Shown here one piece after another: positions 1 to 64,000 of a stretch of DNA of 64,000 nucleotides. Source of the stretch: Gemmatimonadaceae bacterium (GTDB taxonomy: Bacteria > Gemmatimonadota > Gemmatimonadetes > Gemmatimonadales > Gemmatimonadaceae). A program made the translations under genes and the position numbers. The DNA lies in assembly GCA_020851035.1 (NCBI GenBank), contig JADZDM010000023.1:1-64000 (forward strand), in the 5' to 3' direction. Each line of letters starts with the position of its first letter. Positions within the stretch are counted from its first letter, which is position 1. Under the pieces are notes generated by a model. That model searched no databases. It had not been told where the DNA came from and was given only the letters and a program-made list of their open reading frames with translations.

Positions 1-100
1 CCGCGCGGCCACGATCGACGGCGGCGGCGCTGCCTCCCGCACCACTGGCGCCCCCCGCCATGTTTCAGCCCGATGCAGCTCCCCACTTCATGACCACCGC

Positions 101-1153
101 ATGACGACCAGCAGGCCCCGCATCGGACTCGTGCTCGGCGGCGGTGGGCTCAAGGGCTTTGCGCACATCGGCGTGCTCGACGTGCTGCACGGTGCCGGCA
201 TCGATCCCGTGCTGCTGGCCGGATCGAGCATCGGCGCGCTGATCGCGAGCGCCTACGCACTGGGCACCCCGGTGCCGAGGATGCGTGAGCGGGCGCTGGC
301 ACTCACGCGCAAGGACCTGTTCCGCGTGAACGCCGGCGGCTTCGCGCGCGGGCTGCTGCGCAGCCCGAGCTTCTACTATCGCGAACCGCTGCAGGCGCTG
401 ATCGCCGGAGTGATCCCGGACCGGCGCTTCGACCAGATCACGATCCCGCTGCTGGTGAACACGGTCGACCTCGAGAACGGCATGCAGGTGATGTGGGGCG
501 CGCCGGGCTTCCGCCAGGCGTCGATCCGGGAGGCGGTGTACGCGTCGTGCGCGCTGCCAGGGTTCTTCCCGCCCGGGGTGGTGTCGGGCCGCACCTGCGT
601 GGATGGCGGCACGATCGACAACATGCCGGTGTCGGCGGTGGCCGAGGGGCTGGACCTCCTCATCGCGGTGGATGTGGGCAACAGCGAGCTGGAGGCGGCC
701 ACCGAGGTGGCGCACCGCGGCATCGCGTCGATCTTCATGCGCTCGGCCACGCTGATGATGCGCACGCTGCAGCACATGCCACTGGAGCACTGGACGACGC
801 CCCCGCTGGTCCTCGTCAGGCCGCACGTGAGTCGCTACGGCTGGTTCAACTTCGAGAAGATCCCGCTGCTGATCGAGGCCGGTGCACTGGCGGCGCGCGA
901 GGTGCTGTCGTCGATCCCGCAGGCGCTGGCGGCAGGACGCGGCATCTTCCCGCGGCAGCGCGTGCAGGTCACGGTGGATGCGCAGCGCTGCACCGGGTGC
1001 GGGCAATGCCTGGCGATGGCGCCACATGCCATGGTGCGTGGCGCAGACGGGAAGGCGCAGCCGCGCGCCCTGGACTTCGACTGGAGTCCGGTGGACAGTG
1101 ACTTCACCGTGCACTGTCCCACCGGTGCGATCGGATTGCACCGGCAGTCCTGA
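101..1153 (+). CDS. Patatin-like phospholipase fused to a C-terminal ferredoxin domain
   Basis: Predicted serine lipid acyl hydrolase of the RssA/patatin family, 350 aa. Visible motifs are the glycine-rich oxyanion loop (GGGGLKG, residues 13-19), the nucleophile elbow GSSIG (Ser43) and the catalytic DGG (Asp168). After the hydrolase domain (about 1-280) there is a short domain (about 288-350) with CTGCGQC (Cys297, Cys300, Cys303) and a later CP (Cys339), the ligand pattern of a mono-cluster [4Fe-4S] ferredoxin. No signal peptide is seen, so it is probably cytoplasmic or peripheral on the inner membrane. The ATG at 101 places the glycine loop where family members have it. The hydrolase call is firm; the role of the iron-sulfur domain is unknown. 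Confidence 0.9.
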   Translation: MTTSRPRIGLVLGGGGLKGFAHIGVLDVLHGAGIDPVLLAGSSIGALIASAYALGTPVPRMRERALALTRKDLFRVNAGGFARGLLRSPSFYYREPLQALIAGVIPDRRFDQITIPLLVNTVDLENGMQVMWGAPGFRQASIREAVYASCALPGFFPPGVVSGRTCVDGGTIDNMPVSAVAEGLDLLIAVDVGNSELEAATEVAHRGIASIFMRSATLMMRTLQHMPLEHWTTPPLVLVRPHVSRYGWFNFEKIPLLIEAGALAAREVLSSIPQALAAGRGIFPRQRVQVTVDAQRCTGCGQCLAMAPHAMVRGADGKAQPRALDFDWSPVDSDFTVHCPTGAIGLHRQS

Positions 1154-1273
1154 CGACCTTCGCACCGGTGATGTGCACGACGGCGCGGTGCGGCCGGAGC
1201 CGCAGGGATCGTGCGATCGCGGTCACCGTGCACGGCCAGCCTGTGCGCCGGTGCGGGAGCGACGTGCAGCCGG

Positions 1274-2293
1274 TTACGCCGTCGCAGTCACCAGGGCGGC
1301 CGCAGCCAGCGCCTGGTACGAATCCACTGCCGCCCGCATCTCCGCGATGCTGATGAACTCATCGTCGGTGTGCGCCACGTGGATGCTGCCGGGACCGAAC
1401 AGGTATGGCGTGCCCCAGTTGCTCAGCTCGGGGATGTCGGTGGCGTAGGCCACGACTTCGGTCTCGAAGCCGGGCACGGTGCCAAGCAGCACCGGCTGCA
1501 CGGTGGTCTCGACCGTGAGCTCGCCGCGATCACCCAGCCAGGTGCGCAGCAGCGCGACCGTCTCGTCTGCGGGGGTCACGAGGCGCACCATCAACCGGGC
1601 CGTTGCCTCGGGGGCGATGACGTTGTCGGCCACGCCACCGGCCAGTGAGCCGATGTTGACGGTGGTCTCGCCCAGGATCGGGTGCGAGGGCAGCGGCAGC
1701 GTGCGCAGCTCGGTGAGCAGCGCGACGAGGTTGGCGGTCGCACTGATGCCGTTCTGCGGATAGGCCGAATGCGCCGCCCTGCCGCGGGTGGTGATGCTGC
1801 AGCGCAGCGCGCCCTTGGTGCCGACGCCGAGCTTCGACTCGGTCGGCTCGCCGTTGATCAGCACGCGGCACCTGTTGGGCATGGCGTTGGCGGCCATCGC
1901 CCCGTCGTGCGGCGCCTCCTCGCCCACCACCAGCAGCACGCCGACCGGGCGGCCCTGGTCGCGCAGCGCGGTGGCCGCGCAGATCATCGCCGCGGCGATC
2001 CCTTTCGCATCGCAGGCACCACGCCCCTGCAACCGGTCGCCGTCGATCGAGGGTGGGTGGTAGGGCGGGACGGTGTCCAGGTGAGTCGAGAAGACGAGCT
2101 CCACCGGCCGCGGCCCGTATGCCAGCAGGTTGTCGCGTCCCGGGGTGACCGGAATCCGTCGCACGTTCCAGCCGAGCTCGGTGAGGATCAGCTCGGCCAC
2201 GGTCACGACGCGGCCTTCGTTGCCGGTGGTGGACTCGGTGGCCATCAGCTGCATGGCGATGGCGAGGACGTCGGGGGCGGTCGTGGTCGGCAT
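1274..2293 (-). CDS. M20-family metallopeptidase (ArgE/DapE/LysK-like deacylase)
   Basis: Two-zinc amidohydrolase of peptidase family M20, 339 aa. Zinc-ligand and catalytic motifs appear in order: STHLDT (His71, Asp73), GRGACDAKG (Asp95), GEEAPHDG (catalytic Glu125, Glu126), NGEPTES (Glu149), the dimerisation-domain histidine in AAHSAYP (His175) and the final ligand HTDDEF (His308). Members remove acyl groups from N-acetyl-ornithine, acetyl-lysine, succinyl-diaminopimelate or dipeptides. The sequence most resembles ArgE/LysK-type deacetylases, but no amino-acid biosynthesis gene is adjacent, so the substrate is left open. It converges with the patatin gene. Confidence 0.88.
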   Translation of the reverse strand: MPTTTAPDVLAIAMQLMATESTTGNEGRVVTVAELILTELGWNVRRIPVTPGRDNLLAYGPRPVELVFSTHLDTVPPYHPPSIDGDRLQGRGACDAKGIAAAMICAATALRDQGRPVGVLLVVGEEAPHDGAMAANAMPNRCRVLINGEPTESKLGVGTKGALRCSITTRGRAAHSAYPQNGISATANLVALLTELRTLPLPSHPILGETTVNIGSLAGGVADNVIAPEATARLMVRLVTPADETVALLRTWLGDRGELTVETTVQPVLLGTVPGFETEVVAYATDIPELSNWGTPYLFGPGSIHVAHTDDEFISIAEMRAAVDSYQALAAAALVTATA

Positions 2294-2614
2294 CCGCGAA
2301 AACTAGGCAGGTGAACCGCAGGGCCGGCCGCCCCCCGCCCGCCAAACGACTCCGCCATACGACTCTGAGTCATTTGCGGTGAAAGGGGACAGAGTCGCGG
2401 GTCGCGCAGTGACTCGGGGGGTTCAAGGGGACAGTCACCTTGAACGGGAGTAGCCGACACTCCCGTCGGTGGACGCTCAACCAAGCTGGGTCGCCGTCCA
2501 CTAAGTTGCCCCCCAGCCTGTCGGCCCGGCGTCTCGCCGGACACTCGGCAGTGGCTCCATTCATCACTCCGCCCCCGCCAGACGCGGGGGCCCGGTTCCG
2601 GAGATCGTCGGACC
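2294..2614. repeat. Intergenic region upstream of acnA with two REP-like dyads
   Basis: This 321-bp gap holds no gene. It contains two small dyads: arms GACTCTG (2361-2367) and CAGAGTC (2390-2396), the right one preceded by GGGGA; and a 25-nt imperfect palindrome at 2421-2445 with arms GTTCAAGG and CCTTGAAC. The second matches the plan of the repeats at 22.9 and 25.7 kb (arm TTCAA, octamer GGGGACAG, pentamer TCACC, arm TTGAA). It may also contain the acnA promoter, but I could not assign one. Confidence 0.6.
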
Positions 2615-5380
2615 ATGTCCCATCCGAACTCCTTCGGTGCCCGCGCGTCGCTCGACGTCGGCGGCACCGCCTACTCCATCTTCCGCCTCGACGCCCTCGC
2701 CGGCCTCCCGGGCGCCCATGTGGACCGCCTGCCGGTCTCGCTGCGCGTGCTGCTCGAGAACCTGCTCCGCTGCGAGGACGACGCCTTCGTCAAGAAGGCC
2801 GACATCGATGCGCTCGCGGCCTGGGATGTGACCGTCGCCCGGGAGACGGACATCAGCTTCATGCCCGCGCGTGTGCTGCTGCAGGACTTCACCGGCGTCC
2901 CCTGCGTGGTGGACCTGGCCGCCATGCGCGACGCACTCAAGACCCTCGGCGGCGACCCCAATCGCATCAACCCGCTCCAGCCGGTCGACCTCGTCATCGA
3001 CCACTCGGTGCAGGTGGACGAGTTCGGCACCGCCGACGCCTTCTTCCAGAACGTGGCCCTCGAGTTCGAGCGCAACACGGAACGCTACCAGTTCCTGCGC
3101 TGGGGCCAGACGGCCCTCAAGAACTTCCGCGCCGTGCCGCCGGGCACCGGCATCTGCCACCAGGTGAACCTCGAATACCTCGGCCAGACCGTCTTCTCGC
3201 GCACCGATGACGACGGCTCGACGCACGCGTACTTCGACTCGCTCGTCGGCACCGACAGCCACACCACCATGATCAACGGCCTCGGCGTGTTCGGCTGGGG
3301 CGTGGGGGGCATCGAGGCCGAGGCCGCGATGCTGGGCCAGCCGCTGTCGATGCTGATCCCGGACGTGATCGGCTTCAAGCTCACCGGCAAGCTCCCCGTC
3401 GGCGCCACCGCCACCGACCTGGTGCTCACGGTGACCGAGATGCTGCGCAAGAAGAAGGTGGTCAGCAAGTTCGTGGAGTTCTACGGCGCGGGCCTGAGCA
3501 ACCTGTCGCTCGCCGACCGCGCCACCATCGCGAACATGGCCCCGGAGTATGGTGCCACCATGGGCTTCTTCCCGGTCGACGCGGAGACGCTCAACTACCT
3601 GCGCCTCAGCGGCCGCAGCGAACAGCAGATCGCCCTGGTGGAGGCGTACTCGAAGGCGCAGGGCACCTTCCGCACCGACGAGACGCCCGACCCGATCTTC
3701 ACCGACACGATCAGCCTCGACATGACCACCGTCGTGCCGAGCATGGCCGGCCCGCGCCGCCCGCAGGACCGCATCCCGCTCAGCGAGTCGAAGGCGAACT
3801 ACCGCAGCAACCTCGCCGACACGCTCAAGACGCTCGGCGCGCAGGGCGCGCCGGCGCCGGTCACGACGGCCACCGCCGTGATGGAGAACGAGGGCGGGCC
3901 GGTGGAGGAGGTGCACACCGGCGTCACCTGCCACTTCCGCGGCGAGTCGTTCCAGCTCAAGCACGGCGCCGTCGTGATCGCGGCGATCACGAGCTGCACC
4001 AACACCAGCAACCCGAGCGTGATGCTCGCCGCCGGCATGCTCGCGCGCGCCGCCGTGAAGGCCGGCCTGCGCACGCAGCCGTGGGTGAAGACCTCCCTCG
4101 CCCCGGGCTCGAAGGTGGTCACGGAGTACTTCGCGAAGAGCGGCGTCGACGTGTACCTGGACAAGCTCGGCTTCCAGACGGTGGGCTACGGCTGCACGAC
4201 CTGCATCGGCAACAGCGGCCCGCTGCCGGAGGAGATCAGCAGCGCCATCGACAGCGGCAAGCTGGTGGTGACGGCAGTGCTGAGCGGCAACCGCAACTTC
4301 GAGGGGCGCGTGAACCCGCAGACGCGCTTCAATTACCTCGCGTCGCCGCCACTGGTGGTGGCCTATGCGCTCGCGGGCCGCATGGACATCGACTTCGCCA
4401 CCGAGGCCATCGGCATCGGCGACCGCGGCCCGGTGTACCTGAAGGACATCTGGCCGTCGCTTCCCGAGGTGGAGGCCGAGGTGCTGCGCAGCGTCAAGCG
4501 CGAGCAGTTCGAGAAGGAGTATGCGGCGGTGTTCGAGGGCGACCAGCAGTGGCGTGACCTGCCGACGCCCACCGGCGAGACGTACACCTGGGACGCGAAC
4601 AGCACCTACGTCGCCCTGCCGCCGTACTTCGCCGGCATGACGATGACCCCGCCCGGCATCACGCCGATCACCGGCGCGCGCGTGCTCGGCATGTTCGGTG
4701 ACAGCATCACCACCGACCACATCTCGCCGGCCGGCAACATCGCGGCTTCGTCACCGGCCGGTGTGTACCTGCAGGGGCGTGGCGTGGCGAAGAAGGACTT
4801 CAACTCGTACGGCGCCCGCCGCGGCCACCACGAGGTGATGATGCGCGGCACGTTCGCGAACATCCGCCTGAAGAACGAGCTGGTGGGGGGCAAGGAAGGC
4901 TGGTGGACGGCCACCGCGCCTGGCGCGACGCCCGAGACGATCTTCGACGTCGCGATGCGCCTGCAGGGCGAGGGCGTGCCGATGGTCATCATTGCCGGCA
5001 AGGAGTACGGCACGGGATCGAGCCGCGACTGGGCCGCGAAGGGAACCCGCCTGCTCGGCATCCGCGGGGTGATCGCCGAGAGCTTCGAGCGGATCCACCG
5101 CAGCAACCTGGTGGGCATGGGTGTGCTGCCGATGGAGTTCGTGAACGGCGAGTCCCGCCAGACGCTGGGGCTCACCGGCTTCGAGTCGATCTCGATCGCC
5201 GGTGTCGACGACACGCTTCAGCCGCGGGCGACGCTGACCGCGACCGCCACGGCAACCGACGGCAGCGTGAAGACGTTCACCGTCCGGGCCCGCATCGACA
5301 CCCCCGAGGAGCTCCAGTACTTCCGCAACGGCGGCATCCTGCCGTACGTGCTGCGGAACCTGGCCCGCGGGGCGAAGTAG
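2615..5380 (+). CDS. acnA: Aconitate hydratase A
   Basis: Interconverts citrate and isocitrate in the TCA cycle; cytoplasmic [4Fe-4S] enzyme. The 921-aa length is normal for the AcnA/IRP1 subfamily. The three cluster cysteines are visible: TSCTNTSNP (Cys461) and [10 protein letters not shown] (Cys527, Cys530). Other hallmark segments include [10 protein letters not shown]-like [22 protein letters not shown], and in the swivel domain [13 protein letters not shown] and [14 protein letters not shown]. The ATG start gives the usual short N-terminus. It stands alone, with no citrate synthase or isocitrate dehydrogenase beside it, and is followed by a hairpin terminator. Confidence 0.98.
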
Positions 5381-5397
5381 CAGGTCCAGCTCCTGAT

Positions 5398-5424
5398 CCC
5401 GGTGCGCGAGGCCCGCGCGCCGGG
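5398..5424 (+). terminator. Hairpin terminator after acnA
   Basis: An 11-bp GC-rich stem (CCCGGTGCGCG pairing with CGCGCGCCGGG, one G-U pair) around a 5-nt loop, 18 nt after the acnA stop. There is no clear U-run, so its efficiency is uncertain. Confidence 0.5.
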
Positions 5425-5493
5425 TGCCCCTCGCCCGCTCCCCGCCGGATGGCGGCGGTCGGGCCGTTCCACCCGCCTTCATCCCACACGCCA

Positions 5494-6081
5494 ATGCTGA
5501 GACTCCGCCGCTCCCTGTCGGCCCTGGCCGTTGCCGGCCTCCTCGTAGCACCGAACACGCTGCGCGCCCAGGCCGCGGCCGCCGCAACACCGGCCGGTCC
5601 GGAGGTGGGCCAGGACGCCCCGGGGTTCACCATCCCCGTCGTCGGCAAGGACGGCGCGGTGCGGCCGCTCACGCTGTCGTCGCTGCGTGGCAAGACCGTC
5701 GTGCTGGCCTTCTTCCCGCGTGTACGCACCCAGGGCTGCACGGTGCAGATGACCGCCTACCGCGACAAGTGGGCGGAGCTCTTCCACAATGGCGAGAACG
5801 TGACGGTGATCGGCATCAGCACCGACGCCAGCGCCGACCAGCAGGCGTGGGCCCGCGAGGCCAACTTCCCGATGCTCTTCGGCAGCGACGTGGGTGGCCA
5901 GGTCGGTGCGGCGTACGGCGCCTTCATGCCGGCGAACAACATCGACAATCGCTACCTCTACGTCATCGGCCCGGACGGCAAGATCGCCTACACCGCGAAG
6001 CCGTTCCGGCAGATGGTCGAGACCGCCTACACCGACCTCGGCGCTGCAGTCACGAAGGCGCGCGGCGGGCACGGGCACTGA
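5494..6081 (+). CDS. Exported one-Cys peroxiredoxin (BCP/AhpC-TSA fold)
   Basis: Thioredoxin-fold peroxidase of 195 aa with an N-terminal signal peptide (hydrophobic about 8-22, cleavage probably near LRAQA, residue 26). The peroxidatic site is in FFPRVRTQGCT (Cys82), equivalent to the family's P-x3-T-x2-C. Cys82 is the only cysteine in the protein, so the resolving cysteine found 5 residues later in E. coli BCP is absent and reduction must use an external thiol. Family members reduce hydroperoxides; export suggests an envelope role. The ATG at 5494 is chosen because it alone gives a clean signal peptide; the same frame stays open upstream into acnA. Confidence 0.85.
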   Translation: MLRLRRSLSALAVAGLLVAPNTLRAQAAAAATPAGPEVGQDAPGFTIPVVGKDGAVRPLTLSSLRGKTVVLAFFPRVRTQGCTVQMTAYRDKWAELFHNGENVTVIGISTDASADQQAWAREANFPMLFGSDVGGQVGAAYGAFMPANNIDNRYLYVIGPDGKIAYTAKPFRQMVETAYTDLGAAVTKARGGHGH

Positions 6082-6103
6082 GCCCTTCTCGGCACGCTGC
6101 ACT

Positions 6104-6133
6104 GGCGGGCGCATCCGATCGGGTGCGCCCGCC
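6104..6133. terminator. Hairpin after the peroxiredoxin gene
   Basis: Perfect 10-bp stem (GGCGGGCGCA with TGCGCCCGCC) and a 10-nt loop, 23 nt after the stop codon. No U-run follows. Confidence 0.5.
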
Positions 6134-6197
6134 GTGCGTTCGGGCATCATGACTGATACATCTGCACCGGCGGCTGCACGACGCTACACTGCGCCGC

Positions 6198-7502
6198 ATG
6201 ACGCACACGGCTGACCGGACGCTCCTCGAGAAGTTGTTTCGGGAGGCGCTGCAGCAGCTGGAGCCCGCCGGCGGGGTGAAGGACGCCATGGACGGAGCCG
6301 GGCTCGGTGGGGCGCCGCTGCACCTGATCGCCACCGGCAAGGCGTCCCGCGCGATGTCGCACGCAGCGCTGGCGTGGTGTGCGGCGCACGCGGTGCCTGT
6401 CGCCGGGGGCGTCTGCGTGACCCACGACGATCCCCACGAGCCGGATGGCGTGCTGCGTGTCGTGACCGGTGACCATCCCGTGCCGGGTGAGTATTCGCGC
6501 GCAGCCGCGGACGCGATCGGCCGCCACATCGAGTTCGACGTGCAGGCTGGCGACGACGTGCTGGTGTTGCTGTCCGGCGGCACGTCGTCGCTGATCGGGG
6601 CGCCGCGTGCGGGCATCGCGCCAGCGACCTACGTCGCGTGCTGCACTGCGCTGCTGGGGGCGGGCATCGACATCCGCGCCATCAACGTGGTGCGCCGTCG
6701 CCTGTCGCGCTGGGGTGGCGGTCGCCTGGCGCAGGCGCTGCACGACGCCGGCGCACGCACCACCGTGCTCGTCATCTCCGATGTGCCTGGCGATGATGTG
6801 GCATCGATCGGCGGCGGCCCGTGCGTGGCCGAGTCCGCACCCTGCTCCGAGGCACACGCCTGCGTGGAGCACGCGGCGCTGGATGCCGCCGAGCGACGCC
6901 AGCTGCACGAGGCGATCGACGCCACCCACGTGACGCACGCCACCTTCGCACCGGTGCCGCACCTGGTGCTCGCCAGCAACCGCATTGCGTGCGGGGCGGT
7001 GGTCACGGCGTCGATCAGTCGCGGGATGGACGCGACGTTCCGCAGCGAACCGCTGGCCGGTGACGCGCACGATGTCGGCACCTTCGTGGCACGCGCCGCG
7101 CTGGCGCAGGCCGCGGCGCCGGACCGGCGCGGGGCGACGGTGCTGTGCTGGGGTGGTGAACCCACGATGCGCGTGCCGCCGCGCGCGCCGGCCGGCGGGC
7201 GGATGCAGGCGCTGGCGCTCGCCGCGGCGCAGGTGCTGCACGACGCCGGTGAGGCAGCCCGCGGCATCACCCTGCTCTGTGCCGGCACCGACGGCCGCGA
7301 CGGCGCCACCGACGCCGCCGGTGCGGTGGTCACCAGCGCGACGTGGCGCGGGATCCTGGCACAGGGCCTCGATCCCGCGCAGGCGCTCGCCGCGCGCGAG
7401 AGCCACACCGTGCTGCGCGCGGTGGGTGCGTTGGTGCCGGCGATGACGACGGGGACCAACCTGAACGACGTCGTGATCGCGCTGGTGCAGCCGCCCCGCT
7501 AG
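6198..7502 (+). CDS. Glycerate 2-kinase (DUF4147/MOFRL family)
   Basis: Predicted to phosphorylate D-glycerate to 2-phosphoglycerate, linking glycerate or serine breakdown to glycolysis; cytoplasmic, 434 aa. Seen: an N-terminal GKAS segment (47-50), GDHPVPGEYS (91-100), LLSGGTSSLI (about 124-133), SDVPGDD, and the C-terminal MOFRL-domain motifs CWGGEPT, GTDGRDGATDAAG and TGTNLNDV. Length and motif order match class II glycerate kinases. A TACACT hexamer at 6185-6190 lies only 7 nt before the ATG, so a leaderless transcript is possible. The gene stands alone. Confidence 0.92.
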   Translation: MTHTADRTLLEKLFREALQQLEPAGGVKDAMDGAGLGGAPLHLIATGKASRAMSHAALAWCAAHAVPVAGGVCVTHDDPHEPDGVLRVVTGDHPVPGEYSRAAADAIGRHIEFDVQAGDDVLVLLSGGTSSLIGAPRAGIAPATYVACCTALLGAGIDIRAINVVRRRLSRWGGGRLAQALHDAGARTTVLVISDVPGDDVASIGGGPCVAESAPCSEAHACVEHAALDAAERRQLHEAIDATHVTHATFAPVPHLVLASNRIACGAVVTASISRGMDATFRSEPLAGDAHDVGTFVARAALAQAAAPDRRGATVLCWGGEPTMRVPPRAPAGGRMQALALAAAQVLHDAGEAARGITLLCAGTDGRDGATDAAGAVVTSATWRGILAQGLDPAQALAARESHTVLRAVGALVPAMTTGTNLNDVVIALVQPPR

Positions 7503-8498
7503 CTAGCGCGCGAGCGCGGCGAGGAACTCCGCCATCTCCTCGGCGGCCGCGACGCTGCCGATGCGGCTGAAGAGCGCACGCGCCTCGCTCCCGATGCGCC
7601 GCGCCTCGGCGCTGTCACGGCGCCGGAGCATCATCTGCGCATGCGTCTGCAGCGCCTGCGCCTCCTGGAGCCGGTGCTCATGCGCGAGGGCGAGTGCGTG
7701 GGCACCAGCGATCGCCTCATCCGCCTCGCCGGTCAGGCCCATCCGGTCGCAGGCATCGGCCCGCACCCGCAACGCATCCGCCTGCAGGAGGTAGTCGGGG
7801 ACGCCCGCGAACACCGCCGCCGCGCGCGACGCCGTCGCGCGGGCCCAGGCATGGTCCCCGCGCCGCAGCGAGATCTCGGCACGGCCGACCTGCGCCATCG
7901 CGGCCAGCCGCGGGTTGCCCGCCTCGTTCGCATACTCGATGGCACGGCGTTCCGCATCCTCTGCGGCATCGAGCTCGCCGCGGGTCCGGCAGGAGATCGC
8001 GAGGTTGTGCCAGCTCTCGGCCAGGCCACGCGCATTGCCGAGCCGCTGGTAGGTCATGATGGCGCGCTGGTACGCCGCGATGGCCTGCTCCGCATTGCCG
8101 CGCAACGCCTGGATCAGACCCAGGTTGTTGGTCGCCCGTGCAGTGAGCAGGGTATCATCGTCCGTCAGCGCCATGCCCAGCGCCTGGTCGAAGCGATCCG
8201 CAGCGGTCTCCAGCGAACCGAGTGCGAACGCGGCGGCGCCCTGCATGTTGATGGAGCGACGCACGGCCGGCCGGTCGCCAGCGCGTGAGAGGAGCGGGAT
8301 CGCCGTCGCGAGCCAGCGCGACGCGGCCTGCGGATCACCGGTCCACAGGCACGCATCGGCGAGCAGCACGGCTCGCGTCCCGTCCCGTTGCGTCCCGTCC
8401 GGATCCCCTTCCAGCACCGCACGCACGTCGCCCCACGCGCCGTCGGCGGCGGCGGCGCGTGCGGATTGCAGCACGGGATCGGGGAACGGACCGGTCAT
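7503..8498 (-). CDS. TPR-repeat protein, last gene of cassette copy 1
   Basis: Soluble helical protein of 331 aa, made almost entirely of tetratricopeptide-like helix pairs; alternating motifs such as ATNNLGLIQALRGNAEQAIA and AESWHNLAISCRTRGELDAAE are clear. There is no signal peptide, membrane segment or catalytic domain, so it is probably a cytoplasmic scaffold or regulator. It begins 6 nt after the lipoprotein gene stop and is surely co-transcribed with it. A paralog sits at 11654-12646 in the same cassette position; both begin with a DPVL-x2-ARAAA-x2-GAWG-type segment. Molecular function unknown. Confidence 0.85.
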   Translation of the reverse strand: MTGPFPDPVLQSARAAAADGAWGDVRAVLEGDPDGTQRDGTRAVLLADACLWTGDPQAASRWLATAIPLLSRAGDRPAVRRSINMQGAAAFALGSLETAADRFDQALGMALTDDDTLLTARATNNLGLIQALRGNAEQAIAAYQRAIMTYQRLGNARGLAESWHNLAISCRTRGELDAAEDAERRAIEYANEAGNPRLAAMAQVGRAEISLRRGDHAWARATASRAAAVFAGVPDYLLQADALRVRADACDRMGLTGEADEAIAGAHALALAHEHRLQEAQALQTHAQMMLRRRDSAEARRIGSEARALFSRIGSVAAAEEMAEFLAALAR

Positions 8499-8504
8499 CG
8501 GGGA

Positions 8505-9140
8505 CTACCAGGCGACGGCGTGATTGGTGAACGACGTGATGTCGGCCTTCACCTCACTGAAGTTGCTCGAGACCTCCACGGCGCTGGTGAGCTTGTACCA
8601 CGGCTGGCTCACCGCCTCCTGCTTCCAGATCGCGAAGCTCGCCACCAGCGACGTGTCGGCGGCATTCACCACGCCGTCACGGTTGCGGTCCGGATCGGCG
8701 TTCCGGAAGTCGAGGCGCAGTTCCGCCGGCTTGCTGGCGCTGAACTTCAGCCCGCTCGGCGAGAACTCCGTGATCAGGTTGGAGAAGTCGCGGATGCGGA
8801 TCGTGATCCTGACGGAATCGCCCTCGGCGAACGCCGAGCCGTCGGGACGGGTGAGCAGCGCCTCCTTGCGCACACGGAAGCGGAGGTAGCGCACCGAGTC
8901 GGAGCTGCCGGGCGTCGGCAGGTAGTACATCGCCACCTCGCGATCCTCGCCGCGCTTCGCCCAGAACACCGCGCTGTCGCGGCTCAGCGCCACGCCGGGG
9001 GCGGGACGCAGGAAGGTGAGCTGCGACTGCGGCACCGGCTCCGTGTTGGTGTTGCCGTCGCCGGGCGCCGTGGTGTCGGTGCCGCAGCCGAAGGCCAGCA
9101 GCGCGGTGAACGTGAGGCCCAGCCATCGGGAACGTCGCAT
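8505..9140 (-). CDS. EF-hand-loop lipoprotein, cassette copy 1
   Basis: Predicted lipoprotein of 211 aa: basic start, hydrophobic stretch and a weak lipobox ending LLAFGC (Cys19). The rest is beta-rich and ends in a conserved TNHAVAW tail. Residues 151-162 (DRNRDGVVNAAD) form a perfect 12-residue EF-hand/dockerin calcium loop (positions 1, 3, 5, 9 and 12 acidic or Asn, Gly at 6), so calcium binding is likely. The ATG at 9140 is the only start giving a signal peptide. It is 1 nt from the upstream activator gene and has a paralog at 12654-13292. No named family recognised. Confidence 0.82.
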   Translation of the reverse strand: MRRSRWLGLTFTALLAFGCGTDTTAPGDGNTNTEPVPQSQLTFLRPAPGVALSRDSAVFWAKRGEDREVAMYYLPTPGSSDSVRYLRFRVRKEALLTRPDGSAFAEGDSVRITIRIRDFSNLITEFSPSGLKFSASKPAELRLDFRNADPDRNRDGVVNAADTSLVASFAIWKQEAVSQPWYKLTSAVEVSSNFSEVKADITSFTNHAVAW

Positions 9141-9141
9141 A

Positions 9142-10515
<1,374 letters not shown>

Positions 10516-10579
10516 CAGGTCCGATGGCGCGTGCCGGCTGCGCCGAAAAGAGTGTCATGTCTGAACGCCGGTCCGGCAC

Positions 10580-11431
10580 TCAGCCGTCGCGTCCGTGGCC
10601 GCTTCCGCCATGGCGGCCACGCCCACGGTCTTCCCGTCCGTCACGATCCCGGTCGCCGAACGCACTGAACGAGTTCCGGATATTCTGGTCGATCAGCACC
10701 TGATTTGCGACCGTCGGCGCCACGATCGCCCCGCCGGCCCCACGGAACCACGCCGACACGTCGATCGCGGTCGAGACGTTGTCGTTCACCCCCGTCTCCA
10801 CTGTCAGCGACGGCTCGAACTCGAACTCCACCTCCGTCTGCGCCCGGCTCAGGAAGGTGAATGGCGCCCCCTTGTACGTCCCTGTGACGCGCACGGTCAC
10901 GTCGCGAAACCCGGGATGCGCCACCAGGAAGTCCTTCTCCGCCTGTGTCGCGCGCGAGCTGCTGCTCACGTCACCGACCTCGAACTCGAACTCATGATAC
11001 GTGCCAGCCGGCACCGTGACGGCCAGTGGCGAGGTCGCCGCACCACCGAGGGGCATGTCCAGCAGCATCGGTCCGAGGTCGAGCCGTGAACAGCCGTTCA
11101 CGTCGTGGCTGCGGCCGCGCTGCTGGCTCGGGGCGATGGAATCCGGACAGGCCGCGACCCCGGCCCGGCGCAGCTTCACGTGGCTCAGCACCATCTCGAG
11201 CTTCGTGACGATCAGGGTGTCGGCCCCGCTGCCCGTCAACACCAGGTTGCCGGCGGCATTCGTGGCGGCCGCCCCCGCCACCGCCGGCGCGGTGAAGGAC
11301 ACCGAGAGGCTGGCGGCGCCACCCTCCGCCGCCACGGGGCTGTCGCTGCTGCCGGCGCAGGCCGTGAGGCCAGCCAGCACGAAGAGAGGCAGCACGCGGC
11401 TGCCGCGGGGGAGAAGTCGTCGAGTGCGCAT
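10580..11431 (-). CDS. Lipoprotein of unknown function (possibly DUF4382-like)
   Basis: Predicted lipoprotein of 283 aa with signal peptide and lipobox GLTAC (Cys25). The body is beta-rich and includes a segment TLIVTKLEMVLSHVKLRRAG and VPAGTYHEFEFEVGDV, which resemble the layout of DUF4382 proteins; this is a tentative match. The last ~25 residues are highly charged (Arg, Asp, Gly, His). The ATG at 11431 has GGAG 7 nt upstream and is preferred over an in-frame TTG 12 nt earlier. The gene lies between the two activator cassettes, 64 nt upstream of copy 1, and may be read into it. Confidence 0.78.
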   Translation of the reverse strand: MRTRRLLPRGSRVLPLFVLAGLTACAGSSDSPVAAEGGAASLSVSFTAPAVAGAAATNAAGNLVLTGSGADTLIVTKLEMVLSHVKLRRAGVAACPDSIAPSQQRGRSHDVNGCSRLDLGPMLLDMPLGGAATSPLAVTVPAGTYHEFEFEVGDVSSSSRATQAEKDFLVAHPGFRDVTVRVTGTYKGAPFTFLSRAQTEVEFEFEPSLTVETGVNDNVSTAIDVSAWFRGAGGAIVAPTVANQVLIDQNIRNSFSAFGDRDRDGREDRGRGRHGGSGHGRDG

Positions 11432-11653
11432 GGGTGGCTCCAATGAGAATCAGGGGTCGGGATCGTCCGGCTGATCCACTGGAAGGGCATGGCGCGCGCC
11501 ACCGGCCGCGGCGCCTGCCGAATATTCCAAGCTCTTGACTGGCAACGACTTGCACGCGCCGATCGCGGAGCGTGACGGGAGCGAACGCCATCGGCGCGTT
11601 GCAGTCTGTATCGCCGCATTACAGCCACCGGCAGCGCGCCGGAGGGTAGTCGC

Positions 11654-12646
11654 TCAGGCCAGGCGGGCGAGGAAGAGGCGCATCTCGCGCGCGGCCGCGG
11701 TGCTGCCGAGTGCCTCGAAGCCCGCCAGCGCCTCGTGCGCCCGGCTCCGCGCGCCGGCAATGGCACCACGGCGCAGCAGGATCTCGGCGTGGGTCTGGAG
11801 AATCTGCGATTCCTGCAGCCGGTGCGCGTGCGTCCGCGCGAGCGAATAGGCCCGGGCCAGCTCGGCGTCGGCATCGGCCTCGCGATGCAGGCGGTCACTC
11901 GCCGCGGCCTGCACCCGGATCGCGTCGGCCTGCAGGAGGAAATCGGGGAGCGTGCTGAAGACCCCGGCCGCCCGCGACGCACTCGCATGCGCGAAGACGA
12001 AGTCTCCGCGTCGCAACGCGACCTCGGCGCGCCCCACCTGGGCCATCGCGGCGAGGCCAGGGCTGCCCGCCTCGCCGGCGTACTCGATCGCGCGGCGTTC
12101 CGCCTCGTCGGCGTCGTGCAGCTGGTCCTGCGACCGGTACGAGATCGCCAGGTTGTGCCAGCTCTCGGCGAGGCCCAGCGTCTGGCCCATGCGGTGGTAG
12201 ACCGGGATGGCCAGCTGGTAGGCGGCGATGGCGCGATCCGTGTCACCGCGCAGCGCATCGATGGCGCCGAGGTTGTTGATGGCGCGCGCAGTCAGCAAGG
12301 CGTCGCCATCGGCCCGCGCCATCTCAAGCGCCGCACCGAACCGTTCGGCCGCGCCCTCGAGGGTGCCGAGGGCGAAGGCCGCAGCCCCCTGCATGTTCAC
12401 CACCCGCCGCAGTCCCGGACGGTCACCGGTGAGCACGAGCAGTGGCGCCGCCGTCTCGAGCCACCGCGTGGCGGTGCGCGGATCTCCCGTGCGCAGGCAG
12501 GCCTCCGCGAGGAGACTGGCCCGCGCGCCATCCCGCTCACTCGCCGCCGCCTGCGGCTCGAGGTGTGCGCGCACCTCGCCCCACGCGCCCGCCTCGGCGG
12601 CGGCGCGTGCGGTGAGCAGCACGGGATCGGCGGCAGGACCGAACAT
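11654..12646 (-). CDS. TPR-repeat protein, last gene of cassette copy 2
   Basis: Paralog of the 7503-8498 protein, 330 aa, sharing the N-terminal DPVLLTARAAAEAGAWGEV-type segment and the repeat NNLGAIDALRGDTDRAIAAY. It consists of tandem TPR helix pairs with no export signal or catalytic motif. The start at 12646 is chosen by alignment with the paralog, 7 nt after the lipoprotein stop; the frame stays open further upstream but that part overlaps the lipoprotein gene. Function unknown; likely a protein-interaction partner in the cassette. Confidence 0.83.
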   Translation of the reverse strand: MFGPAADPVLLTARAAAEAGAWGEVRAHLEPQAAASERDGARASLLAEACLRTGDPRTATRWLETAAPLLVLTGDRPGLRRVVNMQGAAAFALGTLEGAAERFGAALEMARADGDALLTARAINNLGAIDALRGDTDRAIAAYQLAIPVYHRMGQTLGLAESWHNLAISYRSQDQLHDADEAERRAIEYAGEAGSPGLAAMAQVGRAEVALRRGDFVFAHASASRAAGVFSTLPDFLLQADAIRVQAAASDRLHREADADAELARAYSLARTHAHRLQESQILQTHAEILLRRGAIAGARSRAHEALAGFEALGSTAAAREMRLFLARLA

Positions 12647-12653
12647 GGCCGTG

Positions 12654-13292
12654 CTAGTACGCGATCGCGTGGTTGGTGAACGAGAGGATCTGCGCCTCGA
12701 TCTCGCGCATCCCCCCGGAAACCTCCACCCGGCTCGACAGGCGCACCCACGGCTGGCCCGCGAACTCCTGCTTCCAGATCGCGAACGTCGGCACCAGCAG
12801 GGAGTCGGAGCGACTGACGGTGCCGTCGTCGTCGTAGTCGTCATCCGCATGCTCGAAGTCGAGGCGCAGCTCGGCGGGCGCGGCCGGGTTGAACACGAGC
12901 CCACTCGGCGAGTACTCGGTGATGATCCGCGACAGGTCGCGCACACGGATCGTGATCCGGATCGAGTCGCCGAACGCGAACGCCGTGCCGTCCGGCCTCC
13001 GCAGCAGCGACTTGTCCTCGACCTTGAAGCTGAGGAAGCGCACCGAGTCGGTGCTCCCGGCGGTGGGCCGGTAGAACATCGAGACCTCGCGATCCTTGCC
13101 GCGCACGGCCCAGAAGCTCACGCTGTCGGTGCCGAGCGACGCGCCCGGCTCCAGGCGGAGGAAGGACATCTGCGCCTCCGTCCGCGTCGGCCCGCTGCCA
13201 CTGGGGTCCACCGGCGCGCCATCGCCGCCGCCGCAGCTCATCACCAGGATCGAAGCCATCGCGCCGAGCGCGACCTGCCGTATGCGTGACAT
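12654..13292 (-). CDS. EF-hand-loop lipoprotein, cassette copy 2
   Basis: Paralog of the 8505-9140 lipoprotein, 212 aa, with a signal peptide and lipobox ILVMSC (Cys20). The shared core (FLRLEPG, FWAVRGKDREV, RPDGTAFAFGDSIRITIR, ELRLDF) and the C-terminal TNHAIAY tail are conserved. Residues 152-163 (DYDDDGTVSRSD) again form a canonical 12-residue EF-hand calcium loop despite different residues at most positions, which argues the loop is under selection. It lies 2 nt from the activator gene. Confidence 0.83.
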   Translation of the reverse strand: MSRIRQVALGAMASILVMSCGGGDGAPVDPSGSGPTRTEAQMSFLRLEPGASLGTDSVSFWAVRGKDREVSMFYRPTAGSTDSVRFLSFKVEDKSLLRRPDGTAFAFGDSIRITIRVRDLSRIITEYSPSGLVFNPAAPAELRLDFEHADDDYDDDGTVSRSDSLLVPTFAIWKQEFAGQPWVRLSSRVEVSGGMREIEAQILSFTNHAIAY

Positions 13293-13294
13293 CG

Positions 13295-14671
13295 TCAGAA
13301 CTCCTCTGGGGTTTCGTTGGGTGTCTCGTCGTCACTGCCTGCCTCCAGCAGCCGCTGCAGGCGCTGCCGGCTGATGCCGAGGCGGCGCGCCGCCTCGCTC
13401 TTGTTGCCCGCGCACCGCTGCACCATGTCGGCGCAGGCGCTCCGGACGAGGGCGCCCAGCGGTGAGGGCCAGTCCAGCTCACAGGTGCCGCGCGTGGCGG
13501 TGGGCGCCGCGCCCGGTCGGGAGAGATCCGCGATCTCCACGCGATGCCCGTCGGAGACGAGCAGGGCGCGCTCGATCACGTTGCGGACCTCGCGCACGTT
13601 GCCGGGCCAGGGCCGCGCGGTCAGCACCCGCAGCGCGTCCGGGGAGAGCGTCGGGGCCGGGTCGATGCCGTACTCACGCGCGAAGCGCCGCACGAAGGCC
13701 TCCGCCAGTTCCACCACGTCGTCCAGGCGTTCCCGCAGCGGCGGCAGCTCGATCGTCATCACGTTCAGACGGTACCAGAGATCCTCGCGGAAGGCGCCCT
13801 GCTCCACGGCGCGCTGCAGGTCCACGTGTGTTGCCGCGATGATGCGCACGTCGAAAGCGACGCTGCGGGTGCCGCCGACGCGGCGCGACGTGCGCTCCTC
13901 GAGCACGCGCAGGAGCTTGCCCTGCAGGGCGAGCGGGAGGTGGCCGATCTCGTCGAGGAACAACGTGCCACCGTCGGCCAGCTCGAACAGCCCCGGCTTG
14001 GCCGTGCGCGCATCCGTGAAGGCGCCGGCCTCGTGCCCGAACAGTTCACTCTCCAGCAGCGTGTCGGGGATCGCGGTGCAGTTCACCTCGACGAACGGCT
14101 GGCTCTTGCGCGGCCCGTTGTAGTGGATGGCGCGGGCGAAGAGCTCCTTTCCCGTCCCGGTCTCGCCGGTGAGGAGGACGGTCACGTTGGGGTGCGGAAT
14201 CACGCGGCCCGCCAGCGCCAGCGCCTGGCGCAGCGCGGCGCTCGACCCGAGGATGCCATCGTAGGTGTACTTCGTGCCCTCCCGGGCGGCGAACACCGAC
14301 CCGGCCCGGGTGTCCTCGATCCGCCGGACGGCATCCACGATCCAGCTCCGCAACGCCTCCACGTCGCCCGGCATCGCGAAGTAGTCCTCGGCACCGCGGC
14401 GCAGGGCGCGCACGGCCACGCGGTGATCGCCGGCCGCACCGACCAGCACCGCGTTCGCCGGCATCGCGTGCCGCGCCAGCGCCTCGATCGCAGTGGACTC
14501 CACCCCGCCGATGGCGTGCACGACGATGACGTCCCGCCGCAACGCCAGTGCATCCAGCAGCTCCGGCGAGGGCGCGTGCAGCACGTCGAGCACCACGCCA
14601 GACGCTGCGGCCAGTTCAGGCCACAGCGTCTCGAAGGAGGTCGACCAGGGAACGACGACGAGCGATGTCAC
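13295..14671 (-). CDS. Sigma-54-dependent activator with pseudo-receiver domain, cassette copy 2
   Basis: Paralog of the 9142-10515 activator, 458 aa, closely similar through the AAA+ domain ([32 protein letters not shown]) and the Fis-type helix-turn-helix ([20 protein letters not shown]). The N-terminal ~115 residues diverge more, but keep the receiver-like plan without a phospho-acceptor Asp ([14 protein letters not shown] where strand 3 should end) and without the conserved Lys (DYFAMPGD). GTG start. First gene of the upstream cassette; 448 bp of intergenic DNA precede it. Confidence 0.93.
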
Positions 14672-15119
14672 GTGGTGGCGGAATCCTGGCGAGTCGCCCC
14701 TGACGACTGACGCAAGCCGCGAGTCCGGGCGCGGTGCATTTTGGCGGCCTCATCCTTTTCGGGTCGCAGCCGAAACCCGCACGCTGCGTCGCTCGGCGGA
14801 TCGGGGCGCGATGGTGTCTGCTCGCTGGGAATCTGGTCGGTATGCAAGAGTGAGCTGTCACGGTTGAGCATGGCAACCAGCGGGCCAGACGCATTCCCGC
14901 CGGCCACGCGGTTCAACTCGTTGCGAGTCAATGGTTTGAGGCCGCTCGGCGGGAGCCTGCATACGGCCGCGTTCGGTGCGAAATGAAACAGGATGTTGCA
15001 TTCTGGTACAGCCGGAGGATCAGCGCAGGGAGGATACCACGCTGGACTCAGTGCCGGCCTGGCGGGGATAGATTGCCGCTGCGACAGCCCGCCTCCCTTC
15101 CAGACCGGTTCCCGACCCA
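14672..15119. other. Divergent intergenic region, no gene seen
   Basis: 448 bp between the minus-strand cassette and aguB. I see no convincing short gene, tRNA, strong hairpin or repeat. It must contain promoters for both directions, but I could not place a sigma-54 (GG-N10-GC) or sigma-70 element with confidence. Confidence 0.5.
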
Positions 15120-16049
15120 ATGCCCGCTCCGACCACGTTCTCGGTTGGCCTCATCCAGATGGCCGTCACCGGCGACCGTGCCACCACCGTCGCCGCCGCG
15201 ATCGAGAAGATCCGTGAGGCGGCTGGCCTCGGCGCCCAGATCATCTCCCTCCAGGAGCTCTTCAACGCGCCCTACTTCTGCAAGTCGCTGAAACTGGAGC
15301 ACTTCGACATCGCCGAGCCGATTCCCGGCCCGACCGTCGAGGCACTGCAGCGCGTGGCGCAGGAGCTCGGCGTGGCCCTGGTGGTCCCGGTCTACGAGAA
15401 GCAGGCCGCCGGCATCTACAAGAACTCCGCCGCCGTGGTCGACGCCGACGGCTCGCTGCTCGGCACGTACCGCAAGATGCACATCCCGCACGACCCGCTC
15501 TTCGAGGAGAAGTACTACTTCACGCCCGGTGACGTGGCCCCCGACCTCCGCACCGACCGGCACCCGGGCATCAACGGCTTCCGCGTCTGGCAGACGAAGT
15601 TCGCGAAGATCGGGGTGCTGATCTGCTGGGATCAGTGGTACCCGGAAGCCGCGCGCATCACGTCGCTGCTCGGCGCCGAGGTGCTTTTCTATCCCACCGC
15701 CATCGGCTGGCACCCCGCCGAGAAGGCCACCTTCGGCGACGCACAGGTGGATGCATGGCGCACCGCGCAGCGTGCGCACGCGATCGCCAACGGTGTCTTC
15801 GTGGCGTCGGCCAACCGCGTCGGCCTCGAGCCGGAACCGGGCACGGATGGCATCGAGTTCTTCGGCCACTCGTTCATCTGCGACCCCATCGGACGCTACC
15901 TCGCACAGGCGGGCACCGACCCCGCGATCCTCGTCGCCACCTGCGACCGCGCGCTGATCGAGGACACGCGGCGCAACTGGCCGTTTCTGCGCGACCGCCG
16001 CATCGACGCCTATGCGCCCATCACGAACCGGTGGCTCGGTGGCGCCTGA
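15120..16049 (+). CDS. aguB: N-carbamoylputrescine amidase
   Basis: Nitrilase-superfamily hydrolase, 309 aa, predicted to convert N-carbamoylputrescine to putrescine, CO2 and ammonia. The catalytic triad is visible: Glu46 in LQELF, Lys119 in YRKMHIP and Cys169 in LICWDQWYPE. Subfamily-typical segments include YFCKSLKLEHFDIAEP and the C-terminal WPFLRDRRIDAY. Start ATG at 15120 gives the family's usual short N-terminus. The overlapping downstream aguA supplies its substrate, which makes the assignment strong. Confidence 0.95.
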   Translation: MPAPTTFSVGLIQMAVTGDRATTVAAAIEKIREAAGLGAQIISLQELFNAPYFCKSLKLEHFDIAEPIPGPTVEALQRVAQELGVALVVPVYEKQAAGIYKNSAAVVDADGSLLGTYRKMHIPHDPLFEEKYYFTPGDVAPDLRTDRHPGINGFRVWQTKFAKIGVLICWDQWYPEAARITSLLGAEVLFYPTAIGWHPAEKATFGDAQVDAWRTAQRAHAIANGVFVASANRVGLEPEPGTDGIEFFGHSFICDPIGRYLAQAGTDPAILVATCDRALIEDTRRNWPFLRDRRIDAYAPITNRWLGGA

Positions 16050-17139
16050 CCACGCGACGTACCCATACGTGACCCCGCTCGCGTCACCCACCCGCCGCAT
16101 GCCGGCGGAATGGGAGCAGCACGCCGCCACCTGGCTGGGCTGGCCGGTGCACGAACCCGACTGGCCGGGCAAGTTCGAGCCGATCCCGTGGGTGTACGCC
16201 GAGATCGTGCGTGCGCTCGCGCAACACGAGCGTGTGGACGTGCTCTGCAACGATCCGCACATCCGCGAGCAGGCGCGCGAGATGCTCACCGCCCACGCCG
16301 TGAACCTGGACAACGTGCGCCTGCACGTGGCGCGCACCGACCGCGTCTGGCTGCGGGATTCGGGACCGAGCGGCGTGCACCGCCCCGATGGCTCGGTGGA
16401 GCTGGTGCAGTGGGGATTCAACGCCTGGGCGAAGTACGAGAACTACCTGCACGACACGCAGGTGCCCGAACATGTCGCGGAGGTCACCGGGCTGCCGCTC
16501 ACCAAGGCGCAGCGTGCCGACGGGAACGGGGCCCTCGTGCTCGAGGGTGGCGGCATCGACGTGAACGGGCGCGGGCGCGTCCTCGTCACCGAAGAATGGC
16601 TCCTCACCGAGGTCCAGGTGCGCAACCCGGGGCTCGGTCGCGCGGACTATGAACGCGTCTTCGCCGAGTGGCTCGGGTGTCCCGAGACCATCTGGCTGGG
16701 CGAGGGGTGCGTGGGGGACGACACCCACGGCCACGTGGACGACATCTGTCGCTTCACCGCGCCCGACACCGTGGTGCTCGCGGTGGAGCGCGACCCGGCC
16801 GACGACGAGAACCACCGCCGGTCGATGGACAACCTGCACCGACTGCGGAAGGTGGGTGGCGCCGCCGGCCCGCTGCGCGTGGTCGAGCTGCCGTATCCGC
16901 GCGCGGTCATGATGGACGGCGTGCGCCTGCCGGCGAGCTACGCGAATTTCTACGTCGCCAACGGCGTGGTGATCGTCCCCACCTTCAACGACCCGAACGA
17001 CCGCGTCGCGCTCGACATCCTCGCCGGGTGCTTTCCCACCCGCTCGATCGTGGGGATCCACGCCGTGGACCTGGTCTGGGGGCTGGGCACCCTGCACTGC
17101 CTCTCGCAGCAGCTGCCGGCGGCACGCACGGCGCGCTGA
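16039..17139 (+). CDS. aguA: Agmatine deiminase
   Basis: Hydrolyses agmatine to N-carbamoylputrescine and ammonia; guanidine-modifying (PAD) superfamily, about 366 aa. Seen: the N-terminal MPAEWEQHAATWLGWP, RTDRVWLRDSGP, LEGGGIDVNG, HGHVDDICRF, and the C-terminal catalytic Cys354 in GLGTLHCLSQQ (family usually GGGNIHC). The GTG at 16039 overlaps aguB by 11 nt. An in-frame ATG at 16012 (38-nt overlap) and a later ATG at 16099, right at MPAEWE, are alternatives. With aguB it forms the two-step agmatine-to-putrescine route; no arginine decarboxylase gene is in view. Confidence 0.94.
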   Translation: MAPDHATYPYVTPLASPTRRMPAEWEQHAATWLGWPVHEPDWPGKFEPIPWVYAEIVRALAQHERVDVLCNDPHIREQAREMLTAHAVNLDNVRLHVARTDRVWLRDSGPSGVHRPDGSVELVQWGFNAWAKYENYLHDTQVPEHVAEVTGLPLTKAQRADGNGALVLEGGGIDVNGRGRVLVTEEWLLTEVQVRNPGLGRADYERVFAEWLGCPETIWLGEGCVGDDTHGHVDDICRFTAPDTVVLAVERDPADDENHRRSMDNLHRLRKVGGAAGPLRVVELPYPRAVMMDGVRLPASYANFYVANGVVIVPTFNDPNDRVALDILAGCFPTRSIVGIHAVDLVWGLGTLHCLSQQLPAARTAR

Positions 17140-17330
17140 CGCTGCGGGAGTGCGGAAGGGAGAGCCAGCCGGAACGGTGACCTCCATATGGATGGGCTCG
17201 TCCGGGAGGTGCACCCACCCTCCCCCACCCGTCCCTGTATGGCTGGAGCACCACCGAGACCGCCGAACCGCATGGTCCCCGCCGCGCCGTCATCGCACAC
17301 GGAGCGGAGCCGCGGCGTGGGCTCCGGGTC

Positions 17331-19202
17331 ATGACCGGCGTGACGGCCTCCATCGGTGCCCGCACCATCGGCGGCCGCCTGCTGCGCGCCTTCCTCGTGC
17401 TCGCCGTGCTGCTCGCCGGCGCCGGCGTGATCGCCTACAAGGCGCTGCACACCTCCGCCGCACGCGCCACCGCGGCGCTCGAGGTGATCCGGCGCGATGC
17501 CCGTCTCTCTTCCGAGCTCTCCGCCGCGGTGGCCGAGGAGATGCAGGCGGCGGGTCACTACCTCCGCTCGCGCGACACCAGCGCGCTGGGAACGTTCGAG
17601 AGCCTGCGGCTTCGCACCCACGACCTGACGCGCGCGATGAACCGGCAGGCCACGCGCCAGTCGGACAACCTCGCCCTCGTGGCGCAGGTGGACCGCGCCC
17701 TCACCACCGTCGAGGAGAGCTACCGCCGCGCGCACCGGGCCCTCGCCGCCGGGGACACCGCGACCGCGCGCCGCGAGGAGACCGCCGTGACGACGACCGC
17801 CCGGCAGCTCCTCAGCGGCATCAACGGGCTCGGTGCACTCACCGAGCGGCAGGTGACGCTGGTGGCCGCCGAGATGCGGAGCGAGGCCGAGACGCGGGCG
17901 CTGGCGGTGCTACTGGTCTTCGGTGGCGTCATGATCATCGGGACGCTGCTCGTGGGTGCCACGCTGCGCTCCGTGAACGACCCGCTGCACCAGCTCGTGC
18001 TCCACGCCGACGCACTCAGCCGCGGTGCGTTCGATGCCCGCACGACCGCGCAGATGCCCGGCGAGTTCGAGCGCATCGCCGCCGCGCTCAACGAGGCCGG
18101 CGCATCACTCGGCGTGCTGGCCACGGCCACCGCCGCCACCGCCACCGAGCTCTCGTCGTCGTCCAGCGAGCTGTCGCAGGTGAGTGACCGCATCGCCGTG
18201 AAGGCCACCGAGGTGTCGCACGTGATGGAGAACGTCACGCGCGGCGCCGAGAACCAGGTGGGCATGCTGAAGAAGATCGATGCCGAGCTGGCGGTGAACG
18301 GCCAGCGCGCGATCGAGGTGCGGCAGGAGGCGGGCTCGGTGGCCACCCTCGCCGAGTCGATCGAGCACGAGGCGATGGCGAAGCGGGTGACAATTGCGCA
18401 GGCGATGTCGGTGATGATGGAGATCCGGACCTCGGTGCAGAACGCGAGCCGCACGGCGGAGTCGCTGCACGGCGTGACCGAGGGGATCGCGCAGTTCGTG
18501 ACGACGGTGGGGCGCATCGCGGAGCAGACGAACATGCTGGCGCTGAATGCCGCCATCGAGGCGGCGCGTGCGGGTGACGCCGGCCGCGGCTTCGTGGTGG
18601 TGGCCGACGAGGTGCGCAAGCTGGCCGAGGCCGCCCAGCGCGCGGCCGACGACGTCGCCCGGCTCACGCAGGCTATCACCGGCCGCGTGAACGAGACCGT
18701 CAGCACCATGCAGCACAGCGCCAGCCTGGTGGGCGAGATCGAGACCGTCGGCCGCGACGTCGGCACGGCGCTCGAGAGCATCACCGCCTCGGCCGAGCGC
18801 ACCGTGGCGGCTGCCGCGAACCTGAGCCAGATCGCGGCCCTCAACTCCACGCAGATGGCGGGTGTGCAGCAGTCGCTCAGCGTGGTGGCGGTGGACGCGG
18901 CCGGCCACGCCACCAGTGCGCAGCAGGCCAACGCCTCGGCCCAGGAGCAGAGTGAGGCGTGCCAGCAGATGAGCGCCGCGTCGCAGGTCCTGCACGGCCG
19001 CAGCACGCGCCTGCGGGCGCTCGTGGAGTCACGGAGCACACTGGGACACACCCCTGCGGCCGATGCGGCGGAGCAACCGCGGCTGGCCGTGATGCCCGGC
19101 ACGCGCGAGGACGGCACGCCCATCCGCGTCACCTCGGTCACGCCGCTCAACAACCGCGTGCTCAACCGGGCACCCGCCCCGCGCCCGAAGCGGCAGGCCT
19201 GA
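17331..19202 (+). CDS. Methyl-accepting chemotaxis protein
   Basis: Inner-membrane chemoreceptor, 623 aa. A first membrane helix (about 18-36) and a second (about 190-212) bracket a helical periplasmic domain of roughly 150 residues, probably a four-helix bundle. A HAMP segment follows (about 213-265), then a long coiled-coil signalling domain with the conserved hairpin tip [19 protein letters not shown] and [16 protein letters not shown] (about 397-435). No CheB/CheR-tethering pentapeptide is evident; the C-terminus is basic (PRPKRQA). No che genes are nearby, so this is an orphan receptor whose ligand is unknown. Confidence 0.95.
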
Positions 19203-19217
19203 GCGGCGCGCCCGGCG

Positions 19218-19946
19218 CTACCGCGTCGGGTCGGCCTTCTTCCGCAGGCGGATGTTCAGCATCTCCGTGGCCACCGAGAACGCCATGGCGAAGTACGTGT
19301 AGCCCTTCGGAATGTGGAAGCCCGTGCCCTCGGCCACCAGGTTGGTGCCGATCAGCACCAGGAACGACAGCGCCAGCATCTTCACCGTCGGGTGCCGGTC
19401 GACGAAGGCGCTGATCGGGCCGGCCGCGAAGAGCATGATGCAGAGCGCGATGATGTTCGCGCCGATCATGATCTCGATGTGTGGCACCATGCCGACGGCG
19501 GTGATCACCGAGTCCAGCGAGAAGACGATGTCGATGACGGTGATCTGCGCGACCACGGCCCACAGGCCGCGGCCCGAGGCCCGCCCCTGCTCGGCCATCG
19601 CCGCCTTCTCGTCGTCCTCGAACTTGTGATGGATCTCGGTGGTCGCCTTGCCGATCAGGAACAGGCCGCCGACGATGAGGATGACGTCCTTGCCGGAGAT
19701 GCCGCGACCCAGCACGGTGAGCAGCGGCTCGGTGAGCCGCATGATCCAGGTGATGCTGAACAGCAGCGCCATCCGCGACATGAACGCGCCGGCGAGGCCC
19801 AGGCGGCGCGCCCGCGGCTGCTCGGCTGCCGGCAGCGCGCTGGCCAGGATCGAGATGAAGATGATGTTGTCGATGCCGAGGACGATCTCGAGGACGGTCA
19901 GCGTCGCGAGACCGACCAGGGCATCCGCGGTGAGCAGGTGGGACAT
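19218..19946 (-). CDS. TerC-family integral membrane protein
   Basis: Polytopic membrane protein of 242 aa, predicted 7 helices. The family signatures TVLEIVLGIDNIIFIS in the first helix and ITVIDIVFSLDSVITAVG in the middle carry the paired acidic residues that TerC/Alx proteins use; members export manganese or other divalent cations, or influence metal loading of secreted proteins. ATG at 19946 is chosen because the protein then starts like its homologs; a possible start 42 nt upstream adds a non-conserved segment. Its leader holds a strong hairpin directly after a likely -10 element. Confidence 0.9.
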   Translation of the reverse strand: MSHLLTADALVGLATLTVLEIVLGIDNIIFISILASALPAAEQPRARRLGLAGAFMSRMALLFSITWIMRLTEPLLTVLGRGISGKDVILIVGGLFLIGKATTEIHHKFEDDEKAAMAEQGRASGRGLWAVVAQITVIDIVFSLDSVITAVGMVPHIEIMIGANIIALCIMLFAAGPISAFVDRHPTVKMLALSFLVLIGTNLVAEGTGFHIPKGYTYFAMAFSVATEMLNIRLRKKADPTR

Positions 19947-19976
19947 GTCGAGCCGGAACAGGTGGGGGCATGCCAC

Positions 19977-20020
19977 ATGCGGCACCACCCGACTGGTGAT
20001 GCCGCATCCCTGCCAAGATA
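19977..20020 (-). promoter_or_regulatory. Likely promoter and 5' leader hairpin of the terC gene
   Basis: On the minus strand a TATCTT hexamer (20020-20015, TAnnnT-type -10) is followed by a dyad at 20007-19977: arms ATGCGGCA and TGCCGCAT, then after one mismatch a further CACC/GGTG pairing and a 5-nt loop. If transcription starts about 7 nt after the hexamer, the hairpin is at the extreme 5' end of the mRNA, 30 nt before the ATG. I do not see the conserved internal loops of the yybP-ykoY manganese riboswitch that precedes some terC genes. Confidence 0.45.
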
Positions 20021-20108
20021 GTCGCGCCGCGCCGGGGGCCGGCCGCCGGGCGCAGATCAGGCGGGGCGCGTCACCACGCGGGCGTCGGCGGGCCGGGCTG
20101 GTCGCGGA

Positions 20109-20912
20109 TCAGGGCACCCGCGCCGGGATGCGCCACTGCGACGTCGAGAAGAGGCGCGCGTCGAGCACCGTGTTCAGCTGCACCTCCGTGTACTGCTCCT
20201 TGAAGAACGGTTTCCCGTCGCGCAGGAAGGTGATCTCGTGCACGATCGGCAACCCGCTGATGGTGCGGTAATCGGAGAGCTGGTACTCGGTGGCGGGTCG
20301 CGGCCCCTGCGGCCCGCCCAGCGCCGGACGGCTCACCACGCGCAGCACCGCCCACGTCTCGGCATCCACCCAGAACTGCGGTGAGCCGAGGTCGGCCGGC
20401 CCCGTGGCCCCCACCACCCAGGCGCGGCGCCCCGCCCAGTTGTCGCTGCGCAGCCGCGCCAGGTCCACGCCCAGCCCGCTGAGCTGCCGCACGCTCGTGG
20501 CTGCGGGCTGCGCGTACACATCGGCCGTCAGCAGGAGGAGCATGTTCACCTCGGGCTGTGTCCGCGCGAGCTTCCCCCCCTCGAACGAGTAGACGCTGCC
20601 GTCGGCGTAGATCGCGCCGTTGCCGCCGGTGGCCGGCATGAACTCGATGCGCAGGCGCCCCGGCACCAGCATGTACTCCTTCCACTGGCTCCGTTCCGTG
20701 CGGCCGTTGGTGGCGTAGCGCGTGTTCTCCTGGGTGAACTGCATCGTCTGGAACCACTTGCCCTGGTATGTGGCGAGCATCCGTTCGACCACGGCCGTGC
20801 CGGTGGTGGGCGCGGGTGTCGCGACCGAGCCGCCGGACATCAGCGTGGCGCAGCCGGCGAGCACGAGCGGGGCCGCACAGCAGGCCGTGCGGAGCAATCG
20901 AAGCGGGATCAT
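20109..20912 (-). CDS. Lipoprotein, possibly LolA/LolB-like fold
   Basis: Predicted lipoprotein of 267 aa with signal peptide and classic lipobox LVLAGC (Cys21). The mature part begins with a helix ([27 protein letters not shown] cut into helix and strand) and continues with antiparallel strands ([68 protein letters not shown]). This order resembles the LolA/LolB-like half-barrel proteins that bind lipids, but I cannot name a family. ATG at 20912 is the only start giving a lipoprotein signal. It is divergent from queC. Confidence 0.8.
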
Positions 20913-21147
20913 CGTGGTGTGTGAGCTGCGGGAAGTGGGGGGTGCACCGCGCGCATCACGCGGATGCAGCGAGAATGCCGGGCGACACTGCCGGGAGCAA
21001 GCCCGCCGCGCAGCATCGGCACATCCGCCCGACCTGGCGGCGGCCGGTGCCGGGGGTGGCTGTCCGCGGCATGTGCACGGCGTCGGCCACCTCCGGAGCC
21101 CCGCTCCGTTTCCGTCGCCGACCGGGGCCGTTAGCCTTCGCCCCACG

Positions 21148-21885
21148 ATGTCGTCACTCACACAGGTTCCCGGGGCAAGGCCCGCTGTCGTCCTGCTCAG
21201 TGGTGGGCTGGATTCCACCACCGTGCTCGCGCATGCTATCGCCGAGGGCTGGTCGGCGCACGCGCTGACGTTCCGGTACGGCCAGCGCCACCAGCACGAG
21301 ATCGCCGCCGCCCAGCGCATCGCCACCCAGCTCGGCGCCAGCGGCCATGCGATCCTCGACATCGACCTGCGGGGCTTCGGCGGGTCGGCGCTCACCGATG
21401 CCAGCATCGCGGTGCCGAAGGACCGCAGCGCCGACGACCTCACGCACGGCATCCCGGTCACGTACGTGCCGGCGCGCAACACGATCTTCCTCTCGTTCGC
21501 GCTGGCGTACGCCGAGGTGCTGGGCGCGAGCGACATCTTCATCGGGGTGAACGCGCTGGATTACAGCGGCTATCCCGACTGCCGGCCCGAGTTCATCAGC
21601 GCCTTCGAGGTGCTCGCGAACCTCGCCACGGCAGCGGCGGTGGAAGGGCGCACGAAGGTGGTGATCCGTGCACCGCTGCAGCAGATGACGAAGCGGCAGA
21701 TCGTGGAGTTCGGCACGCGGCTCGGCGTGGACTACGGCCGCACGATCAGCTGCTACGACCCCAGCGACGACGGGGCCGCGTGCGGGCACTGCGACGCCTG
21801 CCAGCTGCGGCACAAGGGCTTTCGCGAGGCCGGCATCGCCGATCCCACGCGGTACGCCAGCCAACCGCTGGAGCCGCACGGATGA
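21148..21885 (+). CDS. queC: 7-cyano-7-deazaguanine synthase
   Basis: Converts 7-carboxy-7-deazaguanine to preQ0 with ATP and ammonia, a step of queuosine biosynthesis; 245 aa, cytoplasmic. The PP-loop SGGLDST (18-24) and the C-terminal zinc site (Cys202, then CGHCDAC giving Cys212, Cys215, Cys218) are present, as is [14 protein letters not shown]. The ATG at 21148 is preferred: upstream codons in the open frame do not resemble the family. A TAGCCT hexamer lies 11 nt before it. I saw no preQ1 riboswitch pattern in the 235-bp leader. First gene of queC-queE-queD. Confidence 0.97.
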
Positions 21886-22526
21886 CGTATGCAGTGAAGG
21901 AGTGCTTCTACACCCTGCAGGGTGAGGGGCTGCAGAGCGGGCGGCCGGCGGTGTTCCTGCGCTTCGCCGGCTGCAACCTGTGGACCGGTCGCGAGGCGGA
22001 TCGCGCGACGGCCGTCTGCCGTTTCTGCGACACCGACTTCGTGGGCATCGGTCCCGATGGCGGCAAGTTCACCGACGCTGCATCGCTGGCGGCGCATGTG
22101 GATGCGCGCTGGCCCGCCGCTGCGTCGCCGCGGGCACGGAAGCTGGTGGTGTGCACCGGCGGTGAACCGCTGCTGCAGCTGGATGAGCCCGCGATCGACG
22201 CGCTGCACGCGCGTGGCTTCGAGGTGGCGGTGGAGACCAACGGTACGCAGCCCGCGCCGCGCGGGCTCGATCACATCTGCGTGAGCCCGAAGGCGAATGC
22301 GCCGCTGGTGCTGCGCGCGGGCACGGAGCTCAAGCTCGTGTACCCGCAGGTGGAGCCCGGCGCACAGCCCGAGCGGTTCGCGGACCTCGATTTCGCGCAC
22401 TTCTTCCTGCAGCCGATGGATGGCCCCGACGCGGCCGCGAACGTGCGCGCGGCGCTGGCCTACTGTCTCGCGAACCCGCAATGGCGGCTGAGCCTGCAGG
22501 TGCACAAATGGCTGGAGATCCGATGA
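21882..22526 (+). CDS. queE: 7-carboxy-7-deazaguanine synthase (radical SAM)
   Basis: Radical SAM enzyme, 214 aa, turning 6-carboxy-tetrahydropterin into 7-carboxy-7-deazaguanine. The cluster ligands are Cys31, Cys46 and Cys49, a CX14CX2C arrangement rather than the usual CX3CX2C; this longer spacing is known in a subset of QueE proteins. The N-terminal [21 protein letters not shown], the CTGGEPLLQ segment and VETNGTQP fit the family. The ATG overlaps the queC stop as ATGA, so the genes are translationally coupled. Confidence 0.97.
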
Positions 22527-22912
22527 GCACAACGGGGGATGGCGGTGGTCACATCGTCGAGCTGCACCGCGACGTGACGTTCGAGGCAGCCCACTGGCTG
22601 CCGAACGTGCCACCTGGCCACAAGTGCCGGCGGCTGCATGGGCACTCGTTCCGCATCCGCATCGTGGTGCGCGGCCCGGTGGATCCGCACGCCGGCTGGC
22701 TGATGGACTTCGGCGAGCTCAAGGCGGCCTGGGCCCCCCTCGATGCGCGACTGGATCACTACTGCCTGAACGAGATCGACGGGCTCGAGAACCCGACCAG
22801 CGAGGTGCTCGCACGCTGGATCTGGGACCGGCTGCGCGGCGCGTTGCCGCAGTTGAGCGAGGTGCAGGTGCACGAGACCTGCACGTCGGGGTGCACGTAC
22901 CGGGGGGAGTGA
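22523..22912 (+). CDS. queD: 6-carboxy-5,6,7,8-tetrahydropterin synthase
   Basis: Converts 7,8-dihydroneopterin triphosphate to 6-carboxy-tetrahydropterin, the first committed step to 7-deazaguanines; 129 aa. Zinc-binding histidines (His24 in FEAAHW, His39 and His41 in LHGHSF), catalytic Cys35 in HKCRRL and the LDHYCLN and [10 protein letters not shown] segments are visible. It starts with an ATGA overlap on the queE stop. GTP cyclohydrolase (folE) and queF are not in the window. The operon is followed by a repeat array. Confidence 0.96.
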
Positions 22913-22928
22913 CCCCGCGCCCGTTCAA

Positions 22929-23034
22929 GGGGACGGGGATCTTGAACTCGAGGGGACGGGGATCTTGAACTCGAGGGGACGGGGATCTTGAACTCGAGGG
23001 GACGGGGATCTTGAACTCGAGGGGACGGGGATCT
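22929..23034. repeat. Tandem array of a 23-nt REP-like unit (five copies)
   Basis: Units begin at 22929, 22952, 22975, 22998 and 23021 (last one incomplete). Each carries the octamer GGGGACGG, pentamer GGATC and TTGAA, and the first is preceded by TTCAA. The copies are identical over their shared length, implying recent expansion. The array sits between queD and the next lipoprotein gene; the same unit forms a 50-nt hairpin at 25654-25703. Confidence 0.9.
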
Positions 23035-23156
23035 CGCCCCCTTTCCTCCGCCCTCCGTGAGCCCGGCCACCGGGTTCTGTCGCGCTCTGGATGTGGCACC
23101 CCACGGCCGTCTGCCGTGCGGGTGCAGCCACACCCACACGACCGACAGGAGCCCGG

Positions 23157-24983
23157 ATGTTCCGCCACCCGCTTCGACGTGCCGCAGCCACGCTGCTGGT
23201 CCTGACCCACACGGCCTGCAGCGGCGGTGGTGACGGACCCACCACCCCGCCCGCGACCCCGACTGCGACGCTCTCCGTCACGTCGCCGACCAGCAGCATC
23301 GTCGCCGGCGCGACTGCCGCCGTGGGCGTCACGCTCGTGCGCGGCGGCGGGTTCACGGGTCCCGTCACGGTCACTGCCGCCAGCCTGCCGACCGGCGTCA
23401 CGTCGAGCGCCGAGACGATCGCCGCCGGCGCGACGTCGGCCACCCTCACGCTCACCGCCGCCCCCAGCGCGCCTGCCGCCACCAGCGTCGCGGTCACCGT
23501 CACCGGCAGTGCCTCGGGCGTGAGCATCACGCCGCGCCCGCTGGCGCTCAGCGTCACGGGCGGGAACGGCGCTGTCATTGCCCTCGCCACCGCCGCGGGA
23601 AGCATCGAGGCCGGCACAGCGGGAAGCATCATCGTCACCCTCACGCGTACCGGCACGTTCAACGGTACGGTCAACGTCTCGGTGACCGGACTTCCCGCCG
23701 GCGTCACCGCGGCGAGCCAGTCCCTCGCCCCAGGCGTGACGAGCGATACCATCCCGCTGAGCACCACCCTCGCCGCCGCCGCAGCCACGACCACGCTCAC
23801 CGTCGCCGCCACAGGCTCCGGCATCACGATCGCGCCGCAGACCTACGCCCTGACCACCACGCATGGCCCGATCGCGCAGCTCGGCAACGACATGACCAGC
23901 ACCGACGGGCAGTACGGCTCGACCATGGCACTCAATGCCGACGGCACCCGGATCGTGGTCGGGGCCTACACCTCCACCAACGGCACCACACGCGTCTACG
24001 AACGCACCGGCACCACCTGGACGCAGATGGGCACTGACATCATCGGTGAAGCGGCCGGCGATCGCGCCGGTGTCAGCGTGGCCATCAATGCCGCCGGCAC
24101 GCGGATCGCCGTCGGCGCCTATCTCAACGACGACGCCGGCTCGGCCGCCGGGCAGGTCCGGGTCTACGACTTCGTTGGCGGGGCGTGGACGCAGGTGGGT
24201 GCCGACATCGACGGCGGAAGCACCAACTGGGGCTTCGGCTGGAGCGTCGCGCTCAGCGGCAGCGGCTCCCGGCTGGTGGCGTCCGCAACCAGCGTCGGCG
24301 GCGTCGGCGGCTGGGTCACGGTCTACGACCTGGTCGGCAGCACGTGGACCCAGGTTGGCGCGACGCTGAATGCGAACAACGAGTTCGGCGATCGCGTGGA
24401 CATCTCGAGCGACGGTACCACCATCGCGGCGGCGGAACCGTCTGCCGCGGGATCCTCGCGTGCGGGCACGGTCCACGTGTACCGGCTCGTCGGCTCCACC
24501 TGGACGCAGCTCGGCAACACGCTGCAGGGCGAGCAGATCGGCGACGCGTTTGGTGCAGGCCTCGCATTGACCGCCACCGGTTCGCGGATCGTCGTCGGCG
24601 CGCCGCAGGACACGGAGGGTGGGACGAGCGGTGGCGGCGGAGCCGCGGGCAAGCTCCGCATCTTCGACCTGATCGGGTCCACCTGGACGCAGGTCGGCGG
24701 CGACATTCTCGGCTCGACTGGGCTGAACGGCGACGGCTTCGGCGAGCAGGCCGGCATTTCCGATGACGGCACCCGGGTAGCCGCCAACGGCGCGAGCCAG
24801 AGCGTGGCGCGGGTGTACACGCTCACCACCGGCGCATGGACGCAGACCGGACCCACCATCACCAGCTACGGTACCGCGGTGCGCTCGGAAGGCCTCGCCG
24901 TCTCCGCCGACGGTCGGTCCGTTTCGGTCGGCTACGTGAACGGGGCTCCGCGCATTGCCCGGGTGTTCCGCATCACGCCGTAG
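23157..24983 (+). CDS. Large lipoprotein: Ig-like domains plus FG-GAP-like beta-propeller
   Basis: Predicted surface or periplasmic lipoprotein of 608 aa: signal peptide ending HTAC (Cys21), then a Pro/Thr linker. Two Ig-like repeats follow (about 40-140 and 143-233; each has a GxFxGxVxVxxxxLPxGVT motif), then a propeller-like region (about 240-608) of repeated blades with a WTQVG strand, D-rich turn and G-x-R(I/L)-(V/A)-VGA. Such blades usually mediate binding or adhesion. Start ATG 23157 has AGGAG 6 nt upstream. No enzymatic motif is visible; ligand unknown. Confidence 0.85.
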   Translation: MFRHPLRRAAATLLVLTHTACSGGGDGPTTPPATPTATLSVTSPTSSIVAGATAAVGVTLVRGGGFTGPVTVTAASLPTGVTSSAETIAAGATSATLTLTAAPSAPAATSVAVTVTGSASGVSITPRPLALSVTGGNGAVIALATAAGSIEAGTAGSIIVTLTRTGTFNGTVNVSVTGLPAGVTAASQSLAPGVTSDTIPLSTTLAAAAATTTLTVAATGSGITIAPQTYALTTTHGPIAQLGNDMTSTDGQYGSTMALNADGTRIVVGAYTSTNGTTRVYERTGTTWTQMGTDIIGEAAGDRAGVSVAINAAGTRIAVGAYLNDDAGSAAGQVRVYDFVGGAWTQVGADIDGGSTNWGFGWSVALSGSGSRLVASATSVGGVGGWVTVYDLVGSTWTQVGATLNANNEFGDRVDISSDGTTIAAAEPSAAGSSRAGTVHVYRLVGSTWTQLGNTLQGEQIGDAFGAGLALTATGSRIVVGAPQDTEGGTSGGGGAAGKLRIFDLIGSTWTQVGGDILGSTGLNGDGFGEQAGISDDGTRVAANGASQSVARVYTLTTGAWTQTGPTITSYGTAVRSEGLAVSADGRSVSVGYVNGAPRIARVFRITP

Positions 24984-25215
24984 CAGTGCCGCAGTGTTGT
25001 GGACGACGTTGATCGGGAGCGACCGGGTCACGTCGTGTTCCAGGACGGGCGAGGGGCCGGGACACGTGATCTTCGGATCGGGCGTCCCGGCCTTTCGACC
25101 GTGCGGCACCACGATGAGCCTCGTCGTCGCGATCCGACGCACTCAGGGTGTGGCACGGCGGGTCGTGTGACGGCCCGGGACATCCACACTCACACTGCGC
25201 AATGGAGCATGCATC

Positions 25216-25635
25216 ATGCGACACACATTTTCACGCCTCGTGACCACCACGGTCCTCCTGCTGTCGCTTGGCGCCTGCGGCACCGGTTCGACCGAGCCCG
25301 ACGACGATTCGACGCCCGGCGCCGCGAGCCTGGCACTCGGCAAGGAGGGCAAGGCATCGGTCGCGATCGGCGGCACCACAACCGTCCCCGTCAGCGTCGA
25401 CCGATCGGGCGGCTTCACCGGTGCCATCACGATCGCGTTCACCGGCCTGCCGACTGGCGTGACGGCATCGAACCTGACCATCCCCAGCGGGCAGGGCTCG
25501 GCAAGTGTGTTGCTGACGGCCGCTGCCAGCGCGCCACGCACGCCAGTTGCGGTGAGCGTTGGTGTCACCGGTACCGGTGCCGGAATCGCGACGACGGGAC
25601 AGGTGTTCCTGACGCTGTCGGTCCGCAATCCATAG
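25216..25635 (+). CDS. Small lipoprotein with a single Ig-like domain
   Basis: Predicted lipoprotein of 139 aa, lipobox LLSLGAC (Cys21), followed by an acidic linker and one Ig-like domain. The domain is clearly related to the two in the preceding lipoprotein (SGGFTGAITIAFTGLPTGVT compared with GGFTGPVTVTAASLPTGVT). It therefore looks like a stand-alone copy of that module. It is followed after 18 nt by the long inverted repeat that separates it from the kinase gene. Function unknown. Confidence 0.8.
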   Translation: MRHTFSRLVTTTVLLLSLGACGTGSTEPDDDSTPGAASLALGKEGKASVAIGGTTTVPVSVDRSGGFTGAITIAFTGLPTGVTASNLTIPSGQGSASVLLTAAASAPRTPVAVSVGVTGTGAGIATTGQVFLTLSVRNP

Positions 25636-25653
25636 CGGCCCGCGTTCAAGTGC

Positions 25654-25703
25654 GTTCAAGGGGACGGGGATCTTGAATCTTCAAGATCCCCGTCCCCTTG
25701 AAC
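25654..25703. terminator. Perfect 24-bp inverted repeat between convergent genes
   Basis: Two 24-nt arms (25654-25677 and 25680-25703) are exact reverse complements with a 2-nt spacer. The left arm is one complete 23-nt repeat unit (TTCAA, GGGGACGG, GGATC, TTGAA) with one extra base. A very stable hairpin in either RNA, placed between convergent genes, so it probably serves as a bidirectional terminator. Confidence 0.7.
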
Positions 25704-25713
25704 GGTTCGCGCG

Positions 25714-28266
25714 TCAGCCCTGCGTCGGTGCGGCGATCTTCGCCTGCCACGCGGTGGCCTCGGCGGGCTTCCCCCAGCGCTGGTACAGCGTCACGAGTCG
25801 GGTGCGGGCAAGCTGCGTCTGCTCGTTCTCCTCGCCGCGGCCTTCGCGCAGCGCCTTCTCTGCACCGAGAAGCAACGACTCCGCTTCTGCGAACGACCCG
25901 CCGGCCGTGAGCACCTCACCGAGCGACGCGTCGGCTGCTGCCTGCAACCAATGGTCGACCGGAAGGCTGCGTCGGCGCATCCCACGCGCGTCGCGAATCA
26001 ACGCGATTCCCGCCTTCGTCGAGTCGAGCTGGGCAAGGGCGCGTCCGAGATAGATCATCGCGCTCTGCAATGGAAGATTCGTGTCTTCCAGCGGCTTGCC
26101 GCGCAGCGCCACCACCTCACGCGCCACCGTCGCCGCGTCTCGGTACCGCTTCATCTGCAGCAGCAGTTCGGAATAGTTCGCCGCCGTGGTGGCATAGCTC
26201 ACGTGCTCCGGCCCGAGGATGCGGCGCTTCACATCCATTGCCGCCCTGAAGGTCGCCGCTGCCTCGTCCAGCCGGCCAAGCGCCTCCAGTGCCCCCGCCC
26301 GCACCGACAGTGCATTGGCCATGACAGGATGGTCGTTGCCGTGGGCGCGACGCGCCGCCTCGATGCCCTTCAGCGAAAACGTGTCGGCCGCTGCAAGCTG
26401 GCCGGCAGCACCCGACACCACCGCCAGGTTGATGTACGTTGGCGCATTCGAGGAATCGTCGGTGGCGAAGAACTGCTCCGACAGCGCCAGCGACTTGCGG
26501 AACTGCACCACGGCTTCCGGCACACGCCCCAGCATGTACAGCAGGCGCCCGCGGTTCTCGAGGGCGGTGGACTCCTCCCGCCGGTCCACGTGCGGATAGC
26601 GCGTGTAGAGCCATTCGGCGAGCTGCAGCAGCGAGTCGGACTTCGCGAGATCGCCGCGCGTCTCCTCCACCAGCGCGAGCTTGGAGTAGGTGATCGCAGT
26701 GAGGTAGTCTCCCGCCGGTGCATGGCGCTTCCGGGCGGCAAGGTCGAGCTGGAATTGTCGCTCGGCGACGTCCACCTCACCCAGGGCGAGGTACGCGTTC
26801 CCCATCACCGCACGGATCTCCGCCTCGAGTTCCGGCTCGACGCGCATCGAATCGGCGCGCAGCGACGCGGAGTCGAGGACCGTGCGCATCGTCACGTCCT
26901 TGCCAAACGACTCCGGATTCGACGAGTTCAGCATCGTCATCAGGAAGTTTGTCACTTCCTCGGCCCGACTCTGCGCGCCGATCGCCTGCACGCGCGCGGT
27001 GTCGGCGCGGCGCGCCTGCACCATCGCGGCCGCCGTGCCGCCGACCAACGACGCGCACGCGATGACCGCCGCCGCGGTCTCGAGCTTGCGCCGCCGCACG
27101 AACTTGCCGATGCGATAGCCGGCGCTGTCGGGACGCGCCTGCACCGGTTGCTGCGCCAGGTGCTGCGTGACGTCGCGCGCCAGTGCGCCCACCGACACGT
27201 ACCGGCGCGACGGCTCCTTGCGCAGCGCCATCAGCACGATGGCATCCAGGTCACCCTCGATCCGCTGTCGTGCGCGCGCCGCGTTCCGCTCGCCCAGCAC
27301 CCGGTGACGATCCGGCGACAGCACCGCACCCGGACGCGGTGCCTGCTGCTCACCGACGATACGCTCGATCTCGACCATCGACTTGCCCTGCAGGTCGAAC
27401 GGGCGCTGCCCCACGAGCAACTCGAACAGCACCACCCCCAGTGCGTACACGTCCGACGTGGTGTCCACCGCAGACCCGCGCACCTGCTCCGGCGACGCAT
27501 ACTCCGGCGTGAACGCACGCTGCCCGACCTGCGTCGCCGTCTCGGCCAGGCCGAGATCGTCACGCATCAGCTTCGCGATGCCGAAATCCAGCAGCTTCAC
27601 CGTGCCGTCGGTGGTCACGAGGATGTTGCCCGGCTTCAGGTCGCGATGCACCACCAGCTTCTGGTGCGCAGCACTGACCGCCGAGCAGACCTGCAGGAAG
27701 AGGGCCAGCCTGGCCGGGACGTCGAGCGAACGCGCATCACACCACAGGGTGATCGGTTCACCATCGATGTGCTCCATCACGAAGTACGGCAAGCCGTCCG
27801 GTGTCACGCCTCCGTCCAGCAGTGTCGCGATGTTCGGGTGCTGGAGGCTGGCCAGGATCTGCCGCTCGGCGCGGAAGCGGCGGATCGCGACCGCACTCTC
27901 GGCGCTCCGGCGCAGGAACTTCACCGCCACCCGTGCGCGGTACTGGTCATCCGCGCGCACGGCGGAGTGCACCGTGCCCATGCCGCCGGACCCGATGTGT
28001 GCGCCGATCTCGTACGCACCCAGGCGCGCGCCGACGTAGCGTTCGGCCAGGTCCCGCTCGCCGCGCACCGGACTGGCGAAAGCCGAGTCGCTCAGGGCGT
28101 GTGCCTCCAGCAAGGCGCGCAACTCGGACTCCAGGATCGGATCGTGCGACGCACTCAGCGAGATGAACTCGTCGCGCGAGTCCGCCGGGATGCCCAGCGC
28201 GGCATCGAACAGCGACTCGAGCAACGCGAGCCTGGCGGCTGACAGTGGCAACGCACCCACGATCAC
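25714..28266 (-). CDS. Transmembrane serine/threonine protein kinase with TPR sensor region
   Basis: Hanks-type kinase, 850 aa. An ~85-residue N-terminal extension precedes the kinase domain (about 85-365): glycine loop IGSGGMGTVH (91-100), Lys116 in VAVKFL, catalytic HRDLKPGN (Asp209), DFG (227-229) and the APE-equivalent TPEYASPEQ. A basic linker and one membrane helix (about 392-412) follow, then a C-terminal TPR array of more than 350 residues, presumably outside the membrane. The GTG start overlaps the sigma-factor stop (GTGA). This ECF sigma-kinase pairing is common in Gemmatimonadota and Planctomycetota; the kinase probably modifies or senses with the sigma factor. Confidence 0.95.
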   Translation of the reverse strand: MIVGALPLSAARLALLESLFDAALGIPADSRDEFISLSASHDPILESELRALLEAHALSDSAFASPVRGERDLAERYVGARLGAYEIGAHIGSGGMGTVHSAVRADDQYRARVAVKFLRRSAESAVAIRRFRAERQILASLQHPNIATLLDGGVTPDGLPYFVMEHIDGEPITLWCDARSLDVPARLALFLQVCSAVSAAHQKLVVHRDLKPGNILVTTDGTVKLLDFGIAKLMRDDLGLAETATQVGQRAFTPEYASPEQVRGSAVDTTSDVYALGVVLFELLVGQRPFDLQGKSMVEIERIVGEQQAPRPGAVLSPDRHRVLGERNAARARQRIEGDLDAIVLMALRKEPSRRYVSVGALARDVTQHLAQQPVQARPDSAGYRIGKFVRRRKLETAAAVIACASLVGGTAAAMVQARRADTARVQAIGAQSRAEEVTNFLMTMLNSSNPESFGKDVTMRTVLDSASLRADSMRVEPELEAEIRAVMGNAYLALGEVDVAERQFQLDLAARKRHAPAGDYLTAITYSKLALVEETRGDLAKSDSLLQLAEWLYTRYPHVDRREESTALENRGRLLYMLGRVPEAVVQFRKSLALSEQFFATDDSSNAPTYINLAVVSGAAGQLAAADTFSLKGIEAARRAHGNDHPVMANALSVRAGALEALGRLDEAAATFRAAMDVKRRILGPEHVSYATTAANYSELLLQMKRYRDAATVAREVVALRGKPLEDTNLPLQSAMIYLGRALAQLDSTKAGIALIRDARGMRRRSLPVDHWLQAAADASLGEVLTAGGSFAEAESLLLGAEKALREGRGEENEQTQLARTRLVTLYQRWGKPAEATAWQAKIAAPTQG

Positions 28267-28829
28267 GCCGCCTTGAGTGTCTTGAGCAGGAACGCACGCG
28301 CGAAGGTCCAGTCACGCTTCACCGTGGCGGGTGAGATGGCCAGCGCGTGCGCTGTCTCGTCCACGTCGAGACCGCCGAAGAACCGCAGCTCGACGACCTT
28401 CGCCTGCCGCGGCGCAAGCCGGTCAAGCTCCTGCAGCGCGTCATCGAGGGCGATCAGGTCCAGCGAGCGCTCCGGCATCTCCGCCACGCGTTCATCGAGC
28501 GTCACGCGCAGCCCATGATCGCGCTTGACGCGATGCCGGTGCCGTGCGTGGTCGACCAGGATGCGGCGGATCGTCTGCGCGGCGATGGCGAAGAACTGTG
28601 CCCGGCTCTCCCACGTCACGCGGCGCTCGCCAAGCAGCCGCATGAGCGCCTCGTCCACGAGCTCGGTGGGCTGCAGCGTGTGCCCCTCCATCTCCCGGCG
28701 CATCGCCCGTTCCGCGATCCGGTGCAGCACGTCCATCACGATCGGGATGAGCCGGTCGGCGGCCCCCGGTACGCCGGCGCTGATCTCGCCCAGCAGGAGG
28801 GTCACGTCCGGCGCGTTGGCGTCTGGCAT
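28263..28829 (-). CDS. ECF-type RNA polymerase sigma factor
   Basis: 188-aa extracytoplasmic-function sigma factor. Region 2 spans about 15-95 (LQPTELVDEALMRLL, FFAIAAQTIRRILVDHAR) and region 4 about 120-185 (LDRLAPRQAKVVELRFFGGLD, then helix-turn-helix SPATVKRDWTFARAFL). The pattern is that of the ECF_sigma_factor family often found with Ser/Thr kinases. No anti-sigma factor gene is adjacent; the kinase gene overlaps its stop and is the likely regulator. Confidence 0.94.
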   Translation of the reverse strand: MPDANAPDVTLLLGEISAGVPGAADRLIPIVMDVLHRIAERAMRREMEGHTLQPTELVDEALMRLLGERRVTWESRAQFFAIAAQTIRRILVDHARHRHRVKRDHGLRVTLDERVAEMPERSLDLIALDDALQELDRLAPRQAKVVELRFFGGLDVDETAHALAISPATVKRDWTFARAFLLKTLKAA

Positions 28830-29266
28830 GCGGGAGGGCGGTACAGTGGGTCAGGCGAGGCCAATGTCCGGTGAAGCAAGGGAACCGGGCACCCCGGAGT
28901 AATTACACGCGATTCATCCTGCTGCCAACTGCGCCGGTGCGCACGCGGATGATGATGCCGTCACGCGAGGGCGCGTCCGGCGCCTGTCGTGATGCATCTT
29001 GCGCCACCGCAAGAGCTTACGCCACTCGCCGGGCGCTGGTCCACGCACCAAAGGGGTCTGCGCACCAAAGGGGTCTGAGTCAGCGACCTCCGTCTGACTC
29101 TGAGTCAATTGCCGCACGATGACTCAGAGTCGTTCGCGAGAGTCGTTCGCGAGCGCGGCCCAGCCCGCCTCACGCGCCACACGCATACCCACCCAGCCAC
29201 CGCGCGCACATCATTCCCGTGGCGCCCCGCACCGGGTCGCTGCCGCCCACCCGCCGGAGACTCCCC
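28830..29266. repeat. Divergent intergenic region with short direct and inverted repeats
   Basis: 437 bp with no gene. Features: a 16-nt direct repeat (GCACC, AAAGGGG, TCTG) at 29045-29060 and 29062-29077; a 12-bp inverted repeat, GACTCTGAGTCA at 29096-29107 and its complement at 29120-29131; and a 13-nt-period duplication (GAGTCGTTCGC) at 29127 and 29140. The GACTC[A/T]GAGTC core also occurs upstream of acnA. Promoters for the sigma factor and the peptidase must also lie here. Confidence 0.6.
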
Positions 29267-31306
29267 ATGCGCCGTGTCCCGCACACTGTCGCGACCGCCA
29301 CGTTCCTCACACTGGCTGCCGCAACCGCACTGCCCGCGCAGCAGCCCGCCGCCCCACCCGCCAGCCGCACGGTGACGGTCGCCGACCACCTCGACTGGGA
29401 GGATGTCGGCGACCCGCAACTCTCGCCCGACGGAAAACAGGTCGCCTTCACGCGGCGCAGCGTGGACAAGGTGAACGACAAGTGGGACACCGCGATCTGG
29501 GTCATGAATGCCGACGGCTCCCGCGCGCACAGCGTGGTCACCGGCTCGGCGCCCCGCTGGTCACCTGACGGCAGCCGCCTGCTCTACATCGCGGCCGGCC
29601 AGCCGAGTGGCATGCAGCTCTGGGTCCGGCTGATGGACGGCGATGCCGGCACCACGCAGCTCACCCGGCTCACCGAGCCGCCGACCGAGCCGGAGTGGTC
29701 GCCCGACGGCCAGCAGGTGGCCTTCCGCATGCTCGTGCCGACACGCGAGACGTGGAACATCGCGCTCCCCGCGGCACCGAAGGGCGCCAAGTGGACCGAG
29801 CCGCCGCGCATCGTGCAGCGCCTCAACTACCGCTCCGACCGCATCGGCTTCACCGACGACGGCTACCAGCACCTCTTCGTGATGTCGGCCGAGGGCGGCC
29901 AGGCCCGACAGGTCACCACCGGCAACTGGAACCACAGCGCGGCCCGCTGGACGCCGGACAGCAAGGCGCTGCTCTTCAGCAGCCTGCGCACCCCGCAGTC
30001 CGAGGGTGCCTGGCGCCAGACCGAGATCTACCGCGCCGAGGTGGCGACCGGCACCATCACGGCACTCACGACGCGCAACGGCCCCGACAACAATCCCGTC
30101 CCTTCGCCCGATGGCCGGTACATCGCCTACACCGGCTACGATTCCACCGATGCGACGTGGAAGGACGCCGCCATCTACGTGATGAACGCCGACGGCTCGA
30201 ACCCGCGCGCGCTCAACACGGCCCTCGACCGCTCGCCGGCGGGGATGATGTGGGCACCGGACGGCAGCGGCGTGTACTACAACGTCGAAAACGAGGGGTA
30301 CCGCAACCTCTACTTCACGACGCTCGGCGGTGCGACGCGCCCGGTGACCACCGGCCGGCAGGTGCTCAGCGTCACCGACATGGACCGCCTCGGCAACATG
30401 GTCGGCATCCAGAGTTCCGAGCTGCAGCCGAATGACGTCGTGCGCTTCAACGTCCGCACGCCGGCCGCCATCACCCGCCTCACGCACGTGAACGACGACG
30501 TGCTCGCCGGCAAGCAGCTCGGGCGCACCGAGGAGGTCTGGCTCACCAGCGTGGACGGATTCCGCATCCAGGGCTGGATCGTCAAGCCCCCCGGATTCGA
30601 CCCGGCAAGGAAGTACCCGCTGATGCTCGAGATCCACGGCGGACCGCACGCGATGTACAACGGCGCCTTCAACCTCGCGCGCCAGGACCACGTCGCGAAC
30701 GGCTACGTGCTGCTCTACACCAACCCGCGCGGGTCCACCGGCTACGGCAGCGCGTTCGGCAACGCGATCAAGAATGCCTATCCCGGCAAGGACTTCGACG
30801 ACCTGATGGCATCGGTGGACACCGTCATCAACCGCGGCTACATCGACACCCGGCGGATGTACGTGTTCGGCTGCTCCGGTGGTGGCGTGCTGACGTCGTG
30901 GATCGTCGGTCACACCACCCGCTTCGCGGCGGCCAGCGCCAACTGCCCGGTCACGGACTGGCTCAGCTTCGTCGGCACCACCGATGGCGCGAGCTGGTAC
31001 CGCAACTTCGCGCAGCTGCCGTGGGACGACCCGTCGGAGCACCTGCGCCGCTCCCCGCTGATGTACGTCGGCAACGTGCGGACGCCGACGATGCTGATGA
31101 CCGGTGTGCTCGACCTCCGCACCCCGATGCCGCAGACGGAGGAGTTCTACTCGGCGCTCAAGGTGATGAAGGTCCCCACCGCGATGATCCGCTTCAACGA
31201 GGAGTGGCACGGCACCTCGTCCAAGCCGTCGAACTGGATGCGCACGCAGCTCTACATGCGCAGCTGGTTCGACCGCTGGCCGGCCCTCACCACCTCCTCG
31301 CGCTGA
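29267..31306 (+). CDS. Exported S9-family (prolyl oligopeptidase-like) peptidase
   Basis: Serine peptidase of 679 aa with a signal peptide (about 1-24, cleavage after LPAQ region). An N-terminal beta-propeller (about 35-420; repeated LSPDGK, WSPDG, SPDGRYIAY strands) precedes an alpha/beta hydrolase domain. The catalytic triad is visible: Ser537 in GCSGGG, Asp616 in GVLDLRTP and His648 in EEWHGTSS. The family cleaves short peptides, acyl-peptides or dipeptides. ATG 29267 gives the signal peptide; the open frame extends 48 nt further. The zinc-ribbon gene follows after 6 nt. Confidence 0.94.
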   Translation: MRRVPHTVATATFLTLAAATALPAQQPAAPPASRTVTVADHLDWEDVGDPQLSPDGKQVAFTRRSVDKVNDKWDTAIWVMNADGSRAHSVVTGSAPRWSPDGSRLLYIAAGQPSGMQLWVRLMDGDAGTTQLTRLTEPPTEPEWSPDGQQVAFRMLVPTRETWNIALPAAPKGAKWTEPPRIVQRLNYRSDRIGFTDDGYQHLFVMSAEGGQARQVTTGNWNHSAARWTPDSKALLFSSLRTPQSEGAWRQTEIYRAEVATGTITALTTRNGPDNNPVPSPDGRYIAYTGYDSTDATWKDAAIYVMNADGSNPRALNTALDRSPAGMMWAPDGSGVYYNVENEGYRNLYFTTLGGATRPVTTGRQVLSVTDMDRLGNMVGIQSSELQPNDVVRFNVRTPAAITRLTHVNDDVLAGKQLGRTEEVWLTSVDGFRIQGWIVKPPGFDPARKYPLMLEIHGGPHAMYNGAFNLARQDHVANGYVLLYTNPRGSTGYGSAFGNAIKNAYPGKDFDDLMASVDTVINRGYIDTRRMYVFGCSGGGVLTSWIVGHTTRFAAASANCPVTDWLSFVGTTDGASWYRNFAQLPWDDPSEHLRRSPLMYVGNVRTPTMLMTGVLDLRTPMPQTEEFYSALKVMKVPTAMIRFNEEWHGTSSKPSNWMRTQLYMRSWFDRWPALTTSSR

Positions 31307-31312
31307 GCCGGC

Positions 31313-31498
31313 ATGGAGATCCGGTGCGGTGACTGCGCGGCGGCCCTGCCCGACGGTGCCACGCAGTGCCCGGCGTGCGGCCGCACGCTGGGCACCGCCC
31401 CGGCACGGGGAAGGCGCCCGGGGCTGCTGCTCTGGGCGGCCATTGCCGCGGCCGCGGAGGTGGCGCTCACGCTGGTGCTGATGCGCGGCTGCGGCTGA
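31313..31498 (+). CDS. Zinc-ribbon membrane microprotein
   Basis: 61-aa protein: a four-cysteine zinc ribbon (Cys5, Cys8, Cys19, Cys22; CGDC and CPAC) followed by a basic stretch and one membrane helix (about 37-57). The layout matches short zinc-ribbon/TM proteins seen beside many bacterial genes. It starts 6 nt after the S9 peptidase stop, so it is probably co-transcribed. Role unknown. Confidence 0.72.
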   Translation: MEIRCGDCAAALPDGATQCPACGRTLGTAPARGRRPGLLLWAAIAAAAEVALTLVLMRGCG

Positions 31499-31529
31499 CC
31501 CCCTGCACCAACGGCTGCCGGGCCGCCCG

Positions 31530-31560
31530 CTGACACCTCCGGGCCCGGATCGCGTAATAT
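31530..31560 (+). promoter_or_regulatory. Possible sigma-70-type promoter
   Basis: CTGACA (31530-31535) and TAATAT (31555-31560) are separated by 19 nt, 28 nt before the ATG of the next gene. The -10 is a good match; the spacer is slightly long. Confidence 0.4.
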
Positions 31561-31588
31561 CCCTGCACCCTTCATCCATGGAGTCCCG

Positions 31589-32314
31589 ATGTCCCGTACC
31601 GCCATCCGTCGCACGATCCTGTCCGCGGCGCTGGTCGTTCCGACGCTGGTGCTGGCCCAGAAGCCCACGGCGCAAGCGGTGTTCGACAAGCACGCGGCCG
31701 CCGTGGGCGGGGTGTCGGCCTTCCGCGGCATCACCGCGCGCACCGAGAGCGGCACGGCCGACATCACCTTCGCCGGCGTCAGCGCGGGCTACGAACGCAA
31801 GGTGGCCGCCGGCCGGATGCTGACCGTGATCGACATCGCCGGGTTCGGGCAGATCCTGTCCGGCTTCGACGGCACCACGTCATGGTCGATGAATCCGCAG
31901 GCCGGCGCCTCCAAGGGGGCCGCCGCCGAGTCGGCCGAGATCGCCGCCGCGCTGGCGCCGACCTCCGGGCTGTGGGAGAGTGGCAGCTACACCAGCGCGG
32001 ACGTGCTCGATGCGGCGGACTTCGAGGGTGCGAAGGTGTGGCCGGTGAAGATCGTGACGCGCACCGGCCGCGCACGCACGGTGTACTACGACCAGACGTC
32101 CGGCCTCAAGGTCGGTGAGGTCGTCACCGGCGACGCTGGCGAGATGAAGGTCGCGTATGCCGACTACAAGCCGTTCGGCAGCGTGAAGATCGCCACCCGC
32201 GTCACCCAGGGCACGCCGCAGGGCGACGTGGTGCTGAACATCACCGCCGTGAAGTTCGACCCGATCGACGCCGCCGTGTTCGCCCTGCCCGATGCGGTGA
32301 AGGCGCTGCCGTAA
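31589..32314 (+). CDS. Exported LolA-like protein of unknown function
   Basis: 241 aa with a signal peptide (cleavage near VLAQ, residue 23). The mature sequence opens with a helix (AQAVFDKHAAAVGG), then alternating strands typical of LolA-like half-barrels (GTADITFAGVSAGYERKV, VWPVKIVTRTGRARTVYYDQTSGLKVGEV, MKVAYADYKPFGSVKIATRV). Proteins of this shape carry lipids or lipoproteins across the periplasm, but no lipobox or LolA signature is present. GGAG lies just before the ATG. Tentative fold call. Confidence 0.78.
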   Translation: MSRTAIRRTILSAALVVPTLVLAQKPTAQAVFDKHAAAVGGVSAFRGITARTESGTADITFAGVSAGYERKVAAGRMLTVIDIAGFGQILSGFDGTTSWSMNPQAGASKGAAAESAEIAAALAPTSGLWESGSYTSADVLDAADFEGAKVWPVKIVTRTGRARTVYYDQTSGLKVGEVVTGDAGEMKVAYADYKPFGSVKIATRVTQGTPQGDVVLNITAVKFDPIDAAVFALPDAVKALP

Positions 32315-32341
32315 GGCCGACGCCGCCGTGCACCGGTGCCG

Positions 32342-32373
32342 CTGCGGGGCAGGCCACCCGGCCTGCCCCGCAG
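32342..32373. terminator. Bidirectional hairpin terminator
   Basis: Perfect 14-bp stem (CTGCGGGGCAGGCC and its complement) with loop ACCC, 28 nt after the LolA-like gene and followed by TTCGTTT. It lies between convergent genes. Confidence 0.75.
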
Positions 32374-32445
32374 TTCGTTTCCTGGCGCGAGGCGATGGCC
32401 CGCACGCGGCCGCGGTGCACCCCGCGCTCCATCACGAGCGGCGCC

Positions 32446-33756
32446 TCATCCCTGCGGCGCCGCGTCGATGCGCTCCAGTCGCCGCAGCGTGGGCGAGAGC
32501 ACGGCCATCGACACCACCACCGCCAGCGTCGCCACGCCGCCGATCAGCACGCTGTTGACGGCACCGAAGAGCCGCGCGGTCAGGCCGCTCTCGAACGCCC
32601 CGATTTCATTGGCACTGCCGATGAAGATGGAGTTCACCGCCATCACACGCCCCATCAGGTGCGGCGGCGTGCGGGCCTGCAGCAACGTGGACCGGATCAC
32701 CACGCTCACGCTGTCCACCGCCCCGCCCATCGCCAGCAGCGCGCAGCTCAGCCACACGTTGCGTGACAGGGCGAACCCGATGATGCTGAGCCCCCACGTG
32801 CCCACCGCCAGCAGCAGCGTGCGACCTGCGCGGGTCATCGGCGGCTGGTGCGCGATCAGCAGCGCCATCGTCACCGCGCCGACCGCCGGCGCGGCGCGCA
32901 GGTAGCCCAGCCACTCGGGCGACACGTGCAGCACGGTCTTCGTGAACACCGGCAGCAGCGCCGTGGCGCCCCCGAACAGCACCGCGAAGAGATCGAGCGA
33001 CAGCGCCGCCAGCACCAGCCGGTCACGCAGCACGAAGCGCACCCCTTCGAGGATGCCCGCACCGGTGCGGCCCACCAGCGCGCGCTGCTGCGCCGTCGCG
33101 CCATCCGGCGCACGCACCAGCGACATCGCCCACCAGGCCAGCAGCAGCAGCGTGAACACCACCACGTACGTCACCAGCGCGCCGGCGAAGGCGAACAGCA
33201 GCCCGCCGATCGCAGGCCCGAGCACCGAGGCGAACTGCCAGATCGAGCTGCGCCAGGTGGCCGCATTCGCATACAGCGCCGGTGGCACGATCATCGTCCC
33301 CAGCGCCTGGCGCGCCGGCTGCAGGATCGCGCGTGACACGCCCGACACCGCCAGCACGGCGTAGATCGCGGCCGGCGAACTCCAGCGCGTGGCCCCGACC
33401 GTGACGCCGGCCACACCGGTGGCGTGCAGCGCGACCGTCATGCCGAGGAAGAGCGCGGCGCAGAGCACCAGCACGCAGATGCCGAGCAACGACAGCCAGC
33501 GGCGGTCGTGCCGGTCGGCCCAGTGCCCCGCCGGCAGCGAGAGCGCGAGGAACGGCAGCACCTCCGCCAGGCCGGCCAGCCCCAGGGCCAGCGGGTCGTT
33601 GGTGGCCGCGTAGAGCTGCCACGCCACCGCGATGCCCTGGATCTGCACCCCGATCGTCATCGCCATCAGGCTCACCACGAACCAGCGGAACGCGGGAACG
33701 CGCAGCGCGGCGTACGGGTCGTGGCGCTCGCCGTCCGGCGGTGTCAACACCGCCAT
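32446..33756 (-). CDS. MFS transporter (EntS/MFS_3-like)
   Basis: 436-aa major-facilitator protein with about 11-12 hydrophobic helices. Motif A (GHWADRHDRRW, residues 77-87) after helix 2 is clear. The subfamily with AVAWQLYAATNDPLALGLAGLAEVLPFL and SSIWQFASVLGPAIGGLL resembles the enterobactin-exporter-like MFS_3 group. Probably a proton-driven exporter; substrate unknown. It ends 10 nt upstream-facing of the M3 peptidase stop on the same strand, so the two may be one operon (peptidase downstream order reversed: peptidase first, transporter second). Confidence 0.9.
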   Translation of the reverse strand: MAVLTPPDGERHDPYAALRVPAFRWFVVSLMAMTIGVQIQGIAVAWQLYAATNDPLALGLAGLAEVLPFLALSLPAGHWADRHDRRWLSLLGICVLVLCAALFLGMTVALHATGVAGVTVGATRWSSPAAIYAVLAVSGVSRAILQPARQALGTMIVPPALYANAATWRSSIWQFASVLGPAIGGLLFAFAGALVTYVVVFTLLLLAWWAMSLVRAPDGATAQQRALVGRTGAGILEGVRFVLRDRLVLAALSLDLFAVLFGGATALLPVFTKTVLHVSPEWLGYLRAAPAVGAVTMALLIAHQPPMTRAGRTLLLAVGTWGLSIIGFALSRNVWLSCALLAMGGAVDSVSVVIRSTLLQARTPPHLMGRVMAVNSIFIGSANEIGAFESGLTARLFGAVNSVLIGGVATLAVVVSMAVLSPTLRRLERIDAAPQG

Positions 33757-33766
33757 GCGGCCGGGC

Positions 33767-35473
33767 TCAAGAGACGGTCGAACCGCGCAGCGTCTCGAGT
33801 CGATCCTCGACCAGCCCGATCAGCTCACGCATCCCGTCGGCATCGAAGATCATGCGCGCCCCGGCGGCGGCGTAGAGCTCCGGCAGCGGTCGCGTGCCGC
33901 CCAGGCGCAGCGCCGACTTGTAGCCCGCCAGCGCGCCGGCGGGATCGGTGAGGCTGCGCTTCCAGACCTGCAGCGCGCCCAGCTGGGCGATGCCGTACTC
34001 GATGTAGTAGAACGGCAGCTCGAAGATGTGGAGCTGGCGGTACCACCGCGCCGTGCGCTCGCGCTCGAGTCCTGACCAGTCCACCCCGTGCTCGAACCGC
34101 GCCCGCAGTGCCAGCCAGGCGGCGTCACGGGCATCGCGGTCATGCCCCTGGCCGCTGGTGTAGATCCAGCGCTGGAAGGCATCCACGCTCGCGATGTGCG
34201 GCAGCGCCAGCAGCACGTCCTCGAGGTGCGCCGCCTGCGCGCGACGGGCCTGGTCCGGCGTGTAGTAGCCCACCGGCAGCGCGAAGAGCGGTGCCGCCAG
34301 CAGCTCCATCGACATGCTCGCCAGCTCCGCGGCCTCCGACCCCGTGCCGCGCTGCCAGATCAGCTCCTGCCCCGAGGCCAGGTAGGCGTGGAAGCAGTGC
34401 CCCGCCTCGTGCACCAGCGTCGTCACGTCATCCGAGACGCCCACCGCGTTCATGAACACGAACGGCTGCTTCCGGTGGTGCAGCGTGGTGCAGTAACCAC
34501 CGGGCGCCTTGTTCGGCCGGCTCTCGAGGTCGAGCAGCCCGTCGCGCGCCATGTCGGCGAACCGGGAGCCGAGTTCCGGGTCCAGCGCGGCGAAGATGCG
34601 GCTGCTGGCGGCCACGAAGTCCGTCGTGTCGCGGAACGGCCGCAGCGGTGCCAGGCCATCGGGATCGACCGCCAGGTCCCAGGGCCGCACCGAGTCCACG
34701 CCGAGCCGCTCGCGGCGGTAGGCATGCACACGCGCCGCGGCCGGCGTCACCACCTCGGCCACCGCGTCGTGGAAGCGCGCGACATCGTCGGCGGTGTAGT
34801 CGTAACGGTGCTTCGCGGCATACGAGAACGCCTGGAAATCGGCGAAGCCCGCCTCGCGCGCCACGTCCTGGCGCAACACGTACATCCGCTCGAACAGGTC
34901 CGACATCTCGTCGCGGTGCGAGAGATACGCCTCGGCACCGGCGCGGAAGGCGCGCTCGCGTGCGCTGCGCTCCTCCGACTCCAGCAGCGGCTGCAGCTGC
35001 GGGATGGTCAGCACCTTGCCGTCGATCGTGACACTCAGGCCACCGGCCAGCTTCTGGTAGGCGGCGCTCAGCTCCTCGACCTGCGCGAAGCGCGGCACGT
35101 TCGCCTCACGGAAGTTCGAGACCGTGGTGCGGAACTCGCGCAGCAGCGTGACCAGGTCGGCATCGTCGATGCCGGTGGCGAGCAGCAGGCGCGCCAGCCC
35201 CGTCTGCCGCTCCTCCGCGTTCGGCTGCACCTCGGTCACGAAGCGGAGGTAGCGCGCCTCGGCGGCGCTGTCCGCGGTGTTGCCGGTGTAGGCGATGAGC
35301 GACTGCGACGAGGCCTCGTTGACCAGCTCCTCCAGGAGCGACCACCGGCGCAGCCATTCGCGCGCCGTCTCCCGCGTGGGGGGCTCGGCGGCGAGGGCGT
35401 CGTAGTACGCGGCGATCTCCGGCCAGGTGGCGTCAGCCAGGTCGGCCGGGGACTGCGGTAGGGAGGGCGGCAT
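33767..35473 (-). CDS. M3-family oligoendopeptidase
   Basis: Zinc metallopeptidase related to PepF/thimet oligopeptidase, 568 aa, cytoplasmic. The zinc site HEAGH (His355, Glu356, His359) lies in TTLVHEAGHCFHAYL, followed by the third-ligand region GSEAAELASMSMELL about 30 residues on. The mainly helical body and the substrate-loop tyrosines (FELPFYYIEYGIAQLG) fit family M3B. It trims oligopeptides. ATG at 35473 is chosen because the extra 25 codons upstream are non-conserved in character. The MFS gene begins 10 nt after its stop. Confidence 0.92.
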   Translation of the reverse strand: MPPSLPQSPADLADATWPEIAAYYDALAAEPPTRETAREWLRRWSLLEELVNEASSQSLIAYTGNTADSAAEARYLRFVTEVQPNAEERQTGLARLLLATGIDDADLVTLLREFRTTVSNFREANVPRFAQVEELSAAYQKLAGGLSVTIDGKVLTIPQLQPLLESEERSARERAFRAGAEAYLSHRDEMSDLFERMYVLRQDVAREAGFADFQAFSYAAKHRYDYTADDVARFHDAVAEVVTPAAARVHAYRRERLGVDSVRPWDLAVDPDGLAPLRPFRDTTDFVAASSRIFAALDPELGSRFADMARDGLLDLESRPNKAPGGYCTTLHHRKQPFVFMNAVGVSDDVTTLVHEAGHCFHAYLASGQELIWQRGTGSEAAELASMSMELLAAPLFALPVGYYTPDQARRAQAAHLEDVLLALPHIASVDAFQRWIYTSGQGHDRDARDAAWLALRARFEHGVDWSGLERERTARWYRQLHIFELPFYYIEYGIAQLGALQVWKRSLTDPAGALAGYKSALRLGGTRPLPELYAAAGARMIFDADGMRELIGLVEDRLETLRGSTVS

Positions 35474-35588
35474 CACGGCGGCGCGAGCGGAGGTGACACT
35501 GGGCTCAGGCGCATTCCTCCGCTCCGAGGCTCCTGCTGGCCGCAGCACCGTCGCCGCGCCTCACCGGCGCAAGCTACGGCACCTGACG

Positions 35589-35921
35589 TCAGCCGCGAAC
35601 CCCTGCGCTGCCGACGGCGAGCCATGCCGGCGTGCAGGCCGCGGCATCGGCCAGCCGGCATCGCACATCCGCGGGCAACAACGCGGCCCCGCGCGCATCG
35701 GCCTCCTGCACCATTCGCAGCGCGCGCGTCTGCTGCGCGAACGCCTCGAGCAGGGCGGTCGCCGCACCCGGCACTTCCAGCGCCTGGCGCATCAGTCCCT
35801 CCAGCGACTGCTGCGCCGTCGCTCGAACGCTCCAGCCGGACTCGACTGCTACGACGTCGTTCGGCGCGCAGGCGAGGTCGCCGTCGCCGGAACTCCTGAC
35901 TGTCTGCATCGGCAGTGCCAC
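35589..35921 (-). CDS. Small orphan protein
   Basis: 110-aa soluble protein with no motif I recognise; predicted to be helical in the second half (SLEGLMRQALEVPGAATALLEAFAQQTRALRMVQEADARG). A GTG at 35921 has GGGAG 8 nt upstream and is preferred over the in-frame ATG at 35909. It is divergent from the gene at 36082 over 160 bp that contain the only AT-rich stretch nearby. Whether it is expressed is uncertain. Confidence 0.55.
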   Translation of the reverse strand: MALPMQTVRSSGDGDLACAPNDVVAVESGWSVRATAQQSLEGLMRQALEVPGAATALLEAFAQQTRALRMVQEADARGAALLPADVRCRLADAAACTPAWLAVGSAGVRG

Positions 35922-36081
35922 GTCTCGTTCTCCCTGCTGAGGCGCCCGTCCGTGTTGCCCGGAACCACGACGCCGAGTTATATGTTGGACTACAGTCAGT
36001 CGTGACCGGACCGAGACCCTGCCGCGGGGGTGCAACTCACGCGGGTGCAGCAACTTGGGTCTAACGGAAGGAGGCCCCGAC

Positions 36082-36963
36082 GTGTCGCTCGCCTCACACG
36101 CAATCTTCCCCGCGCCGCCCGCGAGCGGAGCGGATCTCGTCGATCGCCACTGGGCCGTCGATGCCATGCCCGCGTCGCTGCGACTCGCGACGATCGCCGC
36201 GGCCGGCAGCGCGACGGTCCCGCTCGCTGACCCGGCGCTGCGCGAGGCCGCGCACACGCTCGCGACCGCCTACGAACTCGCGGCGCTCCTGGGACGGGAC
36301 GCGCTGCGATCCGGTTCGCCCGCTGCCACTGCGACCCTCGAACGCGCCGCGCTGGCCGTGGGCGCGGAGCGGGCCAACCTGCTCCATCGCGCGCTCGGAC
36401 CGTTCGCCGGCGCCGACGCCAAGGGCACCCTGCGTCATGCCGTCCGGCTCTGTGCGCTGGCGGCGGTCGCGGGTCCAACGTGCATCGCGCTCACGCGCAC
36501 CTGGCTGCGCAGCGATCCGGTCGCGCAGCGCCTCGAGCAGGCGGAACGCGAGACGCAGGGCGCGCAGCATCAGGCGGCGCGCGCCGCGGCGAAACTGTGG
36601 ATCATATGGCGACAGCTCCTCCTGCATCCGGATCCGGCTCAGCTGGAGCAGCTCGTGGCCGACCTCGCCGCGCTGCGCGAGCAGCGGAGCGGTGTGACGG
36701 ACCTCTCGCCGAGCACCAACGAGGCTGAGCTCCGACTCCGATTCCAGGACTTCGTGCGCGAGCGGCTCGCCGATGCGGCCGGCCTGCTGGCCATCGGACT
36801 GCGCGGTCGCACCGACCCGCACGCCGTCGCCCTCGAGCTCTCGGCCCAGTGCACCGCCGCGCGCTCTGCGTCCACCGGTGACCCGAACCTCGACCTCCTT
36901 GCCGCCTGGCTCGAGCTCGCTGCCCTCACCACGCTGGCGCCGCAGCTGCGCATCCCGCGCTGA
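36082..36963 (+). CDS. Helical orphan protein
   Basis: 293-aa soluble, Ala/Leu/Arg-rich, mainly helical protein without a recognised domain; a central stretch (EQAERETQGAQHQAARAAAKL) may form a coiled coil. The GTG at 36082 is preceded by GGAGG at 9 nt, the best ribosome-binding site in this part of the window, which decides the start over an in-frame TTG 27 nt upstream. Divergent from the 110-aa orphan. Function unknown. Confidence 0.68.
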   Translation: MSLASHAIFPAPPASGADLVDRHWAVDAMPASLRLATIAAAGSATVPLADPALREAAHTLATAYELAALLGRDALRSGSPAATATLERAALAVGAERANLLHRALGPFAGADAKGTLRHAVRLCALAAVAGPTCIALTRTWLRSDPVAQRLEQAERETQGAQHQAARAAAKLWIIWRQLLLHPDPAQLEQLVADLAALREQRSGVTDLSPSTNEAELRLRFQDFVRERLADAAGLLAIGLRGRTDPHAVALELSAQCTAARSASTGDPNLDLLAAWLELAALTTLAPQLRIPR

Positions 36964-37342
36964 CGGCAGCCCGCCCGGGAGCAGGATGAGGTGCGGTTCG
37001 TGTGGTGGCTGTGGCGCTGACATCAGGGATGATCCTCACCGGCGTTCGTCGTTCCCGCATTCCTGCCCGCGACCAGCGCCGGTCGTGTGCTCCACCAAGC
37101 GTACACGCGGCACCAGCAGGTATCAATCCCGAAGAAAGTCCACGTAAGTTGTTGTGGGAATTGTGGATACGTTATCCACGGCGGTGTGGACAAACGCCCC
37201 AAGTGCTGTCACGACAAGCAGCTTCGTGCCGTCGCGGATGTGGAAATCACGGCCACCGACTTGCAGTGGTGCCCCGCATCGCTGGATTCACCCTCCCGGT
37301 CGGTGCATACTGGCGCAGACCTCCCACCTGCGGCACCGCGCG
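36964..37342. other. Intergenic region with a cluster of DnaA-box-like 9-mers
   Basis: 379 bp, no gene seen. At 37162-37193 three 9-mers each match the DnaA box (TTATCCACA or its complement) at 8 of 9 positions: TGTGGATAC, TTATCCACG and TGTGGACAA; the first two form a 7-bp dyad. The stretch is markedly AT-richer than its surroundings. No replication gene is nearby. Confidence 0.4.
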
Positions 37343-40192
37343 ATGACCACGCTGGAACTCCCCACGGCTTCCACTCCGGTCCCGGCCTTCCTGGTCACGC
37401 GCTTCGCGCGGGGACGCCTCAGCCTCTGGATCCTGCTGAGCGCGATCGCCGCCGTGCTCGACCCCGCGCTGCTGCGCGACCTGCCCCGCTGGGTGTTCGC
37501 GATCTGGGCGTCGTGGATCGCCATCAGCGCGCTGCTCGTCATCGCGCTCGAATACGTGCTGCCGCCGGTGCGGCGGCACTGGCTCGACGCACTGCAGGCG
37601 TGCATCGACATCCCGGTGATCGTGCTGATCACCGTGTACGCCGGCGCCACGACCTACCTGCTCGCACCCTGCCTCGCCATCCCGGTGGCGTCGGCCACGG
37701 GGTGGCTGCCGAAACGTCCGGCGCTGAGTGTCGCCGCCGCCGCCGAGCTGGCAATGCTGGTCGTGATCATGCTCACCGCCGCGGGCGTGGCGACGCCGCA
37801 GCCCACCGGCGCGGCACGCCTCGCCGACGCGCCGCGCAGCTTCCTCGTGATGGTCCTCGCGCTGCAGGCGGCGTCGCTCGCCGTCATCGCCTACCTGCAG
37901 TTCTCGGCGGTGCGCGTCGCGCGTGACCGCCGCGACCGCTGGCAGCGGCTGTTCGACGGCGCCCCCGACTCGATCTTCGTGCTCGACCGGAATGCCAATG
38001 TCGTGCGCATGAACGCGGCCGCGCGGCGCATCACCGGCTTCACCGATGCCGAGATGCGCGCGGGCCAGGTGTCGCGGTTCACGGCCGTCGAGGACCGCGA
38101 TCGCGCGATGACGCAGGTGAACCGCGCGCTCGCCGGCGAGAACTCGTCGTATGAGGCGCGTGGCGTGCGGGCCGACGGCTCGCTCGCGAACGTGCTCGTC
38201 TCGAACGCCCCGCTGGTGGAGGACGGGGCGATCACCGGCGTGCTCAGCATCGTGCACGACATCACCGACATCCGCCGCGCCGAGGAGGAACGCCGGCAGA
38301 TGGAGCAGTCGCTGGACCAGCACCGCCGGCTGCTGCAGAGCATCGTCTCGACCGTGCCCACGTACCTGTACGTGCTCGACTTCCGCATGCACCGCGTGAC
38401 GTTCGCGAACGACGCGCTCCTCCAGATGCTCGGCAAGTCGCTGGAGCAGATCTCCACGATGTCGCGCGACGGGCTGCTGGGCATGTACCACCCCGAGGAC
38501 GTGGACACCATGCGCCGCGGCGCCGATGCGATGCGCACCGGCAGCGACATGAAGCTGGAGATGACGTACCGCCTCATGGGAGGCGACGGGGAGTGGCGGT
38601 GGCTCAGTGACTGCGTGACCGTCTTCGAACGCGACGCCGACGGCACCGTCACGCGCCTGCTCGGCTCGGCGATCGACATCACGGAGCAGAAGCGGGTGAG
38701 CGCCCAGCTCCGGTTCAGCGATGAGCTGTACCGCACGCTGATCGAGAACTACCCCGGCGGCGCCGTGCTGCTCTTCGACGGTGATGCACGCCTGCTGCTC
38801 GCTGCCGGCCGCGGGCTGAAGGAGGCCGGCCTCGACGAGTCGGGGTTGATCGGCGCGCCGTTCGGGCAGGGGCTGGACCAGCACACCGCCTCGCTCGTGC
38901 AGCGCCGCTGCCGGGCCGCCCTGCGCGGCACCGAGCAGCAGTTCGAGCTGCGCCTCGGCGAAAAGACGTATGACGTGCGCGCAGTGCCGGTGCGCGACGC
39001 CGACGGCACCATCCGCTTCGGCATGGCCCTGACGCTCGATGTCACCGAGCGCCGGCGGCTGGAGGCCGATGTGCGCCAGTCGCAGAAGATGGAGGCCGTC
39101 GGCACGCTGGCCGGCGGCATCGCCCACGACTTCAACAACATCCTCGCCTCCGTGATCGGCTACGCGGAGCTGGCGATGCTCGATGCCGAGTCCGACGAGC
39201 TGCAGGCCGACCTGCGGCAGGTGCTCACCGCCGCGGCGCGCGGCCGCCAGATGGTGCAGCGCATCCTGGCGTTCAGCCGCCGCAGCGGCGAGGAACTCCA
39301 CCCGGTGGAGCTGGAGCCCATCGTCTCCGAGACGCTCCGGCTGCTCCTCCCCACGCTGCCCCCCGGCGTCACGATCGACTTCCACGACGAGGAGCGCGTG
39401 CCGGCGGTGCTGGGTGATGCCGGCCAGCTCCACCAGGTGGTCCTGAACCTCTGCGGCAACGCGATCTACGCGATGCGTGCCACCGGCGGCACGCTCACCG
39501 TGCGGCTCCTCCGCAGCGACCTGCTCGGCCAGCCGTACCTGCGCCTCGAGATCGCGGACACGGGCACCGGCATGAGCCCGGAGGTGCTGGAGCGGGCGCT
39601 CGACCCGTTCTTCACGACGAAGCCCCCCGACGAGGGCACCGGCATGGGCCTGGCCATGGTGCACGGCATCGTGACGGGCATGGGCGGCATCCTCAGGCTC
39701 GAATCGGAGGCCGGCAAGGGCACAGTGGCCATCGTGGACCTCCCGGCCGACCTGGGGCGCCCCACGCCGACCGCGAGCCTCGGCGTCGCCGACACGATCC
39801 CGCGCGGCCTCGAGCGCATCATGGTGGTGGACGACGAGCCTGCCGTCGCTGCGTTCCTCTCCAACGCGCTGGCCCGCTTCGGCTACCGCACGAGTGCCTT
39901 CACCAGCGCCGACGCGGCGATGGCGCAGCTCGCCGACCCGCAGGAGCACTACGACCTGCTGATCACCGACATGACGATGCCGCAGATCTCCGGCGAGGAC
40001 CTCCTGCGCGAGGTCCGGCGCACCCACCCGAACCTTCCGGTGGTGGTCTGCACGGGCTTCAGCGCCAGCATGACGCCGGAGCGCGCCTACGAACTCGGCG
40101 CCGCCGGCTACCTCACCAAGCCGCTGTCGGTCAACGAGCTCGCGTTGCAGGTCCGTCGGATCCTCGACCTCGACACCGCCGCATCACGCTGA
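37343..40192 (+). CDS. Membrane hybrid histidine kinase with three PAS domains and C-terminal receiver
   Basis: 949 aa. The N-terminus has five or six membrane helices (about 30-190); three PAS/PAC domains follow (about 199-320, 330-445, 455-570). The kinase core has the H-box GGIAHDFNN (His595), an ATPase domain with [16 protein letters not shown] and [11 protein letters not shown], and a C-terminal receiver (about 828-945) with phospho-acceptor Asp876 in ITDMTMP and Lys in YLTKPLS. It probably relays phosphate to an unlinked response regulator. ATG at 37343 is the first start giving a membrane-type N-terminus. No partner gene is adjacent. Confidence 0.94.
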
Positions 40193-40597
40193 CGTGGGGT
40201 CTGGCGAACAGCAAGAGCAACAGGCAGAGCAACCGGCAGAGCAACCGCCAGAGCAACAGCTTTGACGCAAAGGCGCAAAGGGGCGCCAAGGACGCAAAGC
40301 ACAGCGGGACGCCGCGGTCGGCGATGCATGCCATCGTCGAGCGCAGGCGACGGGAACGAATTGAAGGGAAGAGCAACAGCGACAGCAACGGCGACAGCAA
40401 CGGCGACAGCAACGGCGACAGCGACGGCAGGGCGACTGAACTGGTGCCGGAGTTGCACTTGCAGTTCACCTGCAGACCGATACCCCGGGTTGCTCGGAGC
40501 CGTGCGGCACACACGGAACTCTTTGCGTCCTTCGCCCCCTTTGTGGCCTTTGCGCTGAGCTGTTGTCGTGGTCGTGGCCGGTGCCGGCAGAAACGAC
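40193..40597. repeat. Intergenic composite element: 12-nt tandem repeats inside a long inverted repeat
   Basis: A 12-nt tandem repeat containing AGAGCAAC (copies at 40214, 40226, 40238, 40250) leads into a ~46-nt arm (40254-40299) made of GCAAAG-type units. Its imperfect complement is at 40521-40565. Between them is a second 12-nt tandem repeat, GACAGCAACGGC (40381, 40393, 40405, 40417). No reading frame inside looks coding. The ~350-bp unit with inverted ends resembles a MITE-like or other non-autonomous element. Confidence 0.65.
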
Positions 40598-40631
40598 GAA
40601 GGGGGCGCGTCCGAGTGGACGCGCCCCCTTC
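40598..40631 (-). terminator. Strong hairpin terminator of the OmpA-family gene
   Basis: Perfect 15-bp stem (GAAGGGGGCGCGTCC and complement) with loop GAGT, extendable by 5 bp with one bulge, 19 nt beyond the stop codon at 40650. On the minus strand it is followed by CGTTTCT. Confidence 0.85.
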
Positions 40632-40649
40632 TGTCGTGCGACCGATTCC

Positions 40650-42089
40650 TTACGGGCGGATCGGCTTCAGTTCCGTGCGGCGGTTCAGCGCGCGACCGGC
40701 GCGGGTCCGGTTGTCGGCGCGCGGCTCGCTCGGGCCGTAGCCCTTCGTCTCGAGACGCGAGGCGTCGATGCCGGCGGCAACCAGCAGGCGCTTGACCGAG
40801 GCTGCGCGAGCCGCCGAGAGGCGGGTGTTCGCGCGGGCCGAGCCGGTGTTGTCGGTGTGGCCACCAACCTCGACACGGACCGTCGGCGAGGCCTTCAGCA
40901 TGTCGGCGGCACGCAGCAGCACGGTCCGCGAGGCGGGCGTGAGAGCGGCGGAACCGGTGCGGAAGTTCACACCTTCGAGGACCAGGGTCTTGGCGGTGTC
41001 GAGCACCGAGTTGACGACCGGGCAACCCGTGGCATCCACGCGGGTGCCAGCCGGGGTGCTCGCGCAGCGGTCGGCGTCATCCATCACGCCGTCGCCGTCC
41101 GAGTCCTTCGGGACCGGGCAACCCTGAGCTGTGACCTGCGTGCCACGCGGCGTGTTCGGGCAGCGGTCGCTGGCATCCGCCACGCCGTCGCCGTCGCTGT
41201 CGATCGGGCAACCAGTGGCATCCACGCGCACACCAGCCGGCGTGTTCGCGCACTTGTCCTGGTAGTCCGCGACGCCGTCCTTGTCGCTGTCGACCGGGCA
41301 GCCAGTGCTGTCCACCGTCACGCCAGCCGGCGTGTTGGCGCACTTGTCCTGGAAGTCCGCGACACCATCACGGTCGCTGTCGAGCGGGCAGCCGGTCGCG
41401 TCGACACGCACACCTGCCGGCGTGCTCGCGCACTTGTCGTTCTTGTCGGCCACACCGTCGCCGTCAGCATCATGCGGCTTGGTGTTGAACAGGTAGCTGA
41501 CGCCGAACTGGCCGCCGATGTTCGTGCTGCGCTTGTTGTTGAACAGGCGGTTCGTGCCGTTGTCGAACTGCGAGCCGTCCACCGTGACCGCGGCGCGGAA
41601 CGCGACGTTGTCGGTCAGGCCGAGGCGCGCGCCGATCAGCGAGGCCCAGCTGTACTCATTGAACTTCTTCACGGTCTGAGCGGTGTTGGAACCAGCCGGC
41701 GAGTTGGGTTCCAGCCACCGCTGCTCATTGCGGACAGCGCCAAGTCCGAGGAGGAGCTCAACCTGCTCCTGCACCGGAATCGAGAAAACACCGCGGAGAT
41801 GAATCGGCGTGTACGACGACAGCGAGCGCGTCGCCACAGGGACATTGGTCACGCGGCCGTTCGCGGACGAGAGCTCGGTCTCGACGGCGAAGTTCCGGTG
41901 CAAGTACAGGCCGAGCAGGCCGGTCGGCGAGGTCACGGACGAGAAGCTCTTGATGCCGACGTCCGACACGCGGACTCCGGCATTGACTTCGACCGTACCA
42001 GCCTGGGGCGTCTGCGCAAACAGCGGCGCTGCGCTGATCGCAAGCGCGAACAGCGAGCCCGCCGAGCGCAGGCGAACAGATAGCGTCAT
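40650..42089 (-). CDS. OmpA-family outer-membrane protein with thrombospondin type 3 repeats
   Basis: 479 aa. Signal peptide 1-25; a predicted eight-strand beta-barrel (about 27-205, ending FGVSYLF); five thrombospondin type 3 repeats (about 208-370) of the form D-x-DGDGV-x-D-x-x-D-x-C, ending GCP, which bind calcium; and an OmpA peptidoglycan-binding domain (about 375-479) with VEVGGHTDNTGS and NTRLSAARAASVKRLL. It should tie the outer membrane to the cell wall, and repeat number may vary by recombination between the ~93-nt DNA repeats. A GGAGG site lies 5 nt before the ATG. Confidence 0.95.
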   Translation of the reverse strand: MTLSVRLRSAGSLFALAISAAPLFAQTPQAGTVEVNAGVRVSDVGIKSFSSVTSPTGLLGLYLHRNFAVETELSSANGRVTNVPVATRSLSSYTPIHLRGVFSIPVQEQVELLLGLGAVRNEQRWLEPNSPAGSNTAQTVKKFNEYSWASLIGARLGLTDNVAFRAAVTVDGSQFDNGTNRLFNNKRSTNIGGQFGVSYLFNTKPHDADGDGVADKNDKCASTPAGVRVDATGCPLDSDRDGVADFQDKCANTPAGVTVDSTGCPVDSDKDGVADYQDKCANTPAGVRVDATGCPIDSDGDGVADASDRCPNTPRGTQVTAQGCPVPKDSDGDGVMDDADRCASTPAGTRVDATGCPVVNSVLDTAKTLVLEGVNFRTGSAALTPASRTVLLRAADMLKASPTVRVEVGGHTDNTGSARANTRLSAARAASVKRLLVAAGIDASRLETKGYGPSEPRADNRTRAGRALNRRTELKPIRP

Positions 42090-42458
42090 GCCACCTCCGA
42101 AGGGGTGTTAAGTGCGAGGGAGCTGCAGAGATTCCGGAATAGTCGCCCACCAGAGCCGATTGCGCTAGCGGTCCGGAACTTATTGGTACCGCAAGGGATG
42201 GGCCCGAACGCAGGCTGTTCTCCCGCATGCGGCGCACACCACCGTACTGCACGCCGGACTTCTGCTGCGTCCGGATCGAGCGGTCACCCGTGCACGAGTG
42301 ACCGAGCACTGCACAAACTGTCGAGCTCGCCTGTGCACGAGGCACCGGTTGCTACACCACGCACGGCGCCACGTTTCACTGCCGTGCCCCTGGAAGTATC
42401 GGCTCGGAAGTCTCGGATCATCATCGCCAGTCCGGATGACGACCCGCATCGCCACGCG
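42090..42458. other. Intergenic region upstream of the OmpA-family gene
   Basis: 369 bp without a gene. A hairpin at 42281-42304 has arms CGGTCAC and GTGACCG with a 10-nt loop containing GTGCACGA, a word shared with the 58.6-kb repeats; another GTGCACGA occurs at about 42331. It may end the ABC operon or be a regulatory site. The OmpA promoter should be within about 100 nt of 42089, but I could not place it. Confidence 0.45.
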
Positions 42459-44045
42459 TCACACCACCCGTCCCGTCCCGCGCACCCAACCGACGCGGAT
42501 GGCCGTCGCCGCAAGGAGCATCACACCCGTCACCATCCACGGCCCCACCGCGGCACCCTCCGCACGCGCCGCCCCGAGCAGCATCACGGCCAGCACCCAC
42601 CCGGCGATACACAGGAGGTGCGCGACCACTTTCTGCTGCACCAGGACATGCACGGCCAGTGATGCGATCATCCAGCCGACGAATGGTGCCAGCACGCCCG
42701 CGACGACCCGCGCCGACAGCCACGCCACGTCGGGCACCACGCCGGCACCAAGGCCGGCACCGACCGCCGCGGCCACCGCCAGCAGTCCGACCACCACGCC
42801 CTGCGCCGCGACGACGCCGGCGACGCGACCGGCGATGAGCGCGCCGTCCGCCACCGGCAGCACGTCGAAGAACGCGGCCGACCGATCCTCGCGCTCCCTC
42901 CACACGAGCTCGCCAGCGTAGATCGTCGCCAGCAGGATCAGGAACAGTCGGGCATGGAGAGTCACAGCCGAGTACGCCAGCAGCGTCACGTCGGCGGCCG
43001 AAGGGGCGGAGACTTGCCGCCCGTCGAGCCAGGCGTGGACGCCGACATTCACCGCCCCAAGCAGGCTCAGCACACGCCAGCCGGCATCCCGCAGCATCCA
43101 GGCGGCTCCGTGCCGCGCCGTACCGAGTGCAGCGCGCCACGCGGGCAACGGCGCCATGGCTCGCATCGGCTGCACCAGCGGCGGTGCATCACCGATGGGC
43201 GGCTGCGGGGCACCGTCTGGGACGAGGCGCGGCCTGGGCAGCTCGTCGCCGGCGAGGAGCGCACGCAGCGCCACCAGCCCGCCCAGCGTCACCCACAGCC
43301 CCCGCGAGAGCACCAGGCCCAGCGTCACGGGCATCCCCCGCGCCACCCGCTCGGCGTCGGACCAGCCCAACGTGGCCTGCAGCAACGGGGCGCTGCCGAA
43401 CGGGTCCAGCAGCACCGGCAGCAGGCCCGACCGTCCCGCCGTCACCACGTCCACCGCGCCGCTCCAGAACCAGATCAGCACCAGCCCCAATCCGACCAGC
43501 ACCCAGAGCCGGCCCGACAGCACGCCGACGCCGAACTGCAGCAGGCCGACGGCGAGCATCGTGGGCAGCACCACCATCACGAACGGCGGCAGGCTGGCCG
43601 TCATCGCCTGCGACAGCGTCCCGCCACCGCCCACCGCCCCGGCGACCAGACCGACGGGAATCGCGCTGTAGACCAGGCCGAGCACGCCAAGTGCCGCGAG
43701 CAGCTTGCCGGTGAGGTATTCGCGCCGCGAGAGTGGCGTCACCGCCAGCAGTTCCGCCACCCGGTCGTGCCGGTCCCGCAGGACGACGGTCGCGGCCACC
43801 ATCGTCGTGATCACCTGTCCGAAGGCCGTGAGCGCCGAGCTGGCGAGCATCATCGACCAGGCAGCATCCCGCGGCACGCTGCCGCGCCCGCGCACGAGTT
43901 CCACCGGCCCGGCCGCCGCGAATGCCGCGGCGAGCAGTCCCAGCACCAGCGCATAGAGCACCGTGAGCGGCTCGCGACGCTGCACGCGCCACTCCAGCCG
44001 CAGCACCGCCGCGATGCGCTGCCACGTGGTGGTGCCGGCCGTCAT
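42459..44045 (-). CDS. ABC-2-type transporter permease
   Basis: 528-aa integral membrane protein with about 12 hydrophobic helices in two blocks of six, suggesting a duplicated ABC-2 permease in one chain. The start overlaps the ATPase stop by ATGA. The segment VLRDRHDRVAELLAVTPLSRREYLTGKLLAALGVLGL is typical of ABC-2 permeases. With the ATPase it would form an exporter; substrate unknown (no resistance, lantibiotic or polysaccharide gene is linked). Confidence 0.9.
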   Translation of the reverse strand: MTAGTTTWQRIAAVLRLEWRVQRREPLTVLYALVLGLLAAAFAAAGPVELVRGRGSVPRDAAWSMMLASSALTAFGQVITTMVAATVVLRDRHDRVAELLAVTPLSRREYLTGKLLAALGVLGLVYSAIPVGLVAGAVGGGGTLSQAMTASLPPFVMVVLPTMLAVGLLQFGVGVLSGRLWVLVGLGLVLIWFWSGAVDVVTAGRSGLLPVLLDPFGSAPLLQATLGWSDAERVARGMPVTLGLVLSRGLWVTLGGLVALRALLAGDELPRPRLVPDGAPQPPIGDAPPLVQPMRAMAPLPAWRAALGTARHGAAWMLRDAGWRVLSLLGAVNVGVHAWLDGRQVSAPSAADVTLLAYSAVTLHARLFLILLATIYAGELVWREREDRSAAFFDVLPVADGALIAGRVAGVVAAQGVVVGLLAVAAAVGAGLGAGVVPDVAWLSARVVAGVLAPFVGWMIASLAVHVLVQQKVVAHLLCIAGWVLAVMLLGAARAEGAAVGPWMVTGVMLLAATAIRVGWVRGTGRVV

Positions 44046-44908
44046 CGCGCCGTCGCCTCGGCGAACACGTCGTCGAGGGTGGGCACCGCCGTGGTGAAGC
44101 GTGGGTCCGGTGGCGCGTCGGCCAGCACGGTCACCTCCATCGCGCCACTCACCAGGAACTCGCGGATCACGCGCATGGTGGCGCGGGCGGCGATGCCGTC
44201 GGCCCGGGGCAACCGCGCACGATGGATGCGCCCCGCCAGTGCCGCGGCGAGCTGCGCCGGTGGCCCCTCCCGCACGATGCGACCCGCGTGCAGCACCACC
44301 GCCGTGTGGCAGAGCGCCTCCACGTCGGCCACCAGGTGCGTGGACAGCAGCACCGCCCGATCGGCGGCGAGCTCGATCAGCAGGTCGTGGATCCGGTGCC
44401 GTTCCGACGGGTCGAGCGCCACGGTCGGTTCATCCACGATCAGCACGTCGGGCGCCCCGATCAGTGCCACCGCGATGCCAAGCTGCTGCCGCATGCCGCC
44501 CGAGAGCGCGCGTACGGCACGGTCACGGTCGGCAGTGAGGTTGACACGGTCCAGCATCCCGCGCACCGCCTCGCGGCGCGCCGACGGGTCACCGAAGCCC
44601 TTGAGCAGGGCGAAGTGATCGAGCAGCTCGGCGCTGGTGAGCGCCGGCGGGAATCCGAACTCCTGCGGGAGATAGCCGATGTGCGCCCGCGCGCGCGCCG
44701 GCTCGGCCAGTGCGTCGATCCCCGCCACCACGACGCCACCACTCGCGGGGCGCTGCAGCGTGGCGAGCACGCGGAGCAGGGTGGACTTGCCGGCGCCGTT
44801 GGGCCCGAGCAGTCCCGTCACCTCGCCGCGGGGGACGCGCAGGCTCACGCCGTCGAGCGCGCGCACGCCGCCGGCGTACGTGACGGCGATGTCCCGCGCG
44901 GCGAGCAT
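44042..44908 (-). CDS. ABC transporter ATP-binding protein
   Basis: 288-aa ATPase of the ABC-2 exporter type. Walker A GPNGAGKST (35-43), signature LSGGM (about 134-138), Walker B VLIVDEP (about 155-161) and the H-loop STHL are all present. The first gene of the pair; its stop overlaps the permease start. The closest named relatives are CcmA/NatA-like ATPases. Confidence 0.95.
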   Translation of the reverse strand: MLAARDIAVTYAGGVRALDGVSLRVPRGEVTGLLGPNGAGKSTLLRVLATLQRPASGGVVVAGIDALAEPARARAHIGYLPQEFGFPPALTSAELLDHFALLKGFGDPSARREAVRGMLDRVNLTADRDRAVRALSGGMRQQLGIAVALIGAPDVLIVDEPTVALDPSERHRIHDLLIELAADRAVLLSTHLVADVEALCHTAVVLHAGRIVREGPPAQLAAALAGRIHRARLPRADGIAARATMRVIREFLVSGAMEVTVLADAPPDPRFTTAVPTLDDVFAEATAR

Positions 44909-44927
44909 CGCGGCGCGCGGCGCGTCG

Positions 44928-45305
44928 TCAGTCGTCGTCGTCGTCCCGGTTCGTCCCCAGCACGAAGTGCATGATGCCGGCCGTGACGCTCACCACCAGC
45001 GAGCCGATGATGGCCGGCAGGATCCCGTCGACATGGAACCCGAAGCCAAGGCGCGCCGACAGGAACGAGGTGAGCAGCAGCATCAACCCGTTGATCACCA
45101 GCAGGAACAGGCCGAGCGTCAGGAGCACGACCGGGAACGAGAGGAGCTTGAGGATCGGCCGTACGATCACGTTCACGGTGCCGAAGACGAGGGCCACGCC
45201 GAGCAGCGCGGCGTAGTTGTCGCCGGTGAAGGAGATGCCGGGCACGAACCGCGTGGCCACCCAGAGGGCGGCGGCGGTGACGAGGAGGCGCAGCAGCAGC
45301 GTCAC
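44928..45305 (-). CDS. Phage holin family 4-type membrane protein
   Basis: 125-aa protein with four hydrophobic helices and an acidic tail (NRDDDDD). The segment GVALVFGTVNVIVRPILKLLSFPVVLLTLGLFLLVINGLMLLL, given here as a fold description, is the hallmark of the Phage_holin_4_2 (DUF) family, which is found chromosomally in many bacteria and is usually not a phage remnant. GTG start. It lies 19 nt upstream of the ABC operon. Physiological role unknown. Confidence 0.85.
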   Translation of the reverse strand: MTLLLRLLVTAAALWVATRFVPGISFTGDNYAALLGVALVFGTVNVIVRPILKLLSFPVVLLTLGLFLLVINGLMLLLTSFLSARLGFGFHVDGILPAIIGSLVVSVTAGIMHFVLGTNRDDDDD

Positions 45306-45398
45306 GGGGCGGGTCCGGAGCGGGAGGGATAATCGGCGCGCGCGCCCGGGCGGGCGCCGGCACGTACCGTCGGGGGCAAGCTACGCGCCCGTCGTGCG

Positions 45399-45418
45399 GC
45401 CGCGCAGCCCTGCGCGGC
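45399..45418 (-). terminator. Hairpin terminator after the MetX-like hydrolase
   Basis: Perfect 9-bp stem (GCCGCGCAG and complement) with a 2-nt loop, 3 nt beyond the stop codon at 45422. No U-run. Confidence 0.5.
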
Positions 45419-45421
45419 GCA

Positions 45422-46519
45422 TCACGGCGTGGCGAGCGTGCCCAGGAACTCGCGCAGCGTCTCGCCCCAGATGGCGGGCAGCGAGTGCGTGCCATGCCCG
45501 CGGGTGCGTTCCGATACTGGCAGCAGGATGAAGCGCGCCTGCGGCATGCGTGCATCCAGCCGTTCCGCCATCCGCAGCTCCGGCGGGTTCACCTCGTCGT
45601 CCTCGGAATTGATGTGCAGCACCGGTACCCGGATGGTGGCCAGGTGCGGCGACGGGTCATAGTCGCTGCTGGCGTCGAACTGGTAGAGGAAGTCGTTGGC
45701 ATCGGTGGCGGCGAGGCGGCCGTCGATGTAGGCGCGGATCACGCTGTCGGCGGCATCGCGGGTGGGGGCCTGACGCTGCTGCAGGAGCGGCGCCGTGCCC
45801 ATGATCCAGAGGATCTCCATCGCCCCGCGAAGTCCCGCGCGCGGCGGCGCCGTGTACTCGCCGCCCTTCCACTCCGGGTCCTGCCGGATGGCATCCATCG
45901 CCAGGGTGCGCAGCATGCGGTTGCGGCCGGCGATCTGCGTCGGCACGCACGCCATCGGCGCCAGCGCGTCGGCGAAGCCGGGATACATCCAGCCCCAGGT
46001 GAAGGCGTGCATGCACCCCATCGACGTGCCGACGATGACGCGCAGGTGCGTGACCTGGAGCGCCTCGGTGAGCAGCCGCTGCTGGGCCGTGACCATGTCA
46101 CGGTACCCGTACCGCGGGAAGCGCATGCGCATCCCGTCGCTGGGCTTCGACGAGCCGCCGTGCCCGATGCCGTCGGGGAGCACGATGTAGTAGCGCGAGG
46201 AGTCGAGGGGCTGGCCGGGCCCGAAGAGCCCACCGGCGTAGGTGGGGGAGAGGAACCCGCGCCCCGAGCCACCGGTGCCGTGCAGCACGAGCACCGCATT
46301 GCGGACCGTGCCGTCACTCCCGCGCCGCGGCGTGCCGAGCGTGGTGTAGTGGATGCGCAGCGAATCCAGCCGGCCGCCGGCGGTGAAGGCGACGTTGCGG
46401 AGCCAGGCATCGCCCTGGCGCCCGACCTGCGCCCAGGGATTGGCACCGACGGGCTGCGCGACGGCAACGGCGTTGCCGAGGGAGAGCAACAGTGCGGTAC
46501 GCCGAAACGAACGGAACAC
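45422..46519 (-). CDS. Exported alpha/beta hydrolase of the MetX-like family
   Basis: 365 aa with an N-terminal signal peptide (about 1-21, AVAVAQ). Alpha/beta hydrolase domain: oxyanion HGTGGSG (80-86), nucleophile elbow GTSMG (Ser166), acid region INSEDDEVNP and catalytic His342 or His345 near GHGTHS. The segment GPGQPLDSSRYYIVLPDGIGHGGSS is characteristic of the homoserine O-acetyltransferase (MetX) family. Export and the lack of methionine genes make a biosynthetic role unlikely; secreted esterase or acyltransferase is more plausible. GTG start. Confidence 0.85.
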   Translation of the reverse strand: MFRSFRRTALLLSLGNAVAVAQPVGANPWAQVGRQGDAWLRNVAFTAGGRLDSLRIHYTTLGTPRRGSDGTVRNAVLVLHGTGGSGRGFLSPTYAGGLFGPGQPLDSSRYYIVLPDGIGHGGSSKPSDGMRMRFPRYGYRDMVTAQQRLLTEALQVTHLRVIVGTSMGCMHAFTWGWMYPGFADALAPMACVPTQIAGRNRMLRTLAMDAIRQDPEWKGGEYTAPPRAGLRGAMEILWIMGTAPLLQQRQAPTRDAADSVIRAYIDGRLAATDANDFLYQFDASSDYDPSPHLATIRVPVLHINSEDDEVNPPELRMAERLDARMPQARFILLPVSERTRGHGTHSLPAIWGETLREFLGTLATP

Positions 46520-46557
46520 GGTGAGCCTCGCGGTGGGAGCGTGGCACTCCGGCCGCG

Positions 46558-48882
46558 TCAGGAGGCGACCGCTGCGCTCGCCTCCCGGGCTGCCGTGTGC
46601 CGGTCGAGAACCTGACGCACCATCGCCAGCAGTTCCTGCGGTGTGAATGGTTTCTGCAGGAAGACACTGGCCGAGGGGTCGTCACTCGCGTTGGGAAAGC
46701 TGCCCGCGGTGTAGCCGGAAACGAAGAGCACGGCGGCGGAGGGCAGGTACTGCCGGGCCAGTTCGACCATCTCCTTCCCGCCCATCTCCGGCATGACCAC
46801 GTCGGAGACGATCAGGTCGATCGAGTCACGCTCCCGGCGTGCCACCTGCAGGCCGTCACGTCCGTTGGTGGCTTCGAGCACGCGGTAGCCGGCGGCACGC
46901 AGTGCGCGCGCGGCGACGGCACGCACCTGCGGCTCGTCCTCCACCAGCAGCAGCGTCTCGCTCCCGCTGGCCACCACGGCCGGCGTGATGACAGGCTGCC
47001 GTTCCGTGCGCGCCGGAAGCGGCCCCTCGTAGCGCGGCAGCAGGATGAACACGGAGGTGCCGCGGGCCGGTGCGGACTCGATCCAGATCACGCCGTGATG
47101 CTGCCGGATGATGCCGTAGCACATCGCCAGCCCGAGCCCCGTGCCCTGCCCCACCGGCTTGGTGGTGTAGAACGGCTCGAAGACATGCGCGAGGGTCTCC
47201 TCGTCCATGCCGGAGCCGGTGTCGCTGATCACGATCTCGACGTAGTCACCCGCCGGCATGGGGCGCGGCAGCACGATCGCGCCGTCCCGGAGCGTGCGGT
47301 TCGCGGTGCGGATCGACAGGCGGCCGCCGCTGGGCATCGCGTCGCGCGCGTTGACGGTCACGTTCACCAGCACCTGCTCGAGCTGCGGGCCATCAGCACG
47401 GACATGCCAGAGGTTCTCGCCGAGCGAGACGCGCAGCGCGACATCGGGGCCGACGAGGCGGGAGAGCATGCGCTCCATCGTCGAGACGCGGTCGTTCAGC
47501 TCGATCGGCTGCTGCGAGACGGGCTGGCGCCGCGCGAAGGCGAGGAGCTGGCGCGTGAGCTGGGTGGCGCGTTCACCGGCCAGCTGCACGTCGGCGAGGT
47601 CGGCCTGCACCTCGTGGTCGGGGGGCAGGCACTCCCGCGCCACCGACGCGCTGCTGAGGATGGCGGTGAGCAGGTTGTTGAAGTCGTGTGCGATGCCGCC
47701 GGCGAGCCGTCCCACGGTGTCGAGGCGCTGGGCCTGCTGCAGCTGCTGCTCGAGTTTCCGCCGCTCGGTCACGTCGCGCGCGACGATCACGCCGCCGACC
47801 ACGGCGGCGCCGTCGCGGATGGGGCGCGCGCTGACGTCGAAATACTCGGGCGCCGTGTCCAGCAGCTCGACCGAGGCCTCGAACACCTGGTCCTCGCCCG
47901 CGAGCAGCCCGGCGATGCGCTGCGGCCAGTCGTCGGTGGCACCACCGGGCATGGCATCGACCACGGGCATGCCGATGGCCGGAGCGTCCTTGCCGTGGCG
48001 ACGCACGAAGGCCTCGAAGGCAGGGTTCCACGCCGAGAGCCGACCGTCGGCGCGGATCACGGACACGAGGTCCGGCACGGCGGCGAGCGCCGAGACGAGG
48101 CTGGCCCCGGAGGCACGCGCCATCCGCTCGGACTCCAGCTGGTTCGCGGCGGCACGGCGCACGAGTTCCTGCTCGTCCTCGAGCATCGCCAGTGCCGTCC
48201 CGATGCCCAGCGACGCCATGAGGAGCGCCCAGACCATGGGCACGGCCTGCACGAGGCCGGCACTGACGGGCGTGGGGCTCGCGACCACGAACACGACGAG
48301 GGCACTGTGGACGCCGAGTGCCACGAGTGTGCCGAGCACCCAGCGGATGCCGAGCGTGAGCGCGGCGCGGCGCGCCTGCCAGATGAGGGCCGCCGACACG
48401 ACACAGGCCACGCCCTTCCAGCCTGCCATCAGGCCGACACGCACGAAGACGCGGAACGACACCTGCGCTGCCGCCGAGCCGCCGCCGAGCGCGAACGCGG
48501 GTACGAGGGCGACGAGGGCCGCCGCCGGCAGGACCAGCGTCCACCGGCGGCCGAGCGCCGTGGGCCCGCGCAGCAGCGAGATCGCACCCAGCACCAGCAG
48601 CACGCCGTACAGCAGCCCGCCCGTCTGTGCCCCCCACGTCACGATGTCCGGCCACGGCAGGGCATGCACCGCGCCGCCACTGGCACGGTCGACAGCACGG
48701 AGCCAGAGCGCCACCATGCCGAACGACAGGTGTGCGGCCTCGGCCAGCCACGCCGCGGCCCAGAATCGCAGGAACGGGCGCGGATAGTATCGACCGAGCA
48801 CATACAGCGCGCAGGCGAGCAGCAGCGCCATCGCGGCCTGTGTCGCGACGGCAGAGTACAGCGCGAAGGGAGAGAGGCCCAT
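46558..48882 (-). CDS. Membrane hybrid histidine kinase with C-terminal receiver
   Basis: 774 aa. Seven or so membrane helices (about 5-245, a 7TM-like sensor), one PAS domain (about 265-385), HisKA with H-box GGIAHDFNN (His399), ATPase domain (NVTVNARDAM, DTGSGMDEE, GTGLGLAMCYG) and a receiver (about 645-765) with Asp694 in IVSDVVMPEM and Lys in LQKPFTP. ATG 48882 follows from the membrane-type N-terminus. It is unlinked to any output regulator. Architecture parallels the 37343 kinase but with a different membrane sensor. Confidence 0.93.
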   Translation of the reverse strand: MGLSPFALYSAVATQAAMALLLACALYVLGRYYPRPFLRFWAAAWLAEAAHLSFGMVALWLRAVDRASGGAVHALPWPDIVTWGAQTGGLLYGVLLVLGAISLLRGPTALGRRWTLVLPAAALVALVPAFALGGGSAAAQVSFRVFVRVGLMAGWKGVACVVSAALIWQARRAALTLGIRWVLGTLVALGVHSALVVFVVASPTPVSAGLVQAVPMVWALLMASLGIGTALAMLEDEQELVRRAAANQLESERMARASGASLVSALAAVPDLVSVIRADGRLSAWNPAFEAFVRRHGKDAPAIGMPVVDAMPGGATDDWPQRIAGLLAGEDQVFEASVELLDTAPEYFDVSARPIRDGAAVVGGVIVARDVTERRKLEQQLQQAQRLDTVGRLAGGIAHDFNNLLTAILSSASVARECLPPDHEVQADLADVQLAGERATQLTRQLLAFARRQPVSQQPIELNDRVSTMERMLSRLVGPDVALRVSLGENLWHVRADGPQLEQVLVNVTVNARDAMPSGGRLSIRTANRTLRDGAIVLPRPMPAGDYVEIVISDTGSGMDEETLAHVFEPFYTTKPVGQGTGLGLAMCYGIIRQHHGVIWIESAPARGTSVFILLPRYEGPLPARTERQPVITPAVVASGSETLLLVEDEPQVRAVAARALRAAGYRVLEATNGRDGLQVARRERDSIDLIVSDVVMPEMGGKEMVELARQYLPSAAVLFVSGYTAGSFPNASDDPSASVFLQKPFTPQELLAMVRQVLDRHTAAREASAAVAS

Positions 48883-49029
48883 GACCGTGAGTCGAGGTAC
48901 GCCGCACCGTACAGGGTGCCGGCGATCACCGGAACAGCTGCGCACAACGTACCACACACGCGACCCGGAACTCTTAGTGCGCACTCATCCGCAATTGCCG
49001 GATTCCGTCCGGGATGCGACTGTTGAGGC

Positions 49030-49350
49030 ATGATGATCATCTACGAAGTCACGACCGACGTGCAGCCGGACCACATCGAGGCCTACGAGCGCTACATGCG
49101 GGAACGCCACATTCCCGACGTGATGGCCACCGGCTGCTTCGTGAGCGCCACGCTCACGCACTCCATCCCCGGGCGCTACCGCGTGGCCTACCTGGCCAGG
49201 AACATGGACGTCCTCGACGAGTACCTCGGCGCGCATTCCGAGCAGTTCCGGGATGATTTCGCGGCGGAGCTTGGCAGCAACGTGCGCGTCTCGCGCGAGG
49301 TCTGGGCCGAGATGCACCGCTGGACTGCGGGCGGCGACGCCAGTCCCTGA
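49030..49350 (+). CDS. DUF4286 family protein
   Basis: 106-aa soluble protein matching the DUF4286 pattern: IIYEVTTDVQ, the amphipathic helix YERYMRERHIPDVMATGCF, then YRVAYLARNMDVLDEYL. The family has a ferredoxin-like alpha/beta fold and no assigned function. GAGG precedes the first of two consecutive ATG codons. Divergent from the hybrid kinase. Confidence 0.85.
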   Translation: MMIIYEVTTDVQPDHIEAYERYMRERHIPDVMATGCFVSATLTHSIPGRYRVAYLARNMDVLDEYLGAHSEQFRDDFAAELGSNVRVSREVWAEMHRWTAGGDASP

Positions 49351-49479
49351 GACGGGCGCCGCCGGGAGCGCCACGGCCCACCACTTCCGGAACACCTGAC
49401 AGACATCGGGTAGGACGCGAGATTGCGGGACACCGGCAACGCGCCGGCGCCACGCCTTCATCCGCACCCAATCCAGCCC

Positions 49480-49899
49480 ATGCGCCTGTCCAGACTCATC
49501 GCCGGCCTGCTGATCCTCGCAGCCGCTCCCGCGCTGCGTGCGCAGACCGCACCGGCGCCGGAGATCGGGATCCTCCTGCCGGCCAACAACGCCCGTGTCA
49601 CCAGCCCGGTGACGGTCCGCTTCCGCCTCGCGAACTATGGCGTGGCTCCGGCCGGCACGAACATGGAGCGCACGGGGCACTTCCACATCCTCATCGACCG
49701 CGAGGCCGGCGCGCCGGGTACCGTGATCCCCGCCGACAGCCTGCATGTGCACTACGGCAAGGGACAGATCGAGGTGAGTGTGCCGATGACACCCGGCCGT
49801 CACGTGCTCCGCGCCGTGCTCGGCGACTACCAGCACAAGGTGATCGGCCCCGAGCTCGTCTCGGCGCCGGTGACCGTCACCGTCCGCGCCCCGCGCTGA
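49480..49899 (+). CDS. Exported DUF4399 domain protein
   Basis: 139 aa with a signal peptide (cleavage near LRAQ, residue 20). The mature part has the DUF4399 hallmarks: a beta-strand opening with the words PANNARVTSPVTVRF, the motif TGHFHILID, and HVHYGKGQ followed by PGRHVLRAVLGD. Family proteins are small periplasmic beta-sandwiches of unknown role, with several conserved His that might bind a metal. ATG 49480 gives the signal peptide. Its last 23 nt overlap the convergent gene. Confidence 0.85.
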   Translation: MRLSRLIAGLLILAAAPALRAQTAPAPEIGILLPANNARVTSPVTVRFRLANYGVAPAGTNMERTGHFHILIDREAGAPGTVIPADSLHVHYGKGQIEVSVPMTPGRHVLRAVLGDYQHKVIGPELVSAPVTVTVRAPR

Positions 49900-50659
49900 C
49901 CGGCGGCATCAGGATCGCGCCCTCGAGCCGCAGCGAGGCATCACGCGGCGCCTGCAGGGTCTCCTGCACGGCGCCGCGACTCATGGCGATGGCCGAGACA
50001 CCGGCATCGAACGCATCCTCCGACCCGCACATCAGCGCACACAGGTCCCGCGCCTGCTCCGGGAAGTGCCGTGCGAGGTGCGCCGCGCGGGCCGTGCCAC
50101 TGCGCTTGACCACCGCGCCCGTGAAGCACCGCGGATAGATCTCGGCCACGGTGTGCGTGCCGGCCGGATCGAAGGGCCACACCGACCAGCCGGCCGTGCG
50201 GAGCGTCAGCAGCATCGGCATCCCGCGAATCGAGCCGGTCCCCACCGAACCCGCCCCACCGATCTGGAACACCGACCTGGCGCCGGGGACCTGCCGTCGC
50301 TCGCAGTCGCGCAGCCCATCCGGCGCGGCGTGCGGGCGCGGACGCCCGGGGCGCCCCCAGAACGGTGGCGCGCAGTCTCGCAGCCAGCGCTCACCGTCAT
50401 CCCGCACGGCGGCCCACTGCGCCGGCCCGTCGCGCCACCCGCGCTCCGCCGCGAACCAGGCCGGGAAGGCGAACGCGAAGTCCAGCCCCACCACGCATGG
50501 GGCGGACTCCAAGCGCCGGTCGAGCAGAAACTGCAGCACGGCCGCACGGCTTCCGGGTGGGTACAGTGCGTGCAAGACGCCACCGGTGGCGCGGGCCACC
50601 CAGATGTGCTGCGCGGCGCCGGTCGCGGCGCCGGACCAGTCCACGGCGATGCACTCCAT
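49877..50659 (-). CDS. DUF429-like predicted RNase H-fold nuclease
   Basis: 260 aa. The N-terminal CIAVDWSGA has the first acidic residue of an RNase H-like fold, and GLDFAFAFPAWF and VAEIYPRCF segments fit DUF429 proteins, which are predicted nucleases of unknown target. No export signal. ATG 50659 is chosen because the frame upstream is Arg/Pro-rich and non-conserved in character. It ends within the 3' end of the DUF4399 gene and starts 25 nt after the HerA-like gene stop on the same strand. Confidence 0.78.
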   Translation of the reverse strand: MECIAVDWSGAATGAAQHIWVARATGGVLHALYPPGSRAAVLQFLLDRRLESAPCVVGLDFAFAFPAWFAAERGWRDGPAQWAAVRDDGERWLRDCAPPFWGRPGRPRPHAAPDGLRDCERRQVPGARSVFQIGGAGSVGTGSIRGMPMLLTLRTAGWSVWPFDPAGTHTVAEIYPRCFTGAVVKRSGTARAAHLARHFPEQARDLCALMCGSEDAFDAGVSAIAMSRGAVQETLQAPRDASLRLEGAILMPPVSAGRGR

Positions 50660-50684
50660 CGCCGGCCCCGGCCCGCGCGGCGGC

Positions 50685-52220
50685 TCAGCGGCGACGCTTG
50701 CCGGTGAGCGCGCCGAGCAGCGTGCGGGTGAGCGTGCCGGCGACGGCAACGGCGATCGAGCGACCCACGGGGGACTTGAGGAACGACCCCAGCGCCCCCG
50801 GCTCCTCGCGCGCACCGGCGGCGCGCGTGGGGCGTGCCGCCTCCGCCGCGGCGGCCTCCTCGGCCTCGACCTTCTCGCTCGCGGCATGCCGTGCCTCGAG
50901 CACCTCGCGCGCCGATTCCCGGTCCACTGCCGTGGCGTACTTCTTCGCCTGCGGCGTGAGCAGCCGCGGCGCCACTTCCTCCGGCGTGAGGGGGCCCATG
51001 CGCGAGGCCGGTGGCACCATGTGGCAGGCGAACGGCAGCGTGGGCGTGCCGCTCACCGTGAGGGTCGAGACGATCGCCTGGCCCGTGGCCAGTGAGGTGA
51101 GCGTGGCCTCGATGTCGTAGAACTCCGTCTTCGGGATCGTGCGCGCGGTGGCACGGAGCTGCTTCTCGTCGTCGGGCGTGAACGCGCGGAGGGCGTGCTG
51201 CACCCGGCTGCCGAGCTGCCCCAGCACCGAGACCGGGATGTCGCGCGGGTGCTGGGTGATGAAGAACACGCCCACGCCCTTGGAGCGGATCAGGCGCGTG
51301 ACCTTCTCGATCTCGTCGCGCATCGCCTCGCTGGCGTCGTCGAAGAGCAGGTGTGCCTCGTCGAGGAAGAAGACCAGCTTCGGCTTGGCCACCTCGCCCA
51401 CCTCGGGCAGCGTCGCGTACAACTCGGCGAGCATCCAGAGCATGAACGTGGAGAAGAGCGCCGGCTTGTCCTGGACGTCACTCAGCGCGAGCACCGAGAC
51501 CAGCCCGCGGCCATCGCGCTCGACGGAGAAGAGGTCATCGAGGTCGAAGGCCGGCTCACCGAAGAACCGGTCGGCACCCTGCTGCTCGAGCCCGATGATG
51601 TTGCGGAGCAGCACGCCGACGGTCGCCTTCGACATGTTGCCGTAGTCCTTCAGGTCGGCCGCGCCATCCTCGGTGAGGTACTGCAGCACCTCACGCAGGT
51701 CACTCAGGTCGAGCAGCAGCAGGCCCTTGTCGTCGCAATACTTGAACACGAGCGAGAGCACGCTGGACTGCGTCTCGTTGAGGCCCAGCACCTTCGACAT
51801 CAGCAGCGGTCCGAAGCTCGAGACCGTGGCGCGGAGCTGGCCGCCGGTGGTGCCGGTGAGCGACAGCAGCTCGACGGGAAAGCCGGTCGCCGTCCACGCG
51901 TGGCCTGTCGCCGCGGCGCGCTCATCGATCTTCGGGTGCGGCGTGCCCGCGACCGCGATGCCGGCGACGTCGCCCTTCACGTCCGCCAGGAACACCGGTA
52001 CCCCCAACGCCGAGAGCTGCTCGGCCATGAGCTGCAGCGTCTTGGTCTTGCCGGTGCCGGTCGCGCCGGCGATCAGGCCGTGCCGCGTCATCATGGAGAG
52101 CGGCAGGCGCACCAGCGGCTGCGGGTCGATGGCACCCTCGTGCACCACGGCGCCGAGCGTGATGCCCGGCACGTCGGTCGGGAAGGCGGACTTGGCGGCG
52201 GCGATCAGGGCGTCGTTCAT
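50685..52220 (-). CDS. HerA-like ATPase (DUF853 family)
   Basis: 511-aa FtsK/HerA-type AAA+ ATPase. Walker A GATGTGKT (52-59), Walker B KLVFFLDEAHLLF, and ITQHPRDIPVSVLGQLGSRVQHALRAFTPDD (sensor and arginine region, a family hallmark) are clear. The tail (about 430-511) is Ala/Glu-rich then basic and may be a coiled coil plus DNA- or membrane-associating end. DUF853 proteins such as YjgR are of unknown function; HerA relatives translocate DNA. No NurA nuclease is adjacent, although the following DUF429-like protein has a nuclease-type fold. Confidence 0.9.
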   Translation of the reverse strand: MNDALIAAAKSAFPTDVPGITLGAVVHEGAIDPQPLVRLPLSMMTRHGLIAGATGTGKTKTLQLMAEQLSALGVPVFLADVKGDVAGIAVAGTPHPKIDERAAATGHAWTATGFPVELLSLTGTTGGQLRATVSSFGPLLMSKVLGLNETQSSVLSLVFKYCDDKGLLLLDLSDLREVLQYLTEDGAADLKDYGNMSKATVGVLLRNIIGLEQQGADRFFGEPAFDLDDLFSVERDGRGLVSVLALSDVQDKPALFSTFMLWMLAELYATLPEVGEVAKPKLVFFLDEAHLLFDDASEAMRDEIEKVTRLIRSKGVGVFFITQHPRDIPVSVLGQLGSRVQHALRAFTPDDEKQLRATARTIPKTEFYDIEATLTSLATGQAIVSTLTVSGTPTLPFACHMVPPASRMGPLTPEEVAPRLLTPQAKKYATAVDRESAREVLEARHAASEKVEAEEAAAAEAARPTRAAGAREEPGALGSFLKSPVGRSIAVAVAGTLTRTLLGALTGKRRR

Positions 52221-52471
52221 GGCGTGGACGCGGGAGCGGTGGACGGGGATGGGGGCGTTCGGGGCGTGAATGATACCGGAAACCCCGGTGCCACGCGCTC
52301 CCGGCCACCACTGCCGATGGCCCGCGGGCGGGTCGCCGATACGACCGCAGCGCGACGAGACGGCGCCCGCGGCTGCGCGCACGGCACTTGCTTTTTTCGC
52401 CGTCGCCAGCGCGGCCGGACCACCGCCGCGATGTCCCCGCCTGCACGCCCTGCGCCCATCCCCGCCCTGCA

Positions 52472-54760
52472 ATGCGCCTCTCAGCCACCATCACCCGCGG
52501 TGTTCGCGAACCCGCGGCCCGGAAGATCCTGACGGCAACTGTTGCCGTGACGGTACTTTCTGCCTGCTCCGGCGGCTCGAAGAAGTCGGTGACGCGCGTG
52601 GTGGAACCACCGGTCGAGGCGGTCGCCCTGACCGTGGCGGGAAGCGGCACCGGCAGCGGGCGGATCCAGTCGGTGCCCGGCGGCATCGACTGCCAGTTCA
52701 GCGGCGGCGCCGGCAGTGGCGCCTGCACCGCGCTCTATGCGCCGGGCACGGTGGTGACACTGCAGCCGGAGCCCGGCACGACCTCCGTCTTCCTCACCTT
52801 CGGCGGCGATTGCACGCTCACCAGCTGCCAGACCGTGATGAAGGCGGCACGCGTGGTGACGGCCACTTTCGTGCCGAACGTGCTGTCGGTGATGGCGCAC
52901 GCGTCGTCCACGGGGAGCGGGCGCGTCACCAGCACGCCGGCGGGCATCGACTGCATGCTCACCGACAACACACCCGGCGCCGGATCGTGCAGCAGCAGCT
53001 TCCCGGTCGGCACGGCCGTGACGCTCACGCAAGAACCCAGCGCCGGCGCCACCTTCCAGGCCTGGAGCAGCGGGTGCAGCGGTGATCCCTGCACGGTGAC
53101 GCTGTCCGGGCAGCGCACGGTGGACGTCATCTACCGCCGGCCCACCGCCCCGTCGCAGGCGCTCCTCACCCTCACGGCATCGCCCGCGTCACGCGGCAGC
53201 GGCACCATCGTGAGCAGCCCCACCGGCGTGAACTGCACCGTCACGGATGCCGCGATGAGCGGGGTGTGCAGTGTGGCCTTTCCCAGCGGCACGATCGTGA
53301 CGCTGACGCAGGTGCCCGGGAGCCAGAGCGTCTTCCAGGGCTGGGGCGGTGACTGCACGGGCAATCCGTGCCAGGTCGCGATGACGCAGCCGCGCACGGG
53401 TGAGGTGACCTACCGCGTGCCGCCGCCGGGCATCGTGAGCGTGATCGGCATGGGCACGGGCAGCGGCATCGTCTCCAGTGCCCCGTCCGGGATCAGCTGC
53501 ACGATCACGGCAGGAGTGCCGGCCGGGATCTGCAGCGCCAGCTTCCCCGCCGGCAGCGACGTCACGCTGACGGGCGCCGGCACCGGAGACGCGAGCTTCG
53601 ACGGGTTCACCGGCGCCTGCACGGGGGCGAGCTGCCTGCTCCCGGTCGCGAGCGCCGTCACCAGTACCGTCCGTGCGGCCTTCTCGGCCGCCCCCCTGCG
53701 GCTGACCGTCGCGCCAGGGGGCGGATCGGCCGGCGGTGGTGTGATCACGAGCATACCGGCCGGCATCAGCTGCGTGCTGAGTGGCACCTCCTCCACCGGC
53801 GCCTGCACGGCGCTCTTCGCCCCCAACACGGTCGTCACGCTGCAGCAGGCGAGCAACGGCAACGCCGTGTTCACCTCGTGGGGCGGCGACTGCGTGGGCA
53901 ATCCCTGCCAGCTGGTGATGTCGCAGGCGCGCACCGCTTACGCCGTGTTCCAGACGCAGGGAGTGACGATCACCGGCGGCGGGACCGGCACCGGCCTGGT
54001 GACCAGTGTGCCTGCCGGCATCGCGTGCACGATCACGGCGGGTGTGGTCGGCGGAACCTGTGCCACCACCTTCCCTGCGCACACCGTCGTCACGCTCACG
54101 GCCACGACCTCCGGTCTCTCGTCGTTCAGCGGCTACAGCGGCGCCTGCGTCGCCACCACCTGCACACTGACGATGGTGACGGGCACCACCGCGAGCGTCA
54201 CGGCACAGTTCCAGGCGCCGCCGACACTCACACTCGCTCCTGCCACCGGCTCCGCCGGCGGCGGCGTGCTCACCAGCACGCCGTCGGGGCTCGCCTGCAC
54301 GCTGAGCGGCCTCGCGAGCAGCGGCACCTGCAGCATGGCGTACGCGGTGAACAGCAGCGTCACCGTGACGCAGGTGCCGAGCGCCGGGAGCGTGTTCCTG
54401 AACTGGGCCGGTGCCTGCAGCGGCAGTGGCACCTGCGTGGTGTCACTCACCCATGCGCGCGCCGTGCAGGCACTCTACCGGGAGGCCGTCCCGGGCTCGG
54501 TGACGATCATGGCCGGCACCGGCACCGGGAACGGATCGGTGTCCAGCTCACCCGGCGGCATCGCCTGCGCGATCAACGGCGCGGTCAAGGGCGGCATCTG
54601 CCGGGCCATCTTCCCGGTGGGGTCCACCGTGACCCTCATCCCGGTGGCGAACGCCGGCTCGCGCTTCACGGGCTTCAGCGGCAGCTGCAGCGGCATGACC
54701 TGCGTGATGACGGTGCCGGAGAACGGTGACCTGACCGTGACGGCGAACTTCGCCCCCTGA
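52472..54760 (+). CDS. Cys-rich lipoprotein of eight divergent InlB B-type repeats
   Basis: 762-aa predicted surface lipoprotein, lipobox VLSAC (Cys32). After a short linker there are eight tandem repeats of about 80-87 residues resembling the divergent InlB B-repeat (List-Bact-rpt) domain. Each has the plan TGSGxVxSxPxGIxC, then GxC, a VTLT strand, and a GxCxGxxC loop, closing with xTAxF or xVxY. Every repeat keeps four cysteines, so two disulfides per module are expected, which would rigidify the rod. Likely an adhesin or stalk; no catalytic domain. Divergent from the HerA-like gene. Confidence 0.88.
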   Translation: MRLSATITRGVREPAARKILTATVAVTVLSACSGGSKKSVTRVVEPPVEAVALTVAGSGTGSGRIQSVPGGIDCQFSGGAGSGACTALYAPGTVVTLQPEPGTTSVFLTFGGDCTLTSCQTVMKAARVVTATFVPNVLSVMAHASSTGSGRVTSTPAGIDCMLTDNTPGAGSCSSSFPVGTAVTLTQEPSAGATFQAWSSGCSGDPCTVTLSGQRTVDVIYRRPTAPSQALLTLTASPASRGSGTIVSSPTGVNCTVTDAAMSGVCSVAFPSGTIVTLTQVPGSQSVFQGWGGDCTGNPCQVAMTQPRTGEVTYRVPPPGIVSVIGMGTGSGIVSSAPSGISCTITAGVPAGICSASFPAGSDVTLTGAGTGDASFDGFTGACTGASCLLPVASAVTSTVRAAFSAAPLRLTVAPGGGSAGGGVITSIPAGISCVLSGTSSTGACTALFAPNTVVTLQQASNGNAVFTSWGGDCVGNPCQLVMSQARTAYAVFQTQGVTITGGGTGTGLVTSVPAGIACTITAGVVGGTCATTFPAHTVVTLTATTSGLSSFSGYSGACVATTCTLTMVTGTTASVTAQFQAPPTLTLAPATGSAGGGVLTSTPSGLACTLSGLASSGTCSMAYAVNSSVTVTQVPSAGSVFLNWAGACSGSGTCVVSLTHARAVQALYREAVPGSVTIMAGTGTGNGSVSSSPGGIACAINGAVKGGICRAIFPVGSTVTLIPVANAGSRFTGFSGSCSGMTCVMTVPENGDLTVTANFAP

Positions 54761-54876
54761 GGCGCTCCGTCCCCGCCGCCCGCCACCGGCGGGACTGGCA
54801 TCGGCACCTCGCTTAACTTCCACCCTCCGGTGAGCCGAGGGTCCGGTTCAACGCACGCTGCCCCCGCCCACCCGAC

Positions 54877-56871
54877 ATGCCCGCGCCGCATCCCCGTTCC
54901 GCGCCGGACCAGCCGGCCTCACCGCCGCGCGCCAGCATGCTCCGCGCGGTGGCAGGCACCGGACTGCGGCTGCTCGCGATGCTGGTCGTCTCGGTGCTGG
55001 TGCTGCCGTACGTGGTGGTGCCTGCGTACGACTACCACGCGCCGTCACCGTTCCAGGGCGCGACGCTCTTCAACCCGTACGCAGCCAGCAGTCCCCAGGC
55101 CAGGTGGCAGCGGGCGAACTTCCACGCCCACTCGCGCGCGTGGGGTGGCCTCACGTCGGGGCGGCAGGCACCGGACACCGTCCGTGCCGCCTACGTCGCG
55201 CGTGGCTACGACGTGATCGGGCTCTCGAACTACCACACCATCACGCGGGCTGTCGGCGACCCGGCATTCCTGCCGGTGTACGAGCACGGCTTCAGCATCC
55301 GCAAGACACACCAGCTCATCATCGGCGCCCGCGCGGTGGTCGGCCTCGACTTCCCGCTCTACCAGACCAGCGCCGCCAAGCAGTACCTGCTGACGCGGCT
55401 CCGTGACACGGCTGCCCTGACGGCCGTGGTGCATCCCTACCTGCGCATGGGCTACGACACCACGGAACTGGCGCGGCTGTCCGGCTTCGACCTGCTCGAG
55501 GTGCGCAGCCACTGGAACGATGCCTCCGCGTGGTGGGATGCCGTGCTGACCGCCGGCAACCCGGTGTGGGCGATCGGCGACGACGACGTGCACGACGTGA
55601 CGCGCCCGCAGGAGACCGGCGTGGTGTGGACGATGGTGCACGCGCCGACGCGCAGTGCGCGCGACGTGATCGCGGCGCTGCGTGCCGGTCGCATGTACGT
55701 CGTGGCCGGTGGCGTGAACGGTCCGCCGGCGCCGGCCCTCGCCGGCGTGGAGGTGCAGGGTGACACCATCACCACGCGCTTCGAGACGCCCGTGGACCGG
55801 ATCCGCGTGATCGCCGACGGCGGCGTGGTGCGCGCCGACAGCGATGGCACGGCGGCGATGCGCTACGTGATGCGCCCGGGCGACCACTACGCGCGTGTCG
55901 TCGCGACGCGCGGCGAGCAGGCCCTCTACCTGAACCCCGTGATCCGTGCTGCCGGGGCAGCCGCGCCGCAGCCGTGGACCGTCCCCCCCGTCCGCCCGCT
56001 GGCGGCGATCACCGCGCGGGCCGCCGCAGCACTCGCCTGGACCCTGGCGATGGTGCTCCTCGTCCCGGGGGTCGTGCGCCGACTGCGCGCCCGCCGGACC
56101 GAACGTCTGAACCCACGATCCATGCCCACCCTCCCGCGCACGGCCGCGAGCCTGCTCGCGCTCCTCACCCTCACCGGTGCGGCCAGCGCCGGCGCACAGT
56201 CGACCGCCGCGTCCGCGCTGCCGTTCCGCAACGGCGAGTACCACGAGTACGACCTGAAGTTCGGGGTCGTGCAGGTGGGCAGCGGCTCGCTCTCGGTGAC
56301 CGGACCCGACACGCTGCGCGGGCGCGAGGTGATGAAGCTGCGCTACGAGATCCGCGGCGGCATCCCGCTCTTCCGGGTGCATGACGTGATGGAGAGCTGG
56401 TTCGATCCCGCCCAGATGCTCAGCCTGCGCTTCACGCAGGACCTGAACGAGGGGCCGAAGCACTACACGCGGTTCTTCGACTTCTATCCCGACGAGCAGG
56501 TCGTGCTCGAGCGCGGCAAGCCGCGGGCCGCGACCGTGTCGGCACCACTCGACGACGCGGCGTTCATCTTCTACGTGCGCACGCTGAAGCTCGAGGTGGG
56601 GCAGACGCTCACGTTCAACCGGTACTTCCGGCCGAGCGCCAACCCGGTCACGATCCAGGTGATGCGTCGCGAGTCGATCACCGTGCCGGCGGGGACGTTC
56701 AACACCATCGTGGTGCGGCCGATCATCCGCACGTCGGGGATCTTCTCCGAGGGCGGGCAGGCCGAGCTCTGGTTCAGCGACGATCCCGCACACACGCTGA
56801 TCCAGATGAAGGCGAAACTGTCGTTCGGGTCGCTCAGCCTCTACCTGCGGCCGTCGCGCAACCGGCGCTGA
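54877..56871 (+). CDS. PHP-type phosphoesterase fused to a DUF3108 domain
   Basis: One continuous 664-aa frame. An N-terminal membrane helix (about 26-50) leads to a PHP-like metal-dependent domain (about 75-290) with NFHAHS, SNYHTI, VVHPYLRMG and GDDDVHD motifs. A second membrane helix (about 378-400) is followed by RRLRARR, then Met416 opens a signal-peptide-like helix (about 423-445) and a DUF3108 domain (about 452-664, FRNGEYHEYDLKFGVVQVG). The topology is self-consistent: both globular domains outside the cytoplasm. Alternatively a separate DUF3108 gene starts at 56122. Substrate unknown. Confidence 0.8.
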   Translation: MPAPHPRSAPDQPASPPRASMLRAVAGTGLRLLAMLVVSVLVLPYVVVPAYDYHAPSPFQGATLFNPYAASSPQARWQRANFHAHSRAWGGLTSGRQAPDTVRAAYVARGYDVIGLSNYHTITRAVGDPAFLPVYEHGFSIRKTHQLIIGARAVVGLDFPLYQTSAAKQYLLTRLRDTAALTAVVHPYLRMGYDTTELARLSGFDLLEVRSHWNDASAWWDAVLTAGNPVWAIGDDDVHDVTRPQETGVVWTMVHAPTRSARDVIAALRAGRMYVVAGGVNGPPAPALAGVEVQGDTITTRFETPVDRIRVIADGGVVRADSDGTAAMRYVMRPGDHYARVVATRGEQALYLNPVIRAAGAAAPQPWTVPPVRPLAAITARAAAALAWTLAMVLLVPGVVRRLRARRTERLNPRSMPTLPRTAASLLALLTLTGAASAGAQSTAASALPFRNGEYHEYDLKFGVVQVGSGSLSVTGPDTLRGREVMKLRYEIRGGIPLFRVHDVMESWFDPAQMLSLRFTQDLNEGPKHYTRFFDFYPDEQVVLERGKPRAATVSAPLDDAAFIFYVRTLKLEVGQTLTFNRYFRPSANPVTIQVMRRESITVPAGTFNTIVVRPIIRTSGIFSEGGQAELWFSDDPAHTLIQMKAKLSFGSLSLYLRPSRNRR

Positions 56872-56887
56872 CCATTGGGCGTGGCGG

Positions 56888-58456
56888 TCAGCGCGCCGGC
56901 GGCACGGGCCAGGTGCGACGCAGGTTGCTGGTCTCGAACACCGCCATCGTGACGGCCGTGTCGCGACCGCGGAGTACCGGCAGCATGCGGACGAAGCGCA
57001 GCGTGTCGAACATCGACACCAGGGGGTAGGCGCGGTCCCACATCTCGACGGTGGAGAACCCCTTCGGCACTGCCATCAGCATCAGGCCGCGGCGGCCGGG
57101 CAGCGTGTCGAGGCCACCGGCGAAGCGGAAGTGCCGCGTGTCCTGGTTGAGCAGCACGATGGGGTGCGCCGGCCCGAGTGCGTAGCCCACCTTCGACCCG
57201 CGGATCCAGTCGGTCACGGCGACGTACGAGGCGCGCTGGAGCGTGCCGTCCCGCTCCAGCGAGTCCTTCAGCGCGCGATAGGTGAGGAGCTCGAACGCCG
57301 GGTCACGCCGGTGCAGCGACGGCACCAGGCTCGCGACCCAGCCCGTCGCGGCGTGCGAGACGACGATCGTGACCAGCGTGACGTAGACCGCCGCCGCGCG
57401 CATCATCCAGCGACGTGCCAGGGCGGGCGCGCGCTCCTCCCAGCGAGCGATGGCGGCGCCGAGCAGCGGCAGCAGCAGCAGGTAGCCGGGGGCGGGCCAG
57501 TGCGGCAGCCCGGGGTGGCCACCGAGCGCGGCGAGCGTGAAGACCAGCACAGGGGGGAATCCGAGGCACACGCAGAGCCAGGTGGTGCGGCTCGCGGGCC
57601 CGGCGCGCAGCGCCTTCGCCAGCACCGCGATGGTCGGCACCCAGAACCACGGCATCAGGTAGCCCGCCTGGCCGGCGAGGTTCTGCAGCAGCGACACGAC
57701 GGGGGTGGTGCGGCCAGCGGCGCGGCCCGACTGGAACCGGAACGAGATCCAGTCGTGCTGCGCGTTCCAGGTGAACACCGGGATCACGCAGGCCAGCGCG
57801 ATCCCGATCGCCACGTACGGCGCGGGGTGCCGCAGCCAGCGTCGTGCGCGCGCGTCGGTGGCGACGAAGGCCAGCAGGCCGGCGCCGAGAAGTGCGGCGT
57901 GGTACTTGGACAGCCCCGCGGCACCGAGGGCGATGCCGAGTGCCAGCCAGGCCGTCCACGGCCCGTGGCGGGCGGGTTCGCGCCCGTTGCCGGCGGACAC
58001 CGGCACGGCGTGCGCGAAGGCGAGCGCCGCGGCCGCCGTGGCGCAGAGCAGCGGGCCGTCCGGCAGCACCCAGCCGCCGCTGCTGAAGCCGAAGACGGGC
58101 ATGACCTGCGCGACGGCCAGGGTCCAGAGCCCGGCACGTTCGCCGAAGAGCCGCGCGCCGAGCCGGTAGAGCAGCCACGACGTGGCGACGAAGAGCAGCA
58201 CGAACGGCAGGCGGAGCACGAACGGCGATTCGCCGCCGATCGCGGCGGCGGCGTGGGTGATCCAGAAGACCGCTGGCGGGTGGTCGAAGTAGCTGGCCGA
58301 GAGCGTGCGGGCGATGACGGCCTCGTACGACTCGTCCACGCCGAGGGGGAGGAGCGCGGCGGTGAGGAGGCGGAGGGCGGTGGCGGCGCCGAGGACGGTG
58401 AGGGCGCGGCGGTGTGTGATGTCGCGGGCGCGCGGGTCCGGGTGCGGCAGGGGCAT
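56888..58456 (-). CDS. Glycosyltransferase family 39 (PMT/ArnT-like) membrane protein
   Basis: 522-aa polytopic GT-C glycosyltransferase with about 11 helices. The catalytic acidic pair DE (Asp41, Glu42) in LGVDESYEA, the YFDHPP motif (56-61) and ERAGLWTLAVAQVMP segments fit family GT39, which transfers sugars from polyprenyl-phosphate carriers onto lipids or proteins. The C-terminal ~120 residues form a soluble domain. ATG 58456 is preferred; the frame upstream runs into the repeat array. Convergent with the PHP-DUF3108 gene after 16 nt. Confidence 0.87.
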   Translation of the reverse strand: MPLPHPDPRARDITHRRALTVLGAATALRLLTAALLPLGVDESYEAVIARTLSASYFDHPPAVFWITHAAAAIGGESPFVLRLPFVLLFVATSWLLYRLGARLFGERAGLWTLAVAQVMPVFGFSSGGWVLPDGPLLCATAAAALAFAHAVPVSAGNGREPARHGPWTAWLALGIALGAAGLSKYHAALLGAGLLAFVATDARARRWLRHPAPYVAIGIALACVIPVFTWNAQHDWISFRFQSGRAAGRTTPVVSLLQNLAGQAGYLMPWFWVPTIAVLAKALRAGPASRTTWLCVCLGFPPVLVFTLAALGGHPGLPHWPAPGYLLLLPLLGAAIARWEERAPALARRWMMRAAAVYVTLVTIVVSHAATGWVASLVPSLHRRDPAFELLTYRALKDSLERDGTLQRASYVAVTDWIRGSKVGYALGPAHPIVLLNQDTRHFRFAGGLDTLPGRRGLMLMAVPKGFSTVEMWDRAYPLVSMFDTLRFVRMLPVLRGRDTAVTMAVFETSNLRRTWPVPPAR

Positions 58457-58589
58457 CCTCGTCGGCGGTGCAGGGCGTGCCGGCGGTGGGTGACGGCGCG
58501 GTCTCGGAGGGAAGAGGGTAACCGTGGCCGCGCCACGGTCCAAGGGCGGCCGCGGCGGCCCGGATTCAGCGCGCCATGCGGTGCGCGCC

Positions 58590-59030
58590 AATCGGTGACA
58601 GTGCACGAATTGCCAGCGCCAATCGGTGACAGTGCACGAATTGCCAGATCCGGTGACGAAATCCGGTGACAGTGCACGAATTCTGGAAATCCGGTGGGTG
58701 GAAATCCGGTGACAGTGCACGAATTCTGGAAATCCGGTGACAGTGCACGAATACTCCTGTGGAAATCCGGTGACAGTGCACGAATTCGCGAAATCCGGTG
58801 ACAGGGGAAATCCGGTGACAGTGCACTAATTCGCCGAAATTCGGTGACACGAAATCCGGTGACAGTGCACGAATTCTCCTGAAATGCGTGCACTGTCACC
58901 GGATTGGGCCTGTCACCGATTTGGCCTGGAATGCGTGCACTGTCACCGATTTCGCTGTCACCGATTTCGCGGCCCGGAATTGCCCCGGTGTGCCCGATCC
59001 GCGAGTTTCGTGCACTGTCACCGAATTGCA
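58590..59030. repeat. Head-to-head array of GGTGACAGTGCAC repeats
   Basis: Twelve forward copies of GGTGAC or a close variant (58594, 58625, 58652, 58665, 58693, 58708, 58736, 58769, 58797, 58814, 58843, 58858) are followed by five reverse copies (GTCACC at 58895, 58912, 58942, 58957, 59017). Eight forward and three reverse copies are full (with AGTGCAC and GAATT); the rest are truncated. Full and truncated units alternate, giving a composite period of about 40-45 nt. The junction copies form a 15-bp stem. The 58457-59056 gap holds no gene. Confidence 0.92.
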
Positions 59031-59056
59031 CCCCGCCTCCCCAGGAGCCTGTCCCG

Positions 59057-59971
59057 ATGCAGTCGCCCCGTGCCGTGAAGCTCCCGCTCGCCAGCGCCCT
59101 GATCTTCGCGCTGGCCGCCTGCGGCAAGCCACCCGCACCGCCGGCCGATTCCACGGCCATCGCCACGTCGCCGGCCAGCGTGGCCGGTGACTTCCGGGCG
59201 CCGCTCGGGGTCCAGTTGTGGAGCTTCCGCACACTCTCCAAGGACGTCCCGGCGATGCTGGCGACGGTCCGCGGCATGGGCTTCACCCACGTCGAGACAG
59301 CGGGCCTCTACGGCAAGTCGCGCACGGAATTCGTCGAGGCCGTGCGCACGGCCGGCCTCACGGCGACCTCCATGCACGTCGGGTACGACGACCTGAAGAA
59401 CCATCCCGACAGCGTGATCGCCGACGCCAAGGCACTCGGCGCACAGTACGTCGGCATCGCCTGGTACCCGCACGACTCGACCGGCTTCACGCTCGCCAAC
59501 GCGCGCCAGGCCGTGCAGGACTTCAACGCCTTCGGGAAGACCCTGAAGGCCGCCGGGCTCACGTTCTTCTACCACAACCACGGCTACGAGCCGGTGCCGC
59601 ATGGGGACGGCACGTTGCTCGACCTCATCATCACGGAGACCGATCCGTCGCTGGTGAGCTTCGAGATGGACGTGCTCTGGACGTGGCTGCCCGGCCAGGA
59701 CCCCGTGGGGCTGATCCGCAAGTACCCGGGGCGCTTCAAGCTGATGCACATCAAGGACATGAAGCCCGGCCTGCCCCGCGGCTCACTGGCCGGCGGGATC
59801 GCAGACTCGCTGAAGGCGCCGATCGGTGCCGGCCAGGTGGACTGGCCCGCACTGCTGCAGGCCGCGGAGCGCGACGGATTCACGCAATTCTACGTCGAGG
59901 ACGAAACCACCGACCCGGTGCACAACGCCCCGCTGAGCATCACGTATCTCCGCGGCATGAAGTACCGGTAA
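59057..59971 (+). CDS. Lipoprotein with a xylose-isomerase-like TIM-barrel domain
   Basis: 304 aa with signal peptide and lipobox ALAAC (Cys22), then a sugar phosphate isomerase/epimerase-type barrel (about 48-304). Seen: LGVQLWSFRTL, FTHVETAGLYG, the metal-site strands FYHNHGYE and VSFEMDVLW, LMHIKDMK and the final FYVEDETT. Conserved His, Glu and Asp positions suggest a divalent-metal isomerase or lyase acting on sugars outside the cytoplasm. AGGAG lies 9 nt before the ATG. The repeat array ends only ~35 nt upstream of the start and must overlap its promoter. Confidence 0.88.
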   Translation: MQSPRAVKLPLASALIFALAACGKPPAPPADSTAIATSPASVAGDFRAPLGVQLWSFRTLSKDVPAMLATVRGMGFTHVETAGLYGKSRTEFVEAVRTAGLTATSMHVGYDDLKNHPDSVIADAKALGAQYVGIAWYPHDSTGFTLANARQAVQDFNAFGKTLKAAGLTFFYHNHGYEPVPHGDGTLLDLIITETDPSLVSFEMDVLWTWLPGQDPVGLIRKYPGRFKLMHIKDMKPGLPRGSLAGGIADSLKAPIGAGQVDWPALLQAAERDGFTQFYVEDETTDPVHNAPLSITYLRGMKYR

Positions 59972-60001
59972 CACGCCGCACGCGGCGCCGGCGCGACACC
60001 A

Positions 60002-60044
60002 GGGCGTCCGGGGGGCTCCACGCGGTTGCACCCCCCTGACGCCC
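60002..60044. terminator. Bidirectional hairpin between convergent genes
   Basis: 14-nt arms (60002-60015 and 60031-60044) pair with one mismatch around a 15-nt loop, 31 nt after the TIM-barrel gene and 49 nt from the end of the convergent gene. Confidence 0.6.
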
Positions 60045-60092
60045 GACCGGACGCCGACTGCGCAGTGGTCCCGCCCGCGACGGTCGTCTCCG

Positions 60093-61496
60093 TCAGGGAC
60101 GCCGTGTGGCGAATGCTGCAAAACGCGCGTCGAACACGGGCGTGGCCCTGTCCACCGCATCCCAGGTGTCGGCATCCAGCTGTGGCTCGTCGTGGCCGAA
60201 TGGCCCCTTCCGCGCGCCGAACACCGCGATCAGGTCTGCGGTGATCCACACATCGCCTAGCCGGTGGAACCACTGGTACGCGAGGCTGCGCAGCGCGGCA
60301 TCGTCGACCAGGTGCGAGTCCCAGAGGCCGCGCGGCATCGCCGCCGCCGCAAGCTCCGAGCCGGTCGCCCCGCGGTCCCGCACCCGCGCCAGCAACCCGG
60401 CCTGCGTCGCGAACCGCGACTCGTCGAGCAAGCCGCGGGTCGCCGCATAGCCGATGAACAGCGCCGCGCCGGGGGTCACGACGTCCTCCAGCGACAACGC
60501 CGTCTCGACCGCGACATGCGCACGCACGCGCGCATCGAAAGTGAGGTGGAGCGCGACCTGTGCGCTGCGGTCGAGGGCCATGTGCCAGAAGGGGATCGTC
60601 GCCACCACGTCGGTGGCGAACTCCTTCTCCATCCCGGATGGTGGCCCCAGCACCGCGCTCACGGCGTCGGCATCGGTGGCACCCCACGGCACGCCGAGCA
60701 CATCCTCCGTGATCGCGGCACGGACCCAGACGCGCGCCAGGTACGGCACGAACGACCTCGCGGTCTTCTGCACCGGCGGGTACAGCTCGTTCTTCAGGTC
60801 GTGCGTGAAGAGCAGTTCGAGTCCCTGTTTCGTCGCCGAGACGTCGGCCCGCGTGGTGTACTCGCTCGTGGACGACGGCACCTTCTTCTTCAGCACCGTG
60901 GTGACGTACTCGACGAGTTCGGGGGCATCTGCACGGAGGCCCACCAGTGCCGCCACCGCTCCGAGGCGGGGACCGAGTCGTGCGAGCGTCGGCGTAGGCG
61001 CACGTGAGACTCCCGCGACGGGTGCCGGTGCTGCGTCCGGTGCCCCATCGAGCCAGGCTGCGAAGTCGAATTCCCGGGCTGGCGGCACCGTGATGGCGTG
61101 GTCCTTCAGCCACCGGGCCAGCGCCCGTCGCCCCCGCACGCCGTCGTCGTCGTCCAGCTCCCAGATCCCGGTCTCTCCCTGCGCCCACGTGTGCAGGAAG
61201 TCCTCGAGGCTGTTCGCCACCGTGCGGCGATCACCCTCGGAGCCGAGGAGGACCACCGCCTGCTCCAGCCACGCGAGCAGCGAACCGTCGGGCAGCTGGA
61301 GGAAGGCGAATCCGGCACGCTGGAGCCTTGCGGCGTTGGCCTCGTCCCAGGGCGCAGGAATCTCTTCGGCGATCATCGAGCTCACGCCCATGAGTGACCC
61401 CACCGACTGGGTTCGAACCCAGTCGCCGAGCATCGTCAGCAGTGGAGGGATCGTGTGGCCCGGCGGCGCCTCGGCGAGTGCGACGGTGTACGGCAT
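60093..61496 (-). CDS. Uncharacterised protein, N-terminus SUKH/SMI1-like
   Basis: 467-aa soluble protein. The first ~110 residues (AGFAFLQLPDGSLLAWLEQ, AVVLLGSEGDRRTVANSLEDFLHTW) resemble the SMI1/KNR4 (SUKH) fold seen in many accessory and immunity proteins; this is a tentative match. The rest is mainly helical, with no recognised motif. ATG 61496 is preferred; an upstream in-frame start at 61541 would use codons from the repeat. It is divergent from the cbbQ-like gene across a repeat-bearing 374-bp gap. Confidence 0.72.
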   Translation of the reverse strand: MPYTVALAEAPPGHTIPPLLTMLGDWVRTQSVGSLMGVSSMIAEEIPAPWDEANAARLQRAGFAFLQLPDGSLLAWLEQAVVLLGSEGDRRTVANSLEDFLHTWAQGETGIWELDDDDGVRGRRALARWLKDHAITVPPAREFDFAAWLDGAPDAAPAPVAGVSRAPTPTLARLGPRLGAVAALVGLRADAPELVEYVTTVLKKKVPSSTSEYTTRADVSATKQGLELLFTHDLKNELYPPVQKTARSFVPYLARVWVRAAITEDVLGVPWGATDADAVSAVLGPPSGMEKEFATDVVATIPFWHMALDRSAQVALHLTFDARVRAHVAVETALSLEDVVTPGAALFIGYAATRGLLDESRFATQAGLLARVRDRGATGSELAAAAMPRGLWDSHLVDDAALRSLAYQWFHRLGDVWITADLIAVFGARKGPFGHDEPQLDADTWDAVDRATPVFDARFAAFATRRP

Positions 61497-61521
61497 GCGT
61501 GGGAATCCCTGGCTGGAGGGC

Positions 61522-61790
61522 CATTCGGTGACAGTGCACACATTGCTGGGAGCTGGTACAGTGTCACCGTTTCTCGCTCCGCGTCACCAGCCCGGGGCAT
61601 CCCGGTGGGGCGTTCCGGTGGCAATGCAGCGAGAGCAGGAGAATTCGTGCACTGTCACCGAATTCCGTGTCACCGAATTCCGGAGAGCAGGAGAATTCGT
61701 GCACTGTCACCGAATTCCGGCAGTGGGGCATTCCCGTGGGAGTGCAGACGACTCAGGGAAATTCGTGCACTGTCACCGAATTGCAGGGAC
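61522..61790. repeat. Second cluster of GGTGACAGTGCAC repeats
   Basis: One forward copy (GGTGAC at 61527) and reverse copies (GTCACC at 61563, 61583, 61654, 61669, 61706, 61772). Full reverse copies at 61654, 61706 and 61772 have perfect GAATTC-type arms. A block starting GAGAGCAGGAG at 61631 is repeated 52 nt later at 61683, carrying one full and one truncated unit. The cluster fills most of the gap 61497-61870, which holds no gene. Confidence 0.9.
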
Positions 61791-61870
61791 CCTCACCGTT
61801 GCGCGGCGCCGCAGCCACGGATACGCTCCGCGAATGACCGAGACCACTGGCGCGCCAACGCCACTGCCGC

Positions 61871-62647
61871 ATGGCTGAGGCGCCCTACTACCTGCCGACC
61901 GGCGCCGAGGTCGGCGTGTTCGAGGCATGCCACCGGCGCGGGATGCCGGTGATGCTCAAGGGGCCGACGGGGTGCGGCAAGACCCGCTTCGTCGAATACA
62001 TGGCGTGGAAGCTGGGGCGTCCCCTCGTGACGGTCGCCTGCCACGACGATCTCTCCGCCACCGACCTGACGGGCCGATACCTGATCCGCGGCGGCGAGAC
62101 GGTGTGGGTCGATGGGCCGCTGGCCGTCGCCGCGCGCACCGGTGCCATCTGCTACCTCGACGAGATCGTGGAGGCACGGCAGGACACCATCGTCGTGATC
62201 CACCCCCTCAGCGACGACCGGCGCGTCCTGCCGGTCGAGAAGACCGGTGAGACGGTGCAGGCCGCGCCCGGCTTTCAGCTGGTGATCTCCTTCAACCCGG
62301 GCTACCAGCACGCGATCAAGACGCTCAAGCCGAGCACCCGCCAGCGGTTCGTGGCGCTGGAGTTCGACTACCCGGAGGCGGCGCGTGAGGTCGAGATCGT
62401 CATGCACGAGAGCGGCGTCCCGCGGAAGGTCGCCGCGAACCTGGTCCAGCTCGCACAGCGGGTGCGCCGCCTGCGCGACCAGGGCCTGGCCGAGGTGCCG
62501 GGCACGCGACTCCTCGTGGCGACGGCTCGGCTCGTCGCCGGAGGTGTGCCCCTGGCGGATGCGTGCCGCGCCGCGTTCGTCGCGCCGCTGACCGACGATG
62601 CCGACCTGCTGGCCGCCATCGACGACCTCGTGGCAGCGTCACTGTAG
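61871..62647 (+). CDS. MoxR-type AAA+ ATPase, CbbQ/NirQ/NorQ family
   Basis: 258-aa AAA+ chaperone ATPase. Walker A GPTGCGKT (31-38), Walker B AICYLDE (about 92-98), the sensor region FNPGYQHAIKTLKPSTRQRFVALEFDYP and the C-terminal CbbQ domain (GTRLLVATARLVAGG, DADLLAAI) are clear. In known pairs CbbQ and CbbO (VWA protein) together activate Rubisco, and NorQ/NorD mature nitric oxide reductase, by ATP-driven remodelling. No client gene is in this window. The next gene overlaps its stop by one base (TAGTG). Confidence 0.93.
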   Translation: MAEAPYYLPTGAEVGVFEACHRRGMPVMLKGPTGCGKTRFVEYMAWKLGRPLVTVACHDDLSATDLTGRYLIRGGETVWVDGPLAVAARTGAICYLDEIVEARQDTIVVIHPLSDDRRVLPVEKTGETVQAAPGFQLVISFNPGYQHAIKTLKPSTRQRFVALEFDYPEAAREVEIVMHESGVPRKVAANLVQLAQRVRRLRDQGLAEVPGTRLLVATARLVAGGVPLADACRAAFVAPLTDDADLLAAIDDLVAASL

Positions 62648-64000
62648 TGGCGCCACGCGGGCGCTCCGGCACCGCGGGCCGCTTCTGGTGGCGCGTCAAG
62701 GGTTTCGCTGCCCGACACCGCGAACGCCTCGCGCCGGCGACGACCGCGACGAGCGACACGACGGAGCTCGATGACCTTCGGCGGCGGCTGGAGCTCATGC
62801 TCTTCGCACTCCACGGGCGCGCCGTCAGCATCCACGATGCGCCGACGCCCGAGTCGTCCATGCTGGACCGCGTCAAGCGGAACCTCGTGCCGCGACACCT
62901 GCGCGACGATCCCATCGCGTGGACCGACGGCGACATGGTGCTGCTCCCGCCGCGGCTCCGCGATCCGCGCGGTGATCCCGCCGGCGGCGTCGCCCAATAC
63001 CGGCTGCTGGCACTGGTGCAGGCGGAGCGGATCGTGCGCGGCACGGCGAGTGTGCTGCCCGCGCTCGCGGAACCGCTCGAGCGTGATCTCTTCCTGTTGC
63101 GCGAATCCATGGCGGTCGAGGCGCGACTCACGCGCGACATCGGCGGCCTGGCCGAGCCCCTCGCGCACGCGCGCCGCGCCGCGCTGAGTGCACGCCCGCC
63201 GCTCGGTGCCCTCACCGCGACCGAGCGCGGCGTCGAAGCGATGGTGCGCGAGGCGCTCGACCCGCAGGCGGCGGAGCACGATCCGGCGCTCGCCGACAGC
63301 ACGCCGGCCGACTCGCTCGCCTGGGCGCGCGTCATGAGCACCTCGCTCAGCGGAGCCTACCTCGGCCTCGCGCCGGTGGCGCACTGGGGTGGGGTCAAGG
63401 GTTCGGTGCAGGCGCCTGCCTCGGACGACGACCCGCCGGGCCGCGACGAGAACGCACCACGCGGCGGCATGCTGCCGCTCGAGACGCGAACGGGAGACCC
63501 GCACCGCGACGGCCGTGAGAGCGACCGCGACGACCCGACGACCGAGGGCGACGCGAGCACCGACGAGCGCAGCGCGCTCGCGACGAAGCGCGCGTCCGAC
63601 CCGGCCAGCGACGACGCGGAGGCGACCGAGTCGCGGGGCGCAGCTGATGCAGCGTTGCTGCAACCGAACGACGAGCGCCCGCCACCGCGCGAGCCCCACG
63701 GATCGCCGGGCGATGCGGAGCCGGGCGTCCAGTATCCCGAGTGGGACCTCAGCGAGGGACGGTATCGTCGGAACGCGGTCACGGTGCGCGAACGCGTCGC
63801 GGAGGAGGCGGACACCACCTGGGCCAGCGACACGCTGCGCCGGAACGCACCGATGGTCCGCCGCATCCGCGAACGCTTCGAGCCGCTGCGCGCGCAGCGG
63901 ATCCGGCTCGGCCAGCAGCGCGATGGCGAGGAGCTCGACCTCCAGGCGTGCGTGCAAGCCATCGTCGACGCGCGGACCGGGCACACACCCAGTGACCGCA
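62647..64000 (+). CDS. CbbO/NorD-type VWA protein (3' end outside the window)
   Basis: An open frame from the GTG at 62647 to the window edge (451 codons, no stop). The N-terminal part is helical (RRLELMLFALHGR, LGALTATERGVEAMVREALD), the middle is acidic and low-complexity (about 255-355, Asp/Glu/Arg-rich), and it then enters the hallmark stretch YPEWDLSEGRYRRN, RRIRERFEPLRAQRIRLG, DGEELDLQACVQAIVDAR that precedes the von Willebrand A domain in CbbO/NorD proteins. Translationally linked to the ATPase upstream, so the pair call is strong; a substrate (Rubisco, nitric oxide reductase or other) cannot be set. The VWA MIDAS site itself would lie past 64000. Confidence 0.85.
   Translation, partial: MAPRGRSGTAGRFWWRVKGFAARHRERLAPATTATSDTTELDDLRRRLELMLFALHGRAVSIHDAPTPESSMLDRVKRNLVPRHLRDDPIAWTDGDMVLLPPRLRDPRGDPAGGVAQYRLLALVQAERIVRGTASVLPALAEPLERDLFLLRESMAVEARLTRDIGGLAEPLAHARRAALSARPPLGALTATERGVEAMVREALDPQAAEHDPALADSTPADSLAWARVMSTSLSGAYLGLAPVAHWGGVKGSVQAPASDDDPPGRDENAPRGGMLPLETRTGDPHRDGRESDRDDPTTEGDASTDERSALATKRASDPASDDAEATESRGAADAALLQPNDERPPPREPHGSPGDAEPGVQYPEWDLSEGRYRRNAVTVRERVAEEADTTWASDTLRRNAPMVRRIRERFEPLRAQRIRLGQQRDGEELDLQACVQAIVDARTGHTPSDR

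Follow-up and report, generated by a model that had tools for sequence, protein, structure and literature searches.

A seventeen-unit repeat array in a Gemmatimonadaceae genome, very probably a cluster of TIRtron-type RAYT end repeats

What is the nature of an array of short repeated units lying between two divergent genes of a Gemmatimonadaceae bacterium: a gene switch, or a piece of mobile DNA? The array was found in a stretch of 64,000 nucleotides (hereafter the window; contig JADZDM010000023.1, positions 1 to 64,000), which belongs to contig 23 of a draft assembly of 4.97 Mb. On one side lies a gene encoding a PMT_2-type glycosyltransferase (56888..58456, minus strand), and on the other, divergently, a gene encoding a xylose-isomerase-like TIM-barrel (AP_endonuc_2) putative lipoprotein (59057..59971, plus strand), both genes being outside the element. 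Judging from sequence comparisons, the array most likely belongs to a mobile-DNA family and is not a gene switch. It is very probably a non-autonomous, TIRtron-type cluster of RAYT end repeats, of a family that was probably horizontally acquired and then amplified.

The array (58585-59029) is composed of 17 units, and the twelve forward units meeting five reverse units described in the initial annotation were all located. The forward half (58585..58879, plus strand) comprises eight full units (cores at 58593, 58624, 58664, 58707, 58735, 58768, 58813, and 58857) and four head-only units (58651, 58692, 58796, and 58842). The reverse half (58883..59029, minus strand) comprises three full units (cores at 58888, 58935, and 59010) and two head-only units (58910 and 58955). 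The exact 14-mer CGGTGACAGTGCAC is present in all 11 full units, while the remaining six units are shorter heads. Within full units, an AT-rich arm (e.g. GAAATC) is mostly found in front and a tail (e.g. GAATTC) behind. Successive full units are spaced by 28-45 nt and head-only units stand 13-18 nt ahead of the next unit, so the composite period of about 40-45 nt first proposed is only approximate. With up to two mismatches allowed, the window contains 17 occurrences of the 14-mer, for 1.4 expected and a maximum of 6 in 100 shuffles. Sixteen of these occurrences are inside two arrays, the second of which (61526..61778) belongs to the same family, with full cores at 61526 (plus strand) and at 61647, 61699, and 61765 (minus strand), together with partial units close to 61562 and 61668.

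At the junction of the main array (58853..58905), the two innermost full units, one forward and one reverse, constitute an inverted repeat with a 15-nt gap, in which 58853-58871 pairs with 58887-58905. The stem is perfect, as initially reported, but it is 19 bp long and not 15 bp. The DNA fold has an energy of -25.9 kcal/mol (z -9.0). The heads are turned outward and the tails inward, which is the layout of a RAYT element minus its gene.

We then considered the whole genome, in which 138 exact copies of the 14-mer were counted (82 and 56 on the two strands), for 0 copies of a control pattern. These copies are dispersed over 14 contigs in about 40 clusters. In the placed clusters that were fetched, the 13-mer GGTGACAGTGCAC was found 142 times exactly and 166 times with at most one mismatch, in 43 clusters and single copies. 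According to a simple, codon-based, home-made gene caller, which gives approximate gene positions, 141 of these 166 copies are outside called genes, in DNA called about 80% coding. With the same approximate calls, 13 of the 28 spacers bearing repeats are convergent vs. 29 of the 167 without them (P = 4e-4 when spacers are counted, P = 0.06 on the basis of their length), and 6-7 of the 28 are divergent.

Such abundance was seen in no other sampled genome of the phylum. The 395 genomes evenly drawn from the phylum of the window belong to 11 families, a structure that might fit Gemmatimonadota, and none of them recurs in the alphaproteobacterial sample described below, so the organism is not an alphaproteobacterium; the draft genome gave no 16S match. 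Among these 395 genomes, the genome studied here has 138 copies, a genome of the same genus (G001) has 8, and every other genome has at most one. A second congener (G002) has a single exact copy. With one mismatch allowed, the counts are 176 here, 29 in G001, and 4 in G002. Exact copies thus represent 78% of the copies here (138/176) vs. 28% in G001 (8/29), so the copies of G001 look decayed. The copy number of REP and REPIN sequences is known to track the presence of a RAYT gene (PMC2817692; PMC3116915). No RAYT match was found in G001, and G002 carries a RAYT fragment. The 20 genomes reached through a GTDB scan contain 2-45 copies each, the 138 copies found here being the richest case seen. 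Nine exact 14-mers were found in a MAG titled Candidatus Kuenenia stuttgartiensis and labelled as a planctomycete, which may be another cross-phylum case or a contaminated bin.

Three genes of the genome encode a Y1_Tnp protein, and the one located on contig 2 is bracketed by this repeat. This intact RAYT of 220 aa (C2:173084-173743) lies between forward cores at 173013 and 173067 and reverse cores at 173842, 173964, and 174061, that is, between inverted repeats with their heads outward and their tails inward. The protein matches Pfam Y1_Tnp above the cut-off (9e-10) and NCBIfam REP_Tyr_transpos with 70.7 bits, just under the cut-off of 80. It conserves the HUH residues H60/H62, together with Y119 and N123-P124. 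When an alphaproteobacterial homologue was modelled with AlphaFold (mean pLDDT 86), the best PDB match of the model was the solved RAYT 4er8 (E 2e-8); a PDB search by sequence with the RAYT gave no match, and no helix-turn-helix domain was matched in Pfam at E 0.1. A search for plasmid carriage of the clade of the contig 2 RAYT returned a best match with only 35% identity. At the L151 locus, the RAYT is flanked on both sides by AATCCGGTGACAGTGCACT, in inverted orientation and with at most two mismatches.

The organisation closest to this one is that of TIRtrons, in which a RAYT-like gene lies between inverted repeats (TIRYT repeats) that are unrelated to GTAG REPs (Di Nocera et al. 2013, PMC3733652). 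Here too, a Y1 (HUH) transposase gene is found between inverted, non-GTAG terminal repeats. According to the text of the same paper, some TIR families are moderately abundant and occur as dimers and clusters, and the repeats described here are likewise dispersed genome-wide as dimers and clusters. Some of the TIRs mentioned in that text share the motif GGGGWSAS; this motif, present in only some published TIRs, is matched with one mismatch by GGTGACAG here and exactly by the ends of sister RAYTs (CGGGGACAC and GGGGACAG). Compared with TIRtrons as that text presents them, the family studied here differs by its mixture of full and head-only units, by a 14-mer common to two phyla, and by its 138 copies in a single genome. 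Neither this repeat sequence nor head-only units were found in the running text of the papers searched, as distinct from the figure giving the published TIR sequences, and a text search of papers with the repeat sequence returned only an unrelated paper on a human gene. Most published TIRYTs fall within subclass 2.1 of TnpA-Y1 (PMC6006769; RAYT group 1 of Bertels 2017), and no REP-like sequences were seen near subclass 2.1 genes in that study (PMC6006769). A C-terminal HTH extension is a feature of this subclass, and the RAYT studied here is predicted by the model to have a helical C-terminal extension.

The array could alternatively be a classic REP/REPIN (BIME) cluster, i.e. a palindromic, GT(A/G)G-tagged repeat associated with a RAYT of group 2 or 3. 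As in these systems, the repeats are in high copy number and extragenic, they form inverted doublets, with a strong hairpin at the junction, and the cognate RAYT lies between inverted copies (Nunvar 2010, PMC2817692; Bertels and Rainey 2011, PMC3116915). However, no GT(A/G)G tag was found in the consensus of 166 and of 290 copies outside the foot of the unit, and the unit lacks the GC-rich palindrome of classic REPs. Single units are mostly devoid of a stable palindrome. We had considered a hairpin formed by a single unit, and this candidate was rejected: the folds of two typical units (-0.4 and -1.1 kcal/mol) were not better than those of shuffled sequences. One single copy with a GAATTC arm folds at -4.3 kcal/mol, and covariation between the arms is slight here and absent in Alphaproteobacteria. 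Moreover, the exact match of the sister RAYT ends with GGGGWSAS is to a motif reported, in the text cited above, for TIRs (PMC3733652). A classic REP cluster is therefore unlikely, although it is the best of the alternatives, and we retain the TIRtron-type reading for a family that behaves as a REP/REPIN population would.

We then investigated the origin of the RAYT and of its repeat. The GTDB scan for closely paired 14-mers retrieved 82 stretches, nearly all from Alphaproteobacteria. Many of these loci present forward units, a RAYT gene, and reverse units, the units being about 720 bp apart and the gene about 230 codons long, with motifs found in RAYTs (HHVTQRGNG, MPNHVHLIL, and YVxLNPVRA). 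A RAYT tree was built from 59 rows, namely the alphaproteobacterial loci of the scan, an alphaproteobacterial sample drawn independently of the repeat, and genomes of the phylum of the window. A RAYT was scored as positive when the 14-mer, with at most one mismatch, was present within about 450 bp. All 23 positive RAYTs are on one side of a single branch (support 100/96), and the 14-mer label changes only once on the tree, vs. 18.4 times on average when labels are shuffled. These 23 RAYTs are that of contig 2 and 22 others, whose sources are Alphaproteobacteria or loci with no more than Proteobacteria in the title. In the repeat-independent sample, the 14-mer was found in only part of the wider RAYT group. 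The genome's two other RAYTs, like the remaining RAYTs sampled in the phylum, are elsewhere in the tree and lack the 14-mer; their ends, where visible, are mostly of the GGGGTCAG or GGGGACAG type. Forcing the contig 2 RAYT into the group that holds most RAYTs of its phylum was rejected (p-AU 0.026). The fork joining it to its nearest sister has a support of only 91/71, and its branch is longish.

The contig 2 RAYT is thus inside the alphaproteobacterial branch of the 14-mer and apart from the other RAYTs sampled in its phylum, from which we infer that the RAYT and its repeat were acquired together by horizontal transfer. The donor side would be the Alphaproteobacteria, as the repeat is widespread in this class and nearly absent elsewhere in the phylum of the window. 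REPIN/RAYT systems have been described as vertically inherited, their horizontal spread being unlikely (PMC8049555), whereas the system studied here appears to have crossed phyla. If true, this would be contrary to the view that RAYT/repeat systems are only inherited vertically.

Two other loci have features of their own. A contig from IMG/VR (L231:1896-2653) carries a complete element, with two forward units, a RAYT with 48% identity, and one reverse unit; this contig, classed as viral, may be a vector or a piece of host DNA misclassified as viral. As a rule, RAYTs are described as single-copy genes. In Sphingomonas naasensis (L097:260-2660), two near-identical RAYTs are found close together, the second reading frame being preceded by an additional, fused partial RAYT.

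The head-only units are not random, as they stop at preferred positions. Near the clusters of this genome, truncation at CGGTGACA was seen 25 times (1.6 expected) and at CGGTGACAG 24 times (0.17 expected). The corresponding figures for the alphaproteobacterial loci are 22 (1.5 expected) and 44 (0.36 expected). Near the clusters of this genome, no prefix ended one base later. Units consisting only of the other end were also looked for and rejected: what looked like GTGCAC fragments is the palindrome GTGCAC seen from the other strand, so only the head-side truncations are real. The end repeats of RAYTs from nearby clades (CGGTGACAGCTTA, CGGYGACAGTTTACT, CGGGGACACAATACC, GGGACACTATAC, and GGGGACAGTTTATTTAA) have a near-constant head and a variable tail. 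Since the head is retained among sister RAYTs while the tail differs, the head-only units stop about where the part that is constant between lineages stops. The spacing falls into two classes, mostly 13-18 nt from a head to the next unit and at least 20 nt between full units, which supports a unit made of two modules. Furthermore, neighbouring inverted units are nearly always arranged heads-out, like those around the RAYT gene, both here (18 vs. 2; P = 4e-4) and in Alphaproteobacteria (34 vs. 6; P = 8e-6). Read on the opposite strand, the break is located around the C-T step of GTGCACTGTCACCG. TnpA-REP enzymes cut at CT (PMC8266576), and by analogy this C-T step is a plausible candidate nick site. 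At another locus (L186, genome G082), a RAYT with a different end repeat (1363-1998) has tandem head-like units AGAGCTGGGGTC on both sides, which suggests that head-only units exist in other RAYT families too.

From these patterns, we infer the mobility of the repeat, its nick site, and the direction of its transfer. The RAYT would recognise single-stranded repeats, nick them, and join them, and in doing so would have spread and concatenated the repeats. The head-only units would arise as by-products when repeats are cut, or strands transferred, at the boundary between head and tail, with a possible contribution of slippage between heads. More tentatively, and with somewhat less than even confidence in the whole, we propose that the repeat has two recognition modules, a shared head (CGGKGACAS) and a lineage-specific tail, that cutting at their boundary makes the head-only units, and that the complete system moves between phyla and amplifies. 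The origin, spread, and concatenation of REP-like repeats are an open question. The sharp contrast within a single genus (138, 8, and 1 copies) and a RAYT with its cognate 14-mer common to two phyla both bear on it. Boundary cutting would offer a concrete hypothesis for the origin of composite arrays, and the recognition code lends itself to testing with sister RAYTs, whose heads are the same but whose tails differ.

Slippage or recombination, acting locus by locus from a few chance copies and without a transposase, would also produce arrays. The tandem head units of 13-18 nt do resemble slippage products, and units of one cluster tend to have similar flanking arms, so that units may be gained locally in this way. 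As a general explanation it is nevertheless quite improbable, given the dispersal of the copies over 14 contigs, their heads-out orientation, the existence of a cognate RAYT, and the dependence of the repeat on the RAYT lineage. Amplification by slippage had been envisaged at first: the family is amplified indeed, as shown by its excess over the two congeners, but the agent is most likely the RAYT transposase and not plain slippage, because the copies are found on many contigs and flank a RAYT gene.

Another suggestion was a multi-site operator, in which a regulator would bind the repeated core and control one or both divergent genes. The position is as first described (about 35 nt before the lipoprotein start): the array lies in the divergent region, and 33 nt separate its last core from the ATG at 59057. 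The core is also highly conserved. However, the approximately 40 clusters are found beside many different genes, mostly in non-divergent spacers and with a preference for convergent ones, and the 14-mer also brackets RAYT genes in other bacteria. In G002, the ortholog of the array-adjacent gene (86% identity) has only one core copy upstream, and the glycosyltransferase neighbour is about 4.6 kb further off than in the window. As a regulatory feature the array is therefore not conserved, and it is unlikely to serve the adjacent gene in any dedicated way. We consider an operator very improbable.

A structured RNA or attenuator, in which the transcribed inverted array would fold and regulate the downstream gene, is even harder to sustain: the 19-bp junction stem and its z of -9.0 are in its favour, but any inverted repeat pair yields such a stem, single units mostly lack a stable fold, no Rfam match was obtained, and the array is not conserved at the ortholog of the congener. 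Equally remote is an assembly artefact or a contaminant contig, for although this is a draft genome and repeats are difficult to assemble, the same units occur in many independent assemblies and as a genome-wide family, and the neighbouring gene is 86% identical to a same-genus ortholog that also keeps one copy.

Finally, other repeats were observed in the window and in the genome. A second family, AAGGGGACGGGGATCTTGAAC, is present at 22927-23016 and 25658-25699 of the window as four tandem copies and an inverted pair. It matches the repeats that flank the second RAYT of the genome (L137:6829-7695), with three copies on each side, and copies are likewise found within one cluster of the first family (L148, at 14631 and 14863), forming a hybrid array. 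The third RAYT (L134:6684-7496) has several GAAAGGGGACAGAGTCCGGGCAC repeats on its downstream side. At 29044-29153 of the window, small tandem repeats (CGCACCAAAGGGGTCTG and AGAGTCGTTCGCG, two copies each) resemble pieces of the GGGGTC...AGAGTC end repeats of RAYTs. An imperfect tandem repeat, with a unit of about 90 bp and 3.5 copies, is located at 41148-41465.
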